DNA of 64,000 nt from Polyangium spumosum (lineage in GTDB: Bacteria; Myxococcota_A; Polyangia; Polyangiales; Polyangiaceae), in the NCBI RefSeq assembly GCF_009649845.1, contig NZ_WJIE01000005.1, forward strand, positions 558,001 through 622,000. Reading direction: 5' to 3'. The notes under the pieces are model-generated. The model had not been told where the DNA came from, ran no database searches, and saw only the letters and a program-made list of their open reading frames with translations. A program made the position numbers and the translations under genes. This document shows positions 1 through 64,000 of this stretch, one piece after another; positions within the stretch are counted from its first letter, which is position 1, and every line of letters begins with the position of its first letter.

Positions 1-45
1 CCGGAAATGCCGAGCAGGTAGGCCACCGAGGGCCGCCGTCCCCGC

Positions 46-1248
46 TCAAATCGCCGCTTCTTGCAGCGCCGCGCTCGCCTCGGCCATCACGTCCGGCCAG
101 GTCGGATCCGGCGCCGACACGTACTCGGCGACCGAACGCGCGTCCTCGCCCGCCTCGATCGCGCGCCGCGCCTCGTCCGAGCCCGTGAGCAGGTCGAAGG
201 CGGGGATCGTGTCGATGTACTCGTAGCGCTCCGTGCGGAACAAGAAGCTCTCCGGGTTCTGCCGGCGCGCGAGCGCCACGAGCGCGGTGTACGTGGCGAC
301 GGGCCGGAACGTCATGCGATCGGCGATGTGGATCTGCACGCCGCCGCAGATCTGTCCCGCGTGCTTCTGGAACGTCGGCCGGAACGTGAGAGGTCGCGCG
401 ACGAAACCAGGCAGCCCCGTCGCCCGCAGCCCCTGCGCGAGCTGATGCCCGTCGAGCCACGGCGCGCCGACGATCTCGAAGGGCCGCGTCGTGCCGCGCC
501 CCTCGGAGAGGTTCGTGCCTTCGATCAAGCAGCCGCCCGGATACGCCATCGCCGTGCAGCACGTCGGCATGTTCGGCGAGGGCATCACGAAGGGCCGGTC
601 CCACACGTCCGCGTATTTCTCGCGGTCCCAGCCCTCCACGGTCACGATCGAGAGCGCGTCGCCGAGCGGGATGCCCTCGCGACGCGCGAAGAGCGCGACC
701 ACCTCGCCGATCGTGAGCGAGTGCCGGACCGGGATCGGCTCGAGGCCGACGAACGACTGGAACCCCGGGGCCTGCGAGCGCCCCTCGATCGTGCGGCGCG
801 AGCCCGTGATCGGGTTCGGCCGATCGAGCAGGATCACCGGCACGCCCGCCTTCGCCGCCGCGCGCAGCGCGAGCAGCGCGGTCCAGACGAACGTGTAGTA
901 ACGCGCGCCCACGTCGGCGAGGTCGATGAGCAAGAGGTCGATCGACGCGAGGTGCTCGGGCCTCGGCGAGAGGTCCTCGAAGCGATCGCCGTAGAGGCTG
1001 ATGATCGGCGCGCCGGTGCGTCTGTCTTTCGCGTGCGGCACGTCGACCATGTCCTGCGCTTCGCCCCCGTAGCCGTGCTCCGGCCCGAAGAAGAGCGCGG
1101 GTTTGCAGCCGATGCGGGCGAGCACGTCGCCGATGTGCTCGATGCCCCGATCCACGCTGGCCGGATGCGCGAGCACGCCGAATCGCGTGCGGTTCAAGCG
1201 AGAGGTGACCGAAGGGAGGCGAGGGAGCCGATCGAGTCCTACGAGCAC
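46..1248 (-). CDS. DUF1343 / NamZ-type exo-beta-N-acetylmuramidase family protein
   Basis: Member of the DUF1343 (NamZ) family, whose characterised members release terminal N-acetylmuramic acid from peptidoglycan fragments. Family features visible are GVLAHPASVD near the N-terminus, FFGPEHGYGGEAQDMVDV, the LLIDLADVGARYYTF block, LLDRPNPI, and a PSPNMPTCCTAMAYPGGCLIEGTNLSEGRGT block in which the metal and substrate loops are expected. The reading frame stays open upstream, but the homologous region begins right after a GTG at 1248 that has a GGAG-type ribosome-binding site, giving about 400 residues, the usual family length. No signal peptide is evident from this start, so secretion is uncertain; recycling of wall fragments is an equally possible role. 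It is divergent from the pseudokinase gene across 171 bp. Confidence 0.85.
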   Translation of the reverse strand: MLVGLDRLPRLPSVTSRLNRTRFGVLAHPASVDRGIEHIGDVLARIGCKPALFFGPEHGYGGEAQDMVDVPHAKDRRTGAPIISLYGDRFEDLSPRPEHLASIDLLLIDLADVGARYYTFVWTALLALRAAAKAGVPVILLDRPNPITGSRRTIEGRSQAPGFQSFVGLEPIPVRHSLTIGEVVALFARREGIPLGDALSIVTVEGWDREKYADVWDRPFVMPSPNMPTCCTAMAYPGGCLIEGTNLSEGRGTTRPFEIVGAPWLDGHQLAQGLRATGLPGFVARPLTFRPTFQKHAGQICGGVQIHIADRMTFRPVATYTALVALARRQNPESFLFRTERYEYIDTIPAFDLLTGSDEARRAIEAGEDARSVAEYVSAPDPTWPDVMAEASAALQEAAI

Positions 1249-1419
1249 CGCCCGGCCGTACTCCGACCCTGAGCGGCCGTCCAGAGGGTGAGCACGAGAC
1301 TTACCAGGACGGTCTCGAGATCGTGGGAAATCAAAGGGGTTCGACCGTGGGGGAGCGCAAGATTCCGGCGCCGTGGTACTTTCCCATCGGTACTTTTCGG
1401 GGGGTTCGGGCGCCGGACG

Positions 1420-2871
1420 ATGGCTCTTCAGATCGGCCAGATCTACGGCGGCAGGTACCGCGTCCTTCGCGCGCTCGGCGAAGGCAAACACGGCCCCGTC
1501 TACGAGGGCGAAAATGTCGAGATCCATCGGCGCGTCACGCTCGAGGAGCTCGCTACGTCGCGGCTCGATCGCCCCGCCTCCGCCCTCGCCGCGTTCGCGC
1601 GTGACGCGCAGGCCGCGAGCGGCGTGCCCTCGCCGCACGTCGACAAGATCCTCGACGACGTGGAGATCCCCGGCGTCGCGCGTGTGCTCGTGAAGGAGCC
1701 ACGCGAAGGGGTGACGTTACGCGACCGCATGCGCGAGCGTGGCCGCCTCGACGCCGACGAGGCGAGCCGCATCGGCATCCAGATCGCCCGCGGCCTCGCC
1801 GACGCACTTGCAGCCGGCGTCGTGCACCGCGCCCTCGAGCCCGAGAGCGTCTTCCTCGCGCGGGGCCCCCTCGCTCGCGCCGAGCTCGTCAAGGTCCTCG
1901 ATTTCGGCGTGGCGCACATCGCGGAGAAGCAGCCGCCCGATCACGCCACGCCCTACACCGCCCCCGAGCAGATCCGCACCACGAACGAGGTCGACGCGCG
2001 GGCCGACGTCTACGCGCTCGGCGTGATCCTGTACGAGTGCCTCGCAGGTCAGGTCCCCTTCCCCACGAGCGCCGAAGATGAACTCCTCTTCACCATTGTG
2101 ATGGGGGACCCAGCGCCCATCGAATCGATCGCGCCCAACGTCGACCCCGAGCTCGCGACGATCGTGCACAAGGCCATGGCGCGCGACACGAGGGTCCGGT
2201 ATCAACGGCCCAAGGACCTCGCGCAGGCGCTCGCCACCTTCCGGGCTCGACGTGGCCTCGGCGCCGTCCCAGAGCCGCTCGACCCGCGCACCCCATCGCC
2301 CTCCATGAGCGCCCCCGAGGACGACGACGACCTGATGATCGCGGACCACGGCACGGTCATCATGGACCGGAAGCCGGGGTACCCCGCCGCGCGCCCGGCT
2401 CCGCCGAACCCGCCGCCGCCGCCGAGCCACAGACAACCGCCGATGTCGGGCCCTTCGCCCGCGGGGCTGCCCGTCCTGCCCTCGTCGATCACGGGCCTGC
2501 CGCCGAAGGCGCAGCCGCAGCCGCAAAAACGGCTCATCGCCCTCGTAGGCGGCTCGGCCTTCGTGATCGTGTTCGTCCTGGGCGCGATCATCATGATGCT
2601 CGTGCGCTTGACGCGAGACACGAGCGAGGAGGCAGAGGCGCCCGCGGCCTCCACGTCCGCGGCCCCCGCGAAGGCGCCCTCCGCCGTGTTGCCCACGGTC
2701 GCGCCGCTGCCTGCGAGCGCGGAGGTGGAGGCGCCGGCGGTGGAGGAGGGCTCCACGCGGATCATCACGCCGCCGCCGACGTCGACGCCGAACACGCGCG
2801 GCGCGACCCCCGTGCGTACGTCGCCGGGGACGAAGAGCACCGGCAAGCGCCGCATTTCGGACGACCTGTGA
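1420..2871 (+). CDS. Membrane-anchored Ser/Thr pseudokinase
   Basis: Hanks-type kinase fold of 483 residues that lacks catalytic residues. The glycine loop (LGEGKHGPVY, 20-28) and DFG (161-163) are kept. The ATP-binding lysine position reads VTLE (Glu42), the alpha-C glutamate position is Asp62, and the catalytic loop reads HRALEPES (136-143) instead of HRDLKPxN. Phosphotransfer is therefore unlikely. Beyond the kinase domain come a Pro-rich linker (about 280-370), one membrane helix (372-396) and an extracytoplasmic tail ending SDDL. The N-lobe is close to that of the intact kinase 90 bp downstream (shared YEGENxxIHRRV), which suggests tandem duplication followed by loss of activity. The ATG at 1420 is chosen because the kinase domain starts a few residues later. 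Confidence 0.88.
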   Translation: MALQIGQIYGGRYRVLRALGEGKHGPVYEGENVEIHRRVTLEELATSRLDRPASALAAFARDAQAASGVPSPHVDKILDDVEIPGVARVLVKEPREGVTLRDRMRERGRLDADEASRIGIQIARGLADALAAGVVHRALEPESVFLARGPLARAELVKVLDFGVAHIAEKQPPDHATPYTAPEQIRTTNEVDARADVYALGVILYECLAGQVPFPTSAEDELLFTIVMGDPAPIESIAPNVDPELATIVHKAMARDTRVRYQRPKDLAQALATFRARRGLGAVPEPLDPRTPSPSMSAPEDDDDLMIADHGTVIMDRKPGYPAARPAPPNPPPPPSHRQPPMSGPSPAGLPVLPSSITGLPPKAQPQPQKRLIALVGGSAFVIVFVLGAIIMMLVRLTRDTSEEAEAPAASTSAAPAKAPSAVLPTVAPLPASAEVEAPAVEEGSTRIITPPPTSTPNTRGATPVRTSPGTKSTGKRRISDDL

Positions 2872-2961
2872 GGGCGCATCGCCGTTCGCGCGAGGCGCGC
2901 GGCATCACCGACGAGAACTCGACTCCATGCGCCTTTCGCGCGGTATGATGAAACGCAGCCG

Positions 2962-4539
2962 ATGACGCTCCAGCCCGGCAACATCATCGAAGGCAAGTAC
3001 CGCATCACCCGCCTCCTCGGGCAGGGAGGGATGGGCGCGGTCTACGAGGGCGAAAACGAGCGCATCCACCGGCGCGTGGCCATCAAGGTCCTGCACGCGT
3101 CGGTGTCGGGCAAAGAGGACGTCGTCCAGCGCTTCGAACGCGAGGCGCAGGCCGCGGGGCGCATCGGCTCCGAGCACATCGTCGAGGTGCTCGACCTCGG
3201 CAACCTGCCGAGCGGCGAGCGCTTCATGGTCATGGAGTACCTCGACGGCGAGAGCCTCGGCCAGCGCATCAAGAAGCGCAAGCGCCTCACGCCGCAGGAG
3301 CTCGCGCCGCTCATCCACGGCCTGCTCGAGGGGCTCGCGGCCGCGCACGACGCGGGGATCGTCCATCGAGATCTCAAGCCCGACAACGTCCACCTGGTGA
3401 CGAACAAGAACCAGCGCGACTTCGTCAAGATCCTCGATTTCGGCGTGTCGAAGTTCTCGGCGCTCGACACCGACATGAGCATGACCAAGACCGGCGCGGT
3501 CATGGGCACGCCCTACTACATGTCGCCCGAGCAGGCGCGGGGCGGGAGGATCGACGCGCGCAGCGACCTCTACTCGGTCGGCGTGGTCATGTACCAGGCG
3601 ATCACGGGGCGCTTGCCCTACCAGGCGCAGACGTTCAACGAGCTCGTCTTCAAGATCGCGCTCGAGTCGCCCGATCCCGCCGAGCTCGTCGTGCCGAACC
3701 TCGACCCGGCCTTCGCCCAGCTCATCGCGAAGGCGATGATCCGCGACGTCAACATCCGCTTCCAGACGGCGCGCGAGTTCCAGGCCGCCGTCGCGCAGTG
3801 GATGATGGCGAACCCGGCCGGCCCCGAGCTCGCCGCGGGCCGCATCCCCACGATCCAGCCGGGCGGCATGGGCGGCTTCGATCCGCGCATGAGCCAGCAG
3901 AACCCCCTCGTCGGCACGGGCCCGCTCGGCTTGCCGCAGGGCTTCGACCCGCGTTTGAGCGCGCAAAACCCCATGGTCGGCGGCTTCGACCCGCGTTTGA
4001 GCCAGCAGAACCCCATGGTCATGGGGCAGCCGGGCTTGATCCCCGGGACGAACCTCGGGATGTCGCACCCGAGCCTCGGGATGTCGCAGGCAGGCCTGAC
4101 GGTCGCAGGCGTGCCGCCGAAGAGCGGCAACGGCGCGATGGTGGCGATCGGCCTGCTCGGGACGCTGCTCGTCGCGGCGAGTGGCCTCATCGTCTGGAAG
4201 TTCGTGCTCGACAAACCCGCGCCCGCGCAGCCGCCGGCCATGACCACGCAGGCCGCCGCGACGCAAGCTCCGCCGGTGCCGACGCCGACGCCCACGCTCG
4301 CGCCGACGCCGACGGTCGCGGCGACGGAGGAAGCGCCGCCGGAGACGCCGCCGGCAAACACCGCGGCGGTCGGGACGGCGACGCAGGCGCCGATCGGCAC
4401 GGGAACGGCCGCGCCCTTCCCCACCGGCGCGCGCACGGGCGGCACGGCGACGACCTTCGGGACCGGGACCGCAAAAAAGCCGCCCACGCCGCCGCCCACG
4501 TCGACCGGCGGCGGCCGCAAGATGGGCAGCGATCTCTAG
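2962..4539 (+). CDS. Membrane-anchored Ser/Thr protein kinase
   Basis: Active-looking Hanks-type (PknB-like) kinase of 525 residues. It has GQGGMG (20-25), the ATP lysine in VAIK (Lys42), alpha-C Glu61, HRDLKPDN with Asp137, DFG at 159-161, and a GTPYYMSPE activation segment. The juxtamembrane linker (about 300-390) is built from three copies of GFDPRxSxQNPxV plus shorter LGMS repeats. One membrane helix (392-415) leads to a Pro/Thr-rich tail ending GRKMGSDL. Topology is cytoplasmic kinase, single span, extracytoplasmic tail. It follows the related pseudokinase on the same strand with 90 bp between them, so co-expression is likely. It converges on the HtrA gene with an 8-bp gap. Its substrates cannot be told from the sequence. 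Confidence 0.93.
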   Translation: MTLQPGNIIEGKYRITRLLGQGGMGAVYEGENERIHRRVAIKVLHASVSGKEDVVQRFEREAQAAGRIGSEHIVEVLDLGNLPSGERFMVMEYLDGESLGQRIKKRKRLTPQELAPLIHGLLEGLAAAHDAGIVHRDLKPDNVHLVTNKNQRDFVKILDFGVSKFSALDTDMSMTKTGAVMGTPYYMSPEQARGGRIDARSDLYSVGVVMYQAITGRLPYQAQTFNELVFKIALESPDPAELVVPNLDPAFAQLIAKAMIRDVNIRFQTAREFQAAVAQWMMANPAGPELAAGRIPTIQPGGMGGFDPRMSQQNPLVGTGPLGLPQGFDPRLSAQNPMVGGFDPRLSQQNPMVMGQPGLIPGTNLGMSHPSLGMSQAGLTVAGVPPKSGNGAMVAIGLLGTLLVAASGLIVWKFVLDKPAPAQPPAMTTQAAATQAPPVPTPTPTLAPTPTVAATEEAPPETPPANTAAVGTATQAPIGTGTAAPFPTGARTGGTATTFGTGTAKKPPTPPPTSTGGGRKMGSDL

Positions 4540-4547
4540 CCCCGGAC

Positions 4548-5921
4548 CTAACGCACCGCCGTGTAGAACGTCGCCTTGTCGCGACGAACCCGGAGCAGGA
4601 GACGCCCGTCCTGCGCGGCTTTCTGCACGTCCGCCGACGTCGGCAGGCGCGAGAAGTCCGCCTCGAGCACCACGTCGCCGCGCTTGAGCCCCGCTCGATC
4701 CGCCGGCGAGTCCGGCGACACGGCCACGATCTGCGCGAGCGTGCTGCCGCCGTCGCCGTCCACGTCCCGCAGCGTGATCCCGAGGCCCTGCGGGCTCGAC
4801 ACCTTCCGCTGGACCGGCAAGGCCGGCGGCGAGGACTCGCTCTTCGCTTCGAGCGTCACCTTCGTCTGGTAACGCTTGCCCGCGCGGAACACCTCCATCG
4901 GCAGCACCTCGCCGTCGTCGTGCAGGAAGAGCTCGCGGATCACGTCCTGCGCGTCGGCGATCGAGCGGCTGCCGATCTTCGTGACGATGTCACCCGGCTC
5001 GAGGTGCGCCTTCTGCGCCGGCCCGCCGGCCACCACGGTGTTGACGAGCGCCCCCGCGTGCGGCGCGCTCGGGATCTCGGCCGCGAGCTGCGGCGTGAGG
5101 TCCTGGATCCCGACGCCGATCCACACGCGCATCACGTGCCCCGTCTTCAGGATCTGCTGCGCCACGCGGCGCGCGATGTTCGAAGGTACGGCGAGGCCGA
5201 TGCCCTGCCCCTTGCTCACGATCATCGTGTTGATCCCGAGCACCTGCCCGTCGAGGTTCACGAGCGGCCCGCCCGAGTTGCCCGGGTTGATGCTCGCGTC
5301 GGTCTGCAGATAGTCCTCGATCGCGTTCATCCCCACGCCGCCGCGGCCCTTCGCGCTGAGCACGCCCGTGGTCACGGTGTGGCCGAGGCCAAAGGGCGAG
5401 CCAATCGCCACGACCCACTCGCCGACGCGCGCCGCGTCGCTGTTGGCGAACGTGGCGACGGGCAGGTTCGTCGCGTCCACGCGGAGCACGGCGAGGTCCG
5501 TCGCAGGGTCACGGCCGGCCACGCGCGCAGGCAAGGTGCGCCCGTCCTTGAGGCGCACGTTGATGGCGCGCGCGGCCTCGATGACGTGGTTGTTCGTGAG
5601 GATCGCGCCGTCGGCCGAGAAGATCACGCCCGAGCCCATGCCACGTGTCGTCGCGTCGGTGCGGAACCAGCGGCCCGCGGAGGGCTCGCCGTTCGCGACG
5701 GTGACGTCGATCTGCACGACGGCAGGGCTCGTCTTCTCGGCGACCGCGACGAACGTATCGCCGAGCGCGCGCACGTCGGCCGCCGTGGGCAAACCCCTCG
5801 CGGACGGCGCGGGCAGAGGTGCTTTCGGGCGCGGCGGCGCGGCCTGCGCGAGGGCGTCCGAAGAGGCCGAGCCGAGCCCGACCATCACCAGCATCGAGGC
5901 GAGCATGCAGCGAGGGCGCAT
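4548..5921 (-). CDS. HtrA/DegP-like serine protease with two PDZ domains
   Basis: Envelope serine protease and chaperone of the trypsin-like DegP/DegQ family, 457 residues, the usual length. A cleavable signal peptide lies at the N-terminus (MRPRCMLASMLVMVG...ALAQA). The catalytic triad is visible as His in ILTNNHVIEA, Asp in ATDLAVLRVD, and Ser in NPGNSGGPLVN. Two PDZ domains follow. The first contains GGPAQKAHLEPGDIV and the second SPADRAGLKRGDVVLEAD, extending to the C-terminus. The start at 5921 is set by a strong GGAGGAA ribosome-binding site and by the signal peptide; the in-frame ATG 57 bp upstream adds non-homologous residues. Expected role is degradation or refolding of damaged periplasmic proteins. 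It is the last gene of a long minus-strand run. Confidence 0.93.
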   Translation of the reverse strand: MRPRCMLASMLVMVGLGSASSDALAQAAPPRPKAPLPAPSARGLPTAADVRALGDTFVAVAEKTSPAVVQIDVTVANGEPSAGRWFRTDATTRGMGSGVIFSADGAILTNNHVIEAARAINVRLKDGRTLPARVAGRDPATDLAVLRVDATNLPVATFANSDAARVGEWVVAIGSPFGLGHTVTTGVLSAKGRGGVGMNAIEDYLQTDASINPGNSGGPLVNLDGQVLGINTMIVSKGQGIGLAVPSNIARRVAQQILKTGHVMRVWIGVGIQDLTPQLAAEIPSAPHAGALVNTVVAGGPAQKAHLEPGDIVTKIGSRSIADAQDVIRELFLHDDGEVLPMEVFRAGKRYQTKVTLEAKSESSPPALPVQRKVSSPQGLGITLRDVDGDGGSTLAQIVAVSPDSPADRAGLKRGDVVLEADFSRLPTSADVQKAAQDGRLLLRVRRDKATFYTAVR

Positions 5922-5996
5922 CGTTCCTCCGAGGAAGGCAGTCGCTCGATTATGGATCCCCGAGGCCCGAAAAGGCACGCGGAAGACGCGCGCCTC

Positions 5997-6830
5997 TCAC
6001 GTCTCCGGCTCGACCGGCCACGCGTCGCGCCCCTCGTCGGCGAGCGCGACCGAGACCAGATAGAGCCCGTCCGGCGGCGCCGTGATGCCCGCGTCCTCCC
6101 GGCGCTTCGAGGCGAGCGCGCGCGTCACGGCGCCCGGCGCGAGCCGCTCCCGCGCGACGTCCACGAGCGTCCCCACCAGGATCCGCACCATGTTGTGCAT
6201 GAACGCGTCACCCTCGACCTCGATCCGGACGAGGCGAGGATCGTCCCGGTCGACCTCCACCACGAGGCGCCGGATCGTCCGCACCGTGTTCTCCCGGGGG
6301 TCGGCGGCCGAGCGGAAGGCCGCGAAATCGTGCGTGCCGAGGGCGAGGCTCGCCTCGGCGGCGGCGCGCGCGATCGAAGCGTCGTCGCCGAGCTGCTCCA
6401 CGCGCCAGACGCGACCTTCGAGGAACGGGTCTCGCACGAGGTCCCGCAGGAGCAGATACCGGTAGCGCTTGCCCTTGTTCGCGAACCGGGGCGTGAAGCC
6501 GCGCGGCACGAGCGAGGCGCGGCGCACCGCGATCTCCCGCGGCAAGTGCCTCGCCGTGCCGAGGACCCAGCCCCGCGGCGGGATCACGCGGGAGGGGTCG
6601 AAGGCGACGCGCTGGCCGAAGGCGTGGACGCCCGCGTCGGTGCGGCTCGACCCGCGGATCTCGCGGATCGTGGGGTCGAGGGCTCGGAGCGCGGCGAGCA
6701 GCTCGCCGGCGATCGTGCGGCGCTCGGGCTGGTGCGCGAACCCCGAGAAGCTGCGGCCGTCGTAGGCGACGGTGAGAAGGACGCCGTCGGGCAGAGGGCT
6801 CTCGACCCCCTCGTCAGCGGGCTCGTTCAT
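5997..6830 (-). CDS. truA: tRNA pseudouridine(38-40) synthase TruA
   Basis: Converts uridines 38-40 of the tRNA anticodon stem-loop to pseudouridine. The signature GSSRTDAGVHAFGQ carries the catalytic Asp. Further conserved blocks are KRYRYLLL, the FRSA motif, and MHNMVRILVGTLVDV near the C-terminus. The 277-residue length is normal. The ATG at 6830 is used because the upstream in-frame extension is a poly-Ala stretch read antisense to the Gly-rich tail of the neighbouring lipoprotein gene. The lipoprotein gene ends 16 bp upstream on the same strand, so co-transcription is probable. Confidence 0.95.
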   Translation of the reverse strand: MNEPADEGVESPLPDGVLLTVAYDGRSFSGFAHQPERRTIAGELLAALRALDPTIREIRGSSRTDAGVHAFGQRVAFDPSRVIPPRGWVLGTARHLPREIAVRRASLVPRGFTPRFANKGKRYRYLLLRDLVRDPFLEGRVWRVEQLGDDASIARAAAEASLALGTHDFAAFRSAADPRENTVRTIRRLVVEVDRDDPRLVRIEVEGDAFMHNMVRILVGTLVDVARERLAPGAVTRALASKRREDAGITAPPDGLYLVSVALADEGRDAWPVEPET

Positions 6831-6846
6831 GGATGGCCGCGCGTGG

Positions 6847-7206
6847 CTAGTTGCCGCCGCCGCTGCCGCCGCCGCTGCCGCCGCCACCGCCCTGGCCTTG
6901 GTTGACCTCCACGCCGTAGCCGTAGAGGCAGGCGTCGCGCTCGAAGCCCTGGAGGTCCTTGCAGCACTCGGCGGGGGCCTTGACGTCGCCGTTGACCACG
7001 CAGACGGCGAACGGGTTGCAGCTCTCTTCGTTGTCGATCGCCCCGTTCCCGTCGATGTCCCGGTTGCAGTCCGGCGTCGTGCCCTCCTCGGACGCGCACG
7101 CCGAGACGCCGCAGAGGAGCAGCGCCGCGAAGATCGCCGCGAGGAGCGGGGAGGCCATGCGGATACCGTTCGGAGAAGCGAGGGGTTTCATCGAGGTGGT
7201 GCTCAT
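6847..7206 (-). CDS. Small EF-hand lipoprotein with Gly-rich tail
   Basis: Short secreted lipoprotein of about 119 residues. A hydrophobic signal ends in a lipobox at GVSAC (Cys37). Residues 50-61 (DIDGNGAIDNEE) match a canonical EF-hand calcium loop, with D-x-D-x-N-G-x-I and a terminal Glu at position 12. Several cysteines follow (ESCNPF, AVCVV, AECCKD, DACLYG). The last 17 residues are almost pure Gly/Ser, so here the flexible segment is at the C-terminus rather than next to the lipid anchor. The start could also be an internal Met at 7191 or 7158. It lies between rsmD and truA on the same strand. Function unknown; a calcium-stabilised surface protein is the simplest reading. Confidence 0.65.
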   Translation of the reverse strand: MSTTSMKPLASPNGIRMASPLLAAIFAALLLCGVSACASEEGTTPDCNRDIDGNGAIDNEESCNPFAVCVVNGDVKAPAECCKDLQGFERDACLYGYGVEVNQGQGGGGGSGGGSGGGN

Positions 7207-7267
7207 GGCTGGAAAGGGGAAAACGCGAGCGCGCGGCGTGCGCTCTCTCGCGAAGCGACACCTTACC

Positions 7268-7849
7268 TTACCCATCTGCGGACCCGGAGGGAACGTCCTC
7301 CGCGGGCGTGTACAGGGAGATCGCGGTATCGCCATAGATCCGCGTCTCGTCGCGCACGAGGCGCGGAGGCGCGGGCGGGGCGTCGCGGCTCGCGTGCTCG
7401 AGCACGACGCGGGCCCCGGGCGAGACGAGGCGCGACGCCTCGACGGTGAGCGCTTCGAGCACACGCGCCGCCTCCACGAGCGCGGCGTACGGCGGGTCGA
7501 GCAGGATGAGGTCGAAGGGGCCGAGCGGCACGAGCGCGGCGAGGGCGCGCGTGACGGGCTGCGTGATCACCCGGCAAGCGCCGTCGATCCCGAGCGAGGC
7601 GAGGTTCTTCTGGAGCGCGGCGAGCGCGGGGCGGCCGTTCTCGACGAACACCACGCGCGAGGCGCCCCGGGAGAGCGCCTCGATCCCGAGCGCGCCCGTG
7701 CCTGCGTAGAGGTCGAGCACGCTCGCGCCCGAGACGTCGCCGAGCACGTTGAAGAGCGCCTCGCGCACGCGATCACTCGTCGGGCGCGTGGCGTGACCGG
7801 ACGGGGCGACGAGCCTGCGTCCGCCGAGCGAGCCCCCGATCACGCGCAT
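7268..7849 (-). CDS. rsmD: 16S rRNA (guanine966-N2)-methyltransferase RsmD
   Basis: SAM-dependent methyltransferase that modifies G966 of 16S rRNA in the assembled 30S subunit. The characteristic start MRVIGGSLGGRRL is followed by TRPTSDRVREALFNVL, SAM motif I VLDLYAGTGALGIEALSRG, and the N-methyltransferase motif DPPY in LILLDPPYA. The 193 residues are typical. It is preceded 34 bp upstream by the PEGA-protein gene on the same strand. Confidence 0.94.
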   Translation of the reverse strand: MRVIGGSLGGRRLVAPSGHATRPTSDRVREALFNVLGDVSGASVLDLYAGTGALGIEALSRGASRVVFVENGRPALAALQKNLASLGIDGACRVITQPVTRALAALVPLGPFDLILLDPPYAALVEAARVLEALTVEASRLVSPGARVVLEHASRDAPPAPPRLVRDETRIYGDTAISLYTPAEDVPSGSADG

Positions 7850-7883
7850 GGCAGTGGGAAGATGGCAGGCGCGGGTGGCGCGC

Positions 7884-9029
7884 TCAGAAGCGGAAGCCCA
7901 CGTCGAGCTTGCCGCCGGTGTGATCGACGCGGGGCAGGATCATGAGGCCCGCGACGGGTTTTTCCTTCGTGGTCTTCGCGCTCGTGGCGACGAGGAAGAC
8001 GCCCGCGCCGGCGGCGATGGCCGCGAGCGGGTAGAAGATGAGCTGCAGGAGCTGACCCGTCTCGCCCTTCGAGCACTGGTCGGCGACGTAGGGCCGGTCG
8101 AAGCCGGTCTCGACGCTGCCCGTGCCCCGCGCGACGTCGCAGATGTTCGTGTTCGTCTCGTAGAGATTCTGGTTCTGCTTGTAGCCGTCGTCGTTGTTGA
8201 CGCCGTTCACCGTCGCGGTGCCGTAGATCCCGACCGCGCCGAACGCGACGCCCGCGCCGATCGCGGCGAAGCCGCCGATGCGCTTCCAGTTCGTCGGCGT
8301 GGTGTCACCGGCGGGGACGGGCGCGACGACCACGTCCGTCGGCGAGTTCGGCTTGACCGTGATGTCCGTGGACATGTCGGCGTATCCGGGCGCCTTCACC
8401 ACGAGGCTGTGCGTGCCCGAGGGGACGAAGAACGTACCTTCGCCGTTGGTGAGCGCGCCGAGCGGCTGGCCGTCGACGAAGACCTGACCGGCCACGCTGC
8501 CCGCCTTGACCTTCACCTCGCCCTTGGGCGGGCCGTCCGTGAGCTTGTTCAGCGCGTCGGAGGCGATCTTCCGCAGCGCCTCGTCCTGCGCCTCGGTCAG
8601 GTTCGCGCTGTACTCGACCTTGTGGTCCGTCGTGCCCTTGCCGCGGACCCAGAAATGCAGCTCGCCGCTGACGTTGCCGCCTTTGCCCTTGTCGAGCTTG
8701 CCCCACACGTACCGGTCGGCGCGGATCTGATCGGCGATACGCGACTGGCAGCTCGCGTCCGGCGGATCCGGGCACTTCAGCGAGAGCGTCAGCACCTCGA
8801 GCGAATAGTCCCCCTCGCCCTGCGACCAGCCCGGCGTCGCCCTGACCGCGTTCCGCAGCGCCTTCGTCAGCGCCTCGGCCTGATCGTCGGCGTCCATCGT
8901 CTGGATCGAGATGATGTGGATCGGCAGCGTATCGGGCCCGGGCTCGGAGGCCTGGGCCGCTCCGACGGACATCAACGTCGCGAACGCGAGCGTCGTCGCC
9001 AGACCGTATCGGGGTGCGCGCATGGTCAT
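7884..9029 (-). CDS. Secreted PEGA-domain protein with C-terminal membrane segments
   Basis: About 381 residues with a signal peptide (LATTLAFATLMSVGAAQASEP). An N-terminal region lacks a recognised family, although it contains a predicted cysteine pair (KCPDPPDASC). A PEGA-type beta domain follows (GQVFVDGQPLGALTNGEG, then VPSGTHSLVVKAPGY). After it come two hydrophobic stretches (IGGFAAIGAGVAFGAVGIYG and FYPLAAIAAGAGVFLVAT) around a small loop with two cysteines, and a C-terminus ending in Phe. PEGA domains occur in surface and envelope proteins, and in myxobacteria this layout is common next to kinases. The start at 9029 gives a clean signal peptide. Function unknown, probably envelope-associated. 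Confidence 0.75.
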   Translation of the reverse strand: MTMRAPRYGLATTLAFATLMSVGAAQASEPGPDTLPIHIISIQTMDADDQAEALTKALRNAVRATPGWSQGEGDYSLEVLTLSLKCPDPPDASCQSRIADQIRADRYVWGKLDKGKGGNVSGELHFWVRGKGTTDHKVEYSANLTEAQDEALRKIASDALNKLTDGPPKGEVKVKAGSVAGQVFVDGQPLGALTNGEGTFFVPSGTHSLVVKAPGYADMSTDITVKPNSPTDVVVAPVPAGDTTPTNWKRIGGFAAIGAGVAFGAVGIYGTATVNGVNNDDGYKQNQNLYETNTNICDVARGTGSVETGFDRPYVADQCSKGETGQLLQLIFYPLAAIAAGAGVFLVATSAKTTKEKPVAGLMILPRVDHTGGKLDVGFRF

Positions 9030-9104
9030 CTTCCCGCTCTCTCTCCTACGCGCGACCACGTTAGCCTCCCTTGGGCTCGTTCCGCAATTATGCGGTGACG
9101 TGGC

Positions 9105-10700
9105 TCAACCGATCTCGACCTTGCTCCACATGTCCCGCCGCATCTTCTCCTTGCGGCGGTCGGTGCGCGTGACGAGCCGTGCTGCGCCCCACGCGGCGAG
9201 GAGCTGCCCCTCCTGACCGAGGCCCGGCAAGACGCTGCGACCCACGAGGAGCGTGCGCTCGATCGGCCCTCGGATCGGCTCGCCGCCGAGCCCGAGATAC
9301 CCCGGCGGGTCGACCTCGAGCTGCCGGACCATGGGCTCGGGCGAGGTCGACGCGCCCGTGAGCGAGGCCCGATCCACCGGGCGAAAGCGGCCCTCCTCGT
9401 ACACCCAGACCGGCAGGCCGTCGTGCACCGAGTCGACCACGCGCAGGTGTCGCTCGAGGAACGGTAGCTCCGCCGCGAGCGTCGAGAGCACCACCTCGCG
9501 CATGCCAACGAGCGGGATCGGGCTCCGATCGGGCAAGAGGACCTCCGCGACGAGCAGCGACTCGCCCTTCACGCCGGGCATCACGTGTCGCTCGAGGTGG
9601 ATCACCGGGCGGTGCGCGGCCGGCGGCGCGCTCGAGCGGGGCCCGGCGCCGGGAGCCGTGCGCGCCGCGGGCCGCAGCGCAGGTCGATCGCCGGGCAGGA
9701 CGAAGCTCTCCACCCCGAGGGGCGCGGGCAAACCCTCGTCGCGGACGACGAGCGAGACGACGAACCTCCCGACGGAGGACGTGATCCGCGGCCACTCGCG
9801 CTGGGCGCGCTTGTGGATGCCCTCGCCCCCGGAGAGCGCCGCGAGGCCCTCGCCGTCGAGGTCGGTGATCACGAAGCTCGCGCCCGTCGGCCCATCGTCG
9901 CCGTCGACGACCACCCCCGCGGCCGAGCCTCGCCGCAGGTGGAGCGCCCGCGCGCGGGCGGAGAGCATGCAACGACCGCCATGCGCCGCGATGCGATCGA
10001 CCATGAACTGCTCGAGCTCGTCCTCGCCGCCGGGCAGCGTGTAGAGGCCGCGGGTCCAGGCGCCGTGCAGGCGCGCCACGGCGAAGGGCGGCGGGAGCGA
10101 GGAGAGGTCGGTCGCGAACGCCACCGAGGACGTCACCACCTGGCGGAAGAAGTGCCCGCGCGGCAGCTCGACCAGGAGATCCGCGTCTGGCTCGGCGCGC
10201 ACGTAGGGCAGCATCGCGGCATAACGCCCCGTCTCGCGCCGCTCCCAGAACGTACCGGGGGGCCAGACCGCGTCCCTCTCGAAGGCCTCGTCGGCGGCGC
10301 CGTTCACGCGGGCGAGCTCGGCGTAGAGGTCGTCGACCACGCGGCGCACCTCGGGCATCTCGCGGTCGATCTCGCGGCCGAACAGCACGAGGTCGGGCGG
10401 GATGTCGAGCCTGCGCCGCGGCGCGAGCACCTGCATCATCGGGCTCGCCGGCACCACGCGCCGCTTCCACGTCTGCGACTGCGCGAGCTCCACGAGCACG
10501 CGTGTCCACGCCGGCGAGCTCGCCGCGAGCATGGTGAAGGCGCGCCTCTGCAGCGTGCGCGGTCCGAGCTTGTAGCTCGCCGGCCGCCCTCCCTGGCCGA
10601 GCACGAGCACCGTGAAGTCGCGCCGCGCGAGCAGCGCCGCCGTCACGAGCGCGCCGAGCGATCGACCGAGGACCACGACGTCGAAATGCTTCGAGGTCAC
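9105..10700 (-). CDS. FAD-dependent phytoene desaturase-like oxidoreductase
   Basis: Rossmann-fold flavoprotein of 531 residues. The N-terminus FDVVVLGRSLGALVTAALLARR is an FAD-binding GxSxGxxxxA motif, followed by the acidic/basic turn of the second strand. The overall arrangement (long central region, C-terminal LVGRSVLPGLGQEGQLLAAWGAARL nucleotide-contacting block) resembles the CrtI/NAD(P)-binding amine oxidase group. The substrate is not evident, and no carotenoid genes are nearby. It starts 13 bp after purN on the same strand, so the two are probably co-transcribed, although no metabolic link is obvious. Confidence 0.75.
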   Translation of the reverse strand: MTSKHFDVVVLGRSLGALVTAALLARRDFTVLVLGQGGRPASYKLGPRTLQRRAFTMLAASSPAWTRVLVELAQSQTWKRRVVPASPMMQVLAPRRRLDIPPDLVLFGREIDREMPEVRRVVDDLYAELARVNGAADEAFERDAVWPPGTFWERRETGRYAAMLPYVRAEPDADLLVELPRGHFFRQVVTSSVAFATDLSSLPPPFAVARLHGAWTRGLYTLPGGEDELEQFMVDRIAAHGGRCMLSARARALHLRRGSAAGVVVDGDDGPTGASFVITDLDGEGLAALSGGEGIHKRAQREWPRITSSVGRFVVSLVVRDEGLPAPLGVESFVLPGDRPALRPAARTAPGAGPRSSAPPAAHRPVIHLERHVMPGVKGESLLVAEVLLPDRSPIPLVGMREVVLSTLAAELPFLERHLRVVDSVHDGLPVWVYEEGRFRPVDRASLTGASTSPEPMVRQLEVDPPGYLGLGGEPIRGPIERTLLVGRSVLPGLGQEGQLLAAWGAARLVTRTDRRKEKMRRDMWSKVEIG

Positions 10701-10713
10701 GACGCGCTCTCCC

Positions 10714-11376
10714 TCAATCGTCCACCACGACGCCGAGCGCGCTCGGGACGCCCACGAGCTCGACGCGAGACGGGCCCGAAGGCGTCGCCGACGGGCGCAC
10801 CGCGAATTTCTCCGCGGCGATCGCGGAGAGCACGTGCACGAGGAGCTCGTGCTCGCGGGCGAGGATCCGCGCGGACAAACGCTCCTCCGTGTCGTCCGGC
10901 AGCACCGGCACCGCGGCTTGCGCGAGGATCGGCCCCGTGTCCGTCCCGGCGTCGACGAGGTGCACCGTGCAGCCCGTGATCCGCACGCCGTGCGCGAGCG
11001 CCTGCCCCTGCGCGCTCACGCCGGGGAACGCGGGCAAGAGCGAGGGGTGGATGTTGATCACCCGGCCGGGGAACGCGTCGAGCAGGACGCTCGTGACGAT
11101 CCGCATGAAGCCCGCGAGCACCACCCACGTCACGCCGGCTTGTTGGAGCGCGGTCACGAGCGCGGCGTCGAACGAGGCGCGGTCCGGGTGATCCTTGTGG
11201 CTGATCACGGCCGTCGGCGCGCCGGCCTCCTCTGCGCGTCGAAGGCCCGGCGCGCCGGGGCGGTTCGAGATCACCAGGCGGACGCGCGCGTCGAGCTTCC
11301 CTGCCGCGATCGCGTCGAGGATCGCCTGGAGGTTGGAGCCGCGGCCGGAGATGAGCACACCGAGGTCGAGGGTCAT
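10714..11376 (-). CDS. purN: Phosphoribosylglycinamide formyltransferase PurN
   Basis: Third step of de novo purine synthesis: transfers formyl from 10-formyl-tetrahydrofolate to GAR. Family landmarks are VLISGRGSNLQAI at the N-terminus, the catalytic region NIHPSLLPAFPG (Asn and His), and HLVDAGTDTGPILAQ with the catalytic Asp. The 220 residues include a slightly long C-terminal tail. It is the first gene of a minus-strand unit and is divergent from the propeller gene across 62 bp. guaB, later in the same pathway, is also in the window but 31 kb away. Confidence 0.95.
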   Translation of the reverse strand: MTLDLGVLISGRGSNLQAILDAIAAGKLDARVRLVISNRPGAPGLRRAEEAGAPTAVISHKDHPDRASFDAALVTALQQAGVTWVVLAGFMRIVTSVLLDAFPGRVINIHPSLLPAFPGVSAQGQALAHGVRITGCTVHLVDAGTDTGPILAQAAVPVLPDDTEERLSARILAREHELLVHVLSAIAAEKFAVRPSATPSGPSRVELVGVPSALGVVVDD

Positions 11377-11438
11377 CGGGCCGAGGCATCGTAGCCGAGG
11401 ATCGGAGACGCGCAGCGTGATCCGGATATCATCGGGCC

Positions 11439-12365
11439 GTGCGATCCGAACTCTCGCGCCTCCTGCTCGCGTCCGCCGCGCTCTCCCACCTCGCGTGCCC
11501 GTCGCGCTCCTCGCCCGTCCCTCTGGGCGACGGCGGCGTGCCGCGACAGATCCTCGTGACCGGGACGGACGCCGTGGGCCTCTCGTCGCTCGCGGTGGGC
11601 CCCTCGGGCGCGCTCTTCACGATGACCGAGCGCGTGCCCCTCCTGATCGAGCTCTCGCCGAGCGGCGCTGCGGCCCGGCAAACCCTGGTGAGCGGCGCGC
11701 CCGAGGGCCTCGATTTCGAGTCGCTCGCGTGGCTCTCGGGCGACACGTTCGTGATCGGCACCGAGGGTGGTTGCTCGAAGACCGGCGCGGATCGGATCCT
11801 GCTCGCGGAGCGCGAGGGCGACGCGGCGCGGGTCAAGCGGACGCTCGACGTCCCGCTCCAGGACTGGGACACGAAATGCGACGAGGGGCACGGCATCGAG
11901 GGCCTCTGCGCCGCGTCGGGGCGGATCGTCGTGGCCATCGAGAATGCGCTGAAGGGCGAGGGCTCGAAGCGATACGCGCCGATCGAGCGAATCGACCCGG
12001 AGACGGGCGACCGAGCCGCCTTCCGCCTCGCGCTCACCAGCACGAAGGACGAAAAAGGAAAGATCTCGGGCCTCGATTGCCGGGCCCGCGGGGACGACCT
12101 CATCGAGGTGCTGGCGGTCGAGCGTCATTTCGCGGTTTCGCGGATCCTCTCCTTCGTCCTGCCCACGAAGGGCCCGGGGGCCTCGGCCCCGATCGAGCCT
12201 CGTGTGCTCGTCGACCTCGCGCCGTTTTCGAATGACGGCAAGCGCAATTTCGAGGGGATCGTCTGGAAGGACGACGCCCACGCCCTCCTGATCGTCGACA
12301 ATCAGTACGGCGAGAAGGTCTCCGGGCCGAACGAGCTGCTCGAGGTGACGCTGCCCGCCCCCTGA
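11439..12365 (+). CDS. Secreted phytase-esterase-like propeller protein
   Basis: 308 residues from a GTG start, with an N-terminal signal region (LLLASAALSHLAC) that may be a weak lipobox, since position -3 is not the usual Leu. The body has repeated propeller-like strands such as GLSSLAVGPSGALFTMTE, FESLAWLSGDTFVIGTEGG, HGIEGLCAASGRIVVAIE and FEGIVWKDDAHALLIVDNQ. These resemble the esterase-like-activity-of-phytase or SdiA-regulated propeller groups. No catalytic residue can be assigned with confidence. It converges on the soluble kinase gene with no gap: the two stops form TGATCA. Confidence 0.65.
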   Translation: MRSELSRLLLASAALSHLACPSRSSPVPLGDGGVPRQILVTGTDAVGLSSLAVGPSGALFTMTERVPLLIELSPSGAAARQTLVSGAPEGLDFESLAWLSGDTFVIGTEGGCSKTGADRILLAEREGDAARVKRTLDVPLQDWDTKCDEGHGIEGLCAASGRIVVAIENALKGEGSKRYAPIERIDPETGDRAAFRLALTSTKDEKGKISGLDCRARGDDLIEVLAVERHFAVSRILSFVLPTKGPGASAPIEPRVLVDLAPFSNDGKRNFEGIVWKDDAHALLIVDNQYGEKVSGPNELLEVTLPAP

Positions 12366-13235
12366 TCAGCCCGCGCCGCCGCGCCCGAGCATGCCCACGA
12401 GCGGCAGCCACAGCTCTCGCACGGTCGGAAAGCGGCGCTCCGGCTCGATGGCGAGCGCGCGCTCGACCCAGGCGTCGATCGCAATGGGCAAATCCGGCCG
12501 CAGCGCGTGCAGGCTCGGCCGCTCTCCGCGCGTGCTCATTTTCACCACGTCGATCAACGTCTCCGCGGGGAACGGCACCCGACCGGCGAGCGCGCGGAAG
12601 ATCACGGCGCCGAGCGCGTACACGTCCGCCGCCGGCGTGACCCGGTCGGGCCGACCTTGCCAGCCCTCGGGCGCGATGTACGACGGCGACCCCACGACGA
12701 GCCCGTCCTGCGTGAGCGGCGTCGACACCGCGAGCACCTTGACGAGGCCAAAATCGAGCAACCGCACCGGCCCCCGCGCCGTCGAATCGAGCACGAAGAT
12801 GTTCGCCGGCTTGATGTCGCGGTGCACGATCCCCCGCTGGTGCGCGACGTCGAGCGTGTCCACGATCGGCGAGAGCAGTTCGAAGAGCCTCGAGCGCGAG
12901 AGCCTGCCGATGTCGCGCTCGTGATCGACGAGGAAATGTTCGAAGTCCTTGCCGCGCAGGAGCTCCATCACGAGGTACATCTGCCCGGCCTTCGAGCGGT
13001 TCAGCGCGAAGATCTGCACGGCGCTCGTGCCCGACAAGGCGCCCATCGCGCGCGCCTCCCTCCGCAGGCGGGTCGCGAACTCGGGCTCGTCCGCGACCTC
13101 GGGGCGCAGGAATTTGACGGCCACGGGCGCACCGATGTCGAGGTCCTCGGCCTCGTAGACGGTGCCGTGCCCGCCTTCGCCGATGCGCCGGAGGATCCGG
13201 TACTGCCCGTCGATCACCTCGTTCACCTGAACCAT
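12366..13235 (-). CDS. Soluble Ser/Thr protein kinase
   Basis: Compact 289-residue Hanks-type kinase without linker or membrane helix, so probably cytosolic. Catalytic features are complete: GEGGHGTVYEA, ATP lysine VAVKF (Lys41), HRDIKPAN with Asp140, DFGL at 161-164, and an activation segment GSPSYIAPEG. The ATG at 13235 has a GGAGG ribosome-binding site; the in-frame ATG upstream adds unrelated residues. Without a sensor domain, its partners must come from elsewhere. It is divergent from a small lipoprotein gene. Confidence 0.92.
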   Translation of the reverse strand: MVQVNEVIDGQYRILRRIGEGGHGTVYEAEDLDIGAPVAVKFLRPEVADEPEFATRLRREARAMGALSGTSAVQIFALNRSKAGQMYLVMELLRGKDFEHFLVDHERDIGRLSRSRLFELLSPIVDTLDVAHQRGIVHRDIKPANIFVLDSTARGPVRLLDFGLVKVLAVSTPLTQDGLVVGSPSYIAPEGWQGRPDRVTPAADVYALGAVIFRALAGRVPFPAETLIDVVKMSTRGERPSLHALRPDLPIAIDAWVERALAIEPERRFPTVRELWLPLVGMLGRGGAG

Positions 13236-13362
13236 CCGCCGATCCTCCGCGGGGCCGCATGACCGAAGGCCAGGCCGCGGGGCCATCCTACACGGAAACT
13301 GGACTTGTCAGGACCGCGGGGCCAAAAGCCTCTATCCGCGACGCACAGCCGGGAGACCCACC

Positions 13363-13803
13363 ATGCTCGAACGTTTCCGCTTCCTCGCCGTCCATCCCCT
13401 CAGCCGCGCCGCCGTGCTCCTGGCCTTGCCCTTGGCCTTCGCGGCGTGCGGCTCCAAGGTCGTCATCGACGGCGGAGGCGCGACCGGCGGCGGCGGCAGC
13501 GGCGCAGGCGGCGCAGGCGGCAGCGGCAGCGGCGGCGACGATACCCTCCAGTGCGGCGAGGAGCCCAAGATCGGCAAGCTCGTCGCCGTCTGCGTCACCA
13601 TGGACGGCGACTTTTGCCCGCCCGCGGAGACGAGCCCGGTCCTGCTCGGCACCCTCGCGAAGGTGATGGGCGTCTGCGCCGAGACGAGCCCCGCGGCCTG
13701 CTGCGGAGAGCCCGCGCTCCGCCAGGTCGTCTGCGACCTGCCGCCCTCGAACGACGAGTGTTGTTACCACGTCCATTACCTCGAAAACGCGGGTTGTCCC
13801 TGA
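13363..13803 (+). CDS. Small Cys-rich lipoprotein with Gly/Ser tether
   Basis: 146-residue lipoprotein: signal with lipobox LAFAAC, a Gly/Ser/Ala-rich tether of about 25 residues, and a small globular domain with about ten cysteines (including AACCGEP and DECCYHV) that would form disulfides after export. No family recognised. A GGGAG ribosome-binding site precedes the ATG. A perfect 10-bp hairpin follows the stop directly and is the likely transcript end. Confidence 0.75.
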   Translation: MLERFRFLAVHPLSRAAVLLALPLAFAACGSKVVIDGGGATGGGGSGAGGAGGSGSGGDDTLQCGEEPKIGKLVAVCVTMDGDFCPPAETSPVLLGTLAKVMGVCAETSPAACCGEPALRQVVCDLPPSNDECCYHVHYLENAGCP

Positions 13804-13804
13804 A

Positions 13805-13835
13805 GGCCGGCCGGCGCGCCCTCCCCCGGCCGGCC
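13805..13835 (+). terminator. GC-rich hairpin directly after lipoprotein stop
   Basis: Perfect 10-bp inverted repeat (GGCCGGCCGG and its complement) with an 11-base loop, starting one base after the TGA at 13801-13803. There is no T run, so this would be a hairpin-only terminator or a 3-prime stability element. Confidence 0.5.
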
Positions 13836-14095
13836 CTCCAGAGCTCCCTGCGCCCTCCCGGGTGAAGTAGCCCACGCCGCAGATCGGACATTCCCTGTCC
13901 GATCGACCCCTGCATTTCGCTGGAAATTGCCCGCGTCCGCGTTATCATGTGCGCCGTTCAACGGACGATGAACGTGCTGCTCGAGATCGGGCGGGCATGA
14001 TCCATCGGGCGGATCCTCGAGGGGCCGGGTGATGGCGCAAACACGCGCGCCCGCTGGCGCTCCTGCGATCCGTCCATTGCGTGAGGGAGGTCTTC

Positions 14096-14332
14096 GTGAC
14101 GCTCGCGATGCATCATTTCGACGGCGTTCGTATTCGCATGCCCATGCTTGTCGCCGTGGTCGCGGCATTCGTGCTGCTCAGCGCCACGCTGCTCGGCGTC
14201 GCCTCGTGGATCGTGGAATCGAAGGGGTCCTCTGCTTCGGGGAGCGCGCAGACGTCGAGCGCGTCGGCCGATGGCGCGCCACATTCGGCGCGCCTCCTCG
14301 AGGACCGAGGGCGCCCCGGACGCCGATACTGA
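14096..14332 (+). CDS. Small single-span membrane protein (predicted)
   Basis: 78-residue ORF from a GTG at 14096, preceded at ideal spacing by GGGAGG. It carries one strong membrane helix (MPMLVAVVAAFVLLSATLLGVASWI, about residues 14-38) and a Ser/Ala-rich polar tail. No homology recognised. Support comes from the ribosome-binding site, the clean hydrophobic segment, and a 14-bp hairpin 6 bp after the stop. The surrounding 13.8-14.5 kb holds no other convincing gene. Confidence 0.45.
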   Translation: MTLAMHHFDGVRIRMPMLVAVVAAFVLLSATLLGVASWIVESKGSSASGSAQTSSASADGAPHSARLLEDRGRPGRRY

Positions 14333-14338
14333 TTTCCA

Positions 14339-14371
14339 GCGGGCCCGCGCGGAGCTCCCGCGCGGGCCCGC
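14339..14371 (+). terminator. 14-bp GC-rich hairpin
   Basis: Perfect inverted repeat with a 14-bp stem (GCGGGCCCGCGCGG and its complement) and a 5-base loop, 6 bp after the stop of the small membrane ORF. There is no T tract. It is the likely end of that transcript. Confidence 0.55.
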
Positions 14372-14489
14372 GCCCGTGTTGACGTGAGGCCGGAGGCCGG
14401 CTAATCGGCCGAGCGACGTCGTCCTTACCGCGCGCCCCGAGGCCCTTGCGCCAAGGCCCCTCGCGCCGAACGGACACGGAGCAAATCCC

Positions 14490-15152
14490 ATGCGTACGCC
14501 CCTCCTGCTCCTGCTCGCCAGCCCGATGCTCTTCGCCTGCCGCGACGCCGCGCCCGACGCCACGAAGCCGCCGGCCGAAGCCACCACGGCCACGGCGCCA
14601 AGCGTGGCCCAAGCGCCCGCGCCGCCTCCCGCCGAGACCGCCGCGCCGGCCCCGACGCCGCCGCCGGCCGCGCCCACGCAGGGGGCGAAGGAGCCCGGGG
14701 AGACGGCGCCCGAGGTGTTCGAGGGGACGGCCGCGGCCACCGAAAAGAAGATCGCCGAGGTGCACACGGTCGAGCTCCGCTCGGTCCGGTCCGCGCGCCA
14801 CGCGGGGTTCGATCGGGTCGTATTCGAGTTCTCCGGGCACGCATTGCCCGGCTACCGGATCGAGTACATCGACAAACCCGTCCGCCGCTGCGGCACGGGC
14901 GACGTCGTGGAGATGGCCGGCCAGGGATGGCTGAAGGTCCGCATGACGCCGGCGCGGGCGCACGACGAGGCGGGCCGCCCGACCGTGGGCTCGAGCCCCG
15001 AGCGCCCGAAGCTGCCGGTGTTGCTCGAGCTATCGCCGACCTGCGATTTCGAGGGAGAGCTCTCCTTCGTGCTCGGCGTCGCCAAGCCGAACCGGTATCG
15101 CGTGCTCGAGCTCCGCGAGCCGCCGCGGCTCGTCGTCGACGTGCGCCACTGA
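14490..15152 (+). CDS. AMIN-like domain lipoprotein
   Basis: 220-residue lipoprotein: signal with lipobox MLFAC (Cys17), an Ala/Pro-rich linker to about residue 75, then a beta-rich domain. The sequence HAGFDRVVFEFSGHALPGYRIEYI, a later WLKVRMTPA, and the end RYRVLELREPPRLVVDVRH are typical of AMIN-like domains. These are envelope domains related to the AMIN module of cell-wall amidases. The linker length suits anchoring in the outer membrane and reaching peptidoglycan. It converges on the PAP2 gene with a 1-bp gap. Confidence 0.75.
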   Translation: MRTPLLLLLASPMLFACRDAAPDATKPPAEATTATAPSVAQAPAPPPAETAAPAPTPPPAAPTQGAKEPGETAPEVFEGTAAATEKKIAEVHTVELRSVRSARHAGFDRVVFEFSGHALPGYRIEYIDKPVRRCGTGDVVEMAGQGWLKVRMTPARAHDEAGRPTVGSSPERPKLPVLLELSPTCDFEGELSFVLGVAKPNRYRVLELREPPRLVVDVRH

Positions 15153-15153
15153 T

Positions 15154-16011
15154 CTAATCGAGCATCCCGCTGAAGCCGACGAGCGCCCCGCCGCTCGGCA
15201 GGGGACCCGCGTTCATCCCCGAGAGCCGCGGCCCCGAACCGTCGGCCCTCGGCCGGTGCAGCCACGGCACCACGAAGCCGACGGCCGAGCCCACGATCGC
15301 GCCGATCACCACGTCCGAGAAATAATGTTTGTCCGCGGCGATGCGCAGATACCCCGTCGTCGCGGCGATCGTGAGCCCCGTGGCCCAGATGAAGGGCGCC
15401 GCGCGGTATCCCTTCAAGCTCGCCACCATCCCGCTCGACACGGCGAGCGAGAACGTGGACGAGGCGTGGCCCGAGAAAAACGAGAGGTTGTTGTCGCGGT
15501 TTTTCCGCTCCTCCGCGGTCGCGGGGCCATATTCGAGCAGCGGCCGCTCCCGCCCCACGGTGAACTTCACGATCTGGGTGAGGTCGGCCGCGACGACGAG
15601 CGACTCCAGGATCACGAGCGCGTCCGTCCCCCACTCCCCGAGCGTGCCGCCGTTCGTGTACACGACGAGCGCGCTCCCGCCGAACGCGGCGAGGGGCGCG
15701 ACCCCGAAGAGCCCCACGTCGCTGATCGTGGCCGCCGTCTTCCGATTGTCCCAGCCGAGCCCCCTCGCGATCGCGTCGTCGCCCCCCGGCGGGCTGCACC
15801 AGCGGCACGTCGCCGGCGCGATCCTCGATTTCAGGATCTCCGTCGTGATCCACGCGGCGGCGCCCACGCCGGTCACCGTGAGGTCGACCGGCAGGTTCAC
15901 GCGCATCATCGGGCGAGCGGGCGGCGGCGCGCCCTCGGCCCAGGCGACGGCGGGCGCGGCGAGGCACGCGACGAAGACGAACGAAAACACCGAGCGCGAC
16001 ATGGCGGACAT
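15154..16011 (-). CDS. PAP2-superfamily membrane phosphatase
   Basis: Integral membrane phosphatidic-acid-phosphatase-type enzyme, about 285 residues, with an N-terminal signal or first helix. The three family motifs are visible: KFTVGRERP (KxxxxxxRP), FFSGHASSTF (PSGH type), and LRIAADKHYFSDVVIG (SRx5HxxxD type). Substrates in this family are lipid phosphates, such as undecaprenyl or phosphatidylglycerol phosphates; which one applies here is not visible. The start is set to the Met at 16011 before the signal; 16002 is also possible. It is divergent from miaA across about 60 bp. Confidence 0.85.
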   Translation of the reverse strand: MSAMSRSVFSFVFVACLAAPAVAWAEGAPPPARPMMRVNLPVDLTVTGVGAAAWITTEILKSRIAPATCRWCSPPGGDDAIARGLGWDNRKTAATISDVGLFGVAPLAAFGGSALVVYTNGGTLGEWGTDALVILESLVVAADLTQIVKFTVGRERPLLEYGPATAEERKNRDNNLSFFSGHASSTFSLAVSSGMVASLKGYRAAPFIWATGLTIAATTGYLRIAADKHYFSDVVIGAIVGSAVGFVVPWLHRPRADGSGPRLSGMNAGPLPSGGALVGFSGMLD

Positions 16012-16070
16012 GCGGCAGATGCTACAGGAAGTCCGCGCGCGGAAAGGGAAGACTCCTCGCGAACGCGACC

Positions 16071-17048
16071 ATGCGCCCCGACGATCCCGAACCCCGAGAG
16101 GCCCGCACCCCGGGCGAGCGCGACGAGCCGAACGAGATGGCGCAAAACGCCCCGTCGTGGCGCACGATCGAGCCGCCACGCGAGGGCGAGCTCGTCGTCG
16201 TCGTCGGCCCCACCGCGAGCGGCAAGACCGAGCTCGCGATCCGCCTCGCCGAGCGCTTCGGCGGCGAGATCATCAACGCCGACAGCGTGCAGATCTACCG
16301 CGGCTACGACGTCGGCTCCGGCAAGCCCACGGCCGAGGAGCGCGCGCGCGCCCCGCACCACCTCGTCGACGTCGCCGATCCGCTCGTGCCCCTCGACGCC
16401 CAGACCTTCGCCGAGCTCGGCGAGCGCGCGATCGAAGACGTGAGGCGCCGCGGCCGCGTGCCCATCGTCTGCGGCGGGACGTTCCTCTGGATCAAATCCC
16501 TCGTCTTCGGCCTCGCCCCCGCGCCGCCCGCCGATCCCGCGATCCGCGCGCGCCACGCCGCGTTCGCCGAGGCCGAAGGGCGCGCGGCCCTGCACGAGAA
16601 GCTCGCCTTGGTCGACCCCGAGAGCGCCGCGCGGCTCTCGCCGAACGACCTCGTCCGCGTGAGCCGCGCGCTCGAGATTCACGAGCTCTCCGGCAAGCCG
16701 CAGAGCCAGTGGTTCGCCGAGCACGGCTTCCGCGAGAAGCGCCACGACGCGCGCCTCGTCGGCGTCGCCTGGCCCCGCGAGACGCTCGACGCGCGGATCC
16801 GCGCGCGTGTCCGGGCGTGGCTCGACGCCGGCTGGATCGACGAGGTGCGCGCGCTGCTCGACGCGGGCCACGCCGCGGCGCGGCCCATGGGATCGGTCGG
16901 CTACAAGCAGGTGCGCGCGCACCTCGAAGGCTCGATACGGCGCGAGGAGCTCGAGGACGCCATCGTCCGCGCGACGCGTGTCTTCGCGCGCCGCCAGCGC
17001 ACGTGGCTGCGCGACGAGCCCGTGCTTTACGTCGCGCTCGACGCCTGA
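16071..17048 (+). CDS. miaA: tRNA dimethylallyltransferase MiaA
   Basis: Adds a dimethylallyl group to A37 of tRNAs reading UNN codons. Landmarks are the P-loop VVGPTASGKTELA, NADSVQIYRGYDVGSGKPT (substrate and tRNA contacts), HHLVDVADP, and the C-terminal GYKQVRAHL and FARRQRTWLRD blocks. The 325 residues are a normal length, with a short N-terminal extension of about 35 residues. An internal Met at 16137 is an alternative start. Confidence 0.95.
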   Translation: MRPDDPEPREARTPGERDEPNEMAQNAPSWRTIEPPREGELVVVVGPTASGKTELAIRLAERFGGEIINADSVQIYRGYDVGSGKPTAEERARAPHHLVDVADPLVPLDAQTFAELGERAIEDVRRRGRVPIVCGGTFLWIKSLVFGLAPAPPADPAIRARHAAFAEAEGRAALHEKLALVDPESAARLSPNDLVRVSRALEIHELSGKPQSQWFAEHGFREKRHDARLVGVAWPRETLDARIRARVRAWLDAGWIDEVRALLDAGHAAARPMGSVGYKQVRAHLEGSIRREELEDAIVRATRVFARRQRTWLRDEPVLYVALDA

Positions 17049-17052
17049 CGCT

Positions 17053-18033
17053 TCACGCGCCCTTGTCGCTCACGTCGAGCATGACCGAGACCGAGAGCAA
17101 GATCGGCCCCTTCGCGGCGTCGAGCTTCTGCTCGGCCTCTCGCATCGCCTCGACCAGGAGCGCGCGCGCCGTCTTCTTGTCGGGCGTCGATCCTCGCCGC
17201 TCCACGACGATCCGCGCGAGCGGCAGAGCGCCCTCCGAGGTGAGCGTCTTCGTGAGCGCCTTGCGCCTCGTGCTGTCCGGGCGCGCCCGCGTCGCGCTCG
17301 GCGGCGGCGTCCCGCGGGAGGCCTCGATGCGCACCTCCGCGGGCGCCACGACGCTCGCGAGCACCGTGCTCCTCGCGGGCGCGCCGTCCTCGAAGTGAAC
17401 GAGCGTCGGGCCTCCGTCCGCGCTCGGCGTGCCGCTCAGGAGGTAGGCCTGCGCCGCGCCCGCCACCATGCGCAGCTCCACCGAGAGCGACCTGCGCATC
17501 TCGTCCTGACGCAGGATCGATCGCGCCTCGCGCAGGTACTTCGCGGCCGAGAGGTCGTGCTTCTCGCGCCCCGCGAGCTGCTTGAGCACGCCGAGCACGA
17601 GCGGATCCTCGAGCGTCTCGAGCGAGTCGTTTGCGGCGCCGAGGCTCGCCTGCACGGCCGACGAGCTCGTCTCGAGCCGCGCGGCGGCGAGCGCCTCGAC
17701 GATCTCGCGCGCCTCGCGCAGCGTCTTGCTCGTGATCGACTCGCAGAGCGCCCGCGCGCTCCGGGCCGTGCGAAGCCTGTCCGCGTCGGGATCGACGCCG
17801 AGCTCGGTCGCGCGTGCTTCGAGCGCGTCCACGAGCCTGCGCGCCGCGGGCGTGATGGCGCGGACGACCTCCAGCGCCTTGCGCCCGAGCTCCTCCAGGC
17901 TCTTCGCGGAGAGCGTGCGCTCCGTGAGGGTCACGCCGAGGATCCCCGTCCCCAGAACGACGGCGCGCGCCCATGTCGTCGGCTCCGGCATCCCGCCGCC
18001 GCTGCTGTCGCTGCCCGTCCTGCTCTTCGCCAT
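17053..18033 (-). CDS. Conserved-looking hypothetical protein, helical N-half
   Basis: 326 residues with no recognised family. A short hydrophobic segment near the N-terminus (ARAVVLGTGILGVTL, about 22-36) might be an anchor. Residues 40-200 are Ala/Leu/Glu/Arg-rich and predicted helical. The C-terminal third (about 215-326) is richer in beta-type sequence and ends GPILLSVSVMLDVSDKGA. The start at 18033 has a GGAGAGG ribosome-binding site. Upstream in-frame extension is antisense to the M14 gene and is rejected. It converges on miaA with a 4-bp gap. Function unknown. Confidence 0.7.
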   Translation of the reverse strand: MAKSRTGSDSSGGGMPEPTTWARAVVLGTGILGVTLTERTLSAKSLEELGRKALEVVRAITPAARRLVDALEARATELGVDPDADRLRTARSARALCESITSKTLREAREIVEALAAARLETSSSAVQASLGAANDSLETLEDPLVLGVLKQLAGREKHDLSAAKYLREARSILRQDEMRRSLSVELRMVAGAAQAYLLSGTPSADGGPTLVHFEDGAPARSTVLASVVAPAEVRIEASRGTPPPSATRARPDSTRRKALTKTLTSEGALPLARIVVERRGSTPDKKTARALLVEAMREAEQKLDAAKGPILLSVSVMLDVSDKGA

Positions 18034-18093
18034 CCGACCTCTCCGCGGCCGAGTATAGGCGAGATCGCCCCCCGCGCGTCCGCGGTTCGTGGC

Positions 18094-19215
18094 ATGATAA
18101 TCATCATGCACGTCGACGCCGACCTCTGCGGCGGGAGCATTGTCGTGTCGGGCCACCGCCCCGGGGCCGAGGCGGAGCTCTCCTTGCGCGCCGACAGCGC
18201 CGCCGGGATCCGGCAATGGTTCCATTTCCGCGTGCGAGGCGCCCTCGACGCGCGCCTCGAGCTCTCCATCGTCGACGCGGGCCAGGCGATGCACGCCGAC
18301 GCCTTCCGCGGCTACCGCGCGCTTGGTTCTTACGATCTCGAACGATGGTTCCGCGTCCCCACCGATTTCGACGGCCGTCGCCTCGTCCTGCGGCACCGGC
18401 CCGATCACGACACGGTCCACTATTCGTATTTCGCGGCCTATCCCCTCGATCGGCTGTCCGCGCTGCTCGCGGTCGTCGATCGCTCGCCGCGGGCGCGCGT
18501 GCTCTCGATCGGGGCGAGCGTCGAGGGGCGCCCGATCCACCTCGTCGTGCTCGGCGAGGACGGCCCGGGCAAGCGCCGCTTGTGGATCGCGGGGCGCCAG
18601 CATCCGGGCGAGACGATGGGCTCGTGGTTCGTCGAGGGCGCGCTCGCGCGGCTCCTCGCCGAGGACGACCCGGTCACCGACGCGCTGCTCGGCGAGGCCG
18701 TGGTGTACGTCCTGCCGAACCTGAACCCGGACGGCAGCACGCGGGGCAATTTCCGCACGAACGCGGCCGGGCGTGATCTCAATCGTGAATGGCACGCGCC
18801 GAGCCGCGACGGGAGCCCCGAGATCCTCGCCGCGCGTGGCGTCATGGAGCAGGCGGGCGTCGACCTCTTCCTCGACGTGCACGGCGACGAGCACGCCGAC
18901 GTCGCGTTCGCCATCGGCTGCGAGGGCAACCCGGGGTTTTCCGAGCGCCTCCACGACCTCGAGCGCCGCTTCGCGCGGAGCCTCGCCCGGCGCGAGGGGG
19001 GTTTTTCTTCGGAGCTCGATTATGGCTCCGACGACCCGGGCAAGGGCGACCTGCGAATCGGCAACAACTGGGTCGGCGAGCGCTTCGATTGCTTGTCCAT
19101 GACGATCGAGATGCCTTTCAAGGAAGGCCCGAGCGGCTTCGGCCCCGATCGCGCCTCGCAGCTCGGGCGCTCCTCGCTCGAGGCCGTGCTCGAATCTTTG
19201 GGCGTGCTGCGCTAG
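18094..19215 (+). CDS. M14 zinc carboxypeptidase of the cytosolic carboxypeptidase type
   Basis: About 373 residues: an N-terminal beta-sandwich (QWFHFRVRGA, then YDLERWFRVPTDFDGRRLVL, HYSYFAAYPLDRL) typical of the M14_N domain of cytosolic carboxypeptidases, then the peptidase domain. Zinc ligands are seen in GRQHPGE (HxxE) and FLDVHGDEH; the catalytic Glu is in MTIEMPFK. Substrate-contact residues appear in NPDGSTRGNFRTNAAGRDLNREW. There is no signal peptide, so it is cytoplasmic. Eukaryotic relatives remove glutamates from tubulin; bacterial roles are largely unknown. A second Met at 18106 could be the start. The glycosyltransferase gene follows after 14 bp. Confidence 0.88.
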   Translation: MIIIMHVDADLCGGSIVVSGHRPGAEAELSLRADSAAGIRQWFHFRVRGALDARLELSIVDAGQAMHADAFRGYRALGSYDLERWFRVPTDFDGRRLVLRHRPDHDTVHYSYFAAYPLDRLSALLAVVDRSPRARVLSIGASVEGRPIHLVVLGEDGPGKRRLWIAGRQHPGETMGSWFVEGALARLLAEDDPVTDALLGEAVVYVLPNLNPDGSTRGNFRTNAAGRDLNREWHAPSRDGSPEILAARGVMEQAGVDLFLDVHGDEHADVAFAIGCEGNPGFSERLHDLERRFARSLARREGGFSSELDYGSDDPGKGDLRIGNNWVGERFDCLSMTIEMPFKEGPSGFGPDRASQLGRSSLEAVLESLGVLR

Positions 19216-19229
19216 GGTAGCGCCCCTCG

Positions 19230-20747
19230 ATGCTTGCTCGGCTCCACTCCCTTTGGCGGCGCCTGCCCGCCTTCCTCGGCCGCGCCCTCCCGTGGCTCGT
19301 GGCCTTGGGCGCCTCCGCGTACCTCGTCATCTATCTCGTGCTCGCGATCGTGCACCTCCGTTATCCCTTCGAGCTCGAATGGATGGAGGGCGGCGCGGTC
19401 GACCACGTGCGCCACATCCTCTCGGGCAAGCGCCTCTACGACCGCCCCACGATCGAATTCGTCCCCTTCATCTACACGCCCCTCTACTTCTACGTCTCGG
19501 CCGCCGCGAGCAAGCTCTTCGGCCTCGGCTTTTTTTCGCTCCGCCTGGTCTCCTTCCTCTCCTCGCTCGGCTGCCTCGGGCTCATCGCCCTCTTCGTCCA
19601 TCGGGAGACGAAGAGCCGCCTCGCCGCGGTCCTCGCGGCGGGGTTGTTCGCCGGGACGTACCGCGAGAGCGTCGCCTTCATGGATATCGCGCGGGTCGAC
19701 TCGCTCGCGCTCCTCCTCTTTCTCGGCGGCCTCTACGTGCTGCGATTCCGCGAGGGGCTCGGCTTCCGGCTCCTCGCCGTCGCCTTTTTCCTGCTCTCGT
19801 TCCTCACGAAGCAATCGATGCTCGTGGCGGCGGCGCCGCTCGCCGTGTACGCCTTCTTCGCCGACGGCTGGAGGCGTGGGCTCGCTTTTGGCGTGGCGCT
19901 CTTCGGCGCCATCGGGCTCTCGACCCTGGCGCTCGACCGCCTACACGGTGGCTGGTTTCGTTATTACGTCTTCTTTTTGCCCTCGCAGCACCCGCGGGTG
20001 CCGGCGATGTGGGTCGATTACTGGATCGAGGACCTCTTCGCGCCGCTCGTGATCTCCTTCGTCGCGGCCCTCTACTGGCTCGCGGCCTCGGGCGAGGGGG
20101 CGAAGAAGGCGCGCCTCTTCTGGTTCTTCGCGGCGGCCGGCGCGCTCGGGACCTCGTGGGGCGGGCGGCTGCACGCCGGCGGCTGGCCGAACGTGCTCAT
20201 GCCTGCGTTCTCCGTGCTCGCCATTCTCTTCGGCCTCGGCGTCGCCGCGGCCCTGGAGAGCGCCGGTAATGCCCCCGAGGCCCATCGCGCCCGCCTGCGC
20301 GCCGCGGCGTTTGGCGTGGCGGCCCTCCAGCTCGCCTGCGTCGTCTACGATCCTCGCCGCTTCGTGCCTTCCCGCGGCGACGAGAAGGCGGGCCACGCGT
20401 TCGTGAAGACGCTCGCCGCCTTGCCCGGAGACGTCTGGGTCCCGGCGCACGGCCACCTCCCGGCGCTCGCGGGCAAGCGCCCGTTCGCGCACGAAATGGC
20501 GATGCAGGACATCCTGGGCATCGGCGGCGGCCCGGCCGGGATCGCGCTCCGGAACGAGATCCGCGAGGCGCTCGAGGCGCGGCGCTTCGGCGCGGTCCTC
20601 CCGGACACCGATTTCTACAAGAAAGAGATCAACATGTTTTACGCGCGAAACGAGAGGGACAAGCCGCTCTTCTCGGGGCGCGATTTCTTCCCGGTGACGG
20701 GTTTGCCGACGAGGCCGCGGGGGGTGTGGCGCCCGCGGCGGCGCTGA
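19230..20747 (+). CDS. GT-C type membrane glycosyltransferase
   Basis: 505 residues with about ten hydrophobic spans and an early periplasmic loop containing the acidic sequence FELEWMEGGAVDH. Acidic catalytic residues of polyprenol-phosphate-sugar dependent GT-C enzymes (ArnT/GT39/PMT-like) lie at this place. A further RVDSLAL follows the middle spans, and a soluble C-terminal part (about 390-505) ends basic. It would transfer a sugar from a lipid carrier to an envelope acceptor; neither is identifiable. It is co-directional with the M14 gene (14 bp apart) and converges on the minus-strand lipoprotein gene with a 6-bp gap. Confidence 0.75.
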   Translation: MLARLHSLWRRLPAFLGRALPWLVALGASAYLVIYLVLAIVHLRYPFELEWMEGGAVDHVRHILSGKRLYDRPTIEFVPFIYTPLYFYVSAAASKLFGLGFFSLRLVSFLSSLGCLGLIALFVHRETKSRLAAVLAAGLFAGTYRESVAFMDIARVDSLALLLFLGGLYVLRFREGLGFRLLAVAFFLLSFLTKQSMLVAAAPLAVYAFFADGWRRGLAFGVALFGAIGLSTLALDRLHGGWFRYYVFFLPSQHPRVPAMWVDYWIEDLFAPLVISFVAALYWLAASGEGAKKARLFWFFAAAGALGTSWGGRLHAGGWPNVLMPAFSVLAILFGLGVAAALESAGNAPEAHRARLRAAAFGVAALQLACVVYDPRRFVPSRGDEKAGHAFVKTLAALPGDVWVPAHGHLPALAGKRPFAHEMAMQDILGIGGGPAGIALRNEIREALEARRFGAVLPDTDFYKKEINMFYARNERDKPLFSGRDFFPVTGLPTRPRGVWRPRRR

Positions 20748-20753
20748 GGGCGC

Positions 20754-21383
20754 TCACGGCCCGATCAAAAACGTCACCGCCTCCCCCGCGAACGGCCCTC
20801 CGTCCTGCGCCACGCGGTTGTCCTCGAAGATCGCGTTCGTCACGACGAGCGTCACGGGCTCCCCGGTGAGCGCGAGCTTCGTCCACGAGGCCGCGTCGAA
20901 CGTGTACGAGAGCTCGGTCGTGAAGACACGCACGAGCTCGGGGCTCTTCGGCGTCGAGAACGAGAGCAGATACGCGCGCCCGTTCACCGGCGCCCCGTGC
21001 GCCCACGCCTCGCGCGGGCCCCAGAACGACGAGACCACCTTCGCGGCCCTGACAAACCTCTCTCCGGGCGAGACCTCGCGCGACGCCGACGATCCCTTCA
21101 CGTGCCATTCGATCGTCGGCGGCACGTCCTTCGGCAACGTCGCGCCCGCGGCCGGCGTATCGACCACCACGCCTTGCGCGGCGTCCGTCTTCGACGCCGC
21201 GAGCAACATCGCCGCGAGCGCCTCGTCCGTCGCCGCGCCTGCGTAGATCACGCCCGAGAGGTCCGGCCCGGTCGGCTCGGTGGGGCCCTCCGCCTCGCCT
21301 CCGCCACACGCGCCCACGCTCGTCCCGACGAACACCACGCCCGCGAGCATCAAGATCCCTGCGATTCGTCCGATTTTTTTCAC
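20754..21383 (-). CDS. Lipoprotein, third gene of the MbnP-MbnH operon
   Basis: 209-residue lipoprotein with lipobox SVGAC and a domain that alternates short strands (ATLPKDVPPTIEWHVKG, KSPELVRVFTTELSYTFDA, GEPVTLVVTNAIFEDNRV), suggesting an immunoglobulin-like fold. No family recognised. The GTG start overlaps the stop of the MbnH gene by 4 bp (GTGA) with a GGGAGG ribosome-binding site, so translation is coupled. An envelope role together with MbnP/MbnH is therefore likely. The hydrophilic part has several His and Met residues but no clear copper motif. Confidence 0.7.
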   Translation of the reverse strand: MKKIGRIAGILMLAGVVFVGTSVGACGGGEAEGPTEPTGPDLSGVIYAGAATDEALAAMLLAASKTDAAQGVVVDTPAAGATLPKDVPPTIEWHVKGSSASREVSPGERFVRAAKVVSSFWGPREAWAHGAPVNGRAYLLSFSTPKSPELVRVFTTELSYTFDAASWTKLALTGEPVTLVVTNAIFEDNRVAQDGGPFAGEAVTFLIGP

Positions 21384-22585
21384 GGCGATCCTCCCGCGTC
21401 GTCCTCTGTCCACGGATCCGAAAAACGAGGGTCCACGAGCAGCGCCTCGTCCGTCAGCGCCTCGAGGAAGGCGATCACGTCGGCCTTCTCCTCCTCGGTC
21501 AACAAAAAGCCGCTGATGAGCTCGCTCTTGTACGGGTTCTGGCTCCCCACGCCCGCGTTCGGCCCGTCCGCGATCGTGCGACCGCCGGCCGCGTAATGGT
21601 CGAGCACCTCCGAGAGCGTGGTGATGCTGCCGTCGTGCATGTAGGGCGCCGTCAGCGTGATGTTGCGCAACGTCGGCGCGCGGAACCGGCCCATGTCGGT
21701 GGACACGCCCGTGATCTCGTAGACCCCGCGGTTCTCCTCCGGATACGCGCCCGTGCCGCCGAGGTTGTACAGGCCCGTGTTGTGGAACATCGTCTCGGTG
21801 AACGTGCTTCCGTCGTGCTCCACGGAGTCCGAGAAATTGAAGCCCCCGTGGCAATGGAAGCACTCGAGCTTCTCCGAGAAGAAGAGCTCCTTGCCCCGCT
21901 TCTGCGCGTCCGTCAAAGCCTTCGCGTCGCCCCCGTAGTTGTGACGATCCCAGGCCGAACGGTAGGAGATCACGGTGCGCTGGAAGGCGCCGATCGCGCG
22001 GACCACGTTCGAGATCCGCACGGGATCCGCCTCGCCGGGGAACGCCTTCGGGAAGAGCGCCTCGTAGATTGGCTCCTTCCGCAATCGCTCGAGGAGCACG
22101 TCTTCCTTTCCCGCGAGCCCGAGCTCGACCGGCGTCTCGCCGAAGAGCGGCAGGAGCGCCTGCTCTTCGAGCTCCGTCATCAAGGGGTTCGCCCAGGTGA
22201 GCGTGGACAGATACCCCACGTTCACGATCGACATGCTCCCCCGCGGGTGCACCTCGCCCGTCGAGCCGATCCCGGAGGGACGCCCGTCCGTGAACGCGAG
22301 CTTCTGCTCGTGGCACGACGCGCAGCTCTGCGTCTCGTTCCCGGACAGACGTTTGTCGTAAAAGAGGCGCCGACCGAGCTCGACCTTGTCGGCCGACATC
22401 GGGTTCTCCTCCGGCACCTTGGGCTTCGGGTACCCCGCGGGCAGGCCAAAATCCCAGGCCGCGGGGGCCGGGGGCTCGGGCGGCAGAGGCCCCTCGCCCT
22501 CCCCGCCGCAGCCAGCGGCGGAGCCGAACAGCAAAAGGACGGCGATCGGGCCGCGCGCGGCGGTGGAGAGGGTGAGGTTTGTCAT
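21380..22585 (-). CDS. MbnH-like diheme cytochrome c peroxidase family protein
   Basis: 401-residue lipoprotein (lipobox SAAGC, Cys26) of the MauG/MbnH/CcpA diheme group. Two haem-binding CxxCH motifs are present: CASCH (88-92) and CFHCH (242-246). Conserved family blocks are LGRRLFYDKRLS, FRAPTLRNITLTAPYMHDG and TLSEVLDHYAAGG. In characterised MbnH enzymes the two haems form a high-valent state that oxidises a tryptophan in the partner MbnP to kynurenine. The MbnP gene lies 4 bp upstream here, so that role is inferred. The stop overlaps the following lipoprotein start. Confidence 0.9.
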   Translation of the reverse strand: MTNLTLSTAARGPIAVLLLFGSAAGCGGEGEGPLPPEPPAPAAWDFGLPAGYPKPKVPEENPMSADKVELGRRLFYDKRLSGNETQSCASCHEQKLAFTDGRPSGIGSTGEVHPRGSMSIVNVGYLSTLTWANPLMTELEEQALLPLFGETPVELGLAGKEDVLLERLRKEPIYEALFPKAFPGEADPVRISNVVRAIGAFQRTVISYRSAWDRHNYGGDAKALTDAQKRGKELFFSEKLECFHCHGGFNFSDSVEHDGSTFTETMFHNTGLYNLGGTGAYPEENRGVYEITGVSTDMGRFRAPTLRNITLTAPYMHDGSITTLSEVLDHYAAGGRTIADGPNAGVGSQNPYKSELISGFLLTEEEKADVIAFLEALTDEALLVDPRFSDPWTEDDAGGSP

Positions 22586-22589
22586 GGAT

Positions 22590-23519
22590 TCACTCCACCG
22601 AGAAGAGCTTCTGTTCGTCCGGATGAACCGAGCCGTCGTCCACGTGAATGCCGAGCCGGCCCATGACGGCCTGGCATTCGGGGTCGTCGAAGCCGCCCAT
22701 GCAGCCCGGCGCGCCGCCCGCGTTCTGCGAGAGGTCGCTCTCCGCGACGAGCGCCGCGTAATCGACCACGAACTTGCCCGTGAGCGGATCGTAGTCGGTC
22801 AGGCGCACCTCGGGGCGGTTCGGCCGGTCGCAGGCCGTGACGACCCCCGACCCGTCCTCCGTGCACCCCGTGCTGCCGATGTGCACGTTAAAAGCCCCGC
22901 CGCCCGCCGTGGGCGCCGCGTCCACGCGGAGGAACTTGTACCCGCCGTTCCAGTTCCAGAACAGCGCGCTCAGGTTGAGCGGCGAAGGCGCCGTCGCCGC
23001 GTCGGCGTGGTTCAGCTCGAAAGGCACCCCGACCTTGAACGTGATGCCCTGGTAGCTCCCGGCCTGCACCCGGCCCTTGATCGTGGTGTTCGTCTCGCTC
23101 GTGCCGTTCGCGCAGGCGCCGGTTTTGTCCTCGAAATCGAGGAGCGCCAGGTCCTCGTGTTGCCAGAGCCCGTCCTGCGTGAGATCGACCGGGAACTCGC
23201 TGCCATCCTTGCGCAGGAGGCGCACGTCGTGCACGTAAAGCCGAAAATCGGTGATCTGCACCTCGGTGTTCGTGCTGCCCAGGGTGTAGGTATCGGTGCA
23301 ATCGAAGACCTTGTCCCCGACGCGCCCCTCGAACGTGATCTCCACGTCCATGAGCGACGCCCCGCCGCCGCTTCCGCCACTTCCGCCACTTCCGCCGCTG
23401 CCGCCGCTTCCACCCGCGCCGCCGCTGCCCTCGCCGTCGCCGCCGCATCCGGCGACGAGCCCGGCAAAAAGCGCCACGACGAGCCACGTTCCCCTCGAAG
23501 TACCAAGTTCACAAGTCAC
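22590..23519 (-). CDS. MbnP family copper-binding-type lipoprotein (metallo-mystery pair, four-Cys motif)
   Basis: 309 residues from a GTG with a near-perfect GGAGGTGAG ribosome-binding site. Signal and lipobox (GLVAGC) are followed by a (Gly-Gly-Ser)n tether and then the MbnP domain. Visible landmarks are EITFEGRVGDKVFDC, TDFRLYVHDVRLL, LALLDFEDKTGAC, ALFWNWNGGYKFLRVD (Trp188 and Trp190), and the cysteines in STGCTEDG and TACDRPNRP. MbnP proteins bind copper after their MbnH partner converts one Trp to kynurenine. Trp188 or Trp190 is the candidate (inference). It is the first gene of a three-gene unit and is divergent from the DsbA-fusion gene across about 207 bp. Confidence 0.9.
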   Translation of the reverse strand: MTCELGTSRGTWLVVALFAGLVAGCGGDGEGSGGAGGSGGSGGSGGSGGSGGGASLMDVEITFEGRVGDKVFDCTDTYTLGSTNTEVQITDFRLYVHDVRLLRKDGSEFPVDLTQDGLWQHEDLALLDFEDKTGACANGTSETNTTIKGRVQAGSYQGITFKVGVPFELNHADAATAPSPLNLSALFWNWNGGYKFLRVDAAPTAGGGAFNVHIGSTGCTEDGSGVVTACDRPNRPEVRLTDYDPLTGKFVVDYAALVAESDLSQNAGGAPGCMGGFDDPECQAVMGRLGIHVDDGSVHPDEQKLFSVE

Positions 23520-23726
23520 GTCTCACCTCCGTCCGAAAGCCATGCACCGGTTCCTGCGGTCAGGCAATGCGACAAATTGATGCATCCCCCGTGCCACGCG
23601 GCCCCGGGCTCTCCTTCGGCCGCGCCGCGCATTGACGGAAGCGGTACGCCCGGGGGATGTTGAAGCCGCGCGGATCGGCGCGCAAGCCGCGTGCGTCGCG
23701 TTCGGGTTTCTTGTAGGGTGCCGGCC

Positions 23727-25856
23727 ATGCTCGTGAAGCTCTACCGAATCGGGTTCGTGACGGCCCTCTCGGCCGCAATCGCCTGCGGCCCGGCGCCTGC
23801 GCCGCAGGCCGCCTCGCCCGGCGCCGGGTCCCAGGGGCCTTCGGATCAGGCTGGTGCTGCCCAAGAAGGCGCCGAGAGCGCGGACAAAGGCGCCGCCCTC
23901 CCCCGCGCCGCGCGCGCCGGGGGCGAAGGCGACGGCGAGCTCGCCGTGGCAGGCAGCGGCCGCGGCCCGCGTGACGACGTCGGCGGCTTCCCCCCGCGGC
24001 CCGTGGCCCCGGCGGAGGTCGGCAACTGGACCGGCGGCAACGAGGTCGACACGGGCGAAGGCGCGAAGAGCCCGGTGCCCGTCACGGCCGCGGATCCGAG
24101 CTGGGGCAGCCCCAAGGCGCCCGTCACGATCGTCGCGTTCTCCGACCTCGAGTGCCCCTTCTGCGGGCGCGCCGCGGGCACGCTCGCCGATCTCGCCCGG
24201 ATCTACGGCAAGGACCAGCTCCGGATCGTCTGGAAAAACTTCCCCCTCGATTTCCACAAGAACGCGCGCCCCGCGGCCGAGGCGGCGATGGCCGTGTTCA
24301 AGCTGAAAGGCGCGCCCTGGTTCTGGGCCTATCACGACGCCCTCTTCGCCGGCCGCATCGATCCGCAGGTGATCGACGGCTCGCTCCCGCGTGGCCTCAC
24401 CCGCAAGAACATCGACGCGGCGCTCGCGAGCGGCGACATTGCAAGGAAGGTCCAGGACGACATCGACCTCGGCAAGAAGGTCGGCGTCATGGGCACGCCG
24501 GCCTTCTTCATCAACGGCGTGCACCTCTCCGGCGCGCAGCCGGTCGACAAGTTCCGCGCCATCATCGACGAGCAGATCGCGGCCGCGCGCAAGGCGACCG
24601 CGGGCGGGACGGCGCCCGAGAAGGTCTATGCGGTGCTCTCGGCGCAGAACTACCAGAAGCCCGAGGACCGGCCCGACGCGCGGCCGAGCCAGCCTGCGGA
24701 GGACACGAAGACCGTCTGGCGCGTGCCCGTCGACGGCTCGCCTGTCCGGGGCAAAAACACGGCGCTCGTCACGCTCGTGACGTTCACGGATTTCCAGTGC
24801 CCGTTCTGCATCAAGGTCACGCCGACGCTCGAGCAGCTCGCCCGCGATTACGGGGACAAACTCCGCATCGTGTACAAGAACAACCCGCTCCCGTTCCACA
24901 AGGACGCCGAGCCCGCGGCCGAGCTCGCGCTCGAGGCGCGCGCGCAGAAGGGCGACGCGGCGTTCTGGAAGGCGCACGACCTGCTCTTCGCCCAGAATGG
25001 CAAGCTCGCGCCCGAGGACCTCGAGTCGGTCGCCAGGAGCCTCGGGATCGACCTGAAGAAGGCGAGCGCCGCGATCGAGAACAAGAAACACAAGGCGCGT
25101 ATCGAGCAGGACCAGGACCTCGCCGACGACGTGCAGGCGACCGGCACGCCGCATTTCTTCATCAATGGGCGGAGGCTCGTGGGCGCCCAGCCGATCGACA
25201 AGTTCAAGGCGCTCATCGACGAGGAGATCACGAAGGCGGAGGTGATGGTCAAGAAGGGCACGCCTGCGGCGAAGCTCTACGACACCCTCATCAAGGACGG
25301 CAAGGCGGCGACGTTCGAGAAGGTCCCGGTCCCCGCGGTCACGAAGGACAACCCGAGCCGCGGCCCGGCGAACGCGAAGGTCGTCGTGCAGATCTTCTCC
25401 GATTTCGAGTGCCCGTTCTGCAAGCGGGTCGGGCCCACGCTCGACGAGCTCCAGGCGGCCTTCCCGGGCAAGCTCCGGTTCGTCTGGCGAAACAAGCCGC
25501 TGCCGTTCCACAAGAACGCGATGCCCGCGGCGATGGCGGCCATGGAGGCCTACAAGCAAAAGGGCAATGACGCATTCTGGAAGATGCACGACGCGTTTTT
25601 CCAGGACCAGACGCAGCTCGACCGCGCCGGGATCGAGAGGACGGCCGCCGCGCTCGGGCTCGACGTGCAGAAGGTCCTCGCCGCGATCGACGGGCAGACG
25701 CACAAGGCGCTCATCGACGCGGACCTCGCGGCCGCCGACAAGGCCAAGGTCTCGGGCACGCCCGCCTTCGTGATCAATGGGTACTTCATCTCCGGCGCGC
25801 AGCCCCTCGGCAAATTCAAGAAGGCCGTGAGCCTCGCGCTCAAGGAGGCGAAGTAG
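23727..25856 (+). CDS. Lipoprotein with three tandem DsbA/thioredoxin-like domains
   Basis: 709 residues: signal with possible lipobox (AAIAC, Cys20), a low-complexity linker to about residue 110, then three DsbA-like (Thioredoxin_4) domains in a row. Each has a CPFC redox centre, at 143-146 (LECPFCGRA), 358-361 (FQCPFCIKV) and 562-565 (FECPFCKRV). Each also repeats FHKNA/FHKDA about 40 residues on and ends with a cis-Pro loop of the type GTPAFFING, GTPHFFING or GTPAFVING. Single-domain DsbA or BdbD proteins are usually about 200-250 residues, so this is a triplication in one chain. Likely role is disulfide formation or isomerisation in exported proteins, of which this region encodes many. 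Confidence 0.9.
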   Translation: MLVKLYRIGFVTALSAAIACGPAPAPQAASPGAGSQGPSDQAGAAQEGAESADKGAALPRAARAGGEGDGELAVAGSGRGPRDDVGGFPPRPVAPAEVGNWTGGNEVDTGEGAKSPVPVTAADPSWGSPKAPVTIVAFSDLECPFCGRAAGTLADLARIYGKDQLRIVWKNFPLDFHKNARPAAEAAMAVFKLKGAPWFWAYHDALFAGRIDPQVIDGSLPRGLTRKNIDAALASGDIARKVQDDIDLGKKVGVMGTPAFFINGVHLSGAQPVDKFRAIIDEQIAAARKATAGGTAPEKVYAVLSAQNYQKPEDRPDARPSQPAEDTKTVWRVPVDGSPVRGKNTALVTLVTFTDFQCPFCIKVTPTLEQLARDYGDKLRIVYKNNPLPFHKDAEPAAELALEARAQKGDAAFWKAHDLLFAQNGKLAPEDLESVARSLGIDLKKASAAIENKKHKARIEQDQDLADDVQATGTPHFFINGRRLVGAQPIDKFKALIDEEITKAEVMVKKGTPAAKLYDTLIKDGKAATFEKVPVPAVTKDNPSRGPANAKVVVQIFSDFECPFCKRVGPTLDELQAAFPGKLRFVWRNKPLPFHKNAMPAAMAAMEAYKQKGNDAFWKMHDAFFQDQTQLDRAGIERTAAALGLDVQKVLAAIDGQTHKALIDADLAAADKAKVSGTPAFVINGYFISGAQPLGKFKKAVSLALKEAK

Positions 25857-25877
25857 CCGCGTCGGGTCTTCGACGCG

Positions 25878-25898
25878 GCCCGCCCTTTTCGGGCTTTT
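25878..25898 (+). terminator. Rho-independent terminator of the triple-DsbA gene
   Basis: Short GC stem (GCCCG with CGGGC) around a T-rich loop, followed by TTTT, 21 bp after the stop of the DsbA-fusion gene. A second small hairpin (CGTCG/CGACG) lies just before it. Confidence 0.55.
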
Positions 25899-25930
25899 GC
25901 CTGGCACGGCTCTTGATATTCTCGTCGCCG

Positions 25931-26746
25931 ATGCGCAATCGCCTGCTGCTCGGCCCCGCCCTCGCCCTCACCACGATCACCTTCGCCGCGCGCGCGGAGG
26001 CGCAGCCCGCGGACGTGGCTCCGCCGTCGCCGCCGCCTCCTCCACCTGCGGCGACGGCGCCCGCTCCGCCCCCGCCGGCGGCTCCCCTCCCGCCTCCCCC
26101 GGCGGGGACGGCTGCGAACGGGGCTTCGCTTCCGCCGCCGCCGGCCCCGCCGCCGGGCGCCGCGCCGTACGCGCCGTATCCCCCGGGAGCGTATCCCCCG
26201 TATCCCCCGTATCCCCCCGGGGCGTATCCTCCTCCGCCGAACGGCGCCTGGGGCCACAACCCCGCGCTCCCCGGCTGGAGCACGGCGGGGTCCACGCGCA
26301 CGGTGACCCGCTGGTATGGGTGGCAGACGTTGATTGGTGTCCTCGCGGGTGACCTCATCACGCTCGTCGGCCAGGGGAGCGCGGTCTCGTACCTGGGCGT
26401 CGTGGGCCACGTCTTCAGCGGGCCGATCGTCCACTGGGCGCACGGAAACGTCGGCCAGGGTTTCGCGAGCCTCGGCCTCAACGTCGGCGCTCCGCTCGGC
26501 GGGGGTCTCATCGGGATGATGGCCGGCGCGGGCGACGGCCTGGATGCCCTGGGGTACGCCGCGATCGGAGCCCTCGTCGGGTATTTCGCCGCGCCCATCA
26601 TCGATATCGCCGCCATGTCGACGGAGACGGTGGAGGTCCCGAACACGCCGAAGAAGGGAGCGCGGGCGCTTTGGCCGAGCTCGGTCACGGTCGTGCCCAT
26701 GATGGATCAGAATCGAGCCGGGCTCTCGCTGGTCGGGCAGTTCTGA
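25931..26746 (+). CDS. Secreted/membrane protein with Pro/Tyr-rich N-terminal region
   Basis: 271 residues: signal peptide (LLLGPALALTTITFAARAEAQ), then about 80 residues of Pro/Ala and PYPPGAYPPYP-type repeats. A C-terminal half with three or four glycine-rich hydrophobic stretches follows (TLIGVLAGDLITLVGQG, YLGVVGHVFSGPIVHWA, VGAPLGGGLIGMMAGAG, AAIGALVGYFAAPIID). The layout resembles other Pro-rich membrane proteins of this lineage, with no known function. The ATG at 25931 is preferred because the signal begins there. Confidence 0.7.
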   Translation: MRNRLLLGPALALTTITFAARAEAQPADVAPPSPPPPPPAATAPAPPPPAAPLPPPPAGTAANGASLPPPPAPPPGAAPYAPYPPGAYPPYPPYPPGAYPPPPNGAWGHNPALPGWSTAGSTRTVTRWYGWQTLIGVLAGDLITLVGQGSAVSYLGVVGHVFSGPIVHWAHGNVGQGFASLGLNVGAPLGGGLIGMMAGAGDGLDALGYAAIGALVGYFAAPIIDIAAMSTETVEVPNTPKKGARALWPSSVTVVPMMDQNRAGLSLVGQF

Positions 26747-26799
26747 GCGGCGACGCCGCCCCTTTACAGCGCCGTACGAATGCCCGATCATCGGCGACC

Positions 26800-27822
26800 A
26801 TGAAGACATCCTTGCTTGTGGGCGCGGCCGTTCTGGGCGTGATCATCGGGACGGCGTCGAGCTGTACGCTTGGCAGTTACACCCCTCCTGGCGCGAGCGG
26901 CGGCGAGGCGGGCAGCGGGGGCGGCGGGGGGAGCGGCGGGAGCGGGGGCGGAAACGGCGGCAATGGCGGGGGACAGGGAGGAGGCGGCGGCCTCGGTGGG
27001 AGCGGCGGCCTCGGCGGGAGCGGCGGCGCGGGGGGCGGCGTCACGGAGTGCAAACTCGACGCGGAGTGCCCCCAGGTGCAATGTCACAACCGCTACTGCG
27101 ACGGAGGCATCTGCAAGTACAAGCCGATCGACCTCCCCGATACGAACCAGAAGCCCCAGGCGACCGGGGATTGCAAGAAGCATGTGTGCATCCAGGGCCA
27201 CCTCGAGGTCGTCGCGGATCCGACGGATTCCCCGAACGACGGGAACGACTGCACGGACGACTTCTGCGTCGAGGGGATGATCGCCCACAGCCCCGACGCC
27301 ACCAACGATTGCAATTACAACAACCTCGTCCCGGGCCACTGCGTCGGCAACGATAACAGCAAGACCGCCTCGTGCGTGCAGTGCGAGGTCAGCGAGCACT
27401 GCGTGGCTCCCCTGACGAAGTGCGATGCGAATCACTGCGTCGGCGAGCTTTGCCTCAACGGCGTCAAGGACACGGCCTTGGGCGAGAGCGACATCGACTG
27501 CGGCGGCCCGTGTGCTCCCTGCGAGGTGGGCGAGAGCTGCAACATGGGCACGGATTGCGCGTCGGGCGTCTGCGACGGCTCGGTGTGCTCGCCTCCGACC
27601 TGCTCGGACGGACTATCGAACGGCCACGAGACGGGCAAAAATTGTGGGGGGCCGGATTGCGAGCCGTGCTTCGCGAGCGAGCGCTGCGCGAAGGACGACG
27701 ACTGCAAGTCCAAGGTCTGCCGGGACGGCGTCTGCAAATCCCCGGCGTGCGCCGACGGGGTCCAGAACGGACAGGAGACGGGTATCGATTGCGGTGGCTC
27801 GTGCCAGATCCTGTGCCCCTGA
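26800..27822 (+). CDS. Cys-rich repeat lipoprotein with Gly/Ser tether
   Basis: 340-residue lipoprotein: lipobox TASSC, a Gly/Ser/Asn-rich tether of about 55 residues, then a disulfide-rich ectodomain with roughly 40 cysteines. The C-terminal part contains three copies of a repeat of the form C-x-x-G-x-x-(N)G-x-E-T/S-x-x-DCGG-x-C-x-x-C (LCLNGVKD..DIDCGGPCAPC, TCSDGLSN..NCGGPDCEPC, ACADGVQN..DCGGSCQILC). The middle part has related CxxxxxCVxG spacing. Such repeats occur in surface proteins of myxobacteria. Folding would need envelope disulfide chemistry, and the triple-DsbA gene lies about 1 kb upstream on the same strand. Confidence 0.8.
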   Translation: MKTSLLVGAAVLGVIIGTASSCTLGSYTPPGASGGEAGSGGGGGSGGSGGGNGGNGGGQGGGGGLGGSGGLGGSGGAGGGVTECKLDAECPQVQCHNRYCDGGICKYKPIDLPDTNQKPQATGDCKKHVCIQGHLEVVADPTDSPNDGNDCTDDFCVEGMIAHSPDATNDCNYNNLVPGHCVGNDNSKTASCVQCEVSEHCVAPLTKCDANHCVGELCLNGVKDTALGESDIDCGGPCAPCEVGESCNMGTDCASGVCDGSVCSPPTCSDGLSNGHETGKNCGGPDCEPCFASERCAKDDDCKSKVCRDGVCKSPACADGVQNGQETGIDCGGSCQILCP

Positions 27823-27838
27823 TCCAGCGCGCCGCGCC

Positions 27839-29329
27839 TCAACCCAGGACCTTCGCCCACGCGTGCACGGGCTCTCCGGAGGCGGCGCGCTCCTCGTAAT
27901 GGGCGAGCATCCGCCGGAGCGCCTCCTCTTTCGAAAAACGAGCCCCGAGCGCCTCGAGCGCCGCGCGTTGCCAGCGCGCGCCCGTTTGTCGAGACCGTAC
28001 CCGCTCCAGGAAGACGCCGAGGAACCGGTCGGCCTCGTCTTCGACGACACCCGCGCCGAGCAGGCCGCTCCGGGCGAGGGGCACGAGGCGCTCGCAGAGC
28101 GCGGCGATCGGGGTCGCGCGGGGCGAGGGGGGCTCGTCGCTCGGATAAGGCACGATCGCGTCGAGCCCATGCTGGGCCGCGCGATAAAAGGCGTGGCGCG
28201 CGAGCTCGAAGGGATACGCCGGCAGGAGGTGGTCGACCTCGGGCGCGAGGCCGATCGTCACGCCGAGGAGGAAGGCGGCGCTCGCGAGCATGTCGATCAC
28301 CGTGGGACCGGCCGGCAAGGCGCGAAACTCGATACGAAAATGGCCGCCGCCCGCAGGATCGTAGACCGCGCGGTTCCAGCGCCACACGGTGCCGTGGTGC
28401 AGGCGCAGCTCGGCGAGCTCGGGCACGCCGCCCGATTGAAGGGTTTTCCGCGCGTCCTCGCCCCCGAGCACGGGCAGGAGCGGGGCGTAGAGCCGGACGC
28501 TCTCGGCGAAGAGCTCGGCGGCCCCCTCGCGGACCCAGCCATAGCCGAACGAGACGCGTGACGGCGGGTGAAACGCGGCCGGGGCGTCGAGGCGATCGTC
28601 GACGGCCTGGCGGAAGAGCGCGATCCGCGTCTCGTCCCAGAGGCGATGGCCGATCAGGATCGGCGAGTTGCCCGACGCGGCGAGGGCCGGGATCGTGGCG
28701 ATCTGCGCCGCATTGTAATACCTCGAGAAGCTGCCGGGCGGGACGCGCAGGTGGACCTGGAACGAGGTGCCGGCGCCCTCCATCGCGACGTCGTCCGTGT
28801 CGAGCGCGAGCGGATCGTCGCCGTGAATGCGGACGTGGAACGGCCCGCCGCGCAGGCGTCGGATGCGCTTTCCGAGGGCGCGATACCGAGGGACGTCGGT
28901 CATCTCCGCGGCCGTGAGGTCCTCGCGGCGCAGCGTGGGCAGGATGCCGATTGGCACGATACGCCCGCCCTGGTCCCGGGCGGCGCGGTTGATCTCGGCG
29001 AGCGCGCCTTCGAACTCGGCCACGAGGGCCGAAAACGGGCGGCCGGCGAGCGGACACGGGCGGGCGTTGAACTCGAGGTTGAACCGATCGAGCTCGACCG
29101 TGAAGCGAGGATCGACGGTACGCGCGAGGACCTCGCGGTTTGCTGGCAGGGGCAGGCCGGCCGGATCGACCAGGAAGAGCTCGAGCTCGGCGCCGACCGT
29201 GGCCGGCCCCTCGCCGAAGCCGGGCCGCGAGACGAGCGCGTCGAGGACGTCGAGCTCGTCCCGCAGGCGCTCGGAGAAACGGACGAACTCGTCCTCGCTG
29301 AAATCGTCGCGCGTGATGAGGAGGCCCAT
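27839..29329 (-). CDS. Glutamate-cysteine ligase family 2 (GCS2/YbdK-like) enzyme
   Basis: 496 residues of the GCS2 carboxylate-amine ligase fold. The N-terminal TVGAELELFLVD block carries the metal-binding acidic residues, LDRFNLEFNARP follows, and FQVHLRVPP plus WRWNRAVYD and HFRIEFRALPAGPTVIDMLASAAF are conserved active-site segments. The family includes bacterial gamma-glutamyl-cysteine ligases and enzymes of ergothioneine-type pathways, so the acceptor amine is not certain. It converges on the Cys-rich lipoprotein gene with a 16-bp gap; a separate DUF4920 gene lies upstream. Confidence 0.8.
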   Translation of the reverse strand: MGLLITRDDFSEDEFVRFSERLRDELDVLDALVSRPGFGEGPATVGAELELFLVDPAGLPLPANREVLARTVDPRFTVELDRFNLEFNARPCPLAGRPFSALVAEFEGALAEINRAARDQGGRIVPIGILPTLRREDLTAAEMTDVPRYRALGKRIRRLRGGPFHVRIHGDDPLALDTDDVAMEGAGTSFQVHLRVPPGSFSRYYNAAQIATIPALAASGNSPILIGHRLWDETRIALFRQAVDDRLDAPAAFHPPSRVSFGYGWVREGAAELFAESVRLYAPLLPVLGGEDARKTLQSGGVPELAELRLHHGTVWRWNRAVYDPAGGGHFRIEFRALPAGPTVIDMLASAAFLLGVTIGLAPEVDHLLPAYPFELARHAFYRAAQHGLDAIVPYPSDEPPSPRATPIAALCERLVPLARSGLLGAGVVEDEADRFLGVFLERVRSRQTGARWQRAALEALGARFSKEEALRRMLAHYEERAASGEPVHAWAKVLG

Positions 29330-29369
29330 ACCCGCCGAGCTTTGAGCTCGCGCTCGGCGGTCGGGAGCC

Positions 29370-29906
29370 TCAGTCGAGGAACTCGATGCCCGTCGCCTCG
29401 ATGTTCACCTGGGCCATCTTGGCGCTGCCGCCCTGGCCGCAGCCGTCGTCGGCGCCGCAGACGCCCTTGTCGGCCTCGGGCGCGAGGACCTTGCCCTGGA
29501 TGACGGCGCGGTGGCCCGACGCGTCACGCGGCACGAAGAAGCTGTGGCCGGCCATCTTGATGTGGGCCTTGCCCGAGGTGTCGGCGATCTCCATCCAGCA
29601 GCCCATCGACTTGCAGACCGAGGAGACCACGCCCTCGGTGCGCACGGTCTGGTCGGCGAACTTCGTGGGCTCCTTCGTCAGGTCCGTGAGCGCCGTCGTC
29701 TTCGCCTCCGTCACGGGCTGACCGAACTTCTTCTGCGTGAGGGGCTTGATGCCCTCCGCGGTCGCGCCTTGCGGCTGCGCGGGCGCCTCCGTCGGCTTGG
29801 CCGGCGGCTCCCCCGACACCGTGGGCGCGGGCGCGTCGGGCTTGCTGCAAGCCGCGAGAAGGAGGGTGAGACCGGCGAGCGAAACAAAAAGCCGAGACGT
29901 ATGCAT
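29370..29906 (-). CDS. DUF4920 domain lipoprotein
   Basis: 178 residues: lipobox LLLAAC, Pro/Ala-rich linker to about residue 50, then a DUF4920 (OB-fold-like) domain. The family motif VSSVCKSMGCWMEIAD is followed by KMAGHSFFVPRDASGHRAVIQGKV. Two further cysteines sit in KGVCGADDGCGQGG. The paired CxxxGC cysteines suggest metal binding or a disulfide, but no function is established. It is divergent from the beta-barrel gene. Confidence 0.8.
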   Translation of the reverse strand: MHTSRLFVSLAGLTLLLAACSKPDAPAPTVSGEPPAKPTEAPAQPQGATAEGIKPLTQKKFGQPVTEAKTTALTDLTKEPTKFADQTVRTEGVVSSVCKSMGCWMEIADTSGKAHIKMAGHSFFVPRDASGHRAVIQGKVLAPEADKGVCGADDGCGQGGSAKMAQVNIEATGIEFLD

Positions 29907-30007
29907 GGCGGGCGGAGTGTGCCGCAGATTTCGGGTTCATGCCAGATCGGTTTGATGTCGCGGTCGCTCGACCGAAGGAGCCCGATCTTTGCTACAAGGG
30001 GCCCGCG

Positions 30008-30832
30008 ATGCGAGCACGGGTGAAGCGCCTCGAACAGCGACGGCGGAGCGGCCGGCGTGCGCTCGCGGCCGCGGCCGCGGGGACCTTCGCGCTTGCCCTC
30101 GGGAGCGGGCGAGCGCGCGCGGAGGAGGCGACCGAGGCGCCCGTCGTGCACGGCGTGTCGGCGACACCCGAGCCACCTGCGCGCCCGCGAGAGTTGCCTC
30201 CGCTCGACGTCCGTTCGCCGCCGTTCACGCGGCACGTCGACCTCGGCGGAGGTGTGGCGCTCGTGCATCGGTTCGCGAGTGACGAGCCACGCGTGCGGTA
30301 CCCGGCGGCCGTGGGGATGGCTCTCTGGGCGCGGGTCGACGTCACGCGGTGGCTCCGCGCGAACCTCTACGCCTTGCGCACCGAGCGCGACATGGCCTTG
30401 CCCGCCGGCGCGCTCGGGCTCGCCGGGGATCCGGGCGACGTCGAGTACTACGCGTACTCCTTTGGCTTGCGGCTCGCGCCGACGTGGCACCTCTCGTCGC
30501 GGGCGCGGGCGTGGGCGAGCGCGGGCGCGGGCTGGGGACGGCTCGAGCACGGGCGCTTCTCGGTGGTGTCGCCTTCGGGCGTGTTTCTCGTGCGCGAGCG
30601 CAGCGCTTCGTACGTGGAGCTGCCGCTCGGCGTCGGCGCGTCGTTCGACGTCGTGCCGCGCTGGCTCGCGGTGGAGCTCGAGACCTCGGGCGTGTTTTAC
30701 GTGGGGCAACGCGGCCGTGCCTTCGACGAGGCGCAGGCGGTCGACGCCTCGGGGCGGCGCGTGACGGTCGGAGCTTTCCCCAGGTTCGATGGGGGTTTCG
30801 TGACGACGCTCGGGCTCTCGCTCGTGCTTTGA
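30008..30832 (+). CDS. Predicted outer-membrane beta-barrel protein
   Basis: 274 residues with a basic twin-Arg-like N-terminus (EQRRRSGRRALAAAAAGTFALALGSGRARAEE) acting as a signal peptide. Alternating amphipathic strands follow (VDLGGGVALVHRF, AAVGMALWARVDVTRWLRANLYALR, YYAYSFGLRLAPTWHLSS, RAWASAGAGWGRLEHG, YVELPLGVGASFDVVPRWLAVELE, FVTTLGLSLVL). The chain ends in a hydrophobic strand. It resembles porin-like barrel proteins of about 25-30 kDa. The start at 30008 gives the clean signal; the upstream extension is not supported. The deoxynucleoside kinase gene follows 17 bp later. Confidence 0.7.
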   Translation: MRARVKRLEQRRRSGRRALAAAAAGTFALALGSGRARAEEATEAPVVHGVSATPEPPARPRELPPLDVRSPPFTRHVDLGGGVALVHRFASDEPRVRYPAAVGMALWARVDVTRWLRANLYALRTERDMALPAGALGLAGDPGDVEYYAYSFGLRLAPTWHLSSRARAWASAGAGWGRLEHGRFSVVSPSGVFLVRERSASYVELPLGVGASFDVVPRWLAVELETSGVFYVGQRGRAFDEAQAVDASGRRVTVGAFPRFDGGFVTTLGLSLVL

Positions 30833-30849
30833 GGGGTGCGGAGGACGGG

Positions 30850-31500
30850 ATGATCGAGAGCCCGAAGGAAGGCGCGCGCCCCCGGATCATCGCGGTGGCG
30901 GGGAACATGGGCGCCGGCAAATCGAGCCTCGTGAAATGGCTCGAGCAGCAGTTCGGAATGGTGCCCTTCTTCGAGCCGAACGAGGAGAACCCGTACCTGT
31001 CCGACTTCTACGCGGACATGCCGCGCTGGGCGATGAGCTCGCAGCTCTTCTTCCTCGTGCGTCGCTTCCACATCCACCGCGACGTCGTGCGCCGCGCGGC
31101 CGTCGATCCGCGGCCGATCGTGCAGGACCGGACCCTCTACGAGGACGCGGAGGTCTTCGCCGCGCACCTCCACCGGGCCGGCTACATCGACGAGCGCGAC
31201 TGGCGGATGTACGACGACCTCTATCGCACGTTACGCGAGGAGATCCGGCCGCCGGACCTCATGATTTACCTGCGCTGCCCGCTGCCCACGCTCGTGCGGC
31301 GAATCCGGCAGCGAGGGCGCGAGTTCGAGCGCAAGGTCCCGAAGAGTTACCTCGCCGCGCTCGACCGCCTGTACGAGGAATGGCACGCCCGTTACGACCT
31401 CTCGCCGACCCTGGTCCTCGAGACGGACCGCCTCGACTACGTGGAGCGGCTCTTCGACAGGCTCGAGGTCGTGCGCGCGATCGAGAAGCACCTCGGCTGA
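30850..31500 (+). CDS. Deoxynucleoside kinase
   Basis: 216-residue dNK-family enzyme that phosphorylates deoxynucleosides in nucleotide salvage. Visible are the P-loop VAGNMGAGKSSLV, FEPNEENPYLSDFYADM, VQDRTLYEDAEVFA (the DRS-type motif), LMIYLRCPLPTLVRRIRQRGREFER (lid arginines), and YLAALDRLYEEWHARY. The ATG at 30850 precedes the P-loop by about 17 residues. Specificity (dA/dG or dT/dC) cannot be read from this. Confidence 0.9.
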   Translation: MIESPKEGARPRIIAVAGNMGAGKSSLVKWLEQQFGMVPFFEPNEENPYLSDFYADMPRWAMSSQLFFLVRRFHIHRDVVRRAAVDPRPIVQDRTLYEDAEVFAAHLHRAGYIDERDWRMYDDLYRTLREEIRPPDLMIYLRCPLPTLVRRIRQRGREFERKVPKSYLAALDRLYEEWHARYDLSPTLVLETDRLDYVERLFDRLEVVRAIEKHLG

Positions 31501-31569
31501 AGATCCCCCCGCGGCGGCGCCATTACGTGCATTTCTGCTCGCCAATCGGCGTCAACGCCTTGGCACTCC

Positions 31570-31600
31570 GCGCCAAATGGACGCATGCGTGCTTTGGCGC
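31570..31600. promoter_or_regulatory. Nested palindrome upstream of receiver gene
   Basis: An inverted repeat (GCGCCAAA at 31570-31577, TTTGGCGC at 31593-31600) encloses a 10-bp palindrome ACGCATGCGT (31581-31590). It lies 50 bp before the receiver-protein start, in the 149-bp gap after the kinase gene. It could be an operator for a dimeric regulator. No matching second site was seen in the window. Confidence 0.4.
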
Positions 31601-31649
31601 TTGCGTAGGGCTCGGCGATGGGCGACGTAATGGAATTCCTGGAGCGCGC

Positions 31650-32102
31650 GTGGCTGTTTTGGGCAACGGGATCGGCAGGGCGGCGGGAGCGGGAGAGGTG
31701 AGCGCGACGAGGCGGTCGCGCGTGCTCCTGGTCGACGACGAGCCGTTCATCATCTCGTCGATCCGGCGGATCCTCTCGGACGAGCACGAGGTCGTCGCCG
31801 TGTCGAGTGGCCCCGAGGCGCTCGCGATCGTGCAGGCGGGCGCGCGCTTCGACGTGGTGCTCTGCGACGTGCGGATGCCGGGCATGAACGGGTTCGAGCT
31901 CTACGAGCGGCTGCTCGTCGTCGCGCCCGAGGTGGCCAAGCAGATCGTCTTCTTCACGGGCGCGGCGTTCACCAGCGACGTCCGCGCCTTCTTCACGCGG
32001 GTGGAGAACGTGCTGCTCGAGAAGCCCGTCGACCCGCGCGAGCTTCGCGCGATCGTGCGCAGGCTCGTGGCCGAGCAGAAGGGCGCGCCGCCGAAGCGTT
32101 GA
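31650..32102 (+). CDS. Single-domain response regulator (receiver only)
   Basis: 150 residues with one CheY-like receiver domain and no output domain. The acidic pocket is RVLLVDDEP, the phosphoacceptor Asp is in VVLCDVRMPG, the signalling Thr is in IVFFTGAAF, and the Lys is in LLEKPVDP. The GTG at 31650 has a GGAG ribosome-binding site with good spacing and adds 16 residues; a second GTG at 31698 is an alternative. No histidine kinase is adjacent. A palindromic site lies 50 bp upstream. Confidence 0.85.
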   Translation: MAVLGNGIGRAAGAGEVSATRRSRVLLVDDEPFIISSIRRILSDEHEVVAVSSGPEALAIVQAGARFDVVLCDVRMPGMNGFELYERLLVVAPEVAKQIVFFTGAAFTSDVRAFFTRVENVLLEKPVDPRELRAIVRRLVAEQKGAPPKR

Positions 32103-32129
32103 GCGCCGAAGGGTGGCCGGTCCGGCTGC

Positions 32130-33083
32130 TCAGGAGAGCGCGAGCATGCGGTCGATCGGCACGCGGGCGCGCTCGCGTAACGCGGCGGGCATCTCGATGC
32201 GGGGCTCGAGGTCGCGCAGCGCGAGGTAGACCTTCTCCATCGAGTTGAGGCGCATGAACGGGCACTCGTTGCAGGCGCAGTTGCCCTCGGGCGGGCCCTC
32301 GATGAACGTCTTGTGCGGCGAAGCCTTGCGCATCTGGTGCACGATGCCGCTCTCGGTCGCGACGATGTAGGCCTTCGCGTCGTCGGACTGCGTGTACTTC
32401 AAGAGCGCGGTCGTCGAGCCGATGAACTGGGCCATCGCGAGGATCGGCTCCTCGCACTCGGGGTGGGCGATGAGCTTGGCCTCGGGGTGCTGCTCGCGCA
32501 GGCTGATGATCTTGCGCAGGCTGAAGGTCTCGTGCACGACGCAGCTCCCCTGCCAGAGGCGCATCTTGCGGCCGGTCTTCTGCTCGAGCCAGCGGCCGAG
32601 GTTCTTGTCGGGCGCGAAGAGGATCTCCTTGTCCTCGGGGATCGCGCGGACGATCTTCTCGGCGTTCGACGAGGTGCAGATGTAGTCGCTCTCGGCCTTC
32701 ACCTCGGCCGTGCAGTTGATGTACGTGATCGAGACGGCGTCCGGGTACTTCGCGCGCCAGGCGCGGAAGCGATCGACCGGGCAGCCGTCGGCGAGCGAGC
32801 AGCCGGCCTCGAGGTCGGGCACGACGACGATACGATCGGGGTTCAGGATCTTCGCGGTCTCGGCCATGAAGTGCACGCCCGCGAAGAGGATGACGTCGGC
32901 CGTGGTCTTCTTCGCCTGCTGGGCGAGCTGGAGCGAGTCGCCGAGGAAGTCGGCGAGATCCTGGATGTCGCCCTCCTGGTAGTAGTGGGCGAGCAGGACG
33001 GCGTTGCGCTCCTTCTTGAGCCGCACGATCTCGGCCTCGAGATCGAGGCGCGGGTCGATCTTGCCTCGGACGGTTTCGGTCAT
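32130..33083 (-). CDS. nadA: Quinolinate synthase NadA
   Basis: Iron-sulfur enzyme of de novo NAD synthesis, condensing iminoaspartate and dihydroxyacetone phosphate. About 317 residues. Landmarks are [38 protein letters not shown], the cluster cysteines in [21 protein letters not shown] and ECPFM (within NCACNECPF), and AHPECEEPI. The ATG at 33083 is supported by its 4-bp ATGA overlap with the upstream acyltransferase gene; an in-frame TTG lies 12 bp further upstream. nadB and nadC are not in the window. Confidence 0.95.
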
Positions 33084-34039
33084 CGTGGCCCCCAACGTAG
33101 AGGCTCCGCGGGCGCGACGCCAGGGGGGTGAACCGCCACGCGCGCGAGGTGTTCGAGGTGGTCACGCAAGCGCGCGGAGGGCGCCTCGCCGAGCGCGCCT
33201 GCGTGAAGCTCGGGGCCGAGCGTGACACGCACGTCGACGTCGCCGAAGCCCGGGAGCGTGAGCTGAAGGAGCGGCACGAAGGCGTCCGTCGCGCCCGCGC
33301 GCCCCACGAGCGCGGAGGCGAAGGCGCGCGCGCGAAGCGAGACGACGCCCGAGACGATCGCAGGGACGACGACGAGGTCGTCCCGCGCGCGCCGGGCGAG
33401 CGAGACGAGCGCGTCGAGGCCGGGTCTCCATGCGTGGAGCGCGCTCTCGCCGGGAGCGACGAGGCGCGGATCGGGCTCGATGCGGCCCGCGGGGAAATGC
33501 AGGAGCGCGCCGCCGCGGACGAGGTGACGCGCGGCCGAACGAAGCGCGCGTCCGGCGCGCGCGTCGGGCGGCGCCGCGAGCAGGTGCCTGCGGACGTGGG
33601 GCAAGGCGAAGAGCAGGTCACGCTCGGCGGTGATGACGGCGAGGTCGTCGCGGCCCACCGCGGCGAAGAGCGCGAGCGCGTCGTAGAGGCCCGGGTGGTT
33701 CGAGACGACGAGCAGAGGGCCACGCGCGGAGAGCGCGGCGCGGCGCGCGTCGAGATCGTGAGGTCCACCCGAGGCGTCGGCGAGGCGCGCGCGCACGCCG
33801 TACCGATCGAGCATCCGGAGCGAGGCGCGGCGGAGGGATCCGAGGCGCGCGAGGTCGTCGTCGAAGGCGACGAGGTTCTTCGCGAGCGAGAGGGCCGCGG
33901 GGTGGAGCGCGACCTCGGCCACGCGCGCGGCGAGAGGGCCGCGGTCCTTCGCCACGTGCCCGGCCATCTCGGCGCGCGTGATGTGGAGGATGTGTTCGAG
34001 GTCGGCGGATGCTTTCACCTCCAAGCACCTCGCGCGCAC
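33080..34039 (-). CDS. PlsC-type lysophospholipid acyltransferase family protein
   Basis: About 319 residues from a GTG. The acyltransferase motif NHPGLYDAL (NHxxxxD) and a downstream [10 protein letters not shown] match the two signature blocks of glycerophosphate acyltransferases, with an [10 protein letters not shown] strand after them. No membrane helix is clear. Its stop overlaps the nadA start by 4 bp, so the two are translationally coupled despite no obvious pathway link. The 5-prime end lies next to the 21-bp satellite array. A GTG seven codons in is an alternative start. Confidence 0.8.
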
Positions 34040-34114
34040 GTCGAGAGCCCTCGCCTGATCCGTTCGAGCGCGTTCATGTCGCGGTGGAGGATACGCGGCG
34101 CGTGGCCGCGGCGT

Positions 34115-34450
34115 GACGGCAAGGCCGCGCCGTTCGAATGCACGCCCGCCCGCCGTCGCGGCAGGCTTCGGCCCCGCGCATGCATCGTCTCAAGCCGCCG
34201 CGGCACGACCTCGACGTGCACCGGCACACGCTCCCCCCGCGAAGGCACGCCCGGACCGCCGAAATGCAGCGCCTCGACGTGCGACGGCACACGCTCCCCC
34301 CGCGAAGGCACGCCCGGACCGCAAGAATGCAGCGCCTCGACGTGCGACGGCACACGATCGTTTCGTGTCGGCAGACGTTTCCGCCGTGAAGGCACGATTT
34401 CGACCCGTGAATGCATGCGTCGCTCCGTCGAACGCTCCCGCTGACGGCGC
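34115..34450. repeat. 21-bp degenerate tandem array with embedded 63-bp higher-order repeat
   Basis: Sixteen consecutive 21-bp units, beginning 34115, 34136, 34157 and so on to 34430. The core GCA at unit positions 5-7 is kept in fifteen units and preceded by GAAG, GACG or GAAT in most of them. Three unit types (GACGGCACACG, GAAGGCACG, GAATGCAGCG) alternate, giving a 63-bp period that is almost perfect between 34209 and about 34345. Because 21 is a multiple of 3, both strands read as heptapeptide repeats in every frame. The minus frame has Cys at every seventh residue; the plus frame has Ala in the same place. Neither reading has convincing coding signals. It fills the gap between the acyltransferase and the next gene. 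Confidence 0.85.
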
Positions 34451-34494
34451 TTTTACCAACCCGAACCGCGCATTCGCGCAGGTAGGACACGAAC

Positions 34495-35280
34495 ATGAAC
34501 CTCGATCTGACGACGATCTCCCCCAGCGGCCGTGAACGTTACCTCCGCATCGGCCGCACGTACGGGTCCGGCGATACGCTGAAGCAGGCGAACAAGACCC
34601 TCAAGGCCCTCGAATCCCACGCCGCCCCGCTCGAGACCGGCGGGTTCTCGGTCGACGACGGCGTGCTGCTCGAGGCCGCGCGGAATGCATTGATCGACGC
34701 CGGCGTGGGCCGGGACGAGGCCGCCGGGAAAAAGCGGTCGACGATCCTGGCGTTTCGCGCCGCGACCACGGACGCGAAGGCCACCCGCGCCCGCGCGCGT
34801 GTGGTCCTCACCGCCGCCCACCGCGTGCTGGAGGACGGCGGGGACGAGGTCGCCGCGCGGGCGGCGCAGACGGCGCTCGACCGCACGAGTGTATTGCCCG
34901 ACGACGCGGAGCAGCTCGCGACGCAGCTCGATTCGCTCCGGACGACGCTGGGCGACGCGGCCATCGTCGCGGTCACCGGTTCGCGCGGAGGGCCGATGGT
35001 GCTGGAATCACTCGTGTCGGCCGCCGCCGCGCTCCGCGCCGCCGCGGAGGAGCGAGAGACGACGGGCACGCAGCTCTCCACCGAGCAGATGGACGTCATC
35101 GACGGGATCATCGTGACCCTGTGCCGCGCGGCGAGGAACGCCGCGCGCCTGACCGCGACCTCGCAATCGCAGCCGGCGCTCCTCAAGGCATTCGCGCTCA
35201 CCCACATCGCCCCCGCGAGCCGCGCCGAGGAAGAGGCCGAGAGCCCGGCCGAAGCCGAGCCCGAAGCCTCCCCCGCCTGA
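34495..35280 (+). CDS. Hypothetical helical protein
   Basis: 261 residues, cytoplasmic by sequence, with no signal or membrane helix and no recognised family. It is rich in Ala, Arg, Glu and Leu with long predicted helices (KQANKTLKALESHA, LEAARNALIDAGVGRDEAA, TRARARVVLTAAHRVLED, MVLESLVSAAAALRAAAEER, DGIIVTLCRAARNAARL). It ends in a Glu/Ala/Pro-rich tail (AEEEAESPAEAEPEASPA). An AGGA ribosome-binding site precedes the ATG, and the repeat array ends about 45 bp upstream. Helical bundle proteins of this size often act as adaptors, but no function can be assigned. It converges on a 40-residue ORF with a 1-bp gap. Confidence 0.7.
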   Translation: MNLDLTTISPSGRERYLRIGRTYGSGDTLKQANKTLKALESHAAPLETGGFSVDDGVLLEAARNALIDAGVGRDEAAGKKRSTILAFRAATTDAKATRARARVVLTAAHRVLEDGGDEVAARAAQTALDRTSVLPDDAEQLATQLDSLRTTLGDAAIVAVTGSRGGPMVLESLVSAAAALRAAAEERETTGTQLSTEQMDVIDGIIVTLCRAARNAARLTATSQSQPALLKAFALTHIAPASRAEEEAESPAEAEPEASPA

Positions 35281-35281
35281 T

Positions 35282-35404
35282 TCAAGAAAATCGCAGCTCC
35301 ATGACCCGCCGAGGGTCGTCCTCGCCGAAATCATGCGGCTCGTCGCAAGGGGCGCCGATCACGTAGCCGTCGCGCAGCTCGTCCTTGCGCGGGGCGCGGA
35401 CCAT
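35282..35404 (-). CDS. 40-residue ORF coupled to the isochorismatase gene (predicted)
   Basis: Small ORF starting 4 bases after the isochorismatase TAA, on the same strand (MVRAPRKDELRDGYVIGA...). It is acidic in the second half (PHDFGEDDPRRVMEL) with a single Cys. Its stop falls 1 bp from the stop of the convergent upstream-strand gene, matching the tight packing seen at other junctions. No homology recognised. Position, coupling and ordinary codon use are the only support. Confidence 0.5.
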   Translation of the reverse strand: MVRAPRKDELRDGYVIGAPCDEPHDFGEDDPRRVMELRFS

Positions 35405-35408
35405 GGCC

Positions 35409-35906
35409 TTACCCGAGCACCTGCTTCAGCGCCCCGTACGAGATGACCTCGCCGATCCGCTCCACGAAGGGGATGTTCTCCGCCACGCCGCTCGCCAGCG
35501 AGCCACGCAGGACGATCGGGAGGAAATCGTGGTCCTTCGCGCCGCGATAGGTGGAGAGCACGCAATACTCGGCGCAGAAGCCGGTGACGATCACCGTGTC
35601 CACGCCGAGCTCGCGCAGGTGCCCCGCGAGCTTCGTCTTGTTGAAGGCATTCCCGTACGTCTTGTGAATACGCAGATCCGAGGGCAGGATCTTCAGGCTC
35701 TCGGGGATCTCGAAGCCCGGCGCGCCCGGGACCACGCCGTCCTCTTCGTCCACGTCCTGCACACAGATGACCGGCAGGCCACGCGCGCGGAACAGGTCAA
35801 TGGCGGCATTGATGTACTCGATCGCATTCTCCAGGGAACGCGCCGTCTCCGGGCTTTGCTCGAAGAACTGCTTCTGCACGTCGATCACCAGCAGGGCCGG
35901 CTTCAT
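35409..35906 (-). CDS. Isochorismatase-like cysteine hydrolase
   Basis: 165-residue member of the isochorismatase/nicotinamidase superfamily. The catalytic triad is Asp9 (LLVIDVQ), Lys82 (HKTYGNAF) and Cys115 (GFCAEYCVLST), with the usual cis-peptide region just before the Cys. Substrate cannot be read from the sequence; nicotinamidase-like amide hydrolysis is typical of this size class, and nadA is about 2.3 kb away. It is divergent from the UbiB-like gene across 183 bp and is followed by a short coupled ORF. Confidence 0.88.
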   Translation of the reverse strand: MKPALLVIDVQKQFFEQSPETARSLENAIEYINAAIDLFRARGLPVICVQDVDEEDGVVPGAPGFEIPESLKILPSDLRIHKTYGNAFNKTKLAGHLRELGVDTVIVTGFCAEYCVLSTYRGAKDHDFLPIVLRGSLASGVAENIPFVERIGEVISYGALKQVLG

Positions 35907-36089
35907 GAGAGCTCCTCGTGGCAGGCCGATGCGCGCCCGCTCACGGGCGTGACGGTACCGCAGAGCGGCGAGCGTCGTCTACAGCACGATTTCCGCGGGA
36001 CGAGCGGCCATGTCCCTTGACGATGCTGGTCGACCGGGCCCAAGTAACGGCTGCGGCACGGCCCGGAAGCGCCGCGCCCCCGCCCCCGC

Positions 36090-37484
36090 ATGGCCGACGA
36101 CAAACCCAAGGACAAACCGCCGACCTCGCGCCTCGGCCGGCTCGCGCGCCTCGCGAGCCTCGCGCCCCGCGCCTCGGCCTTCGCGATCGAAGGCGCCAAG
36201 CGCGCGCTCGGGAAGGGCCCGCGCAGCGAGGACGAGGAGGCCGCGGCGAAGGAACGTATGGCCGTCGAGGTCAAGAAGACCGCCGAGGCCATGCTGAAGA
36301 CGCTCGGCGAGATGAAGGGCCTGCCCCTGAAGCTCGGCCAGATGGCGAGTTACATCGACGGGCTCGCGCCGCCCGGCCACGAGGACAAATTCCAGGCCGC
36401 GCTGAAGAAGCTGCAGGACAAGGCCCCGCCCCTCTCGGCGGAGTCGGCCGCGCAGATGATCAAGGCCGAGCTCGGCGCGCCCCCCGAGGAGGTCTTCGAG
36501 AAGTGGGAGGCCATGCCCTTCGCCGCCGCGAGCATCGGTCAGGTGCACCGCGCCGTCACGAAGAGCGGCGAGCCCGTGGCCGTGAAGGTGCAGTACCCGG
36601 GCATCGACAAGGCCATCGAGAACGACCTGAAGAGCATCTCGATGCTCGAGGCGATGATCAAGCCGCTCTCGCGCAAGCTGAACGCGGCGCAGACGCTCGA
36701 CGAGATCCGCGCCGTCTTCATGGCCGAGCTCGACTACGGGCGCGAAGCCGAGATGGCCGACCTCTTCCGCCGCCTGAACACGGACGATCCGGACATCCTG
36801 ATCTCCGAGGTCCACCACTCGTTGACGACGCGGCGCGTGCTCACGACGAGCTTCGCCGAGGGCGTCGGCTACGCCGAGTTCTGCGAGAAGGGCAGCCAGG
36901 CGGCGCGGAACCGCGCGGGCGAGGCGATCTGGCGGTTCACGTTCCGATCGATGTTGCGGTACGGGGCGCTCTACGCCGACCCGCATCCGGGCAACTACCG
37001 CTTCCTGCCCGACGGCCGCGTGCACTTCCTGGATTTTGGCTGCGTGAAGATGCTGCCGCCCGACCTCGTGGACGGCATGAAGCGGTACATGCGCGCGGCG
37101 CTCGACAACGACTGGGTCGAGTTCGATCGCGCGTGTATCGAGGTGCTCGGTTACGACCCGAACGACGAGAGCTGGGACCTCTACCGCAGCTACACGATGG
37201 AGCTCATGATGCCGCTCACGACGAAGGGCACGTGGGTCTGCTCGCGCGAAAAATCCCGCGAGACCGTGCAGTTCCTGGCGCGAGGCATCAAGAGCCTGGC
37301 CTTCAAGGAGGGCGAGGCGATCCCGAACATCCCGCACGTGCCGAAGATGCCGCAGGACTTCACGTTCGTGAACCGCCTGCAATGGGGCCTCGCCTCCGTG
37401 ATGGCCGGGCTCGGCACGGAGGCGTCGTTCCGCACGATCAGCGAGCCGTGGATCCGCGACGGCGTTCATCCGATTCCCGCCTGA
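36090..37484 (+). CDS. ABC1/UbiB/AarF family atypical kinase-like protein
   Basis: 464 residues with the hallmark sequences of the ABC1 family: KxGQ motif in PLKLGQMASYIDGLAPP, FAAASIGQVHRA replacing the kinase glycine loop, VAVKVQYPGI with the lysine, ADPHPGNYRF in the catalytic loop, and HFLDFGCVKML in place of DFG. Members act as ATPases or kinases tied to isoprenoid and ubiquinone biology in bacteria and mitochondria. The N-terminal extension is short and basic with no clear membrane helix. selD follows after 16 bp on the same strand, so the pair may be co-transcribed. Confidence 0.9.
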   Translation: MADDKPKDKPPTSRLGRLARLASLAPRASAFAIEGAKRALGKGPRSEDEEAAAKERMAVEVKKTAEAMLKTLGEMKGLPLKLGQMASYIDGLAPPGHEDKFQAALKKLQDKAPPLSAESAAQMIKAELGAPPEEVFEKWEAMPFAAASIGQVHRAVTKSGEPVAVKVQYPGIDKAIENDLKSISMLEAMIKPLSRKLNAAQTLDEIRAVFMAELDYGREAEMADLFRRLNTDDPDILISEVHHSLTTRRVLTTSFAEGVGYAEFCEKGSQAARNRAGEAIWRFTFRSMLRYGALYADPHPGNYRFLPDGRVHFLDFGCVKMLPPDLVDGMKRYMRAALDNDWVEFDRACIEVLGYDPNDESWDLYRSYTMELMMPLTTKGTWVCSREKSRETVQFLARGIKSLAFKEGEAIPNIPHVPKMPQDFTFVNRLQWGLASVMAGLGTEASFRTISEPWIRDGVHPIPA

Positions 37485-37500
37485 ACCGAGAAGCAGAACC

Positions 37501-38550
37501 ATGAGCGTACGACTCACCCAGGTCGCCAAGCGCGCGGGCTGCGCGGCGAAGCACCCGCCCGGTTACCTCTTCCCGCTGCTCCGAGGCCTGCCCCCGATCC
37601 GCGATCCGAACGTGCTGATCGGGACGAACACCGCGGACGACGCGGCCGTCTACCGGCTCTCGGCCGACACGGCGCTCGTCCTGACGACGGACTTCTTCAC
37701 GCCGGTCGTCGACGATCCGTACGACTTCGGCGCCGTCGCCGCGACGAACGCGCTCAGCGACGTGTACGCGATGGGCGGCCGACCGCTGACGGCGCTGAAC
37801 CTCGTGGGGTTCCCCGACGACACGCTCGACGCCTCGATCCTCGCCGAGATCCTGCGCGGCGGGGCCGAGAAGGCCCACGAGGCGGGCATCGATCTCGTTG
37901 GAGGTCATACGATCAAGACGGATGAGCCGATCTACGGGCTCGCCGTGACGGGGCTGGTGCACCCCGATCGGGTGGTGTCGAACGCGGGAGGTCGTCCGGG
38001 GGATCTGCTGGTGCTGACGAAGCCGCTCGGGATCGGGATCCTGACGACGGCGGCGAAGCAAAACAAGGACACGCGCGCGGCGATCGGGGAGGCGATCCGG
38101 CTGATGTCGACGCTGAACCGCGGGGCGTGCGAGGCGATGACGGCGGTGGGCGCAAACGCGGCGACGGACGTGACGGGCTTCGGGCTGCTCGGGCATCTCC
38201 GGAACGTCGTCGCCGCGAGCAAGTGCGGCGCGACGGTGTGGCTCGACGAGGTGCCGGTCGTGGAAGAAGCGTGGGCCTACGTGAAGGAAGGCATCGCGCC
38301 CGGCGGGACCCACGCGAACTTCCGGTTCCTCGCCGACCACGTGACGTACGAGGACGGGATCGACAAGAGCGCGCAGCTCGTGCTGAGCGACGCGCAGACC
38401 TCGGGCGGGCTGCTCATCGCGGTGGAGCCTTCCCGCGTGGATGCGCTCGTCGCCGAGCTCGAGACACGCGGCACGCCGGCGCGGGCGATCGTGGGCAGGC
38501 TCGACGAGGGGCCGGCCGGGAAGATCCGCGTGACCGCGCGGCGAAGCTAG
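37501..38550 (+). CDS. selD: Selenide, water dikinase SelD
   Basis: Makes selenophosphate from selenide and ATP, the selenium donor for selenoprotein and selenouridine synthesis. 349 residues. The N-terminal active site reads RAGCAAKHPPG, keeping the catalytic Cys and the Lys three positions on. There is no UGA at the Cys position, so the enzyme is not itself a selenoprotein here. Nucleotide and metal residues are seen in TADDAAVYRL, LTTDFFTPVVDDPYDFG, NALSDVYAMGG and LVGGHTIKTDEP. selA, selB and selC are not in the window. The TAG stop is shared as CTAG with the convergent propeller gene. Confidence 0.93.
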   Translation: MSVRLTQVAKRAGCAAKHPPGYLFPLLRGLPPIRDPNVLIGTNTADDAAVYRLSADTALVLTTDFFTPVVDDPYDFGAVAATNALSDVYAMGGRPLTALNLVGFPDDTLDASILAEILRGGAEKAHEAGIDLVGGHTIKTDEPIYGLAVTGLVHPDRVVSNAGGRPGDLLVLTKPLGIGILTTAAKQNKDTRAAIGEAIRLMSTLNRGACEAMTAVGANAATDVTGFGLLGHLRNVVAASKCGATVWLDEVPVVEEAWAYVKEGIAPGGTHANFRFLADHVTYEDGIDKSAQLVLSDAQTSGGLLIAVEPSRVDALVAELETRGTPARAIVGRLDEGPAGKIRVTARRS

Positions 38551-40037
38551 GGCGAGAGCGCGAAGACGAACCCGTCGGTGCCGTTCATGCTGCTGTTCGT
38601 CAGCGTCTCGCCGGACGAGAGCGGCAAGTCACGCTCGAACCAGCCTCCGACGAGGACCTGATCCTTGCTGTCACAGAGGACCGTGGTCGCGCCCTGCCAC
38701 TCGTCCCCGCCGAAGCCCTTGCCCCACAGGACACGGCCCTCGGCGTCGAGCTTCAGGACGAACACGTCGCTCGGGCCCGAGCCGCTCTGCGCGCTGATGA
38801 TCGCGTCCTCGCCGTAAAACTCGAGCGCGCCCCGGAACTCGCCGCCGACGACGACGTCGCCGCTCGGAGAGACGGTGATCGACCTGCCGACCTGGTGGCC
38901 GACCGAGCCAAAGCGCTGGCTCCAGAGGTGTTTGCCCGCGCCGTCGAGCGCGAGCACGAAGAGGTCGGAGCCGCCGCGGCCCTCGAGCAAGGTGCCGCCG
39001 CCGAGGTCGAGGCCGACCTGGAAATCACCCGTCACGTAGATCTCTTCGCCAGGCCCGATCGCCACGCCGTGCGCCGCCTGATCGTCGGCCGGGCCAAACG
39101 TCTTGCCGAAGACGCAGGTGCCGTCGGGCGCGAGCCGCGCGACGAACGCGTCGGTGCCGCCATACGTCGGGAGCGCGCACCCCGAGAACGTCAGCGTGCC
39201 GGACAAGGTCCCCGTGAGGACGATGTCGCCGCTCGGCATCACCGCCACCGCCACGCTCGGGTTCCTCCAGTCTTCGCTCCCCGCTCGGCCGACGCGCTGG
39301 TGCCAGAGGTGCTGGCCCCCAGGGTCGAGCTTGAGGACGAAGATGTCGGTGCCGGCGCTCGGCGCGGTGACGACGCCATCGCCGAAGTCGACGTTCCCCT
39401 TCGCGACGCCGACCACGATCACGTTGCCGTCCGGATCGAAGGCGACGTCGGTCGCGTACTGCACGTCCGCGTCCCCGGCCCGATACGCCCACTGGCCCAG
39501 GCCGCTCGCGTCGAGCTTCACGACGTACGCGTCGATCAAGCCGCCGACCACGGGCGAGGTCTTGCCGTCGACGTCGAGCGCGCCGTCCCAGCCGCCCGCG
39601 AGCGCGACGTTGCCGACCTTGTCGACGGCCACCGTCGTCCGGAACTGCTCGGCAGAATCGCCGAAGTGCTTCGCCCACACCGCGTTGCCCTCGACGACGG
39701 ACATCTTCACGAGGGCGATGTCACGCGACCCCTTGGTCAAGAGCGGTGACCCCGCGACGTTCGGGAGCTCGAGCGCATTGTCGAAATCCACGACGGAGAA
39801 GAGGTAGCCCTCGTCGCGCACGACGGCGAGGTCGCGGACGAGCTGCGTCGAGTCGACGGCCACCTGGCCGAAGCCCTGTTTCCACACGAGATCGCCGCCG
39901 GGCTCGGGGCCGCCGCCGCTCGTGACGTCGGGGATCCTCGTGCCCGGCTGGGCGTCCTCGGCCGCGCAGCCGAGCGCGCCGATCGTCACGAGCCCGAGGG
40001 AAACCACGAGGAGCGCTCCGCGATGCGTGACGGCCAT
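38547..40037 (-). CDS. Propeller lipoprotein with SBBP-like repeats
   Basis: 496 residues: signal with possible lipobox GALGC, short linker, then about eight similar blade units. Each unit has a core like VAFDPDGNVIVVGVAKGNVDFGDG or ITVSPSGDVVVGGEFRGALEFYG followed by SDVFVLKLDAEGRVLWGKGFGG. This is the SBBP/beta-propeller repeat common in deltaproteobacterial surface proteins. It is the last gene of the kinase / TPR-PEGA / propeller operon; its ATG overlaps the upstream stop by 1 base (TGATG), so translation is coupled. Ligand unknown. Confidence 0.85.
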   Translation of the reverse strand: MAVTHRGALLVVSLGLVTIGALGCAAEDAQPGTRIPDVTSGGGPEPGGDLVWKQGFGQVAVDSTQLVRDLAVVRDEGYLFSVVDFDNALELPNVAGSPLLTKGSRDIALVKMSVVEGNAVWAKHFGDSAEQFRTTVAVDKVGNVALAGGWDGALDVDGKTSPVVGGLIDAYVVKLDASGLGQWAYRAGDADVQYATDVAFDPDGNVIVVGVAKGNVDFGDGVVTAPSAGTDIFVLKLDPGGQHLWHQRVGRAGSEDWRNPSVAVAVMPSGDIVLTGTLSGTLTFSGCALPTYGGTDAFVARLAPDGTCVFGKTFGPADDQAAHGVAIGPGEEIYVTGDFQVGLDLGGGTLLEGRGGSDLFVLALDGAGKHLWSQRFGSVGHQVGRSITVSPSGDVVVGGEFRGALEFYGEDAIISAQSGSGPSDVFVLKLDAEGRVLWGKGFGGDEWQGATTVLCDSKDQVLVGGWFERDLPLSSGETLTNSSMNGTDGFVFALSP

Positions 40038-41015
40038 CAGAAACGACCTCCGATCCCCGCCCCCGCGCCGTCGGGCCCGACCCACGGCCACGTCGTGACG
40101 TACGCCGTGCGCGCCACGGCCGTCTTCGGCGCCGTGACGAAACCAACGACGGCCGCGCCGAGCGCGGCCACGCCCCCGATGCCGAGCCCGATGAAGAGGG
40201 CGTTGTCGCGGTTCTTGCGCGTGTTGTCCTCCCCGGGGTCGTAGTACTCGAGCGGCGGGCAGCCCGTCGTGACGTCGCCGTCGCAGATGCCGACCTGCTT
40301 GCCCTCGACGTACGCCTGGTCGATCCGGAACACCGCCGCGCCCGCGAGGAGCGCGATGCCCGCGCCGCCGGCCGCCCACGCCCAGACCGGGATACGCCGC
40401 GCCGGGGCCTCCGTGTCGGTCCGGAGCTTGATCGAGACGTCGACGACCTTGCCCTCGGGCACCTCCACGGCCGTCGTGAAGGGCTGGTAGCCGGGCGCGT
40501 CGGCGCTGATCGACTGCGGGCCGAGATCGACGGGGATGACCGTGCCGAGCATGGCGACGGGCACGTCCTTGCCGTTGTGCGTGACGCGCAGGCCCGGAGG
40601 CGCGCCGCCGCCGATCGTGATCTTGATACGCGGCAGGCGCGGCTCGATCTTCGTGAGCCCCTTCTGCGCCACGTCCTCGAGCGCGCGCTTGCGCTCCTGC
40701 CCTTGCGTCTCGCGGTTGAGCACGAGCGCGCGCTGGTAGGCCGACCACGCGAGCGCGAGCTTGCCGTCCTGCTCGTAACAACGCGCGAGGTTGAGCAACG
40801 TGCTCGCCGCGGGGTAGAGGATCATGCTCGCCTCGAACTTGGCGCAGCCCTCTTTCCAGTCGCCACGATCGATCAGATCCCGGCCCGCCTGAAAGAGCGC
40901 CGCCGCCGCGGGATCGGGCACCGACGCGCTCTGCGCCTGCGCGGCCCTCGGCGGCGCGAGGACGAGCGTCGCCCCGAGGCACGCGACGAGCAAGGTTCCG
41001 AGAGGAGCGCGTGGC

Positions 41016-41038
<23 letters not shown>
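40037..41038 (-). CDS. Secreted TPR and PEGA-domain protein
   Basis: 333 residues: signal peptide (LLVACLGATLVLAPPRAAQAQ), a TPR-like helical region (AALFQAGRDLIDRGDWKEGCAKFEAS, LNLARCYEQDGKLALAWSAYQRAL), a PEGA-type beta domain (LRVTHNGKDVPVAMLG, then PVDLGPQSISADAPGY), and two hydrophobic helices at the end (VWAWAAGGAGIALLAGAAVF, ALFIGLGIGGVAALGAAVVG). It starts inside the upstream kinase gene (23-bp overlap) and ends at the next start, so the three genes are coupled. It may be the envelope sensor or target associated with the kinase (inference). Confidence 0.85.
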
Positions 41039-42557
<1,519 letters not shown>

Positions 42558-42628
42558 GGGATCTTTCTTCTAAGCGCGCGGCGAAACGCTTTCAATAGCC
42601 GCGCCGCGCCGCCCGGCTCCTCTCCTGA

Positions 42629-44970
<2,342 letters not shown>

Positions 44971-45020
44971 GGTCCGAGCCTTACGCTGGTTATTTCTTCG
45001 TTGGCAAGGACGGACGAAGC

Positions 45021-45049
45021 TTGACCAGCCGGCCGCCTTTTGCCATCTT
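45021..45049 (+). promoter_or_regulatory. Possible promoter of the tRNA-Ser pair
   Basis: TTGACC at 45021-45026, 17 bp, then CATCTT (3 of 6 matches to the -10 consensus). The predicted start site would fall within a base or so of the tRNA 5-prime end, so this placement is tentative. Confidence 0.3.
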
Positions 45050-45056
45050 CCGCCGC

Positions 45057-45143
45057 GGAGAGGTGACCGAGAGGCCGAAGGTGCCTGATTCGAAATCAGG
45101 TGTACCCTCACGGGTACCGCGGGTTCGAATCCCGCTCTCTCCG
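45057..45143 (+). tRNA. tRNA-Ser (CGA)
   Basis: 87-nt type II tRNA with a long variable arm. The acceptor stem is GGAGAGG paired at the 3-prime end with one G-T wobble, then discriminator G. The D arm is GTGACCGAGAGG type, the anticodon stem CCTGA/TCAGG encloses TTCGAAA (anticodon CGA, codon UCG), and the T arm contains GGGTTCGAATCCC. CCA is not encoded. First of two Ser tRNAs. Confidence 0.93.
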
Positions 45144-45213
45144 CACAGACCAGCGTGACCATGAAAGCGCGTCGACGGCTCCCAGCCCTCGGCGCGCTTC
45201 CATGAAAGCGCCT

Positions 45214-45304
<91 letters not shown>

Positions 45305-45313
45305 CTGAAACAG

Positions 45314-45341
45314 AAAGGGTCTGCCACCGGGCAGGCCCTTT
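45314..45341 (+). terminator. Terminator hairpin after the tRNA-Ser pair
   Basis: 12-bp stem (AAAGGGTCTGCC pairing with GGCAGGCCCTTT, one G-T pair) with a 4-base loop, 15 bp past the second tRNA and followed by CCTGCTTTGT. It is the probable end of the tRNA transcript. Confidence 0.65.
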
Positions 45342-45480
45342 CCTGCTTTGTGGGTCCCGCGGTCGTTTGAGGGCGGCTTGCGCGACGACGCGGCCCCTTT
45401 TACACACGCGAGAGGTGGGCCGCCCACGTGAGGACGGGTGGATCACGAACGATCCGATGCGGTTTTGACCTCGTCGATCC

Positions 45481-45509
45481 TTGACAGACCGCGACTGCGC
45501 CTGTAGAAG
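45481..45509 (+). promoter_or_regulatory. Sigma-70-type promoter of rplM-rpsI
   Basis: Perfect -35 TTGACA (45481-45486), 17-bp spacer, -10 TAGAAG (45504-45509, 4 of 6 matches), 43 bp before the rplM start. It is the clearest housekeeping promoter seen in the window. Confidence 0.7.
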
Positions 45510-45552
45510 TTGCGCCCCTTTCAGCAAGCCGGTGTCCCTCGGAGTCCGAGCG

Positions 45553-45996
45553 ATGAATCCTGTCCCCAAGTCGTACAGCGCCAAGCCTGCGCAAGCGCAC
45601 GCAGATCGTAAGTGGTGGGTGATCGATGCGGAGGGTAAGACCCTCGGCCGCCTCGCCTCGCAAGTCGCGACCATCCTGCGTGGCAAGAACAAGCCCACGT
45701 TCACGCCCCACGTCGATACGGGGGATTTCGTGATCATCGTGAACGCCCAGAAGGTGGTGCTCACGGGGCGCAAGCTGGAGCAGAAGCAGTACGTCCGGCA
45801 CAGCGGTGAACCGGGAGGTTTCCGGACCGAGGCGTACGGTCACCTGCTCGAGCGCAAGCCCGAGCTGCCGATCGTCAAGGCGGTCAAGGGCATGCTCCCG
45901 AAGAACATCCTCGGTCGCGAGCTCATCACGAAGCTCAAGGTGTACGCCGGACCGGATCATCCCCATGCGGCGCAGAAGCCGCAGCCCCTTGCGTGA
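45553..45996 (+). CDS. rplM: 50S ribosomal protein L13 (uL13)
   Basis: 147 residues matching the L13 family: [68 protein letters not shown], and [19 protein letters not shown] at the end. The ATG at 45553 is fixed by GGAG at normal spacing. A sigma-70-like promoter lies 43 bp upstream. rpsI follows after 14 bp, the standard L13-S9 operon. Confidence 0.98.
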
Positions 45997-46010
45997 ACTG
46001 AGGCCGATCC

Positions 46011-46406
46011 ATGCCCGAGAACAATCGCATCTACGCAACCGGTAAGCGCAAGACGGCCGTCGCGCGCGTGTGGATCTCGCCGGGCTCCGGCAAGATCTCG
46101 GTGAACGCTCGCGGCGCGAACGACTACTTCGTGCGCGAGACCAACCAGATGATCATGCGCCAGTCGCTCGAGCTCCTCGAGCTCGTCGACCAGTACGACG
46201 TGCAGGCCACGGTGGCCGGCGGCGGACACAGCGCCCAGGCCGAGGCCATGCGCCACGGCATCGCGCGCGCCCTCTGCCTCGCCGACCCCGAGCGCCGCGC
46301 TTCGCTGAAGCGCGCGGGCTTCTTGACGCGCGACGCGCGCAAGAAGGAGCGCAAGAAGTACGGTCAGCCGGGCGCCCGCAAGCGCTTCCAGTACTCGAAG
46401 CGCTGA
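46011..46406 (+). CDS. rpsI: 30S ribosomal protein S9 (uS9)
   Basis: 131 residues: [25 protein letters not shown] at the N-terminus, [28 protein letters not shown], and the invariant C-terminal [11 protein letters not shown] whose end contacts P-site tRNA. Second gene of the L13-S9 operon. A terminator hairpin with a T run follows 22 bp after the stop. Confidence 0.98.
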
Positions 46407-46428
46407 TCGCTCCAAGCTCGATCTCCAG

Positions 46429-46476
46429 AAGCCCCTCTCCGCCTTCACGGGAAGGACAGGGGCTTTTGGTGTTTTG
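46429..46476 (+). terminator. Rho-independent terminator of rplM-rpsI
   Basis: Interrupted GC stem (AAGCCCCT... with ...AGGGGCTT, inner arms CCTT/AAGG around CACGGG) followed by TTTTGGTGTTTT. It is well placed after rpsI and forms one of the few conventional terminators in the window. Confidence 0.75.
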
Positions 46477-46488
46477 TCCCCCGCCCGA

Positions 46489-46977
46489 TCAGCGCGCCTT
46501 CGCTTCGAGCTCCGCGCGCTGCCCGTCGAGCCAGGCCCGACCGCTCGTCTCGTCGTCGAAGTACCCGAGCCTCAACTCGGTCCGGGTGATCGCGCGTATC
46601 GCGCGCATGACGAGGTCCGTGAGCACCCGCGCGTACCGGCTGCCGCCACACACGGCGAGCGCCCGGAACGGCGTCCCCTGCGCGGGCTCCGTGGACGCCT
46701 TGCGCGCGTCCATGGTCGAGCCCTTCTGTCGAGAGATGTCGATGAGGACGAGCAGGTAGGGTTTGCCCGCGTTCCACTGCCCCTCGGCCGCGCGTAGCGC
46801 CCGGAGCTGTGCCCCGTCCACGACCCCACCGAGGCGGTAGATCACGAGGTCGGGCTCCTCCACCTCGAGGAGACACTCACCCGCCCGCGCGATCTGCACT
46901 GGCTTCGCCGATTCCTTGCTGTTCAAACGATCCCCCGCGGCCTGCTCAATGCGCCTCGGCGTCCTCGTCCGGATCAT
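46489..46977 (-). CDS. STAS/SpoIIAA-like domain protein (predicted)
   Basis: Up to 162 residues. A core strand-helix pattern (DLVIYRLGGVVDGAQLRALR, PYLLVLIDISRQKG, SRYARVLTDLVMRAI, ELRLGYFDDETSGRAWLDGQ) matches the SpoIIAA-like/STAS fold. A conserved-looking Ser/Thr near STMDARKAS may be the phospho-acceptor, as in anti-anti-sigma factors. A start at the ATG at 46977 overlaps the M23 peptidase end by 32 bp; an in-frame TTG at 46926 with GGGGGA upstream is an equally good start. It converges on rpsI across 82 bp containing the terminator. Confidence 0.65.
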   Translation of the reverse strand: MIRTRTPRRIEQAAGDRLNSKESAKPVQIARAGECLLEVEEPDLVIYRLGGVVDGAQLRALRAAEGQWNAGKPYLLVLIDISRQKGSTMDARKASTEPAQGTPFRALAVCGGSRYARVLTDLVMRAIRAITRTELRLGYFDDETSGRAWLDGQRAELEAKAR

Positions 46978-48940
46978 CCGGGGGCGCCTCGGGCGCGGGC
47001 GCGGACGGAGCCTTCTTCCCGGGGCCCGCGATCGGCGTCGCCGACGACGGCCCCATGGGCAGGTCCTTCAAGAGCGGCGCGGGGATCGGGATGCCGCCGC
47101 CTTCATCATCGTCGTCGCCCGTCGCCTCGACGGAGCCCGACGGCTGGATCGCCGCCGGATCCCCGGCCGGCTGCGGCGCTTGCGGAGCCTCGGGCGCCCC
47201 TTCTGCCGCAGGCGCGGCGCTCGCCGCCGGCGAGGGCGCGGCCACGGGCGCAGGCGCGGGCTTCTCGGGCGGAGGCTCGGGGAGCGGGATCGCGTCGAGG
47301 CGCCGATCGAGCTCGGCCTTCGCCTCCAGGAACGCGGCGCGATCCATCGGCGGCAGCACACGCTCGCCGTCCATCTGCAGCGTCAAGGCGTCGAAGAACT
47401 TGCCGTCCTTCTTCGCGCTGAAGTGCAGGTGCGGGCCCGTCGATCGGCCCGTCGAGCCGACGTAACCCACGAGCTGGTGCACGCCGATCTTCATGCCGAT
47501 CTTGATGCTCGGCGCGAAACGCGAGAGGTGCGCGTAGCCCGTCTGGATGCCGTTCGGGTGCATGATCGTCACCAGGTTCCCGCTCGGACCCGCGGGCCCC
47601 ACCCAGTCGACCGTGCCTTTGTAGGCCGAGTACACCGGCGTCCCCATCGGCGCGCCGAAGTCCGTGCCGTTGTGCGGCATCACCTTCTTCAGCACGGGGT
47701 GCTTCCGCTTCGGGTTGAAGTGCGACGTCACCGGCGCGCCCGGGCACGGCATGCGCCAGCCTCCCGAGTACGGCTGCTTGCCGCGATCGTCCCAGTAACC
47801 ACGCGCCTCCTGGCCGTGGAAGGCGTAGACGCGGATCGGCTTCTCCGCGGGATCGGCCGGCCTGTACTCGAGCGCGACGATCTTCTTGTACCGCGCGAAG
47901 AGCCCGAGCGCGGTCTCCTCCACCGCGATCACCCGCACGGTGGAGCCCTCCTCGAACGCCTCCGACGAGATGCGCCCGCCGAGCGCGTCGTCGATCGTGT
48001 CGATGATCCCGTCTTCGAGGCCGCCGAACTGGTACGCCGCGACGAGATCCTTGCCCACGTAAAACGCGCCCGTGACCTCGGCCTCGGCGACCTTCATGTC
48101 GAGCCGCGTGCCGACGAGGAGGCCGGTCTGGTCCTCGCGCGCCTGGTAGACCTCGAGCGGCGAGACCTCGAATTCGAAGGCGCGGACCTTCTTCGTCGCG
48201 CGGTCGAGCGCCACGAAGAACTTGTCCTTGCGGCCGCACTTGTCGAACTTCCGCGTCCCCTCGAAGGCCTTCATGATCCGGTAGGTCTGGGCCTTCGGGA
48301 CGTCCTTGCTCGCGAGCGCTGCCACGAAGCTCTGCCGATCGATCGTCCCCGACAGGATCTGCACCGACGGATCCTTCGCGAGCTCCGACAGCCGCCACGG
48401 CCCCGGGATCGGCTCGCGCTTGCGCTTCTGCGGCTGCGCCTTCGCCGCGTCCGTGTTCTCCGGCGTCGAGGCCTGGTTCGAGAGCGCGGCGCCCGCGATG
48501 AGCGCGCGCTCGTTGCGCGGCGGCACCACCTGGATCAAGAGCGCGATGATCGACGTCACCGTCGCGAGGCCGAACAGGCTGCCGAAGATCGCCGTCATGC
48601 GCGGCGTGAGGTGCACGCCTGCATGCGCGCGGGGCGGTAAAGGCCGGGCCGCGGGGCCTTCGAGCCCCGACGAGAGCGGCGCCCCTGCGCTGCCCCCGAG
48701 CCCCGAGAGCGGGCCTCGTGGCGCGGCCGGCGGGCCCTCGGCCTCGCGCCTTCGCAGCGGCACGACCAGCCGCGATCTCGAAGCGTCCGTGACGCTCCCT
48801 CCCGGCTCGGGCGACGCGTCGTGCAGGTCGTCGAGCTCGGGCGCTCGGGAGCGCTCCTCGACGGGGATGATCGGCTCCGGGACGTCCGCCACGGGATGCA
48901 CGTACCCCGAGCAGACGGAGGCGGCAACCGCTACGTGCAT
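46946..48940 (-). CDS. Membrane-anchored M23 (LytM-type) peptidoglycan peptidase
   Basis: 664 residues: a long disordered acidic N-terminal cytoplasmic region (about 1-110), one membrane helix (FGSLFGLATVTSIIALLIQV), then a periplasmic part. The periplasmic part has an OapA/LysM-like segment (SGTIDRQSFVAALASKDVPKAQTYRIMKAF) and a C-terminal M23 domain. Zinc ligands are seen in HNGTDFGAPMGTPVYSAYKG (HxxxD) and STGPHLHFSA (HxH). Such enzymes cut peptide cross-links or act as wall-hydrolase activators; here the catalytic residues are complete. The C-terminal tail is Pro/Ala-rich and acidic. The frame stays open far upstream, antisense to other genes; the start at 48940 is chosen by position. Confidence 0.85.
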   Translation of the reverse strand: MHVAVAASVCSGYVHPVADVPEPIIPVEERSRAPELDDLHDASPEPGGSVTDASRSRLVVPLRRREAEGPPAAPRGPLSGLGGSAGAPLSSGLEGPAARPLPPRAHAGVHLTPRMTAIFGSLFGLATVTSIIALLIQVVPPRNERALIAGAALSNQASTPENTDAAKAQPQKRKREPIPGPWRLSELAKDPSVQILSGTIDRQSFVAALASKDVPKAQTYRIMKAFEGTRKFDKCGRKDKFFVALDRATKKVRAFEFEVSPLEVYQAREDQTGLLVGTRLDMKVAEAEVTGAFYVGKDLVAAYQFGGLEDGIIDTIDDALGGRISSEAFEEGSTVRVIAVEETALGLFARYKKIVALEYRPADPAEKPIRVYAFHGQEARGYWDDRGKQPYSGGWRMPCPGAPVTSHFNPKRKHPVLKKVMPHNGTDFGAPMGTPVYSAYKGTVDWVGPAGPSGNLVTIMHPNGIQTGYAHLSRFAPSIKIGMKIGVHQLVGYVGSTGRSTGPHLHFSAKKDGKFFDALTLQMDGERVLPPMDRAAFLEAKAELDRRLDAIPLPEPPPEKPAPAPVAAPSPAASAAPAAEGAPEAPQAPQPAGDPAAIQPSGSVEATGDDDDEGGGIPIPAPLLKDLPMGPSSATPIAGPGKKAPSAPAPEAPPDDPDEDAEAH

Positions 48941-49042
48941 GCCGGGGCGATCCCATCCGCCTCGGTCGAAGTGTTGGAAAACGTAGGCTTTTTTCGCCGG
49001 GGTGCGTCGCCGAGTTGGCTCGGCCGACGTAAGCTTCGGCGC

Positions 49043-49798
49043 ATGGATGAGCGCCTCAAGGATCTGCTCCGCGTCGCGCGCGAGCACTACCAACGACGGG
49101 ATTACGACCGCGCCGAGCCCGCCCTGAGACAAGCGCTCGCGCTCCATGGCGAGCTCGCCGACGTGCACGACATGCTGGGCGTGATCCTCCACGATCGCGG
49201 GGATCTCGTGGGCGCGCGTTTCCACTTCGCGAACGCCGCGCGGATCAACCCGGCTTACACCGAGGCCCTCATGAACCTCGCGGTCACCCACGCCGACCTC
49301 GGCGACTACGAGTCGGCGCGCGAGGTCTATCGCCGCATCCAGTCGGAGAACACGGGCACCACGAACGATCCCTTCGTGCGGGGCAAAATCGCCAACATGC
49401 ACGCGGACCTGGCGCAGGCCTACCTCGACGCCGGCAGCCCGCGCGACGCCATCGCCGAGCTGCGCCGCGCCGTCGACCTCTGCCCGCGTTTCCCGGACCT
49501 CCAGACGCGCCTCGGCACCCTCTACCGCGACCAGGGCAACCACGCCCTCGCCCGCGAGTGTTACACCGCGGCCATCGAGGCGAACCCGAAGTACGCGCCG
49601 GCCCACGTCCTGCTCGGCCTCACCATGCTCGCGCTCGGCAGCGCCGATCAGGCCGTCGCCTGCTTCCGCTCGGCGCTCTCGGTCGACCCGGACAACAAGA
49701 GCGCGAAGATGTACCTTCGCCTCGTCGAGGCCCAGCGCAACGCGCGCGCGGCCAAGCAGCAGAGCCGCTCCCGCGAAGGAGCACAAACTCCAACGTAA
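49043..49798 (+). CDS. TPR repeat protein
   Basis: 251 residues built almost wholly from tetratricopeptide repeats, about six: REHYQRRDYDRAEPALRQAL, HDMLGVILHDRGDLVGARFHF, MNLAVTHADLGDYESAREVY, ADLAQAYLDAGSPRDAIAEL, LGTLYRDQGNHALARECY, LGLTMLALGSADQAVACF. A protein-interaction scaffold, with no signal peptide. Its TAA is followed with no gap by the TTG of the DUF2062-methyltransferase gene, in the same reading frame, so the two are closely tied. Confidence 0.9.
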   Translation: MDERLKDLLRVAREHYQRRDYDRAEPALRQALALHGELADVHDMLGVILHDRGDLVGARFHFANAARINPAYTEALMNLAVTHADLGDYESAREVYRRIQSENTGTTNDPFVRGKIANMHADLAQAYLDAGSPRDAIAELRRAVDLCPRFPDLQTRLGTLYRDQGNHALARECYTAAIEANPKYAPAHVLLGLTMLALGSADQAVACFRSALSVDPDNKSAKMYLRLVEAQRNARAAKQQSRSREGAQTPT

Positions 49799-51016
49799 TT
49801 GGCCACCTTCTCCCTCTGGCGCGAAGAACTCCGCCGCGCCTTCCGCGACCTCCAAGGCGAGGACCTCTCTCCCGCGCGGCTCGGCGCCGCCGTCGCCGTC
49901 GGCCTGTTCATCGGCGCGCTGCCCGTCTTCGGCTTCCACCTCCTGCTCGTCCTCGTCGTCTGCCTGAAGCTCCGCCTCCACGCCGTGCTCGCGTACGCCG
50001 CGGCGAACGTCTCGAACCCCTTCTTCGCCCCCTTCCTCCTCACCGCGGAGATCCAGGCCGGCGCCCGCCTGCGCACCGGCGCGTGGCTCCGCCTCGACCA
50101 TCCGATCGAGGCCGGCTACGGCGCCCTCGCCGACTTCGCCGGCTTCATGCTCGTCGGCGCTCCTCTCGTTGGCCTCGCCCTCGCCGCCGCCGGCTTTGCC
50201 CTCACCTTCGGCTTCGTCCTCGCCAAGCGCGCGATCCGCCCCGCGTCCGGCGCGCTGCCGCCCTATCGCCTCCCCGACGACGCGCCTCCCTGGATCGTCG
50301 CCGCCGAGCGCGTCGCCTCGCGGTACGCCGCCCCCGACAGCCCCTCGGCGGCCGACAAGAGCCTCTTTCACTACGTCCGCATCAAGCTCTCGCTCGACCC
50401 GGTCGCGCGCCTCATCGCCGACATCGAGGGCGACCACGACGGCGCGCTCGGCGACGTGCTCGACATCGGCACGGGCCGCGGCCAGCTCCCGATCCTCCTG
50501 CTCGCGCTCGGCCGCGCCCGCCGCGCCCACGGGCTCGACTGGGACGAGGCCAAGATCGAAGCCGCGCGCCGCGCCGCCGCGACGCGGCCCGACGGAGACG
50601 CGCCCGCGCCGGCCACGTTCGCCCGCGAGGACGCGCGCCGCTTCGAGGCCACGCCCGCCGACACCGTCCTGCTCATCGACCTCCTGCACTACTTCACGAT
50701 CGAAGAGCAGGACGCGATCCTCCGCTGCGCCGCCGACCACGTGAAGCCGGGAGGCCGCCTCCTCGTGCGCGAGGCCGACACCGAGCGCGGCTTCCGCAGC
50801 TTCGCCACCTTGCTCGAGGAAAAAATCTTCACCACCCTGCGCTTCAACCGCGGCGAGCGTGTTCGTTTCCGGCCCGCGCGTAGCATCACCGAGCTCCTCG
50901 AAGCGCGCGGATTCCGCTGCGACGTCCTGCCGGCCTGGGGCTCGACGCCCTTCTCGAACGTCCTCATCGTCGCGCGCCGCCCGGCCGTGTCGCTGGAGAA
51001 TGCCCCCGCGGCGTGA
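49799..51016 (+). CDS. DUF2062 membrane protein fused to a SAM methyltransferase
   Basis: About 405 residues. The N-terminal half (about 10-150) is a DUF2062 domain (LGAAVAVGLFIGALPVFGFHLLLVLVVC, AANVSNPFFAPFLL) with three membrane spans. The C-terminal half (about 190-395) is a class I methyltransferase with SAM motif I VLDIGTGRGQLPILLLALG, the acidic motif II region LDWDEAKIEAARR, and a later LLIDLLHYF. The start is a TTG at 49799, immediately after the TAA of the TPR gene and in frame with it. There is no ATG near the domain start and no good ribosome-binding site, so translation probably depends on coupling. Substrate unknown, likely a lipid or lipid-linked molecule. Confidence 0.82.
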   Translation: MATFSLWREELRRAFRDLQGEDLSPARLGAAVAVGLFIGALPVFGFHLLLVLVVCLKLRLHAVLAYAAANVSNPFFAPFLLTAEIQAGARLRTGAWLRLDHPIEAGYGALADFAGFMLVGAPLVGLALAAAGFALTFGFVLAKRAIRPASGALPPYRLPDDAPPWIVAAERVASRYAAPDSPSAADKSLFHYVRIKLSLDPVARLIADIEGDHDGALGDVLDIGTGRGQLPILLLALGRARRAHGLDWDEAKIEAARRAAATRPDGDAPAPATFAREDARRFEATPADTVLLIDLLHYFTIEEQDAILRCAADHVKPGGRLLVREADTERGFRSFATLLEEKIFTTLRFNRGERVRFRPARSITELLEARGFRCDVLPAWGSTPFSNVLIVARRPAVSLENAPAA

Positions 51017-51081
51017 TCCCGCGGCGCCGCGCGATTCCGTGCGCCCCGCACGTTCGTCCCTGTGTGATACCGTCCGCGCCG

Positions 51082-52706
<1,625 letters not shown>

Positions 52707-52710
<4 letters not shown>

Positions 52711-54011
52711 TCCGCCATGCCCTCGTCGTTTCCCTCTTCGCCCTGACGATCTCCACGGGCGCCCTCGCGCAGCCGCGCCCCGCGCCGGCGCCCGCGAAGG
52801 CCGCGGATCCGGCCGCCGCCGCGCCGATGGCGATCGTCGGCGGGCGCGTCCACACGGGCACGGGCGAGGTCCTCGAAGAGGCCACGATCCTCCTCGACAA
52901 TGGCCTCGTCCAGAAAATCGGCAAAGGCCTCGCCGTCCCTGCGGGTATCCCCACGATCGACGCCAAGGGCGCCATCGTCACGCCTGGCTTCGTCGACGCG
53001 CTCACGGCCGTCGGCCTCGTCGAGGTCTCGCTCGAAGAGGGCACGCACCACGACAATCGTGGCGGCAAGGACCCCATTCGCGCCGCCTTCCGCGCCGCCG
53101 ACGGCTACAACCCCGCCTCCACCGTCGTCGGTATCACGCGCGCCGAGGGCGTCACGTCTGCCGGCGTCGTCCCCGTGGGTGGCCTTTTTTCCGGACAATC
53201 CGCCTGGGCCGACCTCGACGGCGACACCCGCGAGGCGGCCCTCGCGCAAGGCCCGCTCGCGATCCACGTCCACCTCGACGGCGGCCTCGACGGTGACCGC
53301 GGCGGCCCGGCTTCGGCCTTGCTCCTCGCGCGTGAGGTCTTCGACGACGCCCGTACGTTCCAGAAAAACCGCGCCGCCTGGGAGCGCAACCAGAGCCGCC
53401 CCTTCGCGGCGAGCCGGCTCGACCTCGAATCGATCACGCTCGCCCTCGCCGGCCGGATCCCCGTCGTCTTCCACGTCGATCGCGCCGCCGACATCCTCGC
53501 CGCCGTCGCGCTCGCGAAGGAGTTTGGCCTCCGCCCCGTCATCGCGGGTGGCGCCGAGGCGTGGAAGGTCGCCTCGCGCCTCGCGGAATCGAAGGTCTCG
53601 GTGATGGTCAATCCCCTCGAACCCGGGCCCACGAGCTTCGACACCCTCGGCACGCGCGACGACAATGCCGCGCTCCTCCACGCCGCGGGCGTCTCCGTCG
53701 TCATCACCACGAACGACACCCACAATGCGCGCAAGCTCCGCCAGGTCGCCGGCAACGCCGTCCGCGCCGGATTGCCGCACGCGGCGGCGATCGCGGCGAT
53801 CACGCGCGCGCCGGCCGAGGCTTATGGGCTCGGCGCGAAATACGGCACGCTCGCCCCGGGCAAGGTCGCCAATCTCGTGGTCTGGTCCGGCGACCCGCTG
53901 GAGATCGCCTCGCGCCCGCTCGCCGTCGTCATTCGTGGCAAGAAGGTCGACCTCGCGAACCGCCAATCGGCCCTCTTTTCGCGTTACAGAAAGCTCCCTG
54001 CCGCCCGGTGA
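52707..54011 (+). CDS. Amidohydrolase-like protein lacking the HxH metal motif
   Basis: 434 residues, signal peptide (ALVVSLFALTISTGALAQP), same fold group as the preceding gene (MAIVGGRVHTGTGEVLEEATILLDNGLV, VTPGFVDALTAVGLVEVS). Where HxH should lie the sequence reads DALTAVG, so the two metal-binding histidines are gone. The later VVFHVDRAADILAAV and TTNDTHNARKLRQVAGNAV remain. It may be an inactive subunit, a partner needed for assembly, or an enzyme with another metal arrangement. It starts at a GTG overlapping the upstream stop (GTGA), with GGAGG before it; its own stop overlaps the third gene the same way. Confidence 0.82.
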
Positions 54012-54376
54012 ACGCGCCCGCCCCGCCTCGTTTTCGTATCCGCCTCTTCCTCGAGCGCCTCGCCGTCGGCCATTTCTTCGGCTACCCGCTCGCCTTCGTG
54101 TGGGCGGTCGCCTCGATGCCCGTCACGATCCACCTGCATTTCGAGCGCCTCTCGCGGATCGAGCACGACACCGAGTTGATGGGCCAGCTCGTCGTCCGCC
54201 TCGTCGCCTGGCCCGCGGGCGTGGTGTTCGTCCTCTCGCACCTCTTCGCAATCGCGTGGGGGCTCGTGCAGGAGAAGCGACGCGGGCAATGGGTCTTCCT
54301 CGGCGGGTTCGGCGTGCTCCTCGGGACGGGCGTGCTCTTCGGGGCGGGGAGCTGGCTCTGGTTGTATTTGCGGTGA
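54008..54376 (+). CDS. Small integral membrane protein, third gene of the amidohydrolase operon
   Basis: 122 residues from a GTG overlapping the amidohydrolase stop (GTGA). It has three hydrophobic segments (FGYPLAFVWAVASMPVTIHL, LVVRLVAWPAGVVFVLSHLFAIAWGL, WVFLGGFGVLLGTGVLFGAGSWLWLYL). No family recognised. Coupling suggests it works with the amidohydrolase pair, for example as an inner-membrane anchor or transporter of the product (inference). The hairpin array begins 4 bp after the stop. Confidence 0.7.
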   Translation: MNAPAPPRFRIRLFLERLAVGHFFGYPLAFVWAVASMPVTIHLHFERLSRIEHDTELMGQLVVRLVAWPAGVVFVLSHLFAIAWGLVQEKRRGQWVFLGGFGVLLGTGVLFGAGSWLWLYLR

Positions 54377-54380
54377 CGCC

Positions 54381-54622
54381 CCGGAGGCTCACGCGAGCCT
54401 CCCGGCGGATACCTACCGACCGCCGGAGGTTGGCTTCATCTCAAAGGCGAGCACCTGCCACCTTCCGGAGGCTCACGCGAGCCTCCCGGCGGGTACCTAC
54501 CGACCGTCCGGAGGCTCGCGCGAGCCTCCCGGCGGGTACCCACCACCTTCCGGAGGCTCGCGCGAGCCTCCCGGCGGTCACCCACCACCTTCCGGAGGGC
54601 TCACGCGAGCCTTCCGGGAGTA
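54381..54622. repeat. Array of 42-bp hairpin-forming repeats
   Basis: Five near-identical palindromes of the form GGAGGCTCRCGCGAGCCTCC begin at 54383, 54467, 54510, 54552 and 54594. A degenerate sixth unit fills the place near 54424, giving a period of 42 to 43 bp. Arms are 7 bp (GGAGGCT/AGCCTCC) extended by GCGC pairs; the spacers are CCGGCGGGTACCYACCACC-like. The fifth unit has compensating changes in both arms (GGAGGGCT with AGCCTTCC). The array fills the 266-bp gap between convergent genes. Confidence 0.85.
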
Positions 54623-54642
54623 GGGAAGGCCACGTTCCCGGC

Positions 54643-55854
54643 TCATCGGATCTCCAGATACCGCAGGTCCACGCTCTCCTGCGGCCCGTCATTGTCCCCG
54701 AGCAACCACGCCCTCGAATCCTCCCCGATCGGCGAAACCGGCCCGATCTTCCGCACCGACCCGTCCCCCTTCGTCGCTCCCTTTATCGAGATCTCCCGCC
54801 CGTTCGGCAGGTATCGCGCCCGCACCTCGAGCGCCTGCTCGCGCGACCATTCGAGCCCCTCGATGACCAGGCTATCCGTCGATCCCACCTCGAGCAGCGT
54901 CAACGTCCCGCCCGGGTTCATCCGGAGAAACACGTTGTCGTCCTCCACGGCCACGAGGTCGTGCACCACCGTCTGCTCGCTCGACGCGTAATGCGGCGCG
55001 TACCGGATCGTCACGTCGAAATAACCCGACGGCGCGAAATCCTCCAGGTCGACGTTCAGCCGATCCGCGTCCCGGTTCACCGGCGCCCCATTCGTGGGGA
55101 TGAAGCTCGAAGGGTACGTCCCGACCTCCACCTGCGCCCCGAAGACGACGAACTCCGTCGGGCCCATGATCGCCGGCGCGTCCCCGATCGAATCCGTGAC
55201 GATGTACAGATTCCCCTGATCACTCGCGGCTCTCTTCACGTCGTACCGCTCCCACGCGCCCGCGTCGACGCTCACGAACGACGAATCCCCATAACCGAAA
55301 TACGCATACGGCGCCTCGCCGCCCGTCCCCATCACCCAGGCCGACGCGACCTGGCCGCCCTCCACGACGATGAAGGGCGCGATCTGGCTCCCCTCGGACC
55401 GCAGGCGCACGCCTCCCGCCCCGCCCGCAGGGTCGGGCGCCCCGGGCTCGACGATCATCGGGCTCATGGGCAACGTTTGCCAGCCGGCCCCTCCCCAATC
55501 GCTGTACGGGTTCAGGTTCGTCCGCTCCGTCTCCATGACGAGACCCCAGCCCATTCCCACGTTTCGTGGCCTCGCCTCGCCCTTCAGGTATCCGAGCCGT
55601 AATGTACCGGGACCAACCTGCGACGTGCGCGGCGCCTCGGTCCTGTTGAAATACTCCAGCCATTCCGGCGTCGTGTACATCATCTCCGGCCCGGGATCGG
55701 TCGCCTCCCACACGAGCGGATCCCGCGGCGGCAGGCTGCCCGGATCCTCGTCGAGCGAGAGCTCGCTCCGCAGCCCGCCCACGACCTGACAGCCCAGGGA
55801 CGGGGCCACGAGGATCCCGAGCCCGAAGACTGTTTTTGCCTTCCAAGCGCGCAT
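54643..55854 (-). CDS. LamG/concanavalin-type lectin-fold lipoprotein
   Basis: 403 residues, lipobox SLGC (signal GLGILVAPSLGC). The first part resembles phage and carbohydrate-binding modules with a jelly-roll fold: APRTSQVGPGTLRLGYL, MIVEPGAPDPAGGAGGVRLR, YIVTDSIGDAPAIMGPTEFVVFGAQVEVGTYPSSFIPTNGAPVNRDADRL, where the TYPSSFIPT segment is typical of LamG-like tail and carbohydrate-binding proteins. The C-terminal half (YFDVTIRYAPHYASSEQ... through RYLEIR) is strand-rich and may be a second such domain. It is probably surface-exposed and binds a polysaccharide. Its stop faces the hairpin array. Confidence 0.7.
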   Translation of the reverse strand: MRAWKAKTVFGLGILVAPSLGCQVVGGLRSELSLDEDPGSLPPRDPLVWEATDPGPEMMYTTPEWLEYFNRTEAPRTSQVGPGTLRLGYLKGEARPRNVGMGWGLVMETERTNLNPYSDWGGAGWQTLPMSPMIVEPGAPDPAGGAGGVRLRSEGSQIAPFIVVEGGQVASAWVMGTGGEAPYAYFGYGDSSFVSVDAGAWERYDVKRAASDQGNLYIVTDSIGDAPAIMGPTEFVVFGAQVEVGTYPSSFIPTNGAPVNRDADRLNVDLEDFAPSGYFDVTIRYAPHYASSEQTVVHDLVAVEDDNVFLRMNPGGTLTLLEVGSTDSLVIEGLEWSREQALEVRARYLPNGREISIKGATKGDGSVRKIGPVSPIGEDSRAWLLGDNDGPQESVDLRYLEIR

Positions 55855-55900
55855 CTTGCTAAGCTCCACGGAGGCCAAGATACACCACGGAGAGGCCCTC

Positions 55901-56497
55901 ATGAAGCGACGCGCCCCCGCAGCCGAGAGAAATCGCGAGCCCATCCTGGACGTCCTCCAGCGCGTCCTCCCGGATGGAGCATTCACCCTCGAAATCGCCA
56001 GCGGCTCGGGCCAGCACGCCGCGCACTTCGCGGCCCACCTGCCCGGCGTCACCTTTCAGCCGACCGACCCCGACCCCGCCGCGATCACCAGCATCGAGGC
56101 CTACCGCGCCGAGCTCGACCTGCCGAACTTCCTCGGCCCCTTGCGGCTCGACGCCGCCGAGGACACCTGGCCCGTCACCCGCGCCGACGCCGTCGTCTGC
56201 ATCAACATGATTCACATCGCCCCCTTTCGAGCGTGCGAGGGCCTCTTCCGCGGCGCCGCGCGTATCCTCCCCCCGGGCGGCGTGCTCTTCACCTACGGCC
56301 CTTATCGTTTCTCCGGCGCGTTCACCGCGCCGAGCAACGAGGCCTTCGACGCCTCGTTACGCGAAATGGACCCGTCCTACGGCGTGCGGGACGTCGACGA
56401 CCTCGACCGCCTCGCGTCGCAATGGGGGTTCGTCCGCGAGGAGACCGTGCCCATGCCCGCCAACAATCACTGCCTCGTCTTCCGCAAGACGGCCTGA
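55901..56497 (+). CDS. DUF938 family methyltransferase-like protein
   Basis: 198 residues of the DUF938 group, which has a Rossmann-fold SAM-methyltransferase core: NREPILDVLQRVLP, TLEIASGSGQHAAHFAAHLPG as motif I, QPTDPDP, VVCINMIHIAPF, and YGPYRFSGAFTAPSNEAFD. There is a GGAGAGG ribosome-binding site before the ATG. Substrate unknown. It is divergent from the lectin-fold gene by 46 bp and converges on the next gene with a 4-bp gap. Confidence 0.85.
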   Translation: MKRRAPAAERNREPILDVLQRVLPDGAFTLEIASGSGQHAAHFAAHLPGVTFQPTDPDPAAITSIEAYRAELDLPNFLGPLRLDAAEDTWPVTRADAVVCINMIHIAPFRACEGLFRGAARILPPGGVLFTYGPYRFSGAFTAPSNEAFDASLREMDPSYGVRDVDDLDRLASQWGFVREETVPMPANNHCLVFRKTA

Positions 56498-56501
56498 ACG
56501 A

Positions 56502-58199
56502 TCACTCGCATTTCACGAGAGGCGCGAGCGGCGCGAAATCCCACTCCGACAGGTTCATCTCGTCGTACGCCACGAGCTCCGACGTCAGGATCTGCGTGAT
56601 CTCGGCCCAGGTCTGCCCGAACTTGTTCGTCGCCGTGCCGCCCGTCTCCGCCACGCAGGCGAACTTCGTCGCCCCGCAAATCTCGAGCGCCTCGCAGCCC
56701 GGCGCCGCGGGCCCGAGCGCCACGAGCGCCGCGTCTCCATAAAGCGGCACCCCGTTCACCACGACGAGCGACACGTCCCTCGGCCTCGCCGCGAGCACCG
56801 ACTCGAACGGCACGCTCCCGTCGCCCGCGATCACCGTCACGTCCGCCTTTTTCCCGACCTCGAGTGAACCGAGCACGTCCGAGAGCCCCAGCGCCTTCGC
56901 CGCATTCACCGTCACCATCTGGACCAGCATCAACGGCGAGAGCACGTCCCCGAACGCCTCGTTGTCCACCCTGTCGGCGAAGCGCAATTCATCGAGCAGG
57001 TTCTGGCTGCCCCCGAGCGACCAATCCGGCGCGAGCGCCACGTTGATGCCCAGCGACATGGCCAAGGGCACGTTCGTCGTCTTCGTGAGGTCCGTCCCGC
57101 CGCCGTAGAGGAACACGTTCGAGCGCGGCGACCACACGAGGCTCATGCCCACGTCGGCCATCTTCGTGAACTCCGCCTCCCCGAACGCGGTCCCGTGCAC
57201 GATCGTCGTCTCGGGCGCGTAGAGGCAGCCGTCCGGCGTCGTCGCCGTCCCGAGCGTCGTGAACTGTTTCCTCGCCGTCTCGTCCACGCCCTCGCCGCAA
57301 TGCACGACGAACGCGTCGGTCTTGTCGCTGGCGAAATTCGCGCACACGGAATCGCCGCTCGAAGGCGGGAAGAGCACGGAGACCTGCACCTTGTCCGCGC
57401 CGAGGTCGTTGCTCTTTTGATCGATCGTCCTGGCGAGCGAACCATAACACGTCTTGTCGATCGGGTTCGCCGCGCCCGCGATGCTCGTCGTCCCGGCGAC
57501 GAGGCCCTTCATCTCGCCGTACTTGTTCATCTCGCAGCCGAAGCCCGGGTCGAGGTTCGGCGTCCCCTCGCCGTTCATGTATTGCTTCGCGTCGACCATC
57601 GCCTGGTAACGCGGCTCGTTCGGCCACTGGTTGTGGTTGCCGTACGGCTTCGAGGGGCTCCAGTCCGACTCGTCGAACATGTCGAACAGGATGTGGTTGT
57701 GCGTGTCGATCATCCCCGGCAGGATGATCCCGTTCGTCTCGACGACCGTCGCGTCCGCGGCGCCCGGCGCGTCCGCGCACGACGCGCCCACGCACGTCAG
57801 CGTGTCGCTCTCGATGAGCACCTCCCCCGCGAATGCCTTGTCCGGGGTGACCACGCACCCGACGAGCCGCAGCTTCCCGGGCATCCCGACCTTCGTCACC
57901 TCGGGCGGGCCCACCTCGGCCACGCAATCGGTCACGACCGGCGCATGCCCGCCGCCGCCGCCGGTGCCCCCGGCTCCGCCCATTCCGCCCGCGCCGCCCG
58001 TTCCGCCGGCGCCGCCCATTCCGCCCGCGCCCCCGGCGCCGCCCATCCCCGCGTCGCCGCCCGCTCCCCCCATGCCTCCCATGCCTCCATCAACGTCCAC
58101 CGGCAGGGGATTGCTCGGCGTGGGCACTTGCTCGTTCGAGCAACCGACCACCGAGACCAACCCAAGAGCCCAAAGGATGAAGGTTCGCGAGGAGGCCAC
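56502..58199 (-). CDS. Amidohydrolase lipoprotein with Gly-Met-Gly-Gly tether
   Basis: 565 residues: lipobox SVVGC, then about 50 residues of GGMGGAGG and GAGGTGG-type low-complexity tether, then an amidohydrolase domain. The metal motif HxH is intact in GIILPGMIDTHNHILFD; later His residues occur in TTIVHGTAFG, and the closing Asp is in NVALAPDWSLGG. The C-terminal extension has extra cysteines (GCEALEICGATKFAC). GTG start at 58199. It is a third amidohydrolase in the window, unrelated in position to the 51-54 kb pair. Substrate unknown. Confidence 0.8.
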   Translation of the reverse strand: MASSRTFILWALGLVSVVGCSNEQVPTPSNPLPVDVDGGMGGMGGAGGDAGMGGAGGAGGMGGAGGTGGAGGMGGAGGTGGGGGHAPVVTDCVAEVGPPEVTKVGMPGKLRLVGCVVTPDKAFAGEVLIESDTLTCVGASCADAPGAADATVVETNGIILPGMIDTHNHILFDMFDESDWSPSKPYGNHNQWPNEPRYQAMVDAKQYMNGEGTPNLDPGFGCEMNKYGEMKGLVAGTTSIAGAANPIDKTCYGSLARTIDQKSNDLGADKVQVSVLFPPSSGDSVCANFASDKTDAFVVHCGEGVDETARKQFTTLGTATTPDGCLYAPETTIVHGTAFGEAEFTKMADVGMSLVWSPRSNVFLYGGGTDLTKTTNVPLAMSLGINVALAPDWSLGGSQNLLDELRFADRVDNEAFGDVLSPLMLVQMVTVNAAKALGLSDVLGSLEVGKKADVTVIAGDGSVPFESVLAARPRDVSLVVVNGVPLYGDAALVALGPAAPGCEALEICGATKFACVAETGGTATNKFGQTWAEITQILTSELVAYDEMNLSEWDFAPLAPLVKCE

Positions 58200-58270
58200 G
58201 GGTCGAAGGTACAGGTTTTCCCCCCGAATGACACGACGTTTTTCGTGTCATCTCCGTGGCACGCGGCGCG

Positions 58271-59329
58271 TCAATCGGCCCTGCGCAGAGCCGTGAGGGG
58301 ACCTCGCAGCAGGCCACCCTCGAACCCTTCGTCGAGGAAGGCAGACCCGCCGCCCTTTTCCACCACGATTGCGTGAACGCCCTGGTCGGTCGCGACGAGC
58401 GCCCGGTCCCCGGCCACGCAGAGATCACGCGAGAAAAACGTACCTGCGCGACGAACCCGCCCCTCGAGCCCCACCTCGGTCACGCCGAGGACCACGTCCT
58501 CCTCACCGAGCGTCGCGATCCACAACGTATTCGTCGACAGCACGAGCGCCGCCCCGCCGAGCACCTCCGCCGCCTCGATCCGCTCGATCCCCGGCCCGAC
58601 CCCGAGCACCTCGGCCTGCCCCGCGCCCGCCGCATTCACTCGGCGCACTGCGAGATCACCGCCCGCGACGTCCCAGAGCAGCCCCGCCTCGCTCGACGTG
58701 GGCACGAATCGGGCCGTCGGCGGCTCGATGCTTGGAGCTCCAAGGGTCTGTCCGACCGTCACGATCACCTCGTCGCCCGCCAGCGTCCCCGACACCCGCA
58801 TCAATGTGTCGTCGTTCACGCCGTACGACAGCACCTCGATCCGCTCCCCCTCCCTCCACGCCGAAGCGGGCCGCGGCGCATAGGCCCCTTTTGCGATCTT
58901 CCCTTCCCGCAGCACCTTCCACCGGGGGCCGTACGTCGCCTGCTCGAACACCCAGAGCCCCTCGTTCGTCGCGAAGAGCGCCGCGCCCCCATCCACCCAG
59001 GCCGCGTGCGCGCACGCCCCCACCGCGCCCTCGTGCAGGGGACACACCCGGATCTCCCCGCCCGACGCGTCCTCGTTCTCCTCGAGCACCCATAACCGCG
59101 AGCCGTCCGGCGCCACGGTCACGTCCCGCGGCGTCCCTCCGCCCCCTTCCGCCGCGCTCGTCACGGCCCCCGTCGCCGCGTCGAAGACCTGGACCTCCCC
59201 GCCCACGCCAAACCCCACGACATACCACATCTCGGCTTCGGAAGAAATCTGTTTCACCTCCAACGGTTCATCCTGCCGACACGCCGACAACCCCAGAAGC
59301 CCGATTCCCAGCAACCATCCTCGCGTCAT
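58271..59329 (-). CDS. Propeller-type lipoprotein (predicted)
   Basis: 352 residues, lipobox GLSAC with a strong GGAGGGG ribosome-binding site before the ATG at 59329. The body has propeller-like strands (VTVAPDGSRLWVLEE, ALFATNEGLWVFEQ, ERIEVLSYGVNDDTLMRVSG, GLLWDVAGGDLAVRRVN, ALVLSTNTLWIATLG, ALVATDQGVHAIVVEKGGGS). No catalytic motif identified. It lies in a minus-strand run with the amidohydrolase lipoprotein downstream and the GYF protein upstream, 47 bp away. Confidence 0.65.
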   Translation of the reverse strand: MTRGWLLGIGLLGLSACRQDEPLEVKQISSEAEMWYVVGFGVGGEVQVFDAATGAVTSAAEGGGGTPRDVTVAPDGSRLWVLEENEDASGGEIRVCPLHEGAVGACAHAAWVDGGAALFATNEGLWVFEQATYGPRWKVLREGKIAKGAYAPRPASAWREGERIEVLSYGVNDDTLMRVSGTLAGDEVIVTVGQTLGAPSIEPPTARFVPTSSEAGLLWDVAGGDLAVRRVNAAGAGQAEVLGVGPGIERIEAAEVLGGAALVLSTNTLWIATLGEEDVVLGVTEVGLEGRVRRAGTFFSRDLCVAGDRALVATDQGVHAIVVEKGGGSAFLDEGFEGGLLRGPLTALRRAD

Positions 59330-59376
59330 GCCCCTCCATCGACGCGACCCCCGCGGCAGTTGCGTGAAATCGTCCT

Positions 59377-60189
59377 CTAGGGACAACGAATCCGCGTGGG
59401 CAATGGCTCACACCGCGCCACGCCTTTGTGCAACACGCAACACGCCTCATGCGCTCCGTGGCAGGGACAATCCTTCGGCTTCGTACCGTCCCCGCAGAGC
59501 ACGCCGCGTGTCTTCTCGAACTCGGCCTGATCGGCGCGCAGGAGCGGCAGCTCCTTCGACGAGAGCAGCGCGAGCGCCCGCGCCGCCTCGGGCTTTCGTT
59601 TCTCCGCCGCCGGCAGCGTCTCGAGCAGCGCCCGCGCCTTGCAAACCGCCACGCGCGCCTCCATCGCCGGGCCCGCGAGCGCCGCGCTCGCCAGCTTCAC
59701 GCGCTCGCTCGTGGAAAGGTTCGCGGCGTTCGCCGCCTCGATCGCCTCCTCGATCGCCTCCTCGATCGCGCCAGGCTCCGCCGCGCTCGGCGCCTCGGCG
59801 GGCGCCGGCTCCGCGCTCGCACTCGCCGCGCCCGTGCCTGCGCGCCATCGATCCTCGATCTCACGCACCAGCCCGTCCTTGTTCTCCGCGACATGGCCAT
59901 AAGCCACCACCGCGACCACCACGGAGGCGACCGCCACGGCGACCCGCACGAGCTCCATCCGCGTATATGCGAGCCACTTTCCGCGGCGCGGCATGTCCTT
60001 GCCTCGCGCGCTCCGCGCCACGAGCTCGTCCGCGAACGCGGGGTGATCGTCGAGCGCAATCCACGTCTCCAGCCCCTCCGGCCGCACGCGCGTCGCCGAG
60101 GGCAAGCCGCGCTTGATGGCCCAGAGCACGGCCTCCTCGCTCATCGGACCGATCGTCTTCTCGCCGTCGTGGAGCTCCCACCCGGGCAT
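59377..60189 (-). CDS. GYF_2-domain single-span membrane protein
   Basis: 270 residues: an N-terminal GYF_2 domain (WELHDGEKTIGPMSEEAVLWAIKRGLP, then TRVRPEGLETWIAL), one membrane helix (MELVRVAVAVASVVVAVVAYGHVA), and an Ala/Glu-rich helical extracytoplasmic part with a Cys-rich end (VLCGDGTKPKDCPCHGAHEACCVLHK). GYF-type domains bind Pro-rich sequences, and several neighbours in this genome have Pro-rich linkers. Adjacent to the ABC exporter gene on the same strand, 35 bp downstream of it. Role unknown. Confidence 0.75.
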   Translation of the reverse strand: MPGWELHDGEKTIGPMSEEAVLWAIKRGLPSATRVRPEGLETWIALDDHPAFADELVARSARGKDMPRRGKWLAYTRMELVRVAVAVASVVVAVVAYGHVAENKDGLVREIEDRWRAGTGAASASAEPAPAEAPSAAEPGAIEEAIEEAIEAANAANLSTSERVKLASAALAGPAMEARVAVCKARALLETLPAAEKRKPEAARALALLSSKELPLLRADQAEFEKTRGVLCGDGTKPKDCPCHGAHEACCVLHKGVARCEPLPTRIRCP

Positions 60190-60224
60190 GATCGCTCAAG
60201 TTACCACGGCTCGACGGTTGCGGC

Positions 60225-62078
60225 TCAAAGAACCTGCGCCCCTTCGGTCGTCGAGACCAGCGCCAATACGTTGACCGCCGCCCCGACGCGCTCGCCCGTC
60301 ACGCCGCCTTCGCGCCCCCCTTCGAGCTGCCGCTCCACGAGCCTCCGATACAGCCCGCCCTGCTGCATCAGCGTCGCGTGATCCCCGCTCTGCACGATCT
60401 TGCCGTCCTCGATCACCACCACCCGGTCCGCCCCCATCACCGTCGACAATCGGTGCGCGATGATCAGCGTCGTCCGGCCTCGCATCAATCGGTCGAGCGC
60501 CTCTTTCACGAGGTGCTCGCTCTCCGCGTCGAGCGCGCTCGTCGCCTCGTCCAGCACCAGGATCCGCGGATCTTTCAGCACCGCGCGCGCGATCGCCACC
60601 CTCTGCTTCTGCCCCCCGGAGAGCTTCACCCCTCGCTCGCCCACCAGCGTCGCGTATCCCTCCGGGAACTTCGAAACGAACTCGTGCGCGTTCGCCGCCC
60701 GCGCCGCCGCCTCCACCTCGGCCTCCGTCGCGGTTGTCCTGCCATACCGAATGTTGTCCGCCACGCTGCAAGAAAACAGCATCGGCTCTTGCGACACCAC
60801 CCCCACGTTGCGCCGCAGCCATTCCGGCGAGAGCTCCCGCAGGTCCTTCCCGTCGAGCGTGATCCGCCCCTCGCTCGGATCGTACAGGCGCAAGAGCAAG
60901 GCCGCGATCGTCGATTTCCCCGAGCCCGACGGGCCCACGAGCGCCACCACCTCGCCCGGCGCGATCGTGAGGTCGAGGCCCCGCAGCACAGGAAGATCCT
61001 TTCGCGATGGATAAACGAAGCTCACCTTCGAGAGCTCGATTCCGCCCTCCACCACCTCGGGCCGCGCGCCCTCGGCGAGCGGAATCGCGGGCGGGCGATC
61101 GATCAGCTCGAACACCCGCTCCGCCGCGCCCGACGCCCGCATCAGGTCCGCCCAGAGCTCGCTCATCCCGCCCAGCGAAAACGCCACCATCAACGTGTAA
61201 ATCAGGAACGACGTCAGGCCGCCGGGCGTCATCTCGCCCTGCGCGACGAGCCGCCCGCCGTACCACAACACCAGCGCGAGCGCCGCGAACGCCGCGAACG
61301 ACGAGACGCTCATGAAGACCGAGCTCGTCACGATGCGCCGCCATACCACCGCGAACGCGTCCCATACCGCCGACGTGTATCGATTCGCCTCCGTCCTCTC
61401 CGCGGCGAACGCCCGCACCGTCCGGATGCCCGCGATCGTCTCCTCGGCGACCTCGTTCGCCCGGGCGAGCGCGTCCTGCGCCTCCCGCGACAGCTTGCGC
61501 ACGCGGCGCCCATACGCGACGGCCCCGAGCGCCACCGGCGGTACCACCCCGAGCATCACCGCCGTGAGAATGGGCGACGTGTACACGAGGAAACCGACGC
61601 CGCCGAGCACCTGCGCCGCGAAACGCAGGCCCATCGAGATGTTCACGCTCACCGCGTTTTGCACGAGCGTGGTATCCGCGGCGAGTCGGCTCGTGAGCTC
61701 GCCCGTCTTGCGCTCGTCGAAAAAGGCGATCTCCTGCGCGAGCAGGTGCTCGAACAGATCACGCCGGAGGCGCGTCACCACCCGCTCGCCCGCGCTCGTG
61801 AAAAGCACGAACCGCAGCGCCGTCGTCGTCGCCTGCACGGCCGCCAGCGCGACCAGCGCCAGGGCCGCCCGATCGATCGTCCAGAACCCGTCCGCCTTGC
61901 CCACCGCGCGGTCCAGGATCACCCGGAACGCCTGCGGCACGAGCAGGCCCATCAGCGTCCCGATGACGAGGAACAAGGTCCCGGCCGCGAGCCGGGCGAC
62001 CTCCGGGCGAGCGAGCCCGAGCAAGCGGCCCAGGGACATGTTCGTCGGAGGGGCGGGTTTGTCCGGATCGGAGCCCAT
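60225..62078 (-). CDS. MsbA-type ABC transporter, fused membrane and ATPase domains
   Basis: 617-residue half transporter: six predicted membrane spans (about 20-310) followed by the nucleotide-binding domain. Walker A ALVGPSGSGKSTIA, Q-loop VVSQEPMLF, signature VKLSGGQKQRVAIARA, Walker B ILVLDEATSALD, and the H-loop in IIAHRLSTV are all intact. Belongs to the lipid or multidrug exporter (ABCB/MsbA) group; it needs a dimer to work. Substrate unknown. The Ku gene ends 53 bp upstream on the same strand. Confidence 0.92.
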   Translation of the reverse strand: MGSDPDKPAPPTNMSLGRLLGLARPEVARLAAGTLFLVIGTLMGLLVPQAFRVILDRAVGKADGFWTIDRAALALVALAAVQATTTALRFVLFTSAGERVVTRLRRDLFEHLLAQEIAFFDERKTGELTSRLAADTTLVQNAVSVNISMGLRFAAQVLGGVGFLVYTSPILTAVMLGVVPPVALGAVAYGRRVRKLSREAQDALARANEVAEETIAGIRTVRAFAAERTEANRYTSAVWDAFAVVWRRIVTSSVFMSVSSFAAFAALALVLWYGGRLVAQGEMTPGGLTSFLIYTLMVAFSLGGMSELWADLMRASGAAERVFELIDRPPAIPLAEGARPEVVEGGIELSKVSFVYPSRKDLPVLRGLDLTIAPGEVVALVGPSGSGKSTIAALLLRLYDPSEGRITLDGKDLRELSPEWLRRNVGVVSQEPMLFSCSVADNIRYGRTTATEAEVEAAARAANAHEFVSKFPEGYATLVGERGVKLSGGQKQRVAIARAVLKDPRILVLDEATSALDAESEHLVKEALDRLMRGRTTLIIAHRLSTVMGADRVVVIEDGKIVQSGDHATLMQQGGLYRRLVERQLEGGREGGVTGERVGAAVNVLALVSTTEGAQVL

Positions 62079-62131
62079 GATCCGGCGCTTTTACCACGGA
62101 GCCCGCCCGCGGACGACGCTGCTCGGCTTCT

Positions 62132-63022
62132 TTATCCTGCTTTCCGCACGCGCTCGCGCGGCGCGCGCCTCGGCGCGGCCTTCTTCAACGCCGGCCGCGG
62201 TCCCTCCTCCTCGGCCGGCGCCTCCTCGGCGGCGGGGGCGGGCTTCTCCTCCTTCTTTCCGGCCAGGCTCTGCTTGAGCGCCTCGAACAGATCGATGATC
62301 TGCGCCTGCGGCTCGGCCGGCGGCAGCGAGATCTCCTGCCCTGCCACCTTCTTCTCGATGAGGCCCGTCAGCCGATCTTGATATTGGTCGTGGAAATTCT
62401 CCGGGTGGAACGCGTCCGCCGACAGCTCGCCGATGAGCCGGTCCGCGAGATCCTCCTCCTGCGGCCGGAACTCCACCTTCGCCGCCGGCGCGACCTCCTC
62501 GAACGGCCGCACCTCGTCCGCGTAATACACCTGGTGCATGATGAGCCCGCCCTTGTATGGCCGCAAAAGGACGAGCTGATCCTTGCCGCGGGCGCCATAC
62601 CGGCCCACCGCCATCTTCTTCGTCCGCGCCATCGCGTCGGCGAGCAGCTTGTACGCCCGTCCGCCGCCCTTGTCCGGGCCGAGGTAATTCGTCTTGTCGA
62701 CGTAAAGCAGGTCGACGGTCTCTGCCGGGACGAACTCGACGATGTCGATCCGCTCCGTCCGCTCGGCGCGCACCGCGTCGAGGTCCTCGTCCGTCACCTC
62801 GACGTATTGCTCCCGCGCGTACTCGAAGCCCCGCATCGTGTCCGATCGCTCGATCACCTCGCGGTCGTACGGACAGTACAGCTGTTGTTTGACGCGGGTC
62901 CCGCATTTCTTGTGAAGCATGTGGAAACCGACGCCGTGGGAAGACGTGGCCGTGTACATCTTGACCGGAATGGAAACCAGGCCAAACGAGATGGTCCCCG
63001 TGCCCGTGGATCGCGCAGCCAT
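62132..63022 (-). CDS. Ku protein, NHEJ DNA-end binding
   Basis: 296-residue bacterial Ku core: TGTISFGLVSIPVKMYTATS, FHMLHKKCGTRVKQQLYCP, VEFVPAETVDLLYVDKTNYLGPDK, AYKLLADAMARTKKMAVGRY, LRPYKGGLIMHQVYYADEVRP, then a Lys/Ala/Pro-rich C-terminal extension. It forms a homodimeric ring around broken DNA ends and recruits LigD. The start at 63022 leaves only 30 bp to the divergent LigD start; an in-frame ATG at 63040 would leave 12 bp and is less likely. Confidence 0.95.
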   Translation of the reverse strand: MAARSTGTGTISFGLVSIPVKMYTATSSHGVGFHMLHKKCGTRVKQQLYCPYDREVIERSDTMRGFEYAREQYVEVTDEDLDAVRAERTERIDIVEFVPAETVDLLYVDKTNYLGPDKGGGRAYKLLADAMARTKKMAVGRYGARGKDQLVLLRPYKGGLIMHQVYYADEVRPFEEVAPAAKVEFRPQEEDLADRLIGELSADAFHPENFHDQYQDRLTGLIEKKVAGQEISLPPAEPQAQIIDLFEALKQSLAGKKEEKPAPAAEEAPAEEEGPRPALKKAAPRRAPRERVRKAG

Positions 63023-63052
63023 GCGCGTCGATCCTTGCAAAGGTCGTGGACG

Positions 63053-64000
63053 ATGCCGGAGGACCCTGTGGACGGATCAGCGAAGCTCGACGCGTACCGG
63101 AAAAAGCGTGATCCCGGGCAAACGCCCGAGCCCTTCGCCGCCCCCGCCGGCTCGCCCGGCGAGACGACGGAGGGCGCGTACGTCGTGCACCTGCACGACG
63201 CTCGCCGCCGCCATTACGACCTGCGCCTCGAGGTGGGCGGCGCGCTCGAGAGTTTCTCCGTGCCGAAGGGCCCCACGCTCCATCCGGGCGAGCGCCGCCT
63301 CGCCGTCCGCACCGAGCCGCACCCGATCGAATATCTGCATTTCGAGGACGTCATCCCCGAGGGCAATTACGGTGCCGGCCCCATGATCGCCTGGGACACC
63401 GGTAGCGTCCGGTACCTGGGCGAACCTGCCGAAGAACAGTTACGCAAGGGCAAACTCGAGTTCGAGCTCTCGGGCCACAAGCTCCACGGCCGCTTCCTCC
63501 TGGTCCGCCTGAAGGACTCCGAGAAAGACTGGCTCCTCTTCAAGAAACACGACGCCTTCGCGGATCCCGGCCGCGACATCGTCCAGGAAAAACCTCGCTC
63601 CGTCCTCTCCGGCCTCGACGTCGCCGAGCTCGGCCACGCGAAGGACATCGAGGGCGAGCTCCTCTCCCGCGCCGAGGCCCTCGGCGCCCCCACGGGTTCC
63701 ATCGAGACGAACATGGTCCCCATGCGCGCCTGCCCCGCCCCGAAGGGCTCGCTCGGCTCGGACTACGTCTTCGAGCTCAAGCTGGACGGCGTCCGCTGCA
63801 TTGCCCGGAAAAACGGCTCGGACGTCCTCCTCCAGTCGCGCACCCTCCGCGACGTCTCGCGTGTCTATCCCGAGGTCGCGCGCGCCGTGCACAAACTCCC
63901 CGCCGCCCGCCTCGTCCTCGACGGCGAGCTCATCGCCCTCGACCAGGCCGGGCAGCCGAGCTTCCAGCGCCTCGCCCAGCGCATCCACCTCGCGAGGGGC
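63053..64000 (+). CDS. ligD: ATP-dependent DNA ligase D, 5-prime part (truncated by window end)
   Basis: The first 316 residues of LigD. The N-terminal 3-prime phosphoesterase domain (about 40-210) has the conserved pattern YVVHLHDARRRHYDLRLEVGG with catalytic His and Asp residues, plus EPHPIEYLHFE and a downstream PKGP. From about residue 238 the ligase domain begins, with motif I ELKLDGVR in which Lys243 is the nucleotidylation site. The domain order is phosphoesterase then ligase; whether a polymerase domain follows is beyond the window. ATG at 63053. Divergent from Ku with 30 bp between starts, an NHEJ pair with a shared control region. Confidence 0.92.
   Translation, partial: MPEDPVDGSAKLDAYRKKRDPGQTPEPFAAPAGSPGETTEGAYVVHLHDARRRHYDLRLEVGGALESFSVPKGPTLHPGERRLAVRTEPHPIEYLHFEDVIPEGNYGAGPMIAWDTGSVRYLGEPAEEQLRKGKLEFELSGHKLHGRFLLVRLKDSEKDWLLFKKHDAFADPGRDIVQEKPRSVLSGLDVAELGHAKDIEGELLSRAEALGAPTGSIETNMVPMRACPAPKGSLGSDYVFELKLDGVRCIARKNGSDVLLQSRTLRDVSRVYPEVARAVHKLPAARLVLDGELIALDQAGQPSFQRLAQRIHLARG

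Follow-up and report, generated by a model that had tools for sequence, protein, structure and literature searches.

Upstream of a small gene of Polyangium spumosum lies a tandem row of 21-bp units, which raises the question of whether this row is the wreck of a repeat-protein gene, a satellite in drift or a DNA element that serves the gene beside it. The window, by which we mean the whole 64,000-nucleotide stretch of DNA analysed here, holds the row between two divergent genes, laid out as follows.

33080 to 34039, minus strand: divergent neighbour gene, with an acyltransferase match (E 0.0001) just under the Pfam cut-off.
34109 to 34444, plus strand (orientation taken from the gene downstream): the array, sixteen tandem units of 21 bp, recognised by unit fit, periodicity and in-register conservation in four species.
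34209 to 34356, plus strand: 63-bp higher-order repeat inside the array, 2.4 copies at 94% match.
34445 to 34494, plus strand: 50-bp linker between array and gene, conserved in the four-species alignment.
34495 to 35280, plus strand: gene for a 261-residue, probably helical protein of family A1, with no Pfam match above cut-off.

We measured the identity of 34101-34460 with itself at successive lags and obtained 0.47 at lag 21, 0.49 at lag 42 and 0.57 at lag 63. For the 360 bp upstream of the gene (locus L041), lag 21 gave a z of 6.3 and lag 42 a z of 6.8, both above the maximum of 200 shuffles. The 21-bp periodicity described in the initial annotation is thus borne out by lag identity and by the shuffle test, and its count of sixteen units by the unit fit over 34109-34444. 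Three details need qualification. The GCA trinucleotide, said to be invariant, occupies its common phase in 15 of the 16 units, the last of which reads GCT; the 63-bp higher-order pattern holds locally, at 34209-34356; and the distance from array to gene, given as 45 bp, is 50 bp when measured.

It had also been noted that the array reads as heptapeptides, with alanine in a plus frame and cysteine in a minus frame, and a decaying repeat-protein gene had been offered as one explanation. Both readings are indeed present in the translations, and in each of the four species the plus-strand alanine frame has no stop over 34151-34444, as a gene of this kind would have it. However, this open frame varies least at its third codon positions, opposite to the pattern of coding sequence, and both minus frames over the same interval are interrupted in relatives: the cysteine frame by one stop in one of them, and the Val/Leu/Met heptad frame, which has no stops here, by one or two in each of three. 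Sister arrays argue the same way, with periods that are not multiples of three. At 9 of 34 Polyangium loci a lag of 43 bp scores highest of those tested, and periods of 85 and 86 bp occur as well; such periods shift the reading frame while keeping the helix phase, so peptide repeats are excluded at the nine loci with lag 43. The window array is non-coding, and its origin as a decaying gene is scarcely credible.

We then asked whether the array is kept between species. Of five further Polyangium genomes, three (G001, G002 and G004) have an orthologue of the window gene at 73-74% identity, while G003 and G005 hold only paralogues at 52% identity or less and no window-type orthologue. The proteins encoded in the records of Polyangium sp. 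6x1 and P. fumosum are those of G001 and G002, and the genomes are probably identical. In all three relatives with the orthologue the distance between array and gene equals that in P. spumosum within one base, and the 14 units from 34151 onwards align without gaps in the four species. The GC core at unit phases 10-11 is identical in 14 of these 14 units in all four species. Conservation at the window array depends on the phase within the unit (p 0.00005 by within-unit and 0.0002 by base-matched permutations); the dependence is weaker when the three other species are taken alone (p 0.09). In seven further array sets, phase dependence reached p ≤0.0005 in three and 0.03 in one, with values of 0.08, 0.17 and 0.98 in the other three, and at L185/L205 concerted change at certain phases contributes to the phase pattern no less than constraint does. 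Identical columns across the four species make up 82% of the linker as against 66% of the array. The far side of the array, read by eye, differs in sequence in Polyangium sp. 6x1 and P. fumosum. Since the array is kept beside the helical-protein gene while the opposite flank differs, it belongs with that gene; the neighbour at 33080-34039, which was not seen beside the array in P. fumosum, is probably not part of the unit.

Among the units that align, no change of copy number was seen at the window locus in the four species. A comparison of array length, advised in the initial annotation for strains and made here between species, gave a divided answer, with constant copy number here and gaps of 21-22 bp at sister loci. 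Of the two observations that had been named as telling against the satellite reading, constant copy number in relatives was found at this locus, whereas the absence of matching elements elsewhere was not, comparable elements being many. A satellite in drift is rejected for the window locus, given the in-register retention of the 14 tested units in four species and the invariant GC core.

The search for comparable arrays in the genome and its relatives found many of them, usually of another unit sequence. We sampled 800 kb of the own genome, as forty 20-kb stretches, together with the window; the L132 and L142 stretches were picked because they hold A1 paralogues. A gene was called array-positive when its upstream region reached z ≥4 at lag 20-22 or 42-44 and stood more than 1 above all other lags from 10 to 49 (390-400 bp upstream and 25-60 shuffles, varying by run). 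The periods of the further arrays in the sample cluster at multiples of about 21 bp, and several of the arrays adjoin other small genes. Besides A1, we followed the mutually related families A4 and A5 and the family of L145. Small genes with an array-positive upstream region also occur outside the followed families, at L127:11715-12470 (minus strand) and L135:4126-4914 (plus strand).

In the own genome (G000, 10.76 Mb) every member of the followed families was array-positive: 11 of 11 in A4, 4 of 4 in A5, all three members of the paralogous family A1 and both of the L145 family, 20 of 20 altogether. The sample of 558 genes contained 20 positives. Six of these belong to the families, so that the background is 14 positives among 552 other genes, some of the 14 sharing their array with a neighbour. 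The contrast of 20/20 with 14/552 gives a Fisher probability of 3e-28, and 16/16 after the four founders are dropped gives 3e-23, both overstated because the paralogues are related. The association is looser in G004, a relative with a two-contig assembly, where 9 of 11 A4, none of three A5, three of three A1 and neither of two L145-family members were positive (12 of 19 in total, p 2e-13; seven members fail the test). Across the genus, 3 of 10 tested L145-family loci were positive by the rule, and Tandem Repeats Finder reported arrays of 43, 85 or 86 bp in four of the seven rule-negative ones.

For A1 homologues, 24 of 30 matches were tested (L057 was not located, and L063, L064 and L068-L070 are partial), and 18 of these 24 loci beat shuffles at lag 21, 42 or 43. 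The six that do not are L055, L060 and L061, which are A1 paralogues within the genus that lack an array, and L048, L049 and L050. Outside the genus, arrays were found in 4 of 12 tested A1 loci, in three genera, with eight lacking one (L082, whose start was not found, was left out), and in 9 of 14 A4 loci; the A4 and L145 upstream test omitted L220, L237 and L239, which lie at contig ends. We recognised no description of such arrays in the open PubMed Central literature, as judged from titles and abstract openings.

Some arrays have no gene of the followed families beside them (L121, L117, L151 and L040). The one at L040:3790-4130 (G000:C1:440289-440629) is a 21-bp array with the GAAGGCA core of the window array and lies between convergent genes, with no relative of A1, A4 or A5 in the surrounding 8 kb. 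It may be either a further target or an orphan; its matches that we examined in other Polyangium genomes lie inside open reading frames or have no comparable array. Two further arrays of 21-bp period, L101:1336-1705 and L109:1499-1894 of G002, carry the GAAGGCA core (TGCCTTC when read on the opposite strand) and fall inside long open reading frames; they are probably coding linkers and were set aside. Two very similar transposase-like genes (L117:7358-8530 and L136:4742-5893), which we take to be IS1-like, each stand beside a 21/43-bp array. Repeats of other kinds were also seen. An inverted-repeat array at 54381-54617 of the window, GGAGGCTC..GAGCCTCC, follows a gene end with a 42/85-bp period; a like element at L134:2656-2870 in the sampled genome makes it probably a dispersed repeat. 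Several arrays of 132-134-bp repeats with GTCGAGCGC extend over more than 10 kb at L122-L123.

What the arrays have in common is their spacing. Over the 29 array-positive of the 34 loci, with 15-30 bp allowed per locus, the best spacing averages 21.26 bp (SD 0.28, range 20.85-21.73), and the pooled profile has its peak at 21.0 and a second peak at 21.5. A spacing of 21.26 bp corresponds to two turns of about 10.6 bp each and thus places successive units on the same face of the helix. The top span by Tandem Repeats Finder is 227-456 bp at 24 of the 34 loci and shorter at the remainder. This shared two-turn spacing suggests a control or protein-docking site of an unrecognised kind.

The letters of the units behave differently between orthologues and between paralogues. 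Unit sequences differ between A1 paralogue groups. For the eight orthologue pairs of best identity between the own genome and G004, array similarity gave z 11.8-86. Among ten paralogue pairs with at least 55% protein identity in the two genomes, nine lie between -1.1 and 8.9; the exception, L201/L202, is a pair of G004 paralogues with an array common to both (z 24). The two groups (8 versus 10 pairs) differ with a Mann-Whitney p of 0.0003, or 0.002 when both members of a pair must be array-positive. Orthologues were paired by best identity, with no tree, and L210 is equally near L190 (74%) and L191 (73%); dropping this pair gives p 0.0004. Array sequence is thus conserved between orthologues and diverges between most paralogues. 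In the own genome, the 100 bp adjoining the genes are 87-94% identical within L182/L183, L185/L186 and L190/L191, and the arrays of these pairs give z of 0.0, 1.5 and 8.9. Gene conversion of gene and linker beside older, different arrays would be expected to give the same picture.

Gaps in the sister arrays include some of 21-22 bp as well as other sizes, and between L189 and L209 one-base insertions recur every 21 or 42 bp or so; units are 21 bp long in one species and 22 bp in the other. These alignments support concerted change of the arrays at sister loci, probably by unequal exchange or conversion. The unequal crossing over or slippage that had been read from the window array thus finds its support at the sister arrays, with their unit-sized gaps and stepwise insertions, but not at the window locus itself, where copy number is constant.

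To characterise the arrays further, we looked for strand bias, RNA structure and promoter signals. Between -430 and -120, 32 of 34 Polyangium loci, five of the 34 not being array-positive, have a negative GC skew (C over G on the gene strand), with a mean of -0.28; the mean over 82 control intergenic upstream regions is 0.00. The skew of the window array is weak (-0.08). Outside the genus, only five of nine array-positive A4 homologues have negative skew, the other four having the opposite sign. The strand bias within Polyangium is the main fact that a simple, symmetric model of double-stranded binding leaves unexplained.

Neither strand of the window array folded better than shuffles as nested RNA structure (z +1.75 and +1.15), the covariation term of its alignment was a penalty (+3.44), and the one Rfam hit was sub-threshold and outside the array. 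At the window locus, no terminator and no sigma-70 consensus were found in 33900-34600. In a scan of the last 120 bp before the ATG, 5 of 34 loci have sigma-70-like hexamers, placed between array and start codon, that score above shuffles (p ≤0.03), about one such locus being expected by chance; at the other 29, the window locus among them, hexamers were no better than shuffles. On these sequence properties we favour a DNA element over an RNA element.

The proteins themselves gave few clues. Of 183 genomes of the order, 16 have a match to the A1 profile, and these belong to a single taxonomic family; in another family, G036 has one marginal A1 match (7e-6) by single-sequence search. Among 23 genomes chosen from outside the genus, 4 match A4. 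Comparison by hhalign relates A4 to A5 (98%, E 2.8e-13) and finds no homology of A1 with A5 or A4 (probabilities 0.1 and 2.6). No named function was found for A1 in Pfam (above cut-off), PHROGs or NCBIfam (nothing better than E 0.009), nor for A4 and A5 in Pfam, and the same searches recognised no DNA-binding domain in any of the three. PADLOC matched none of four proteins, one from each family. Single queries returned no viral relative of A1 among viral contigs, no phage record for the A4 founder and no plasmid record for the window protein. The AlphaFold model of the window protein (three sequences) has a mean pLDDT of 51, too poor to use for the fold; by this low-confidence model the protein is probably mostly helical, and the A4, A5 and L145 proteins are called helical by eye from their sequences. 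A profile search of the PDB returned BurrH at 6e-13; this score is the sum of at most 18 matches of at most about 8 bits, none passing singly, and kinship with TAL/BurrH was therefore rejected.

Taken together, we propose that the window array is a non-coding row of about 16 putative protein-binding sites, two helix turns apart, that sets the expression of the adjacent gene, a reading to which we would assign a probability of roughly 0.45. It fits the suggestion in the initial annotation of a structural or protein-binding DNA element. Sites two turns apart would align the bound proteins on one face of the DNA, and proteins so placed beside the promoter of the helical-protein gene could set its expression. 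The window array would belong to a class, in which, within Polyangium and some of its relatives, several families of small, probably helical proteins would each have members equipped with an array of about 21.3-bp spacing, commonly 230-460 bp long and usually of private sequence. Each array would most likely be read by a locus-specific factor, and the simplest candidate is the encoded protein itself, by autoregulation or self-docking. We infer binding at the array, an effect on transcription and reading by a cognate protein; that the reader is the encoded protein is a guess. A bolder extension, possible and on balance doubtful, is that Polyangiaceae hold an expanded orthogonal set in which each small helical protein recognises its own array of about 16 repeats, the array being usually exchanged, once a gene has duplicated, for a new private sequence of unchanged spacing that is retained thereafter.

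The strongest rival to a row of binding sites is that the arrays are neutral minisatellites without function, which form in long upstream regions through slippage or unequal exchange and owe their period to the mutational mechanism. Unit sequences that differ between most loci agree with this, as does the homogenisation seen in unit-sized gaps and in one-base changes repeated through an array; arrays exist that have no followed-family gene (L121, L117, L151 and L040), and gene conversion of gene and linker could explain like linkers beside unlike arrays. However, neutral change does not account for an association of 20 of 20 family members against 14 of 552 other genes, for the phase-constrained core with diverging spacers at the window locus, for array sequence kept between species or for a common spacing at unrelated sequences. 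We consider this rival unlikely. It is less probable still that the array is transcribed into a repeat RNA that partners the downstream protein, in the manner of a type III toxin-antitoxin. The position directly 5' of a small protein gene and the compositional strand bias in Polyangium would suit such an RNA, and a sequence that is usually private to each paralogue and conserved between orthologues would suit a specific RNA-protein pair. Yet the window locus has no detected terminator between array and gene, no fold better than shuffles, a covariation penalty and no Rfam hit in the array; the units are 21-22 nt, five loci have sigma-70-like hexamers between array and gene, and the four proteins gave no PADLOC match.

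The strand bias also bears on another possibility, that the arrays are C-rich Rho-utilisation or insulation regions that block read-through into the genes, the period being incidental. The excess of C over G on the gene strand at 32 of 34 Polyangium loci beside unbiased controls speaks for it, as does the sense RNA of the window array, which is less structured than shuffles. It leaves the two-turn period and the in-register core unexplained, however, and sits poorly with the weak bias of the window array itself (-0.08) and with the opposite sign of skew in four of nine array-positive A4 homologues outside the genus, so that we regard it as very improbable.

If families of genes are marked by a two-turn spacing instead of by a sequence, one satellite has turned into a testable rule. 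Should the proteins bind their own arrays, Polyangium would offer a rich natural collection of protein-DNA partners that have diverged side by side, from which the origin of new DNA specificities could be studied. If the orthogonal pairs are real, each array would be an identity tag, and the whole a new self-addressed DNA-protein (or RNA-protein) module in which a helical ruler is shared and the sequence is not. If the arrays are not self-bound, the puzzle would be how a ruler of about 21.3 bp persists while its letters change.

Several known systems resemble these arrays in part. The iterons of plasmid replicons are direct repeats, about 20-22 bp long, that lie close to the gene for their binding protein, and the Polyangium arrays likewise are direct repeats of about two helical turns (21.26 bp). 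In contrast to iterons, there are many such loci per genome in Polyangium, and we found no Rep match in the window family and no plasmid record for the window protein. Bacterial minisatellites, or VNTRs, are tandem arrays with concerted changes and gaps of whole units. The sister arrays of Polyangium share both traits, but they are tied to gene families and have a common spacing, and at the window locus the copy number is constant and the core conserved.

Type III toxin-antitoxin loci, as described in the relevant passages of one account (PMC8860590), have a small protein gene preceded by a row of tandem repeats, and the Polyangium arrays too lie upstream of small open reading frames. Unlike those loci, the window locus has no detected hairpin terminator between array and reading frame (33900-34600), and its family has no ToxN-like match in Pfam, NCBIfam or PADLOC; nested RNA structure is unsupported, and at some loci sigma-70-like hexamers lie between array and gene. 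With neither the terminator nor the toxin found, the organisation set out in those passages (PMC8860590) is not that of the window locus.

A likeness in geometry is provided by BvgA of Bordetella, whose dimers, according to the passages concerned (PMC7250471), occupy sites spaced by 22 bp on one face of the DNA upstream of a promoter, all of the sites being weak in one case. The Polyangium arrays have the two-turn spacing in common with it, and may also resemble it in standing beside a promoter. The differences lie in number and specificity: six dimers at a promoter are described in those passages (PMC7250471) as against about 16 units in the window array, and one regulator serves several promoters there, whereas in Polyangium each locus usually has units of its own sequence. 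Of the features of a helically phased operator, the same-face spacing and a conserved core in each unit are both present at the window array.
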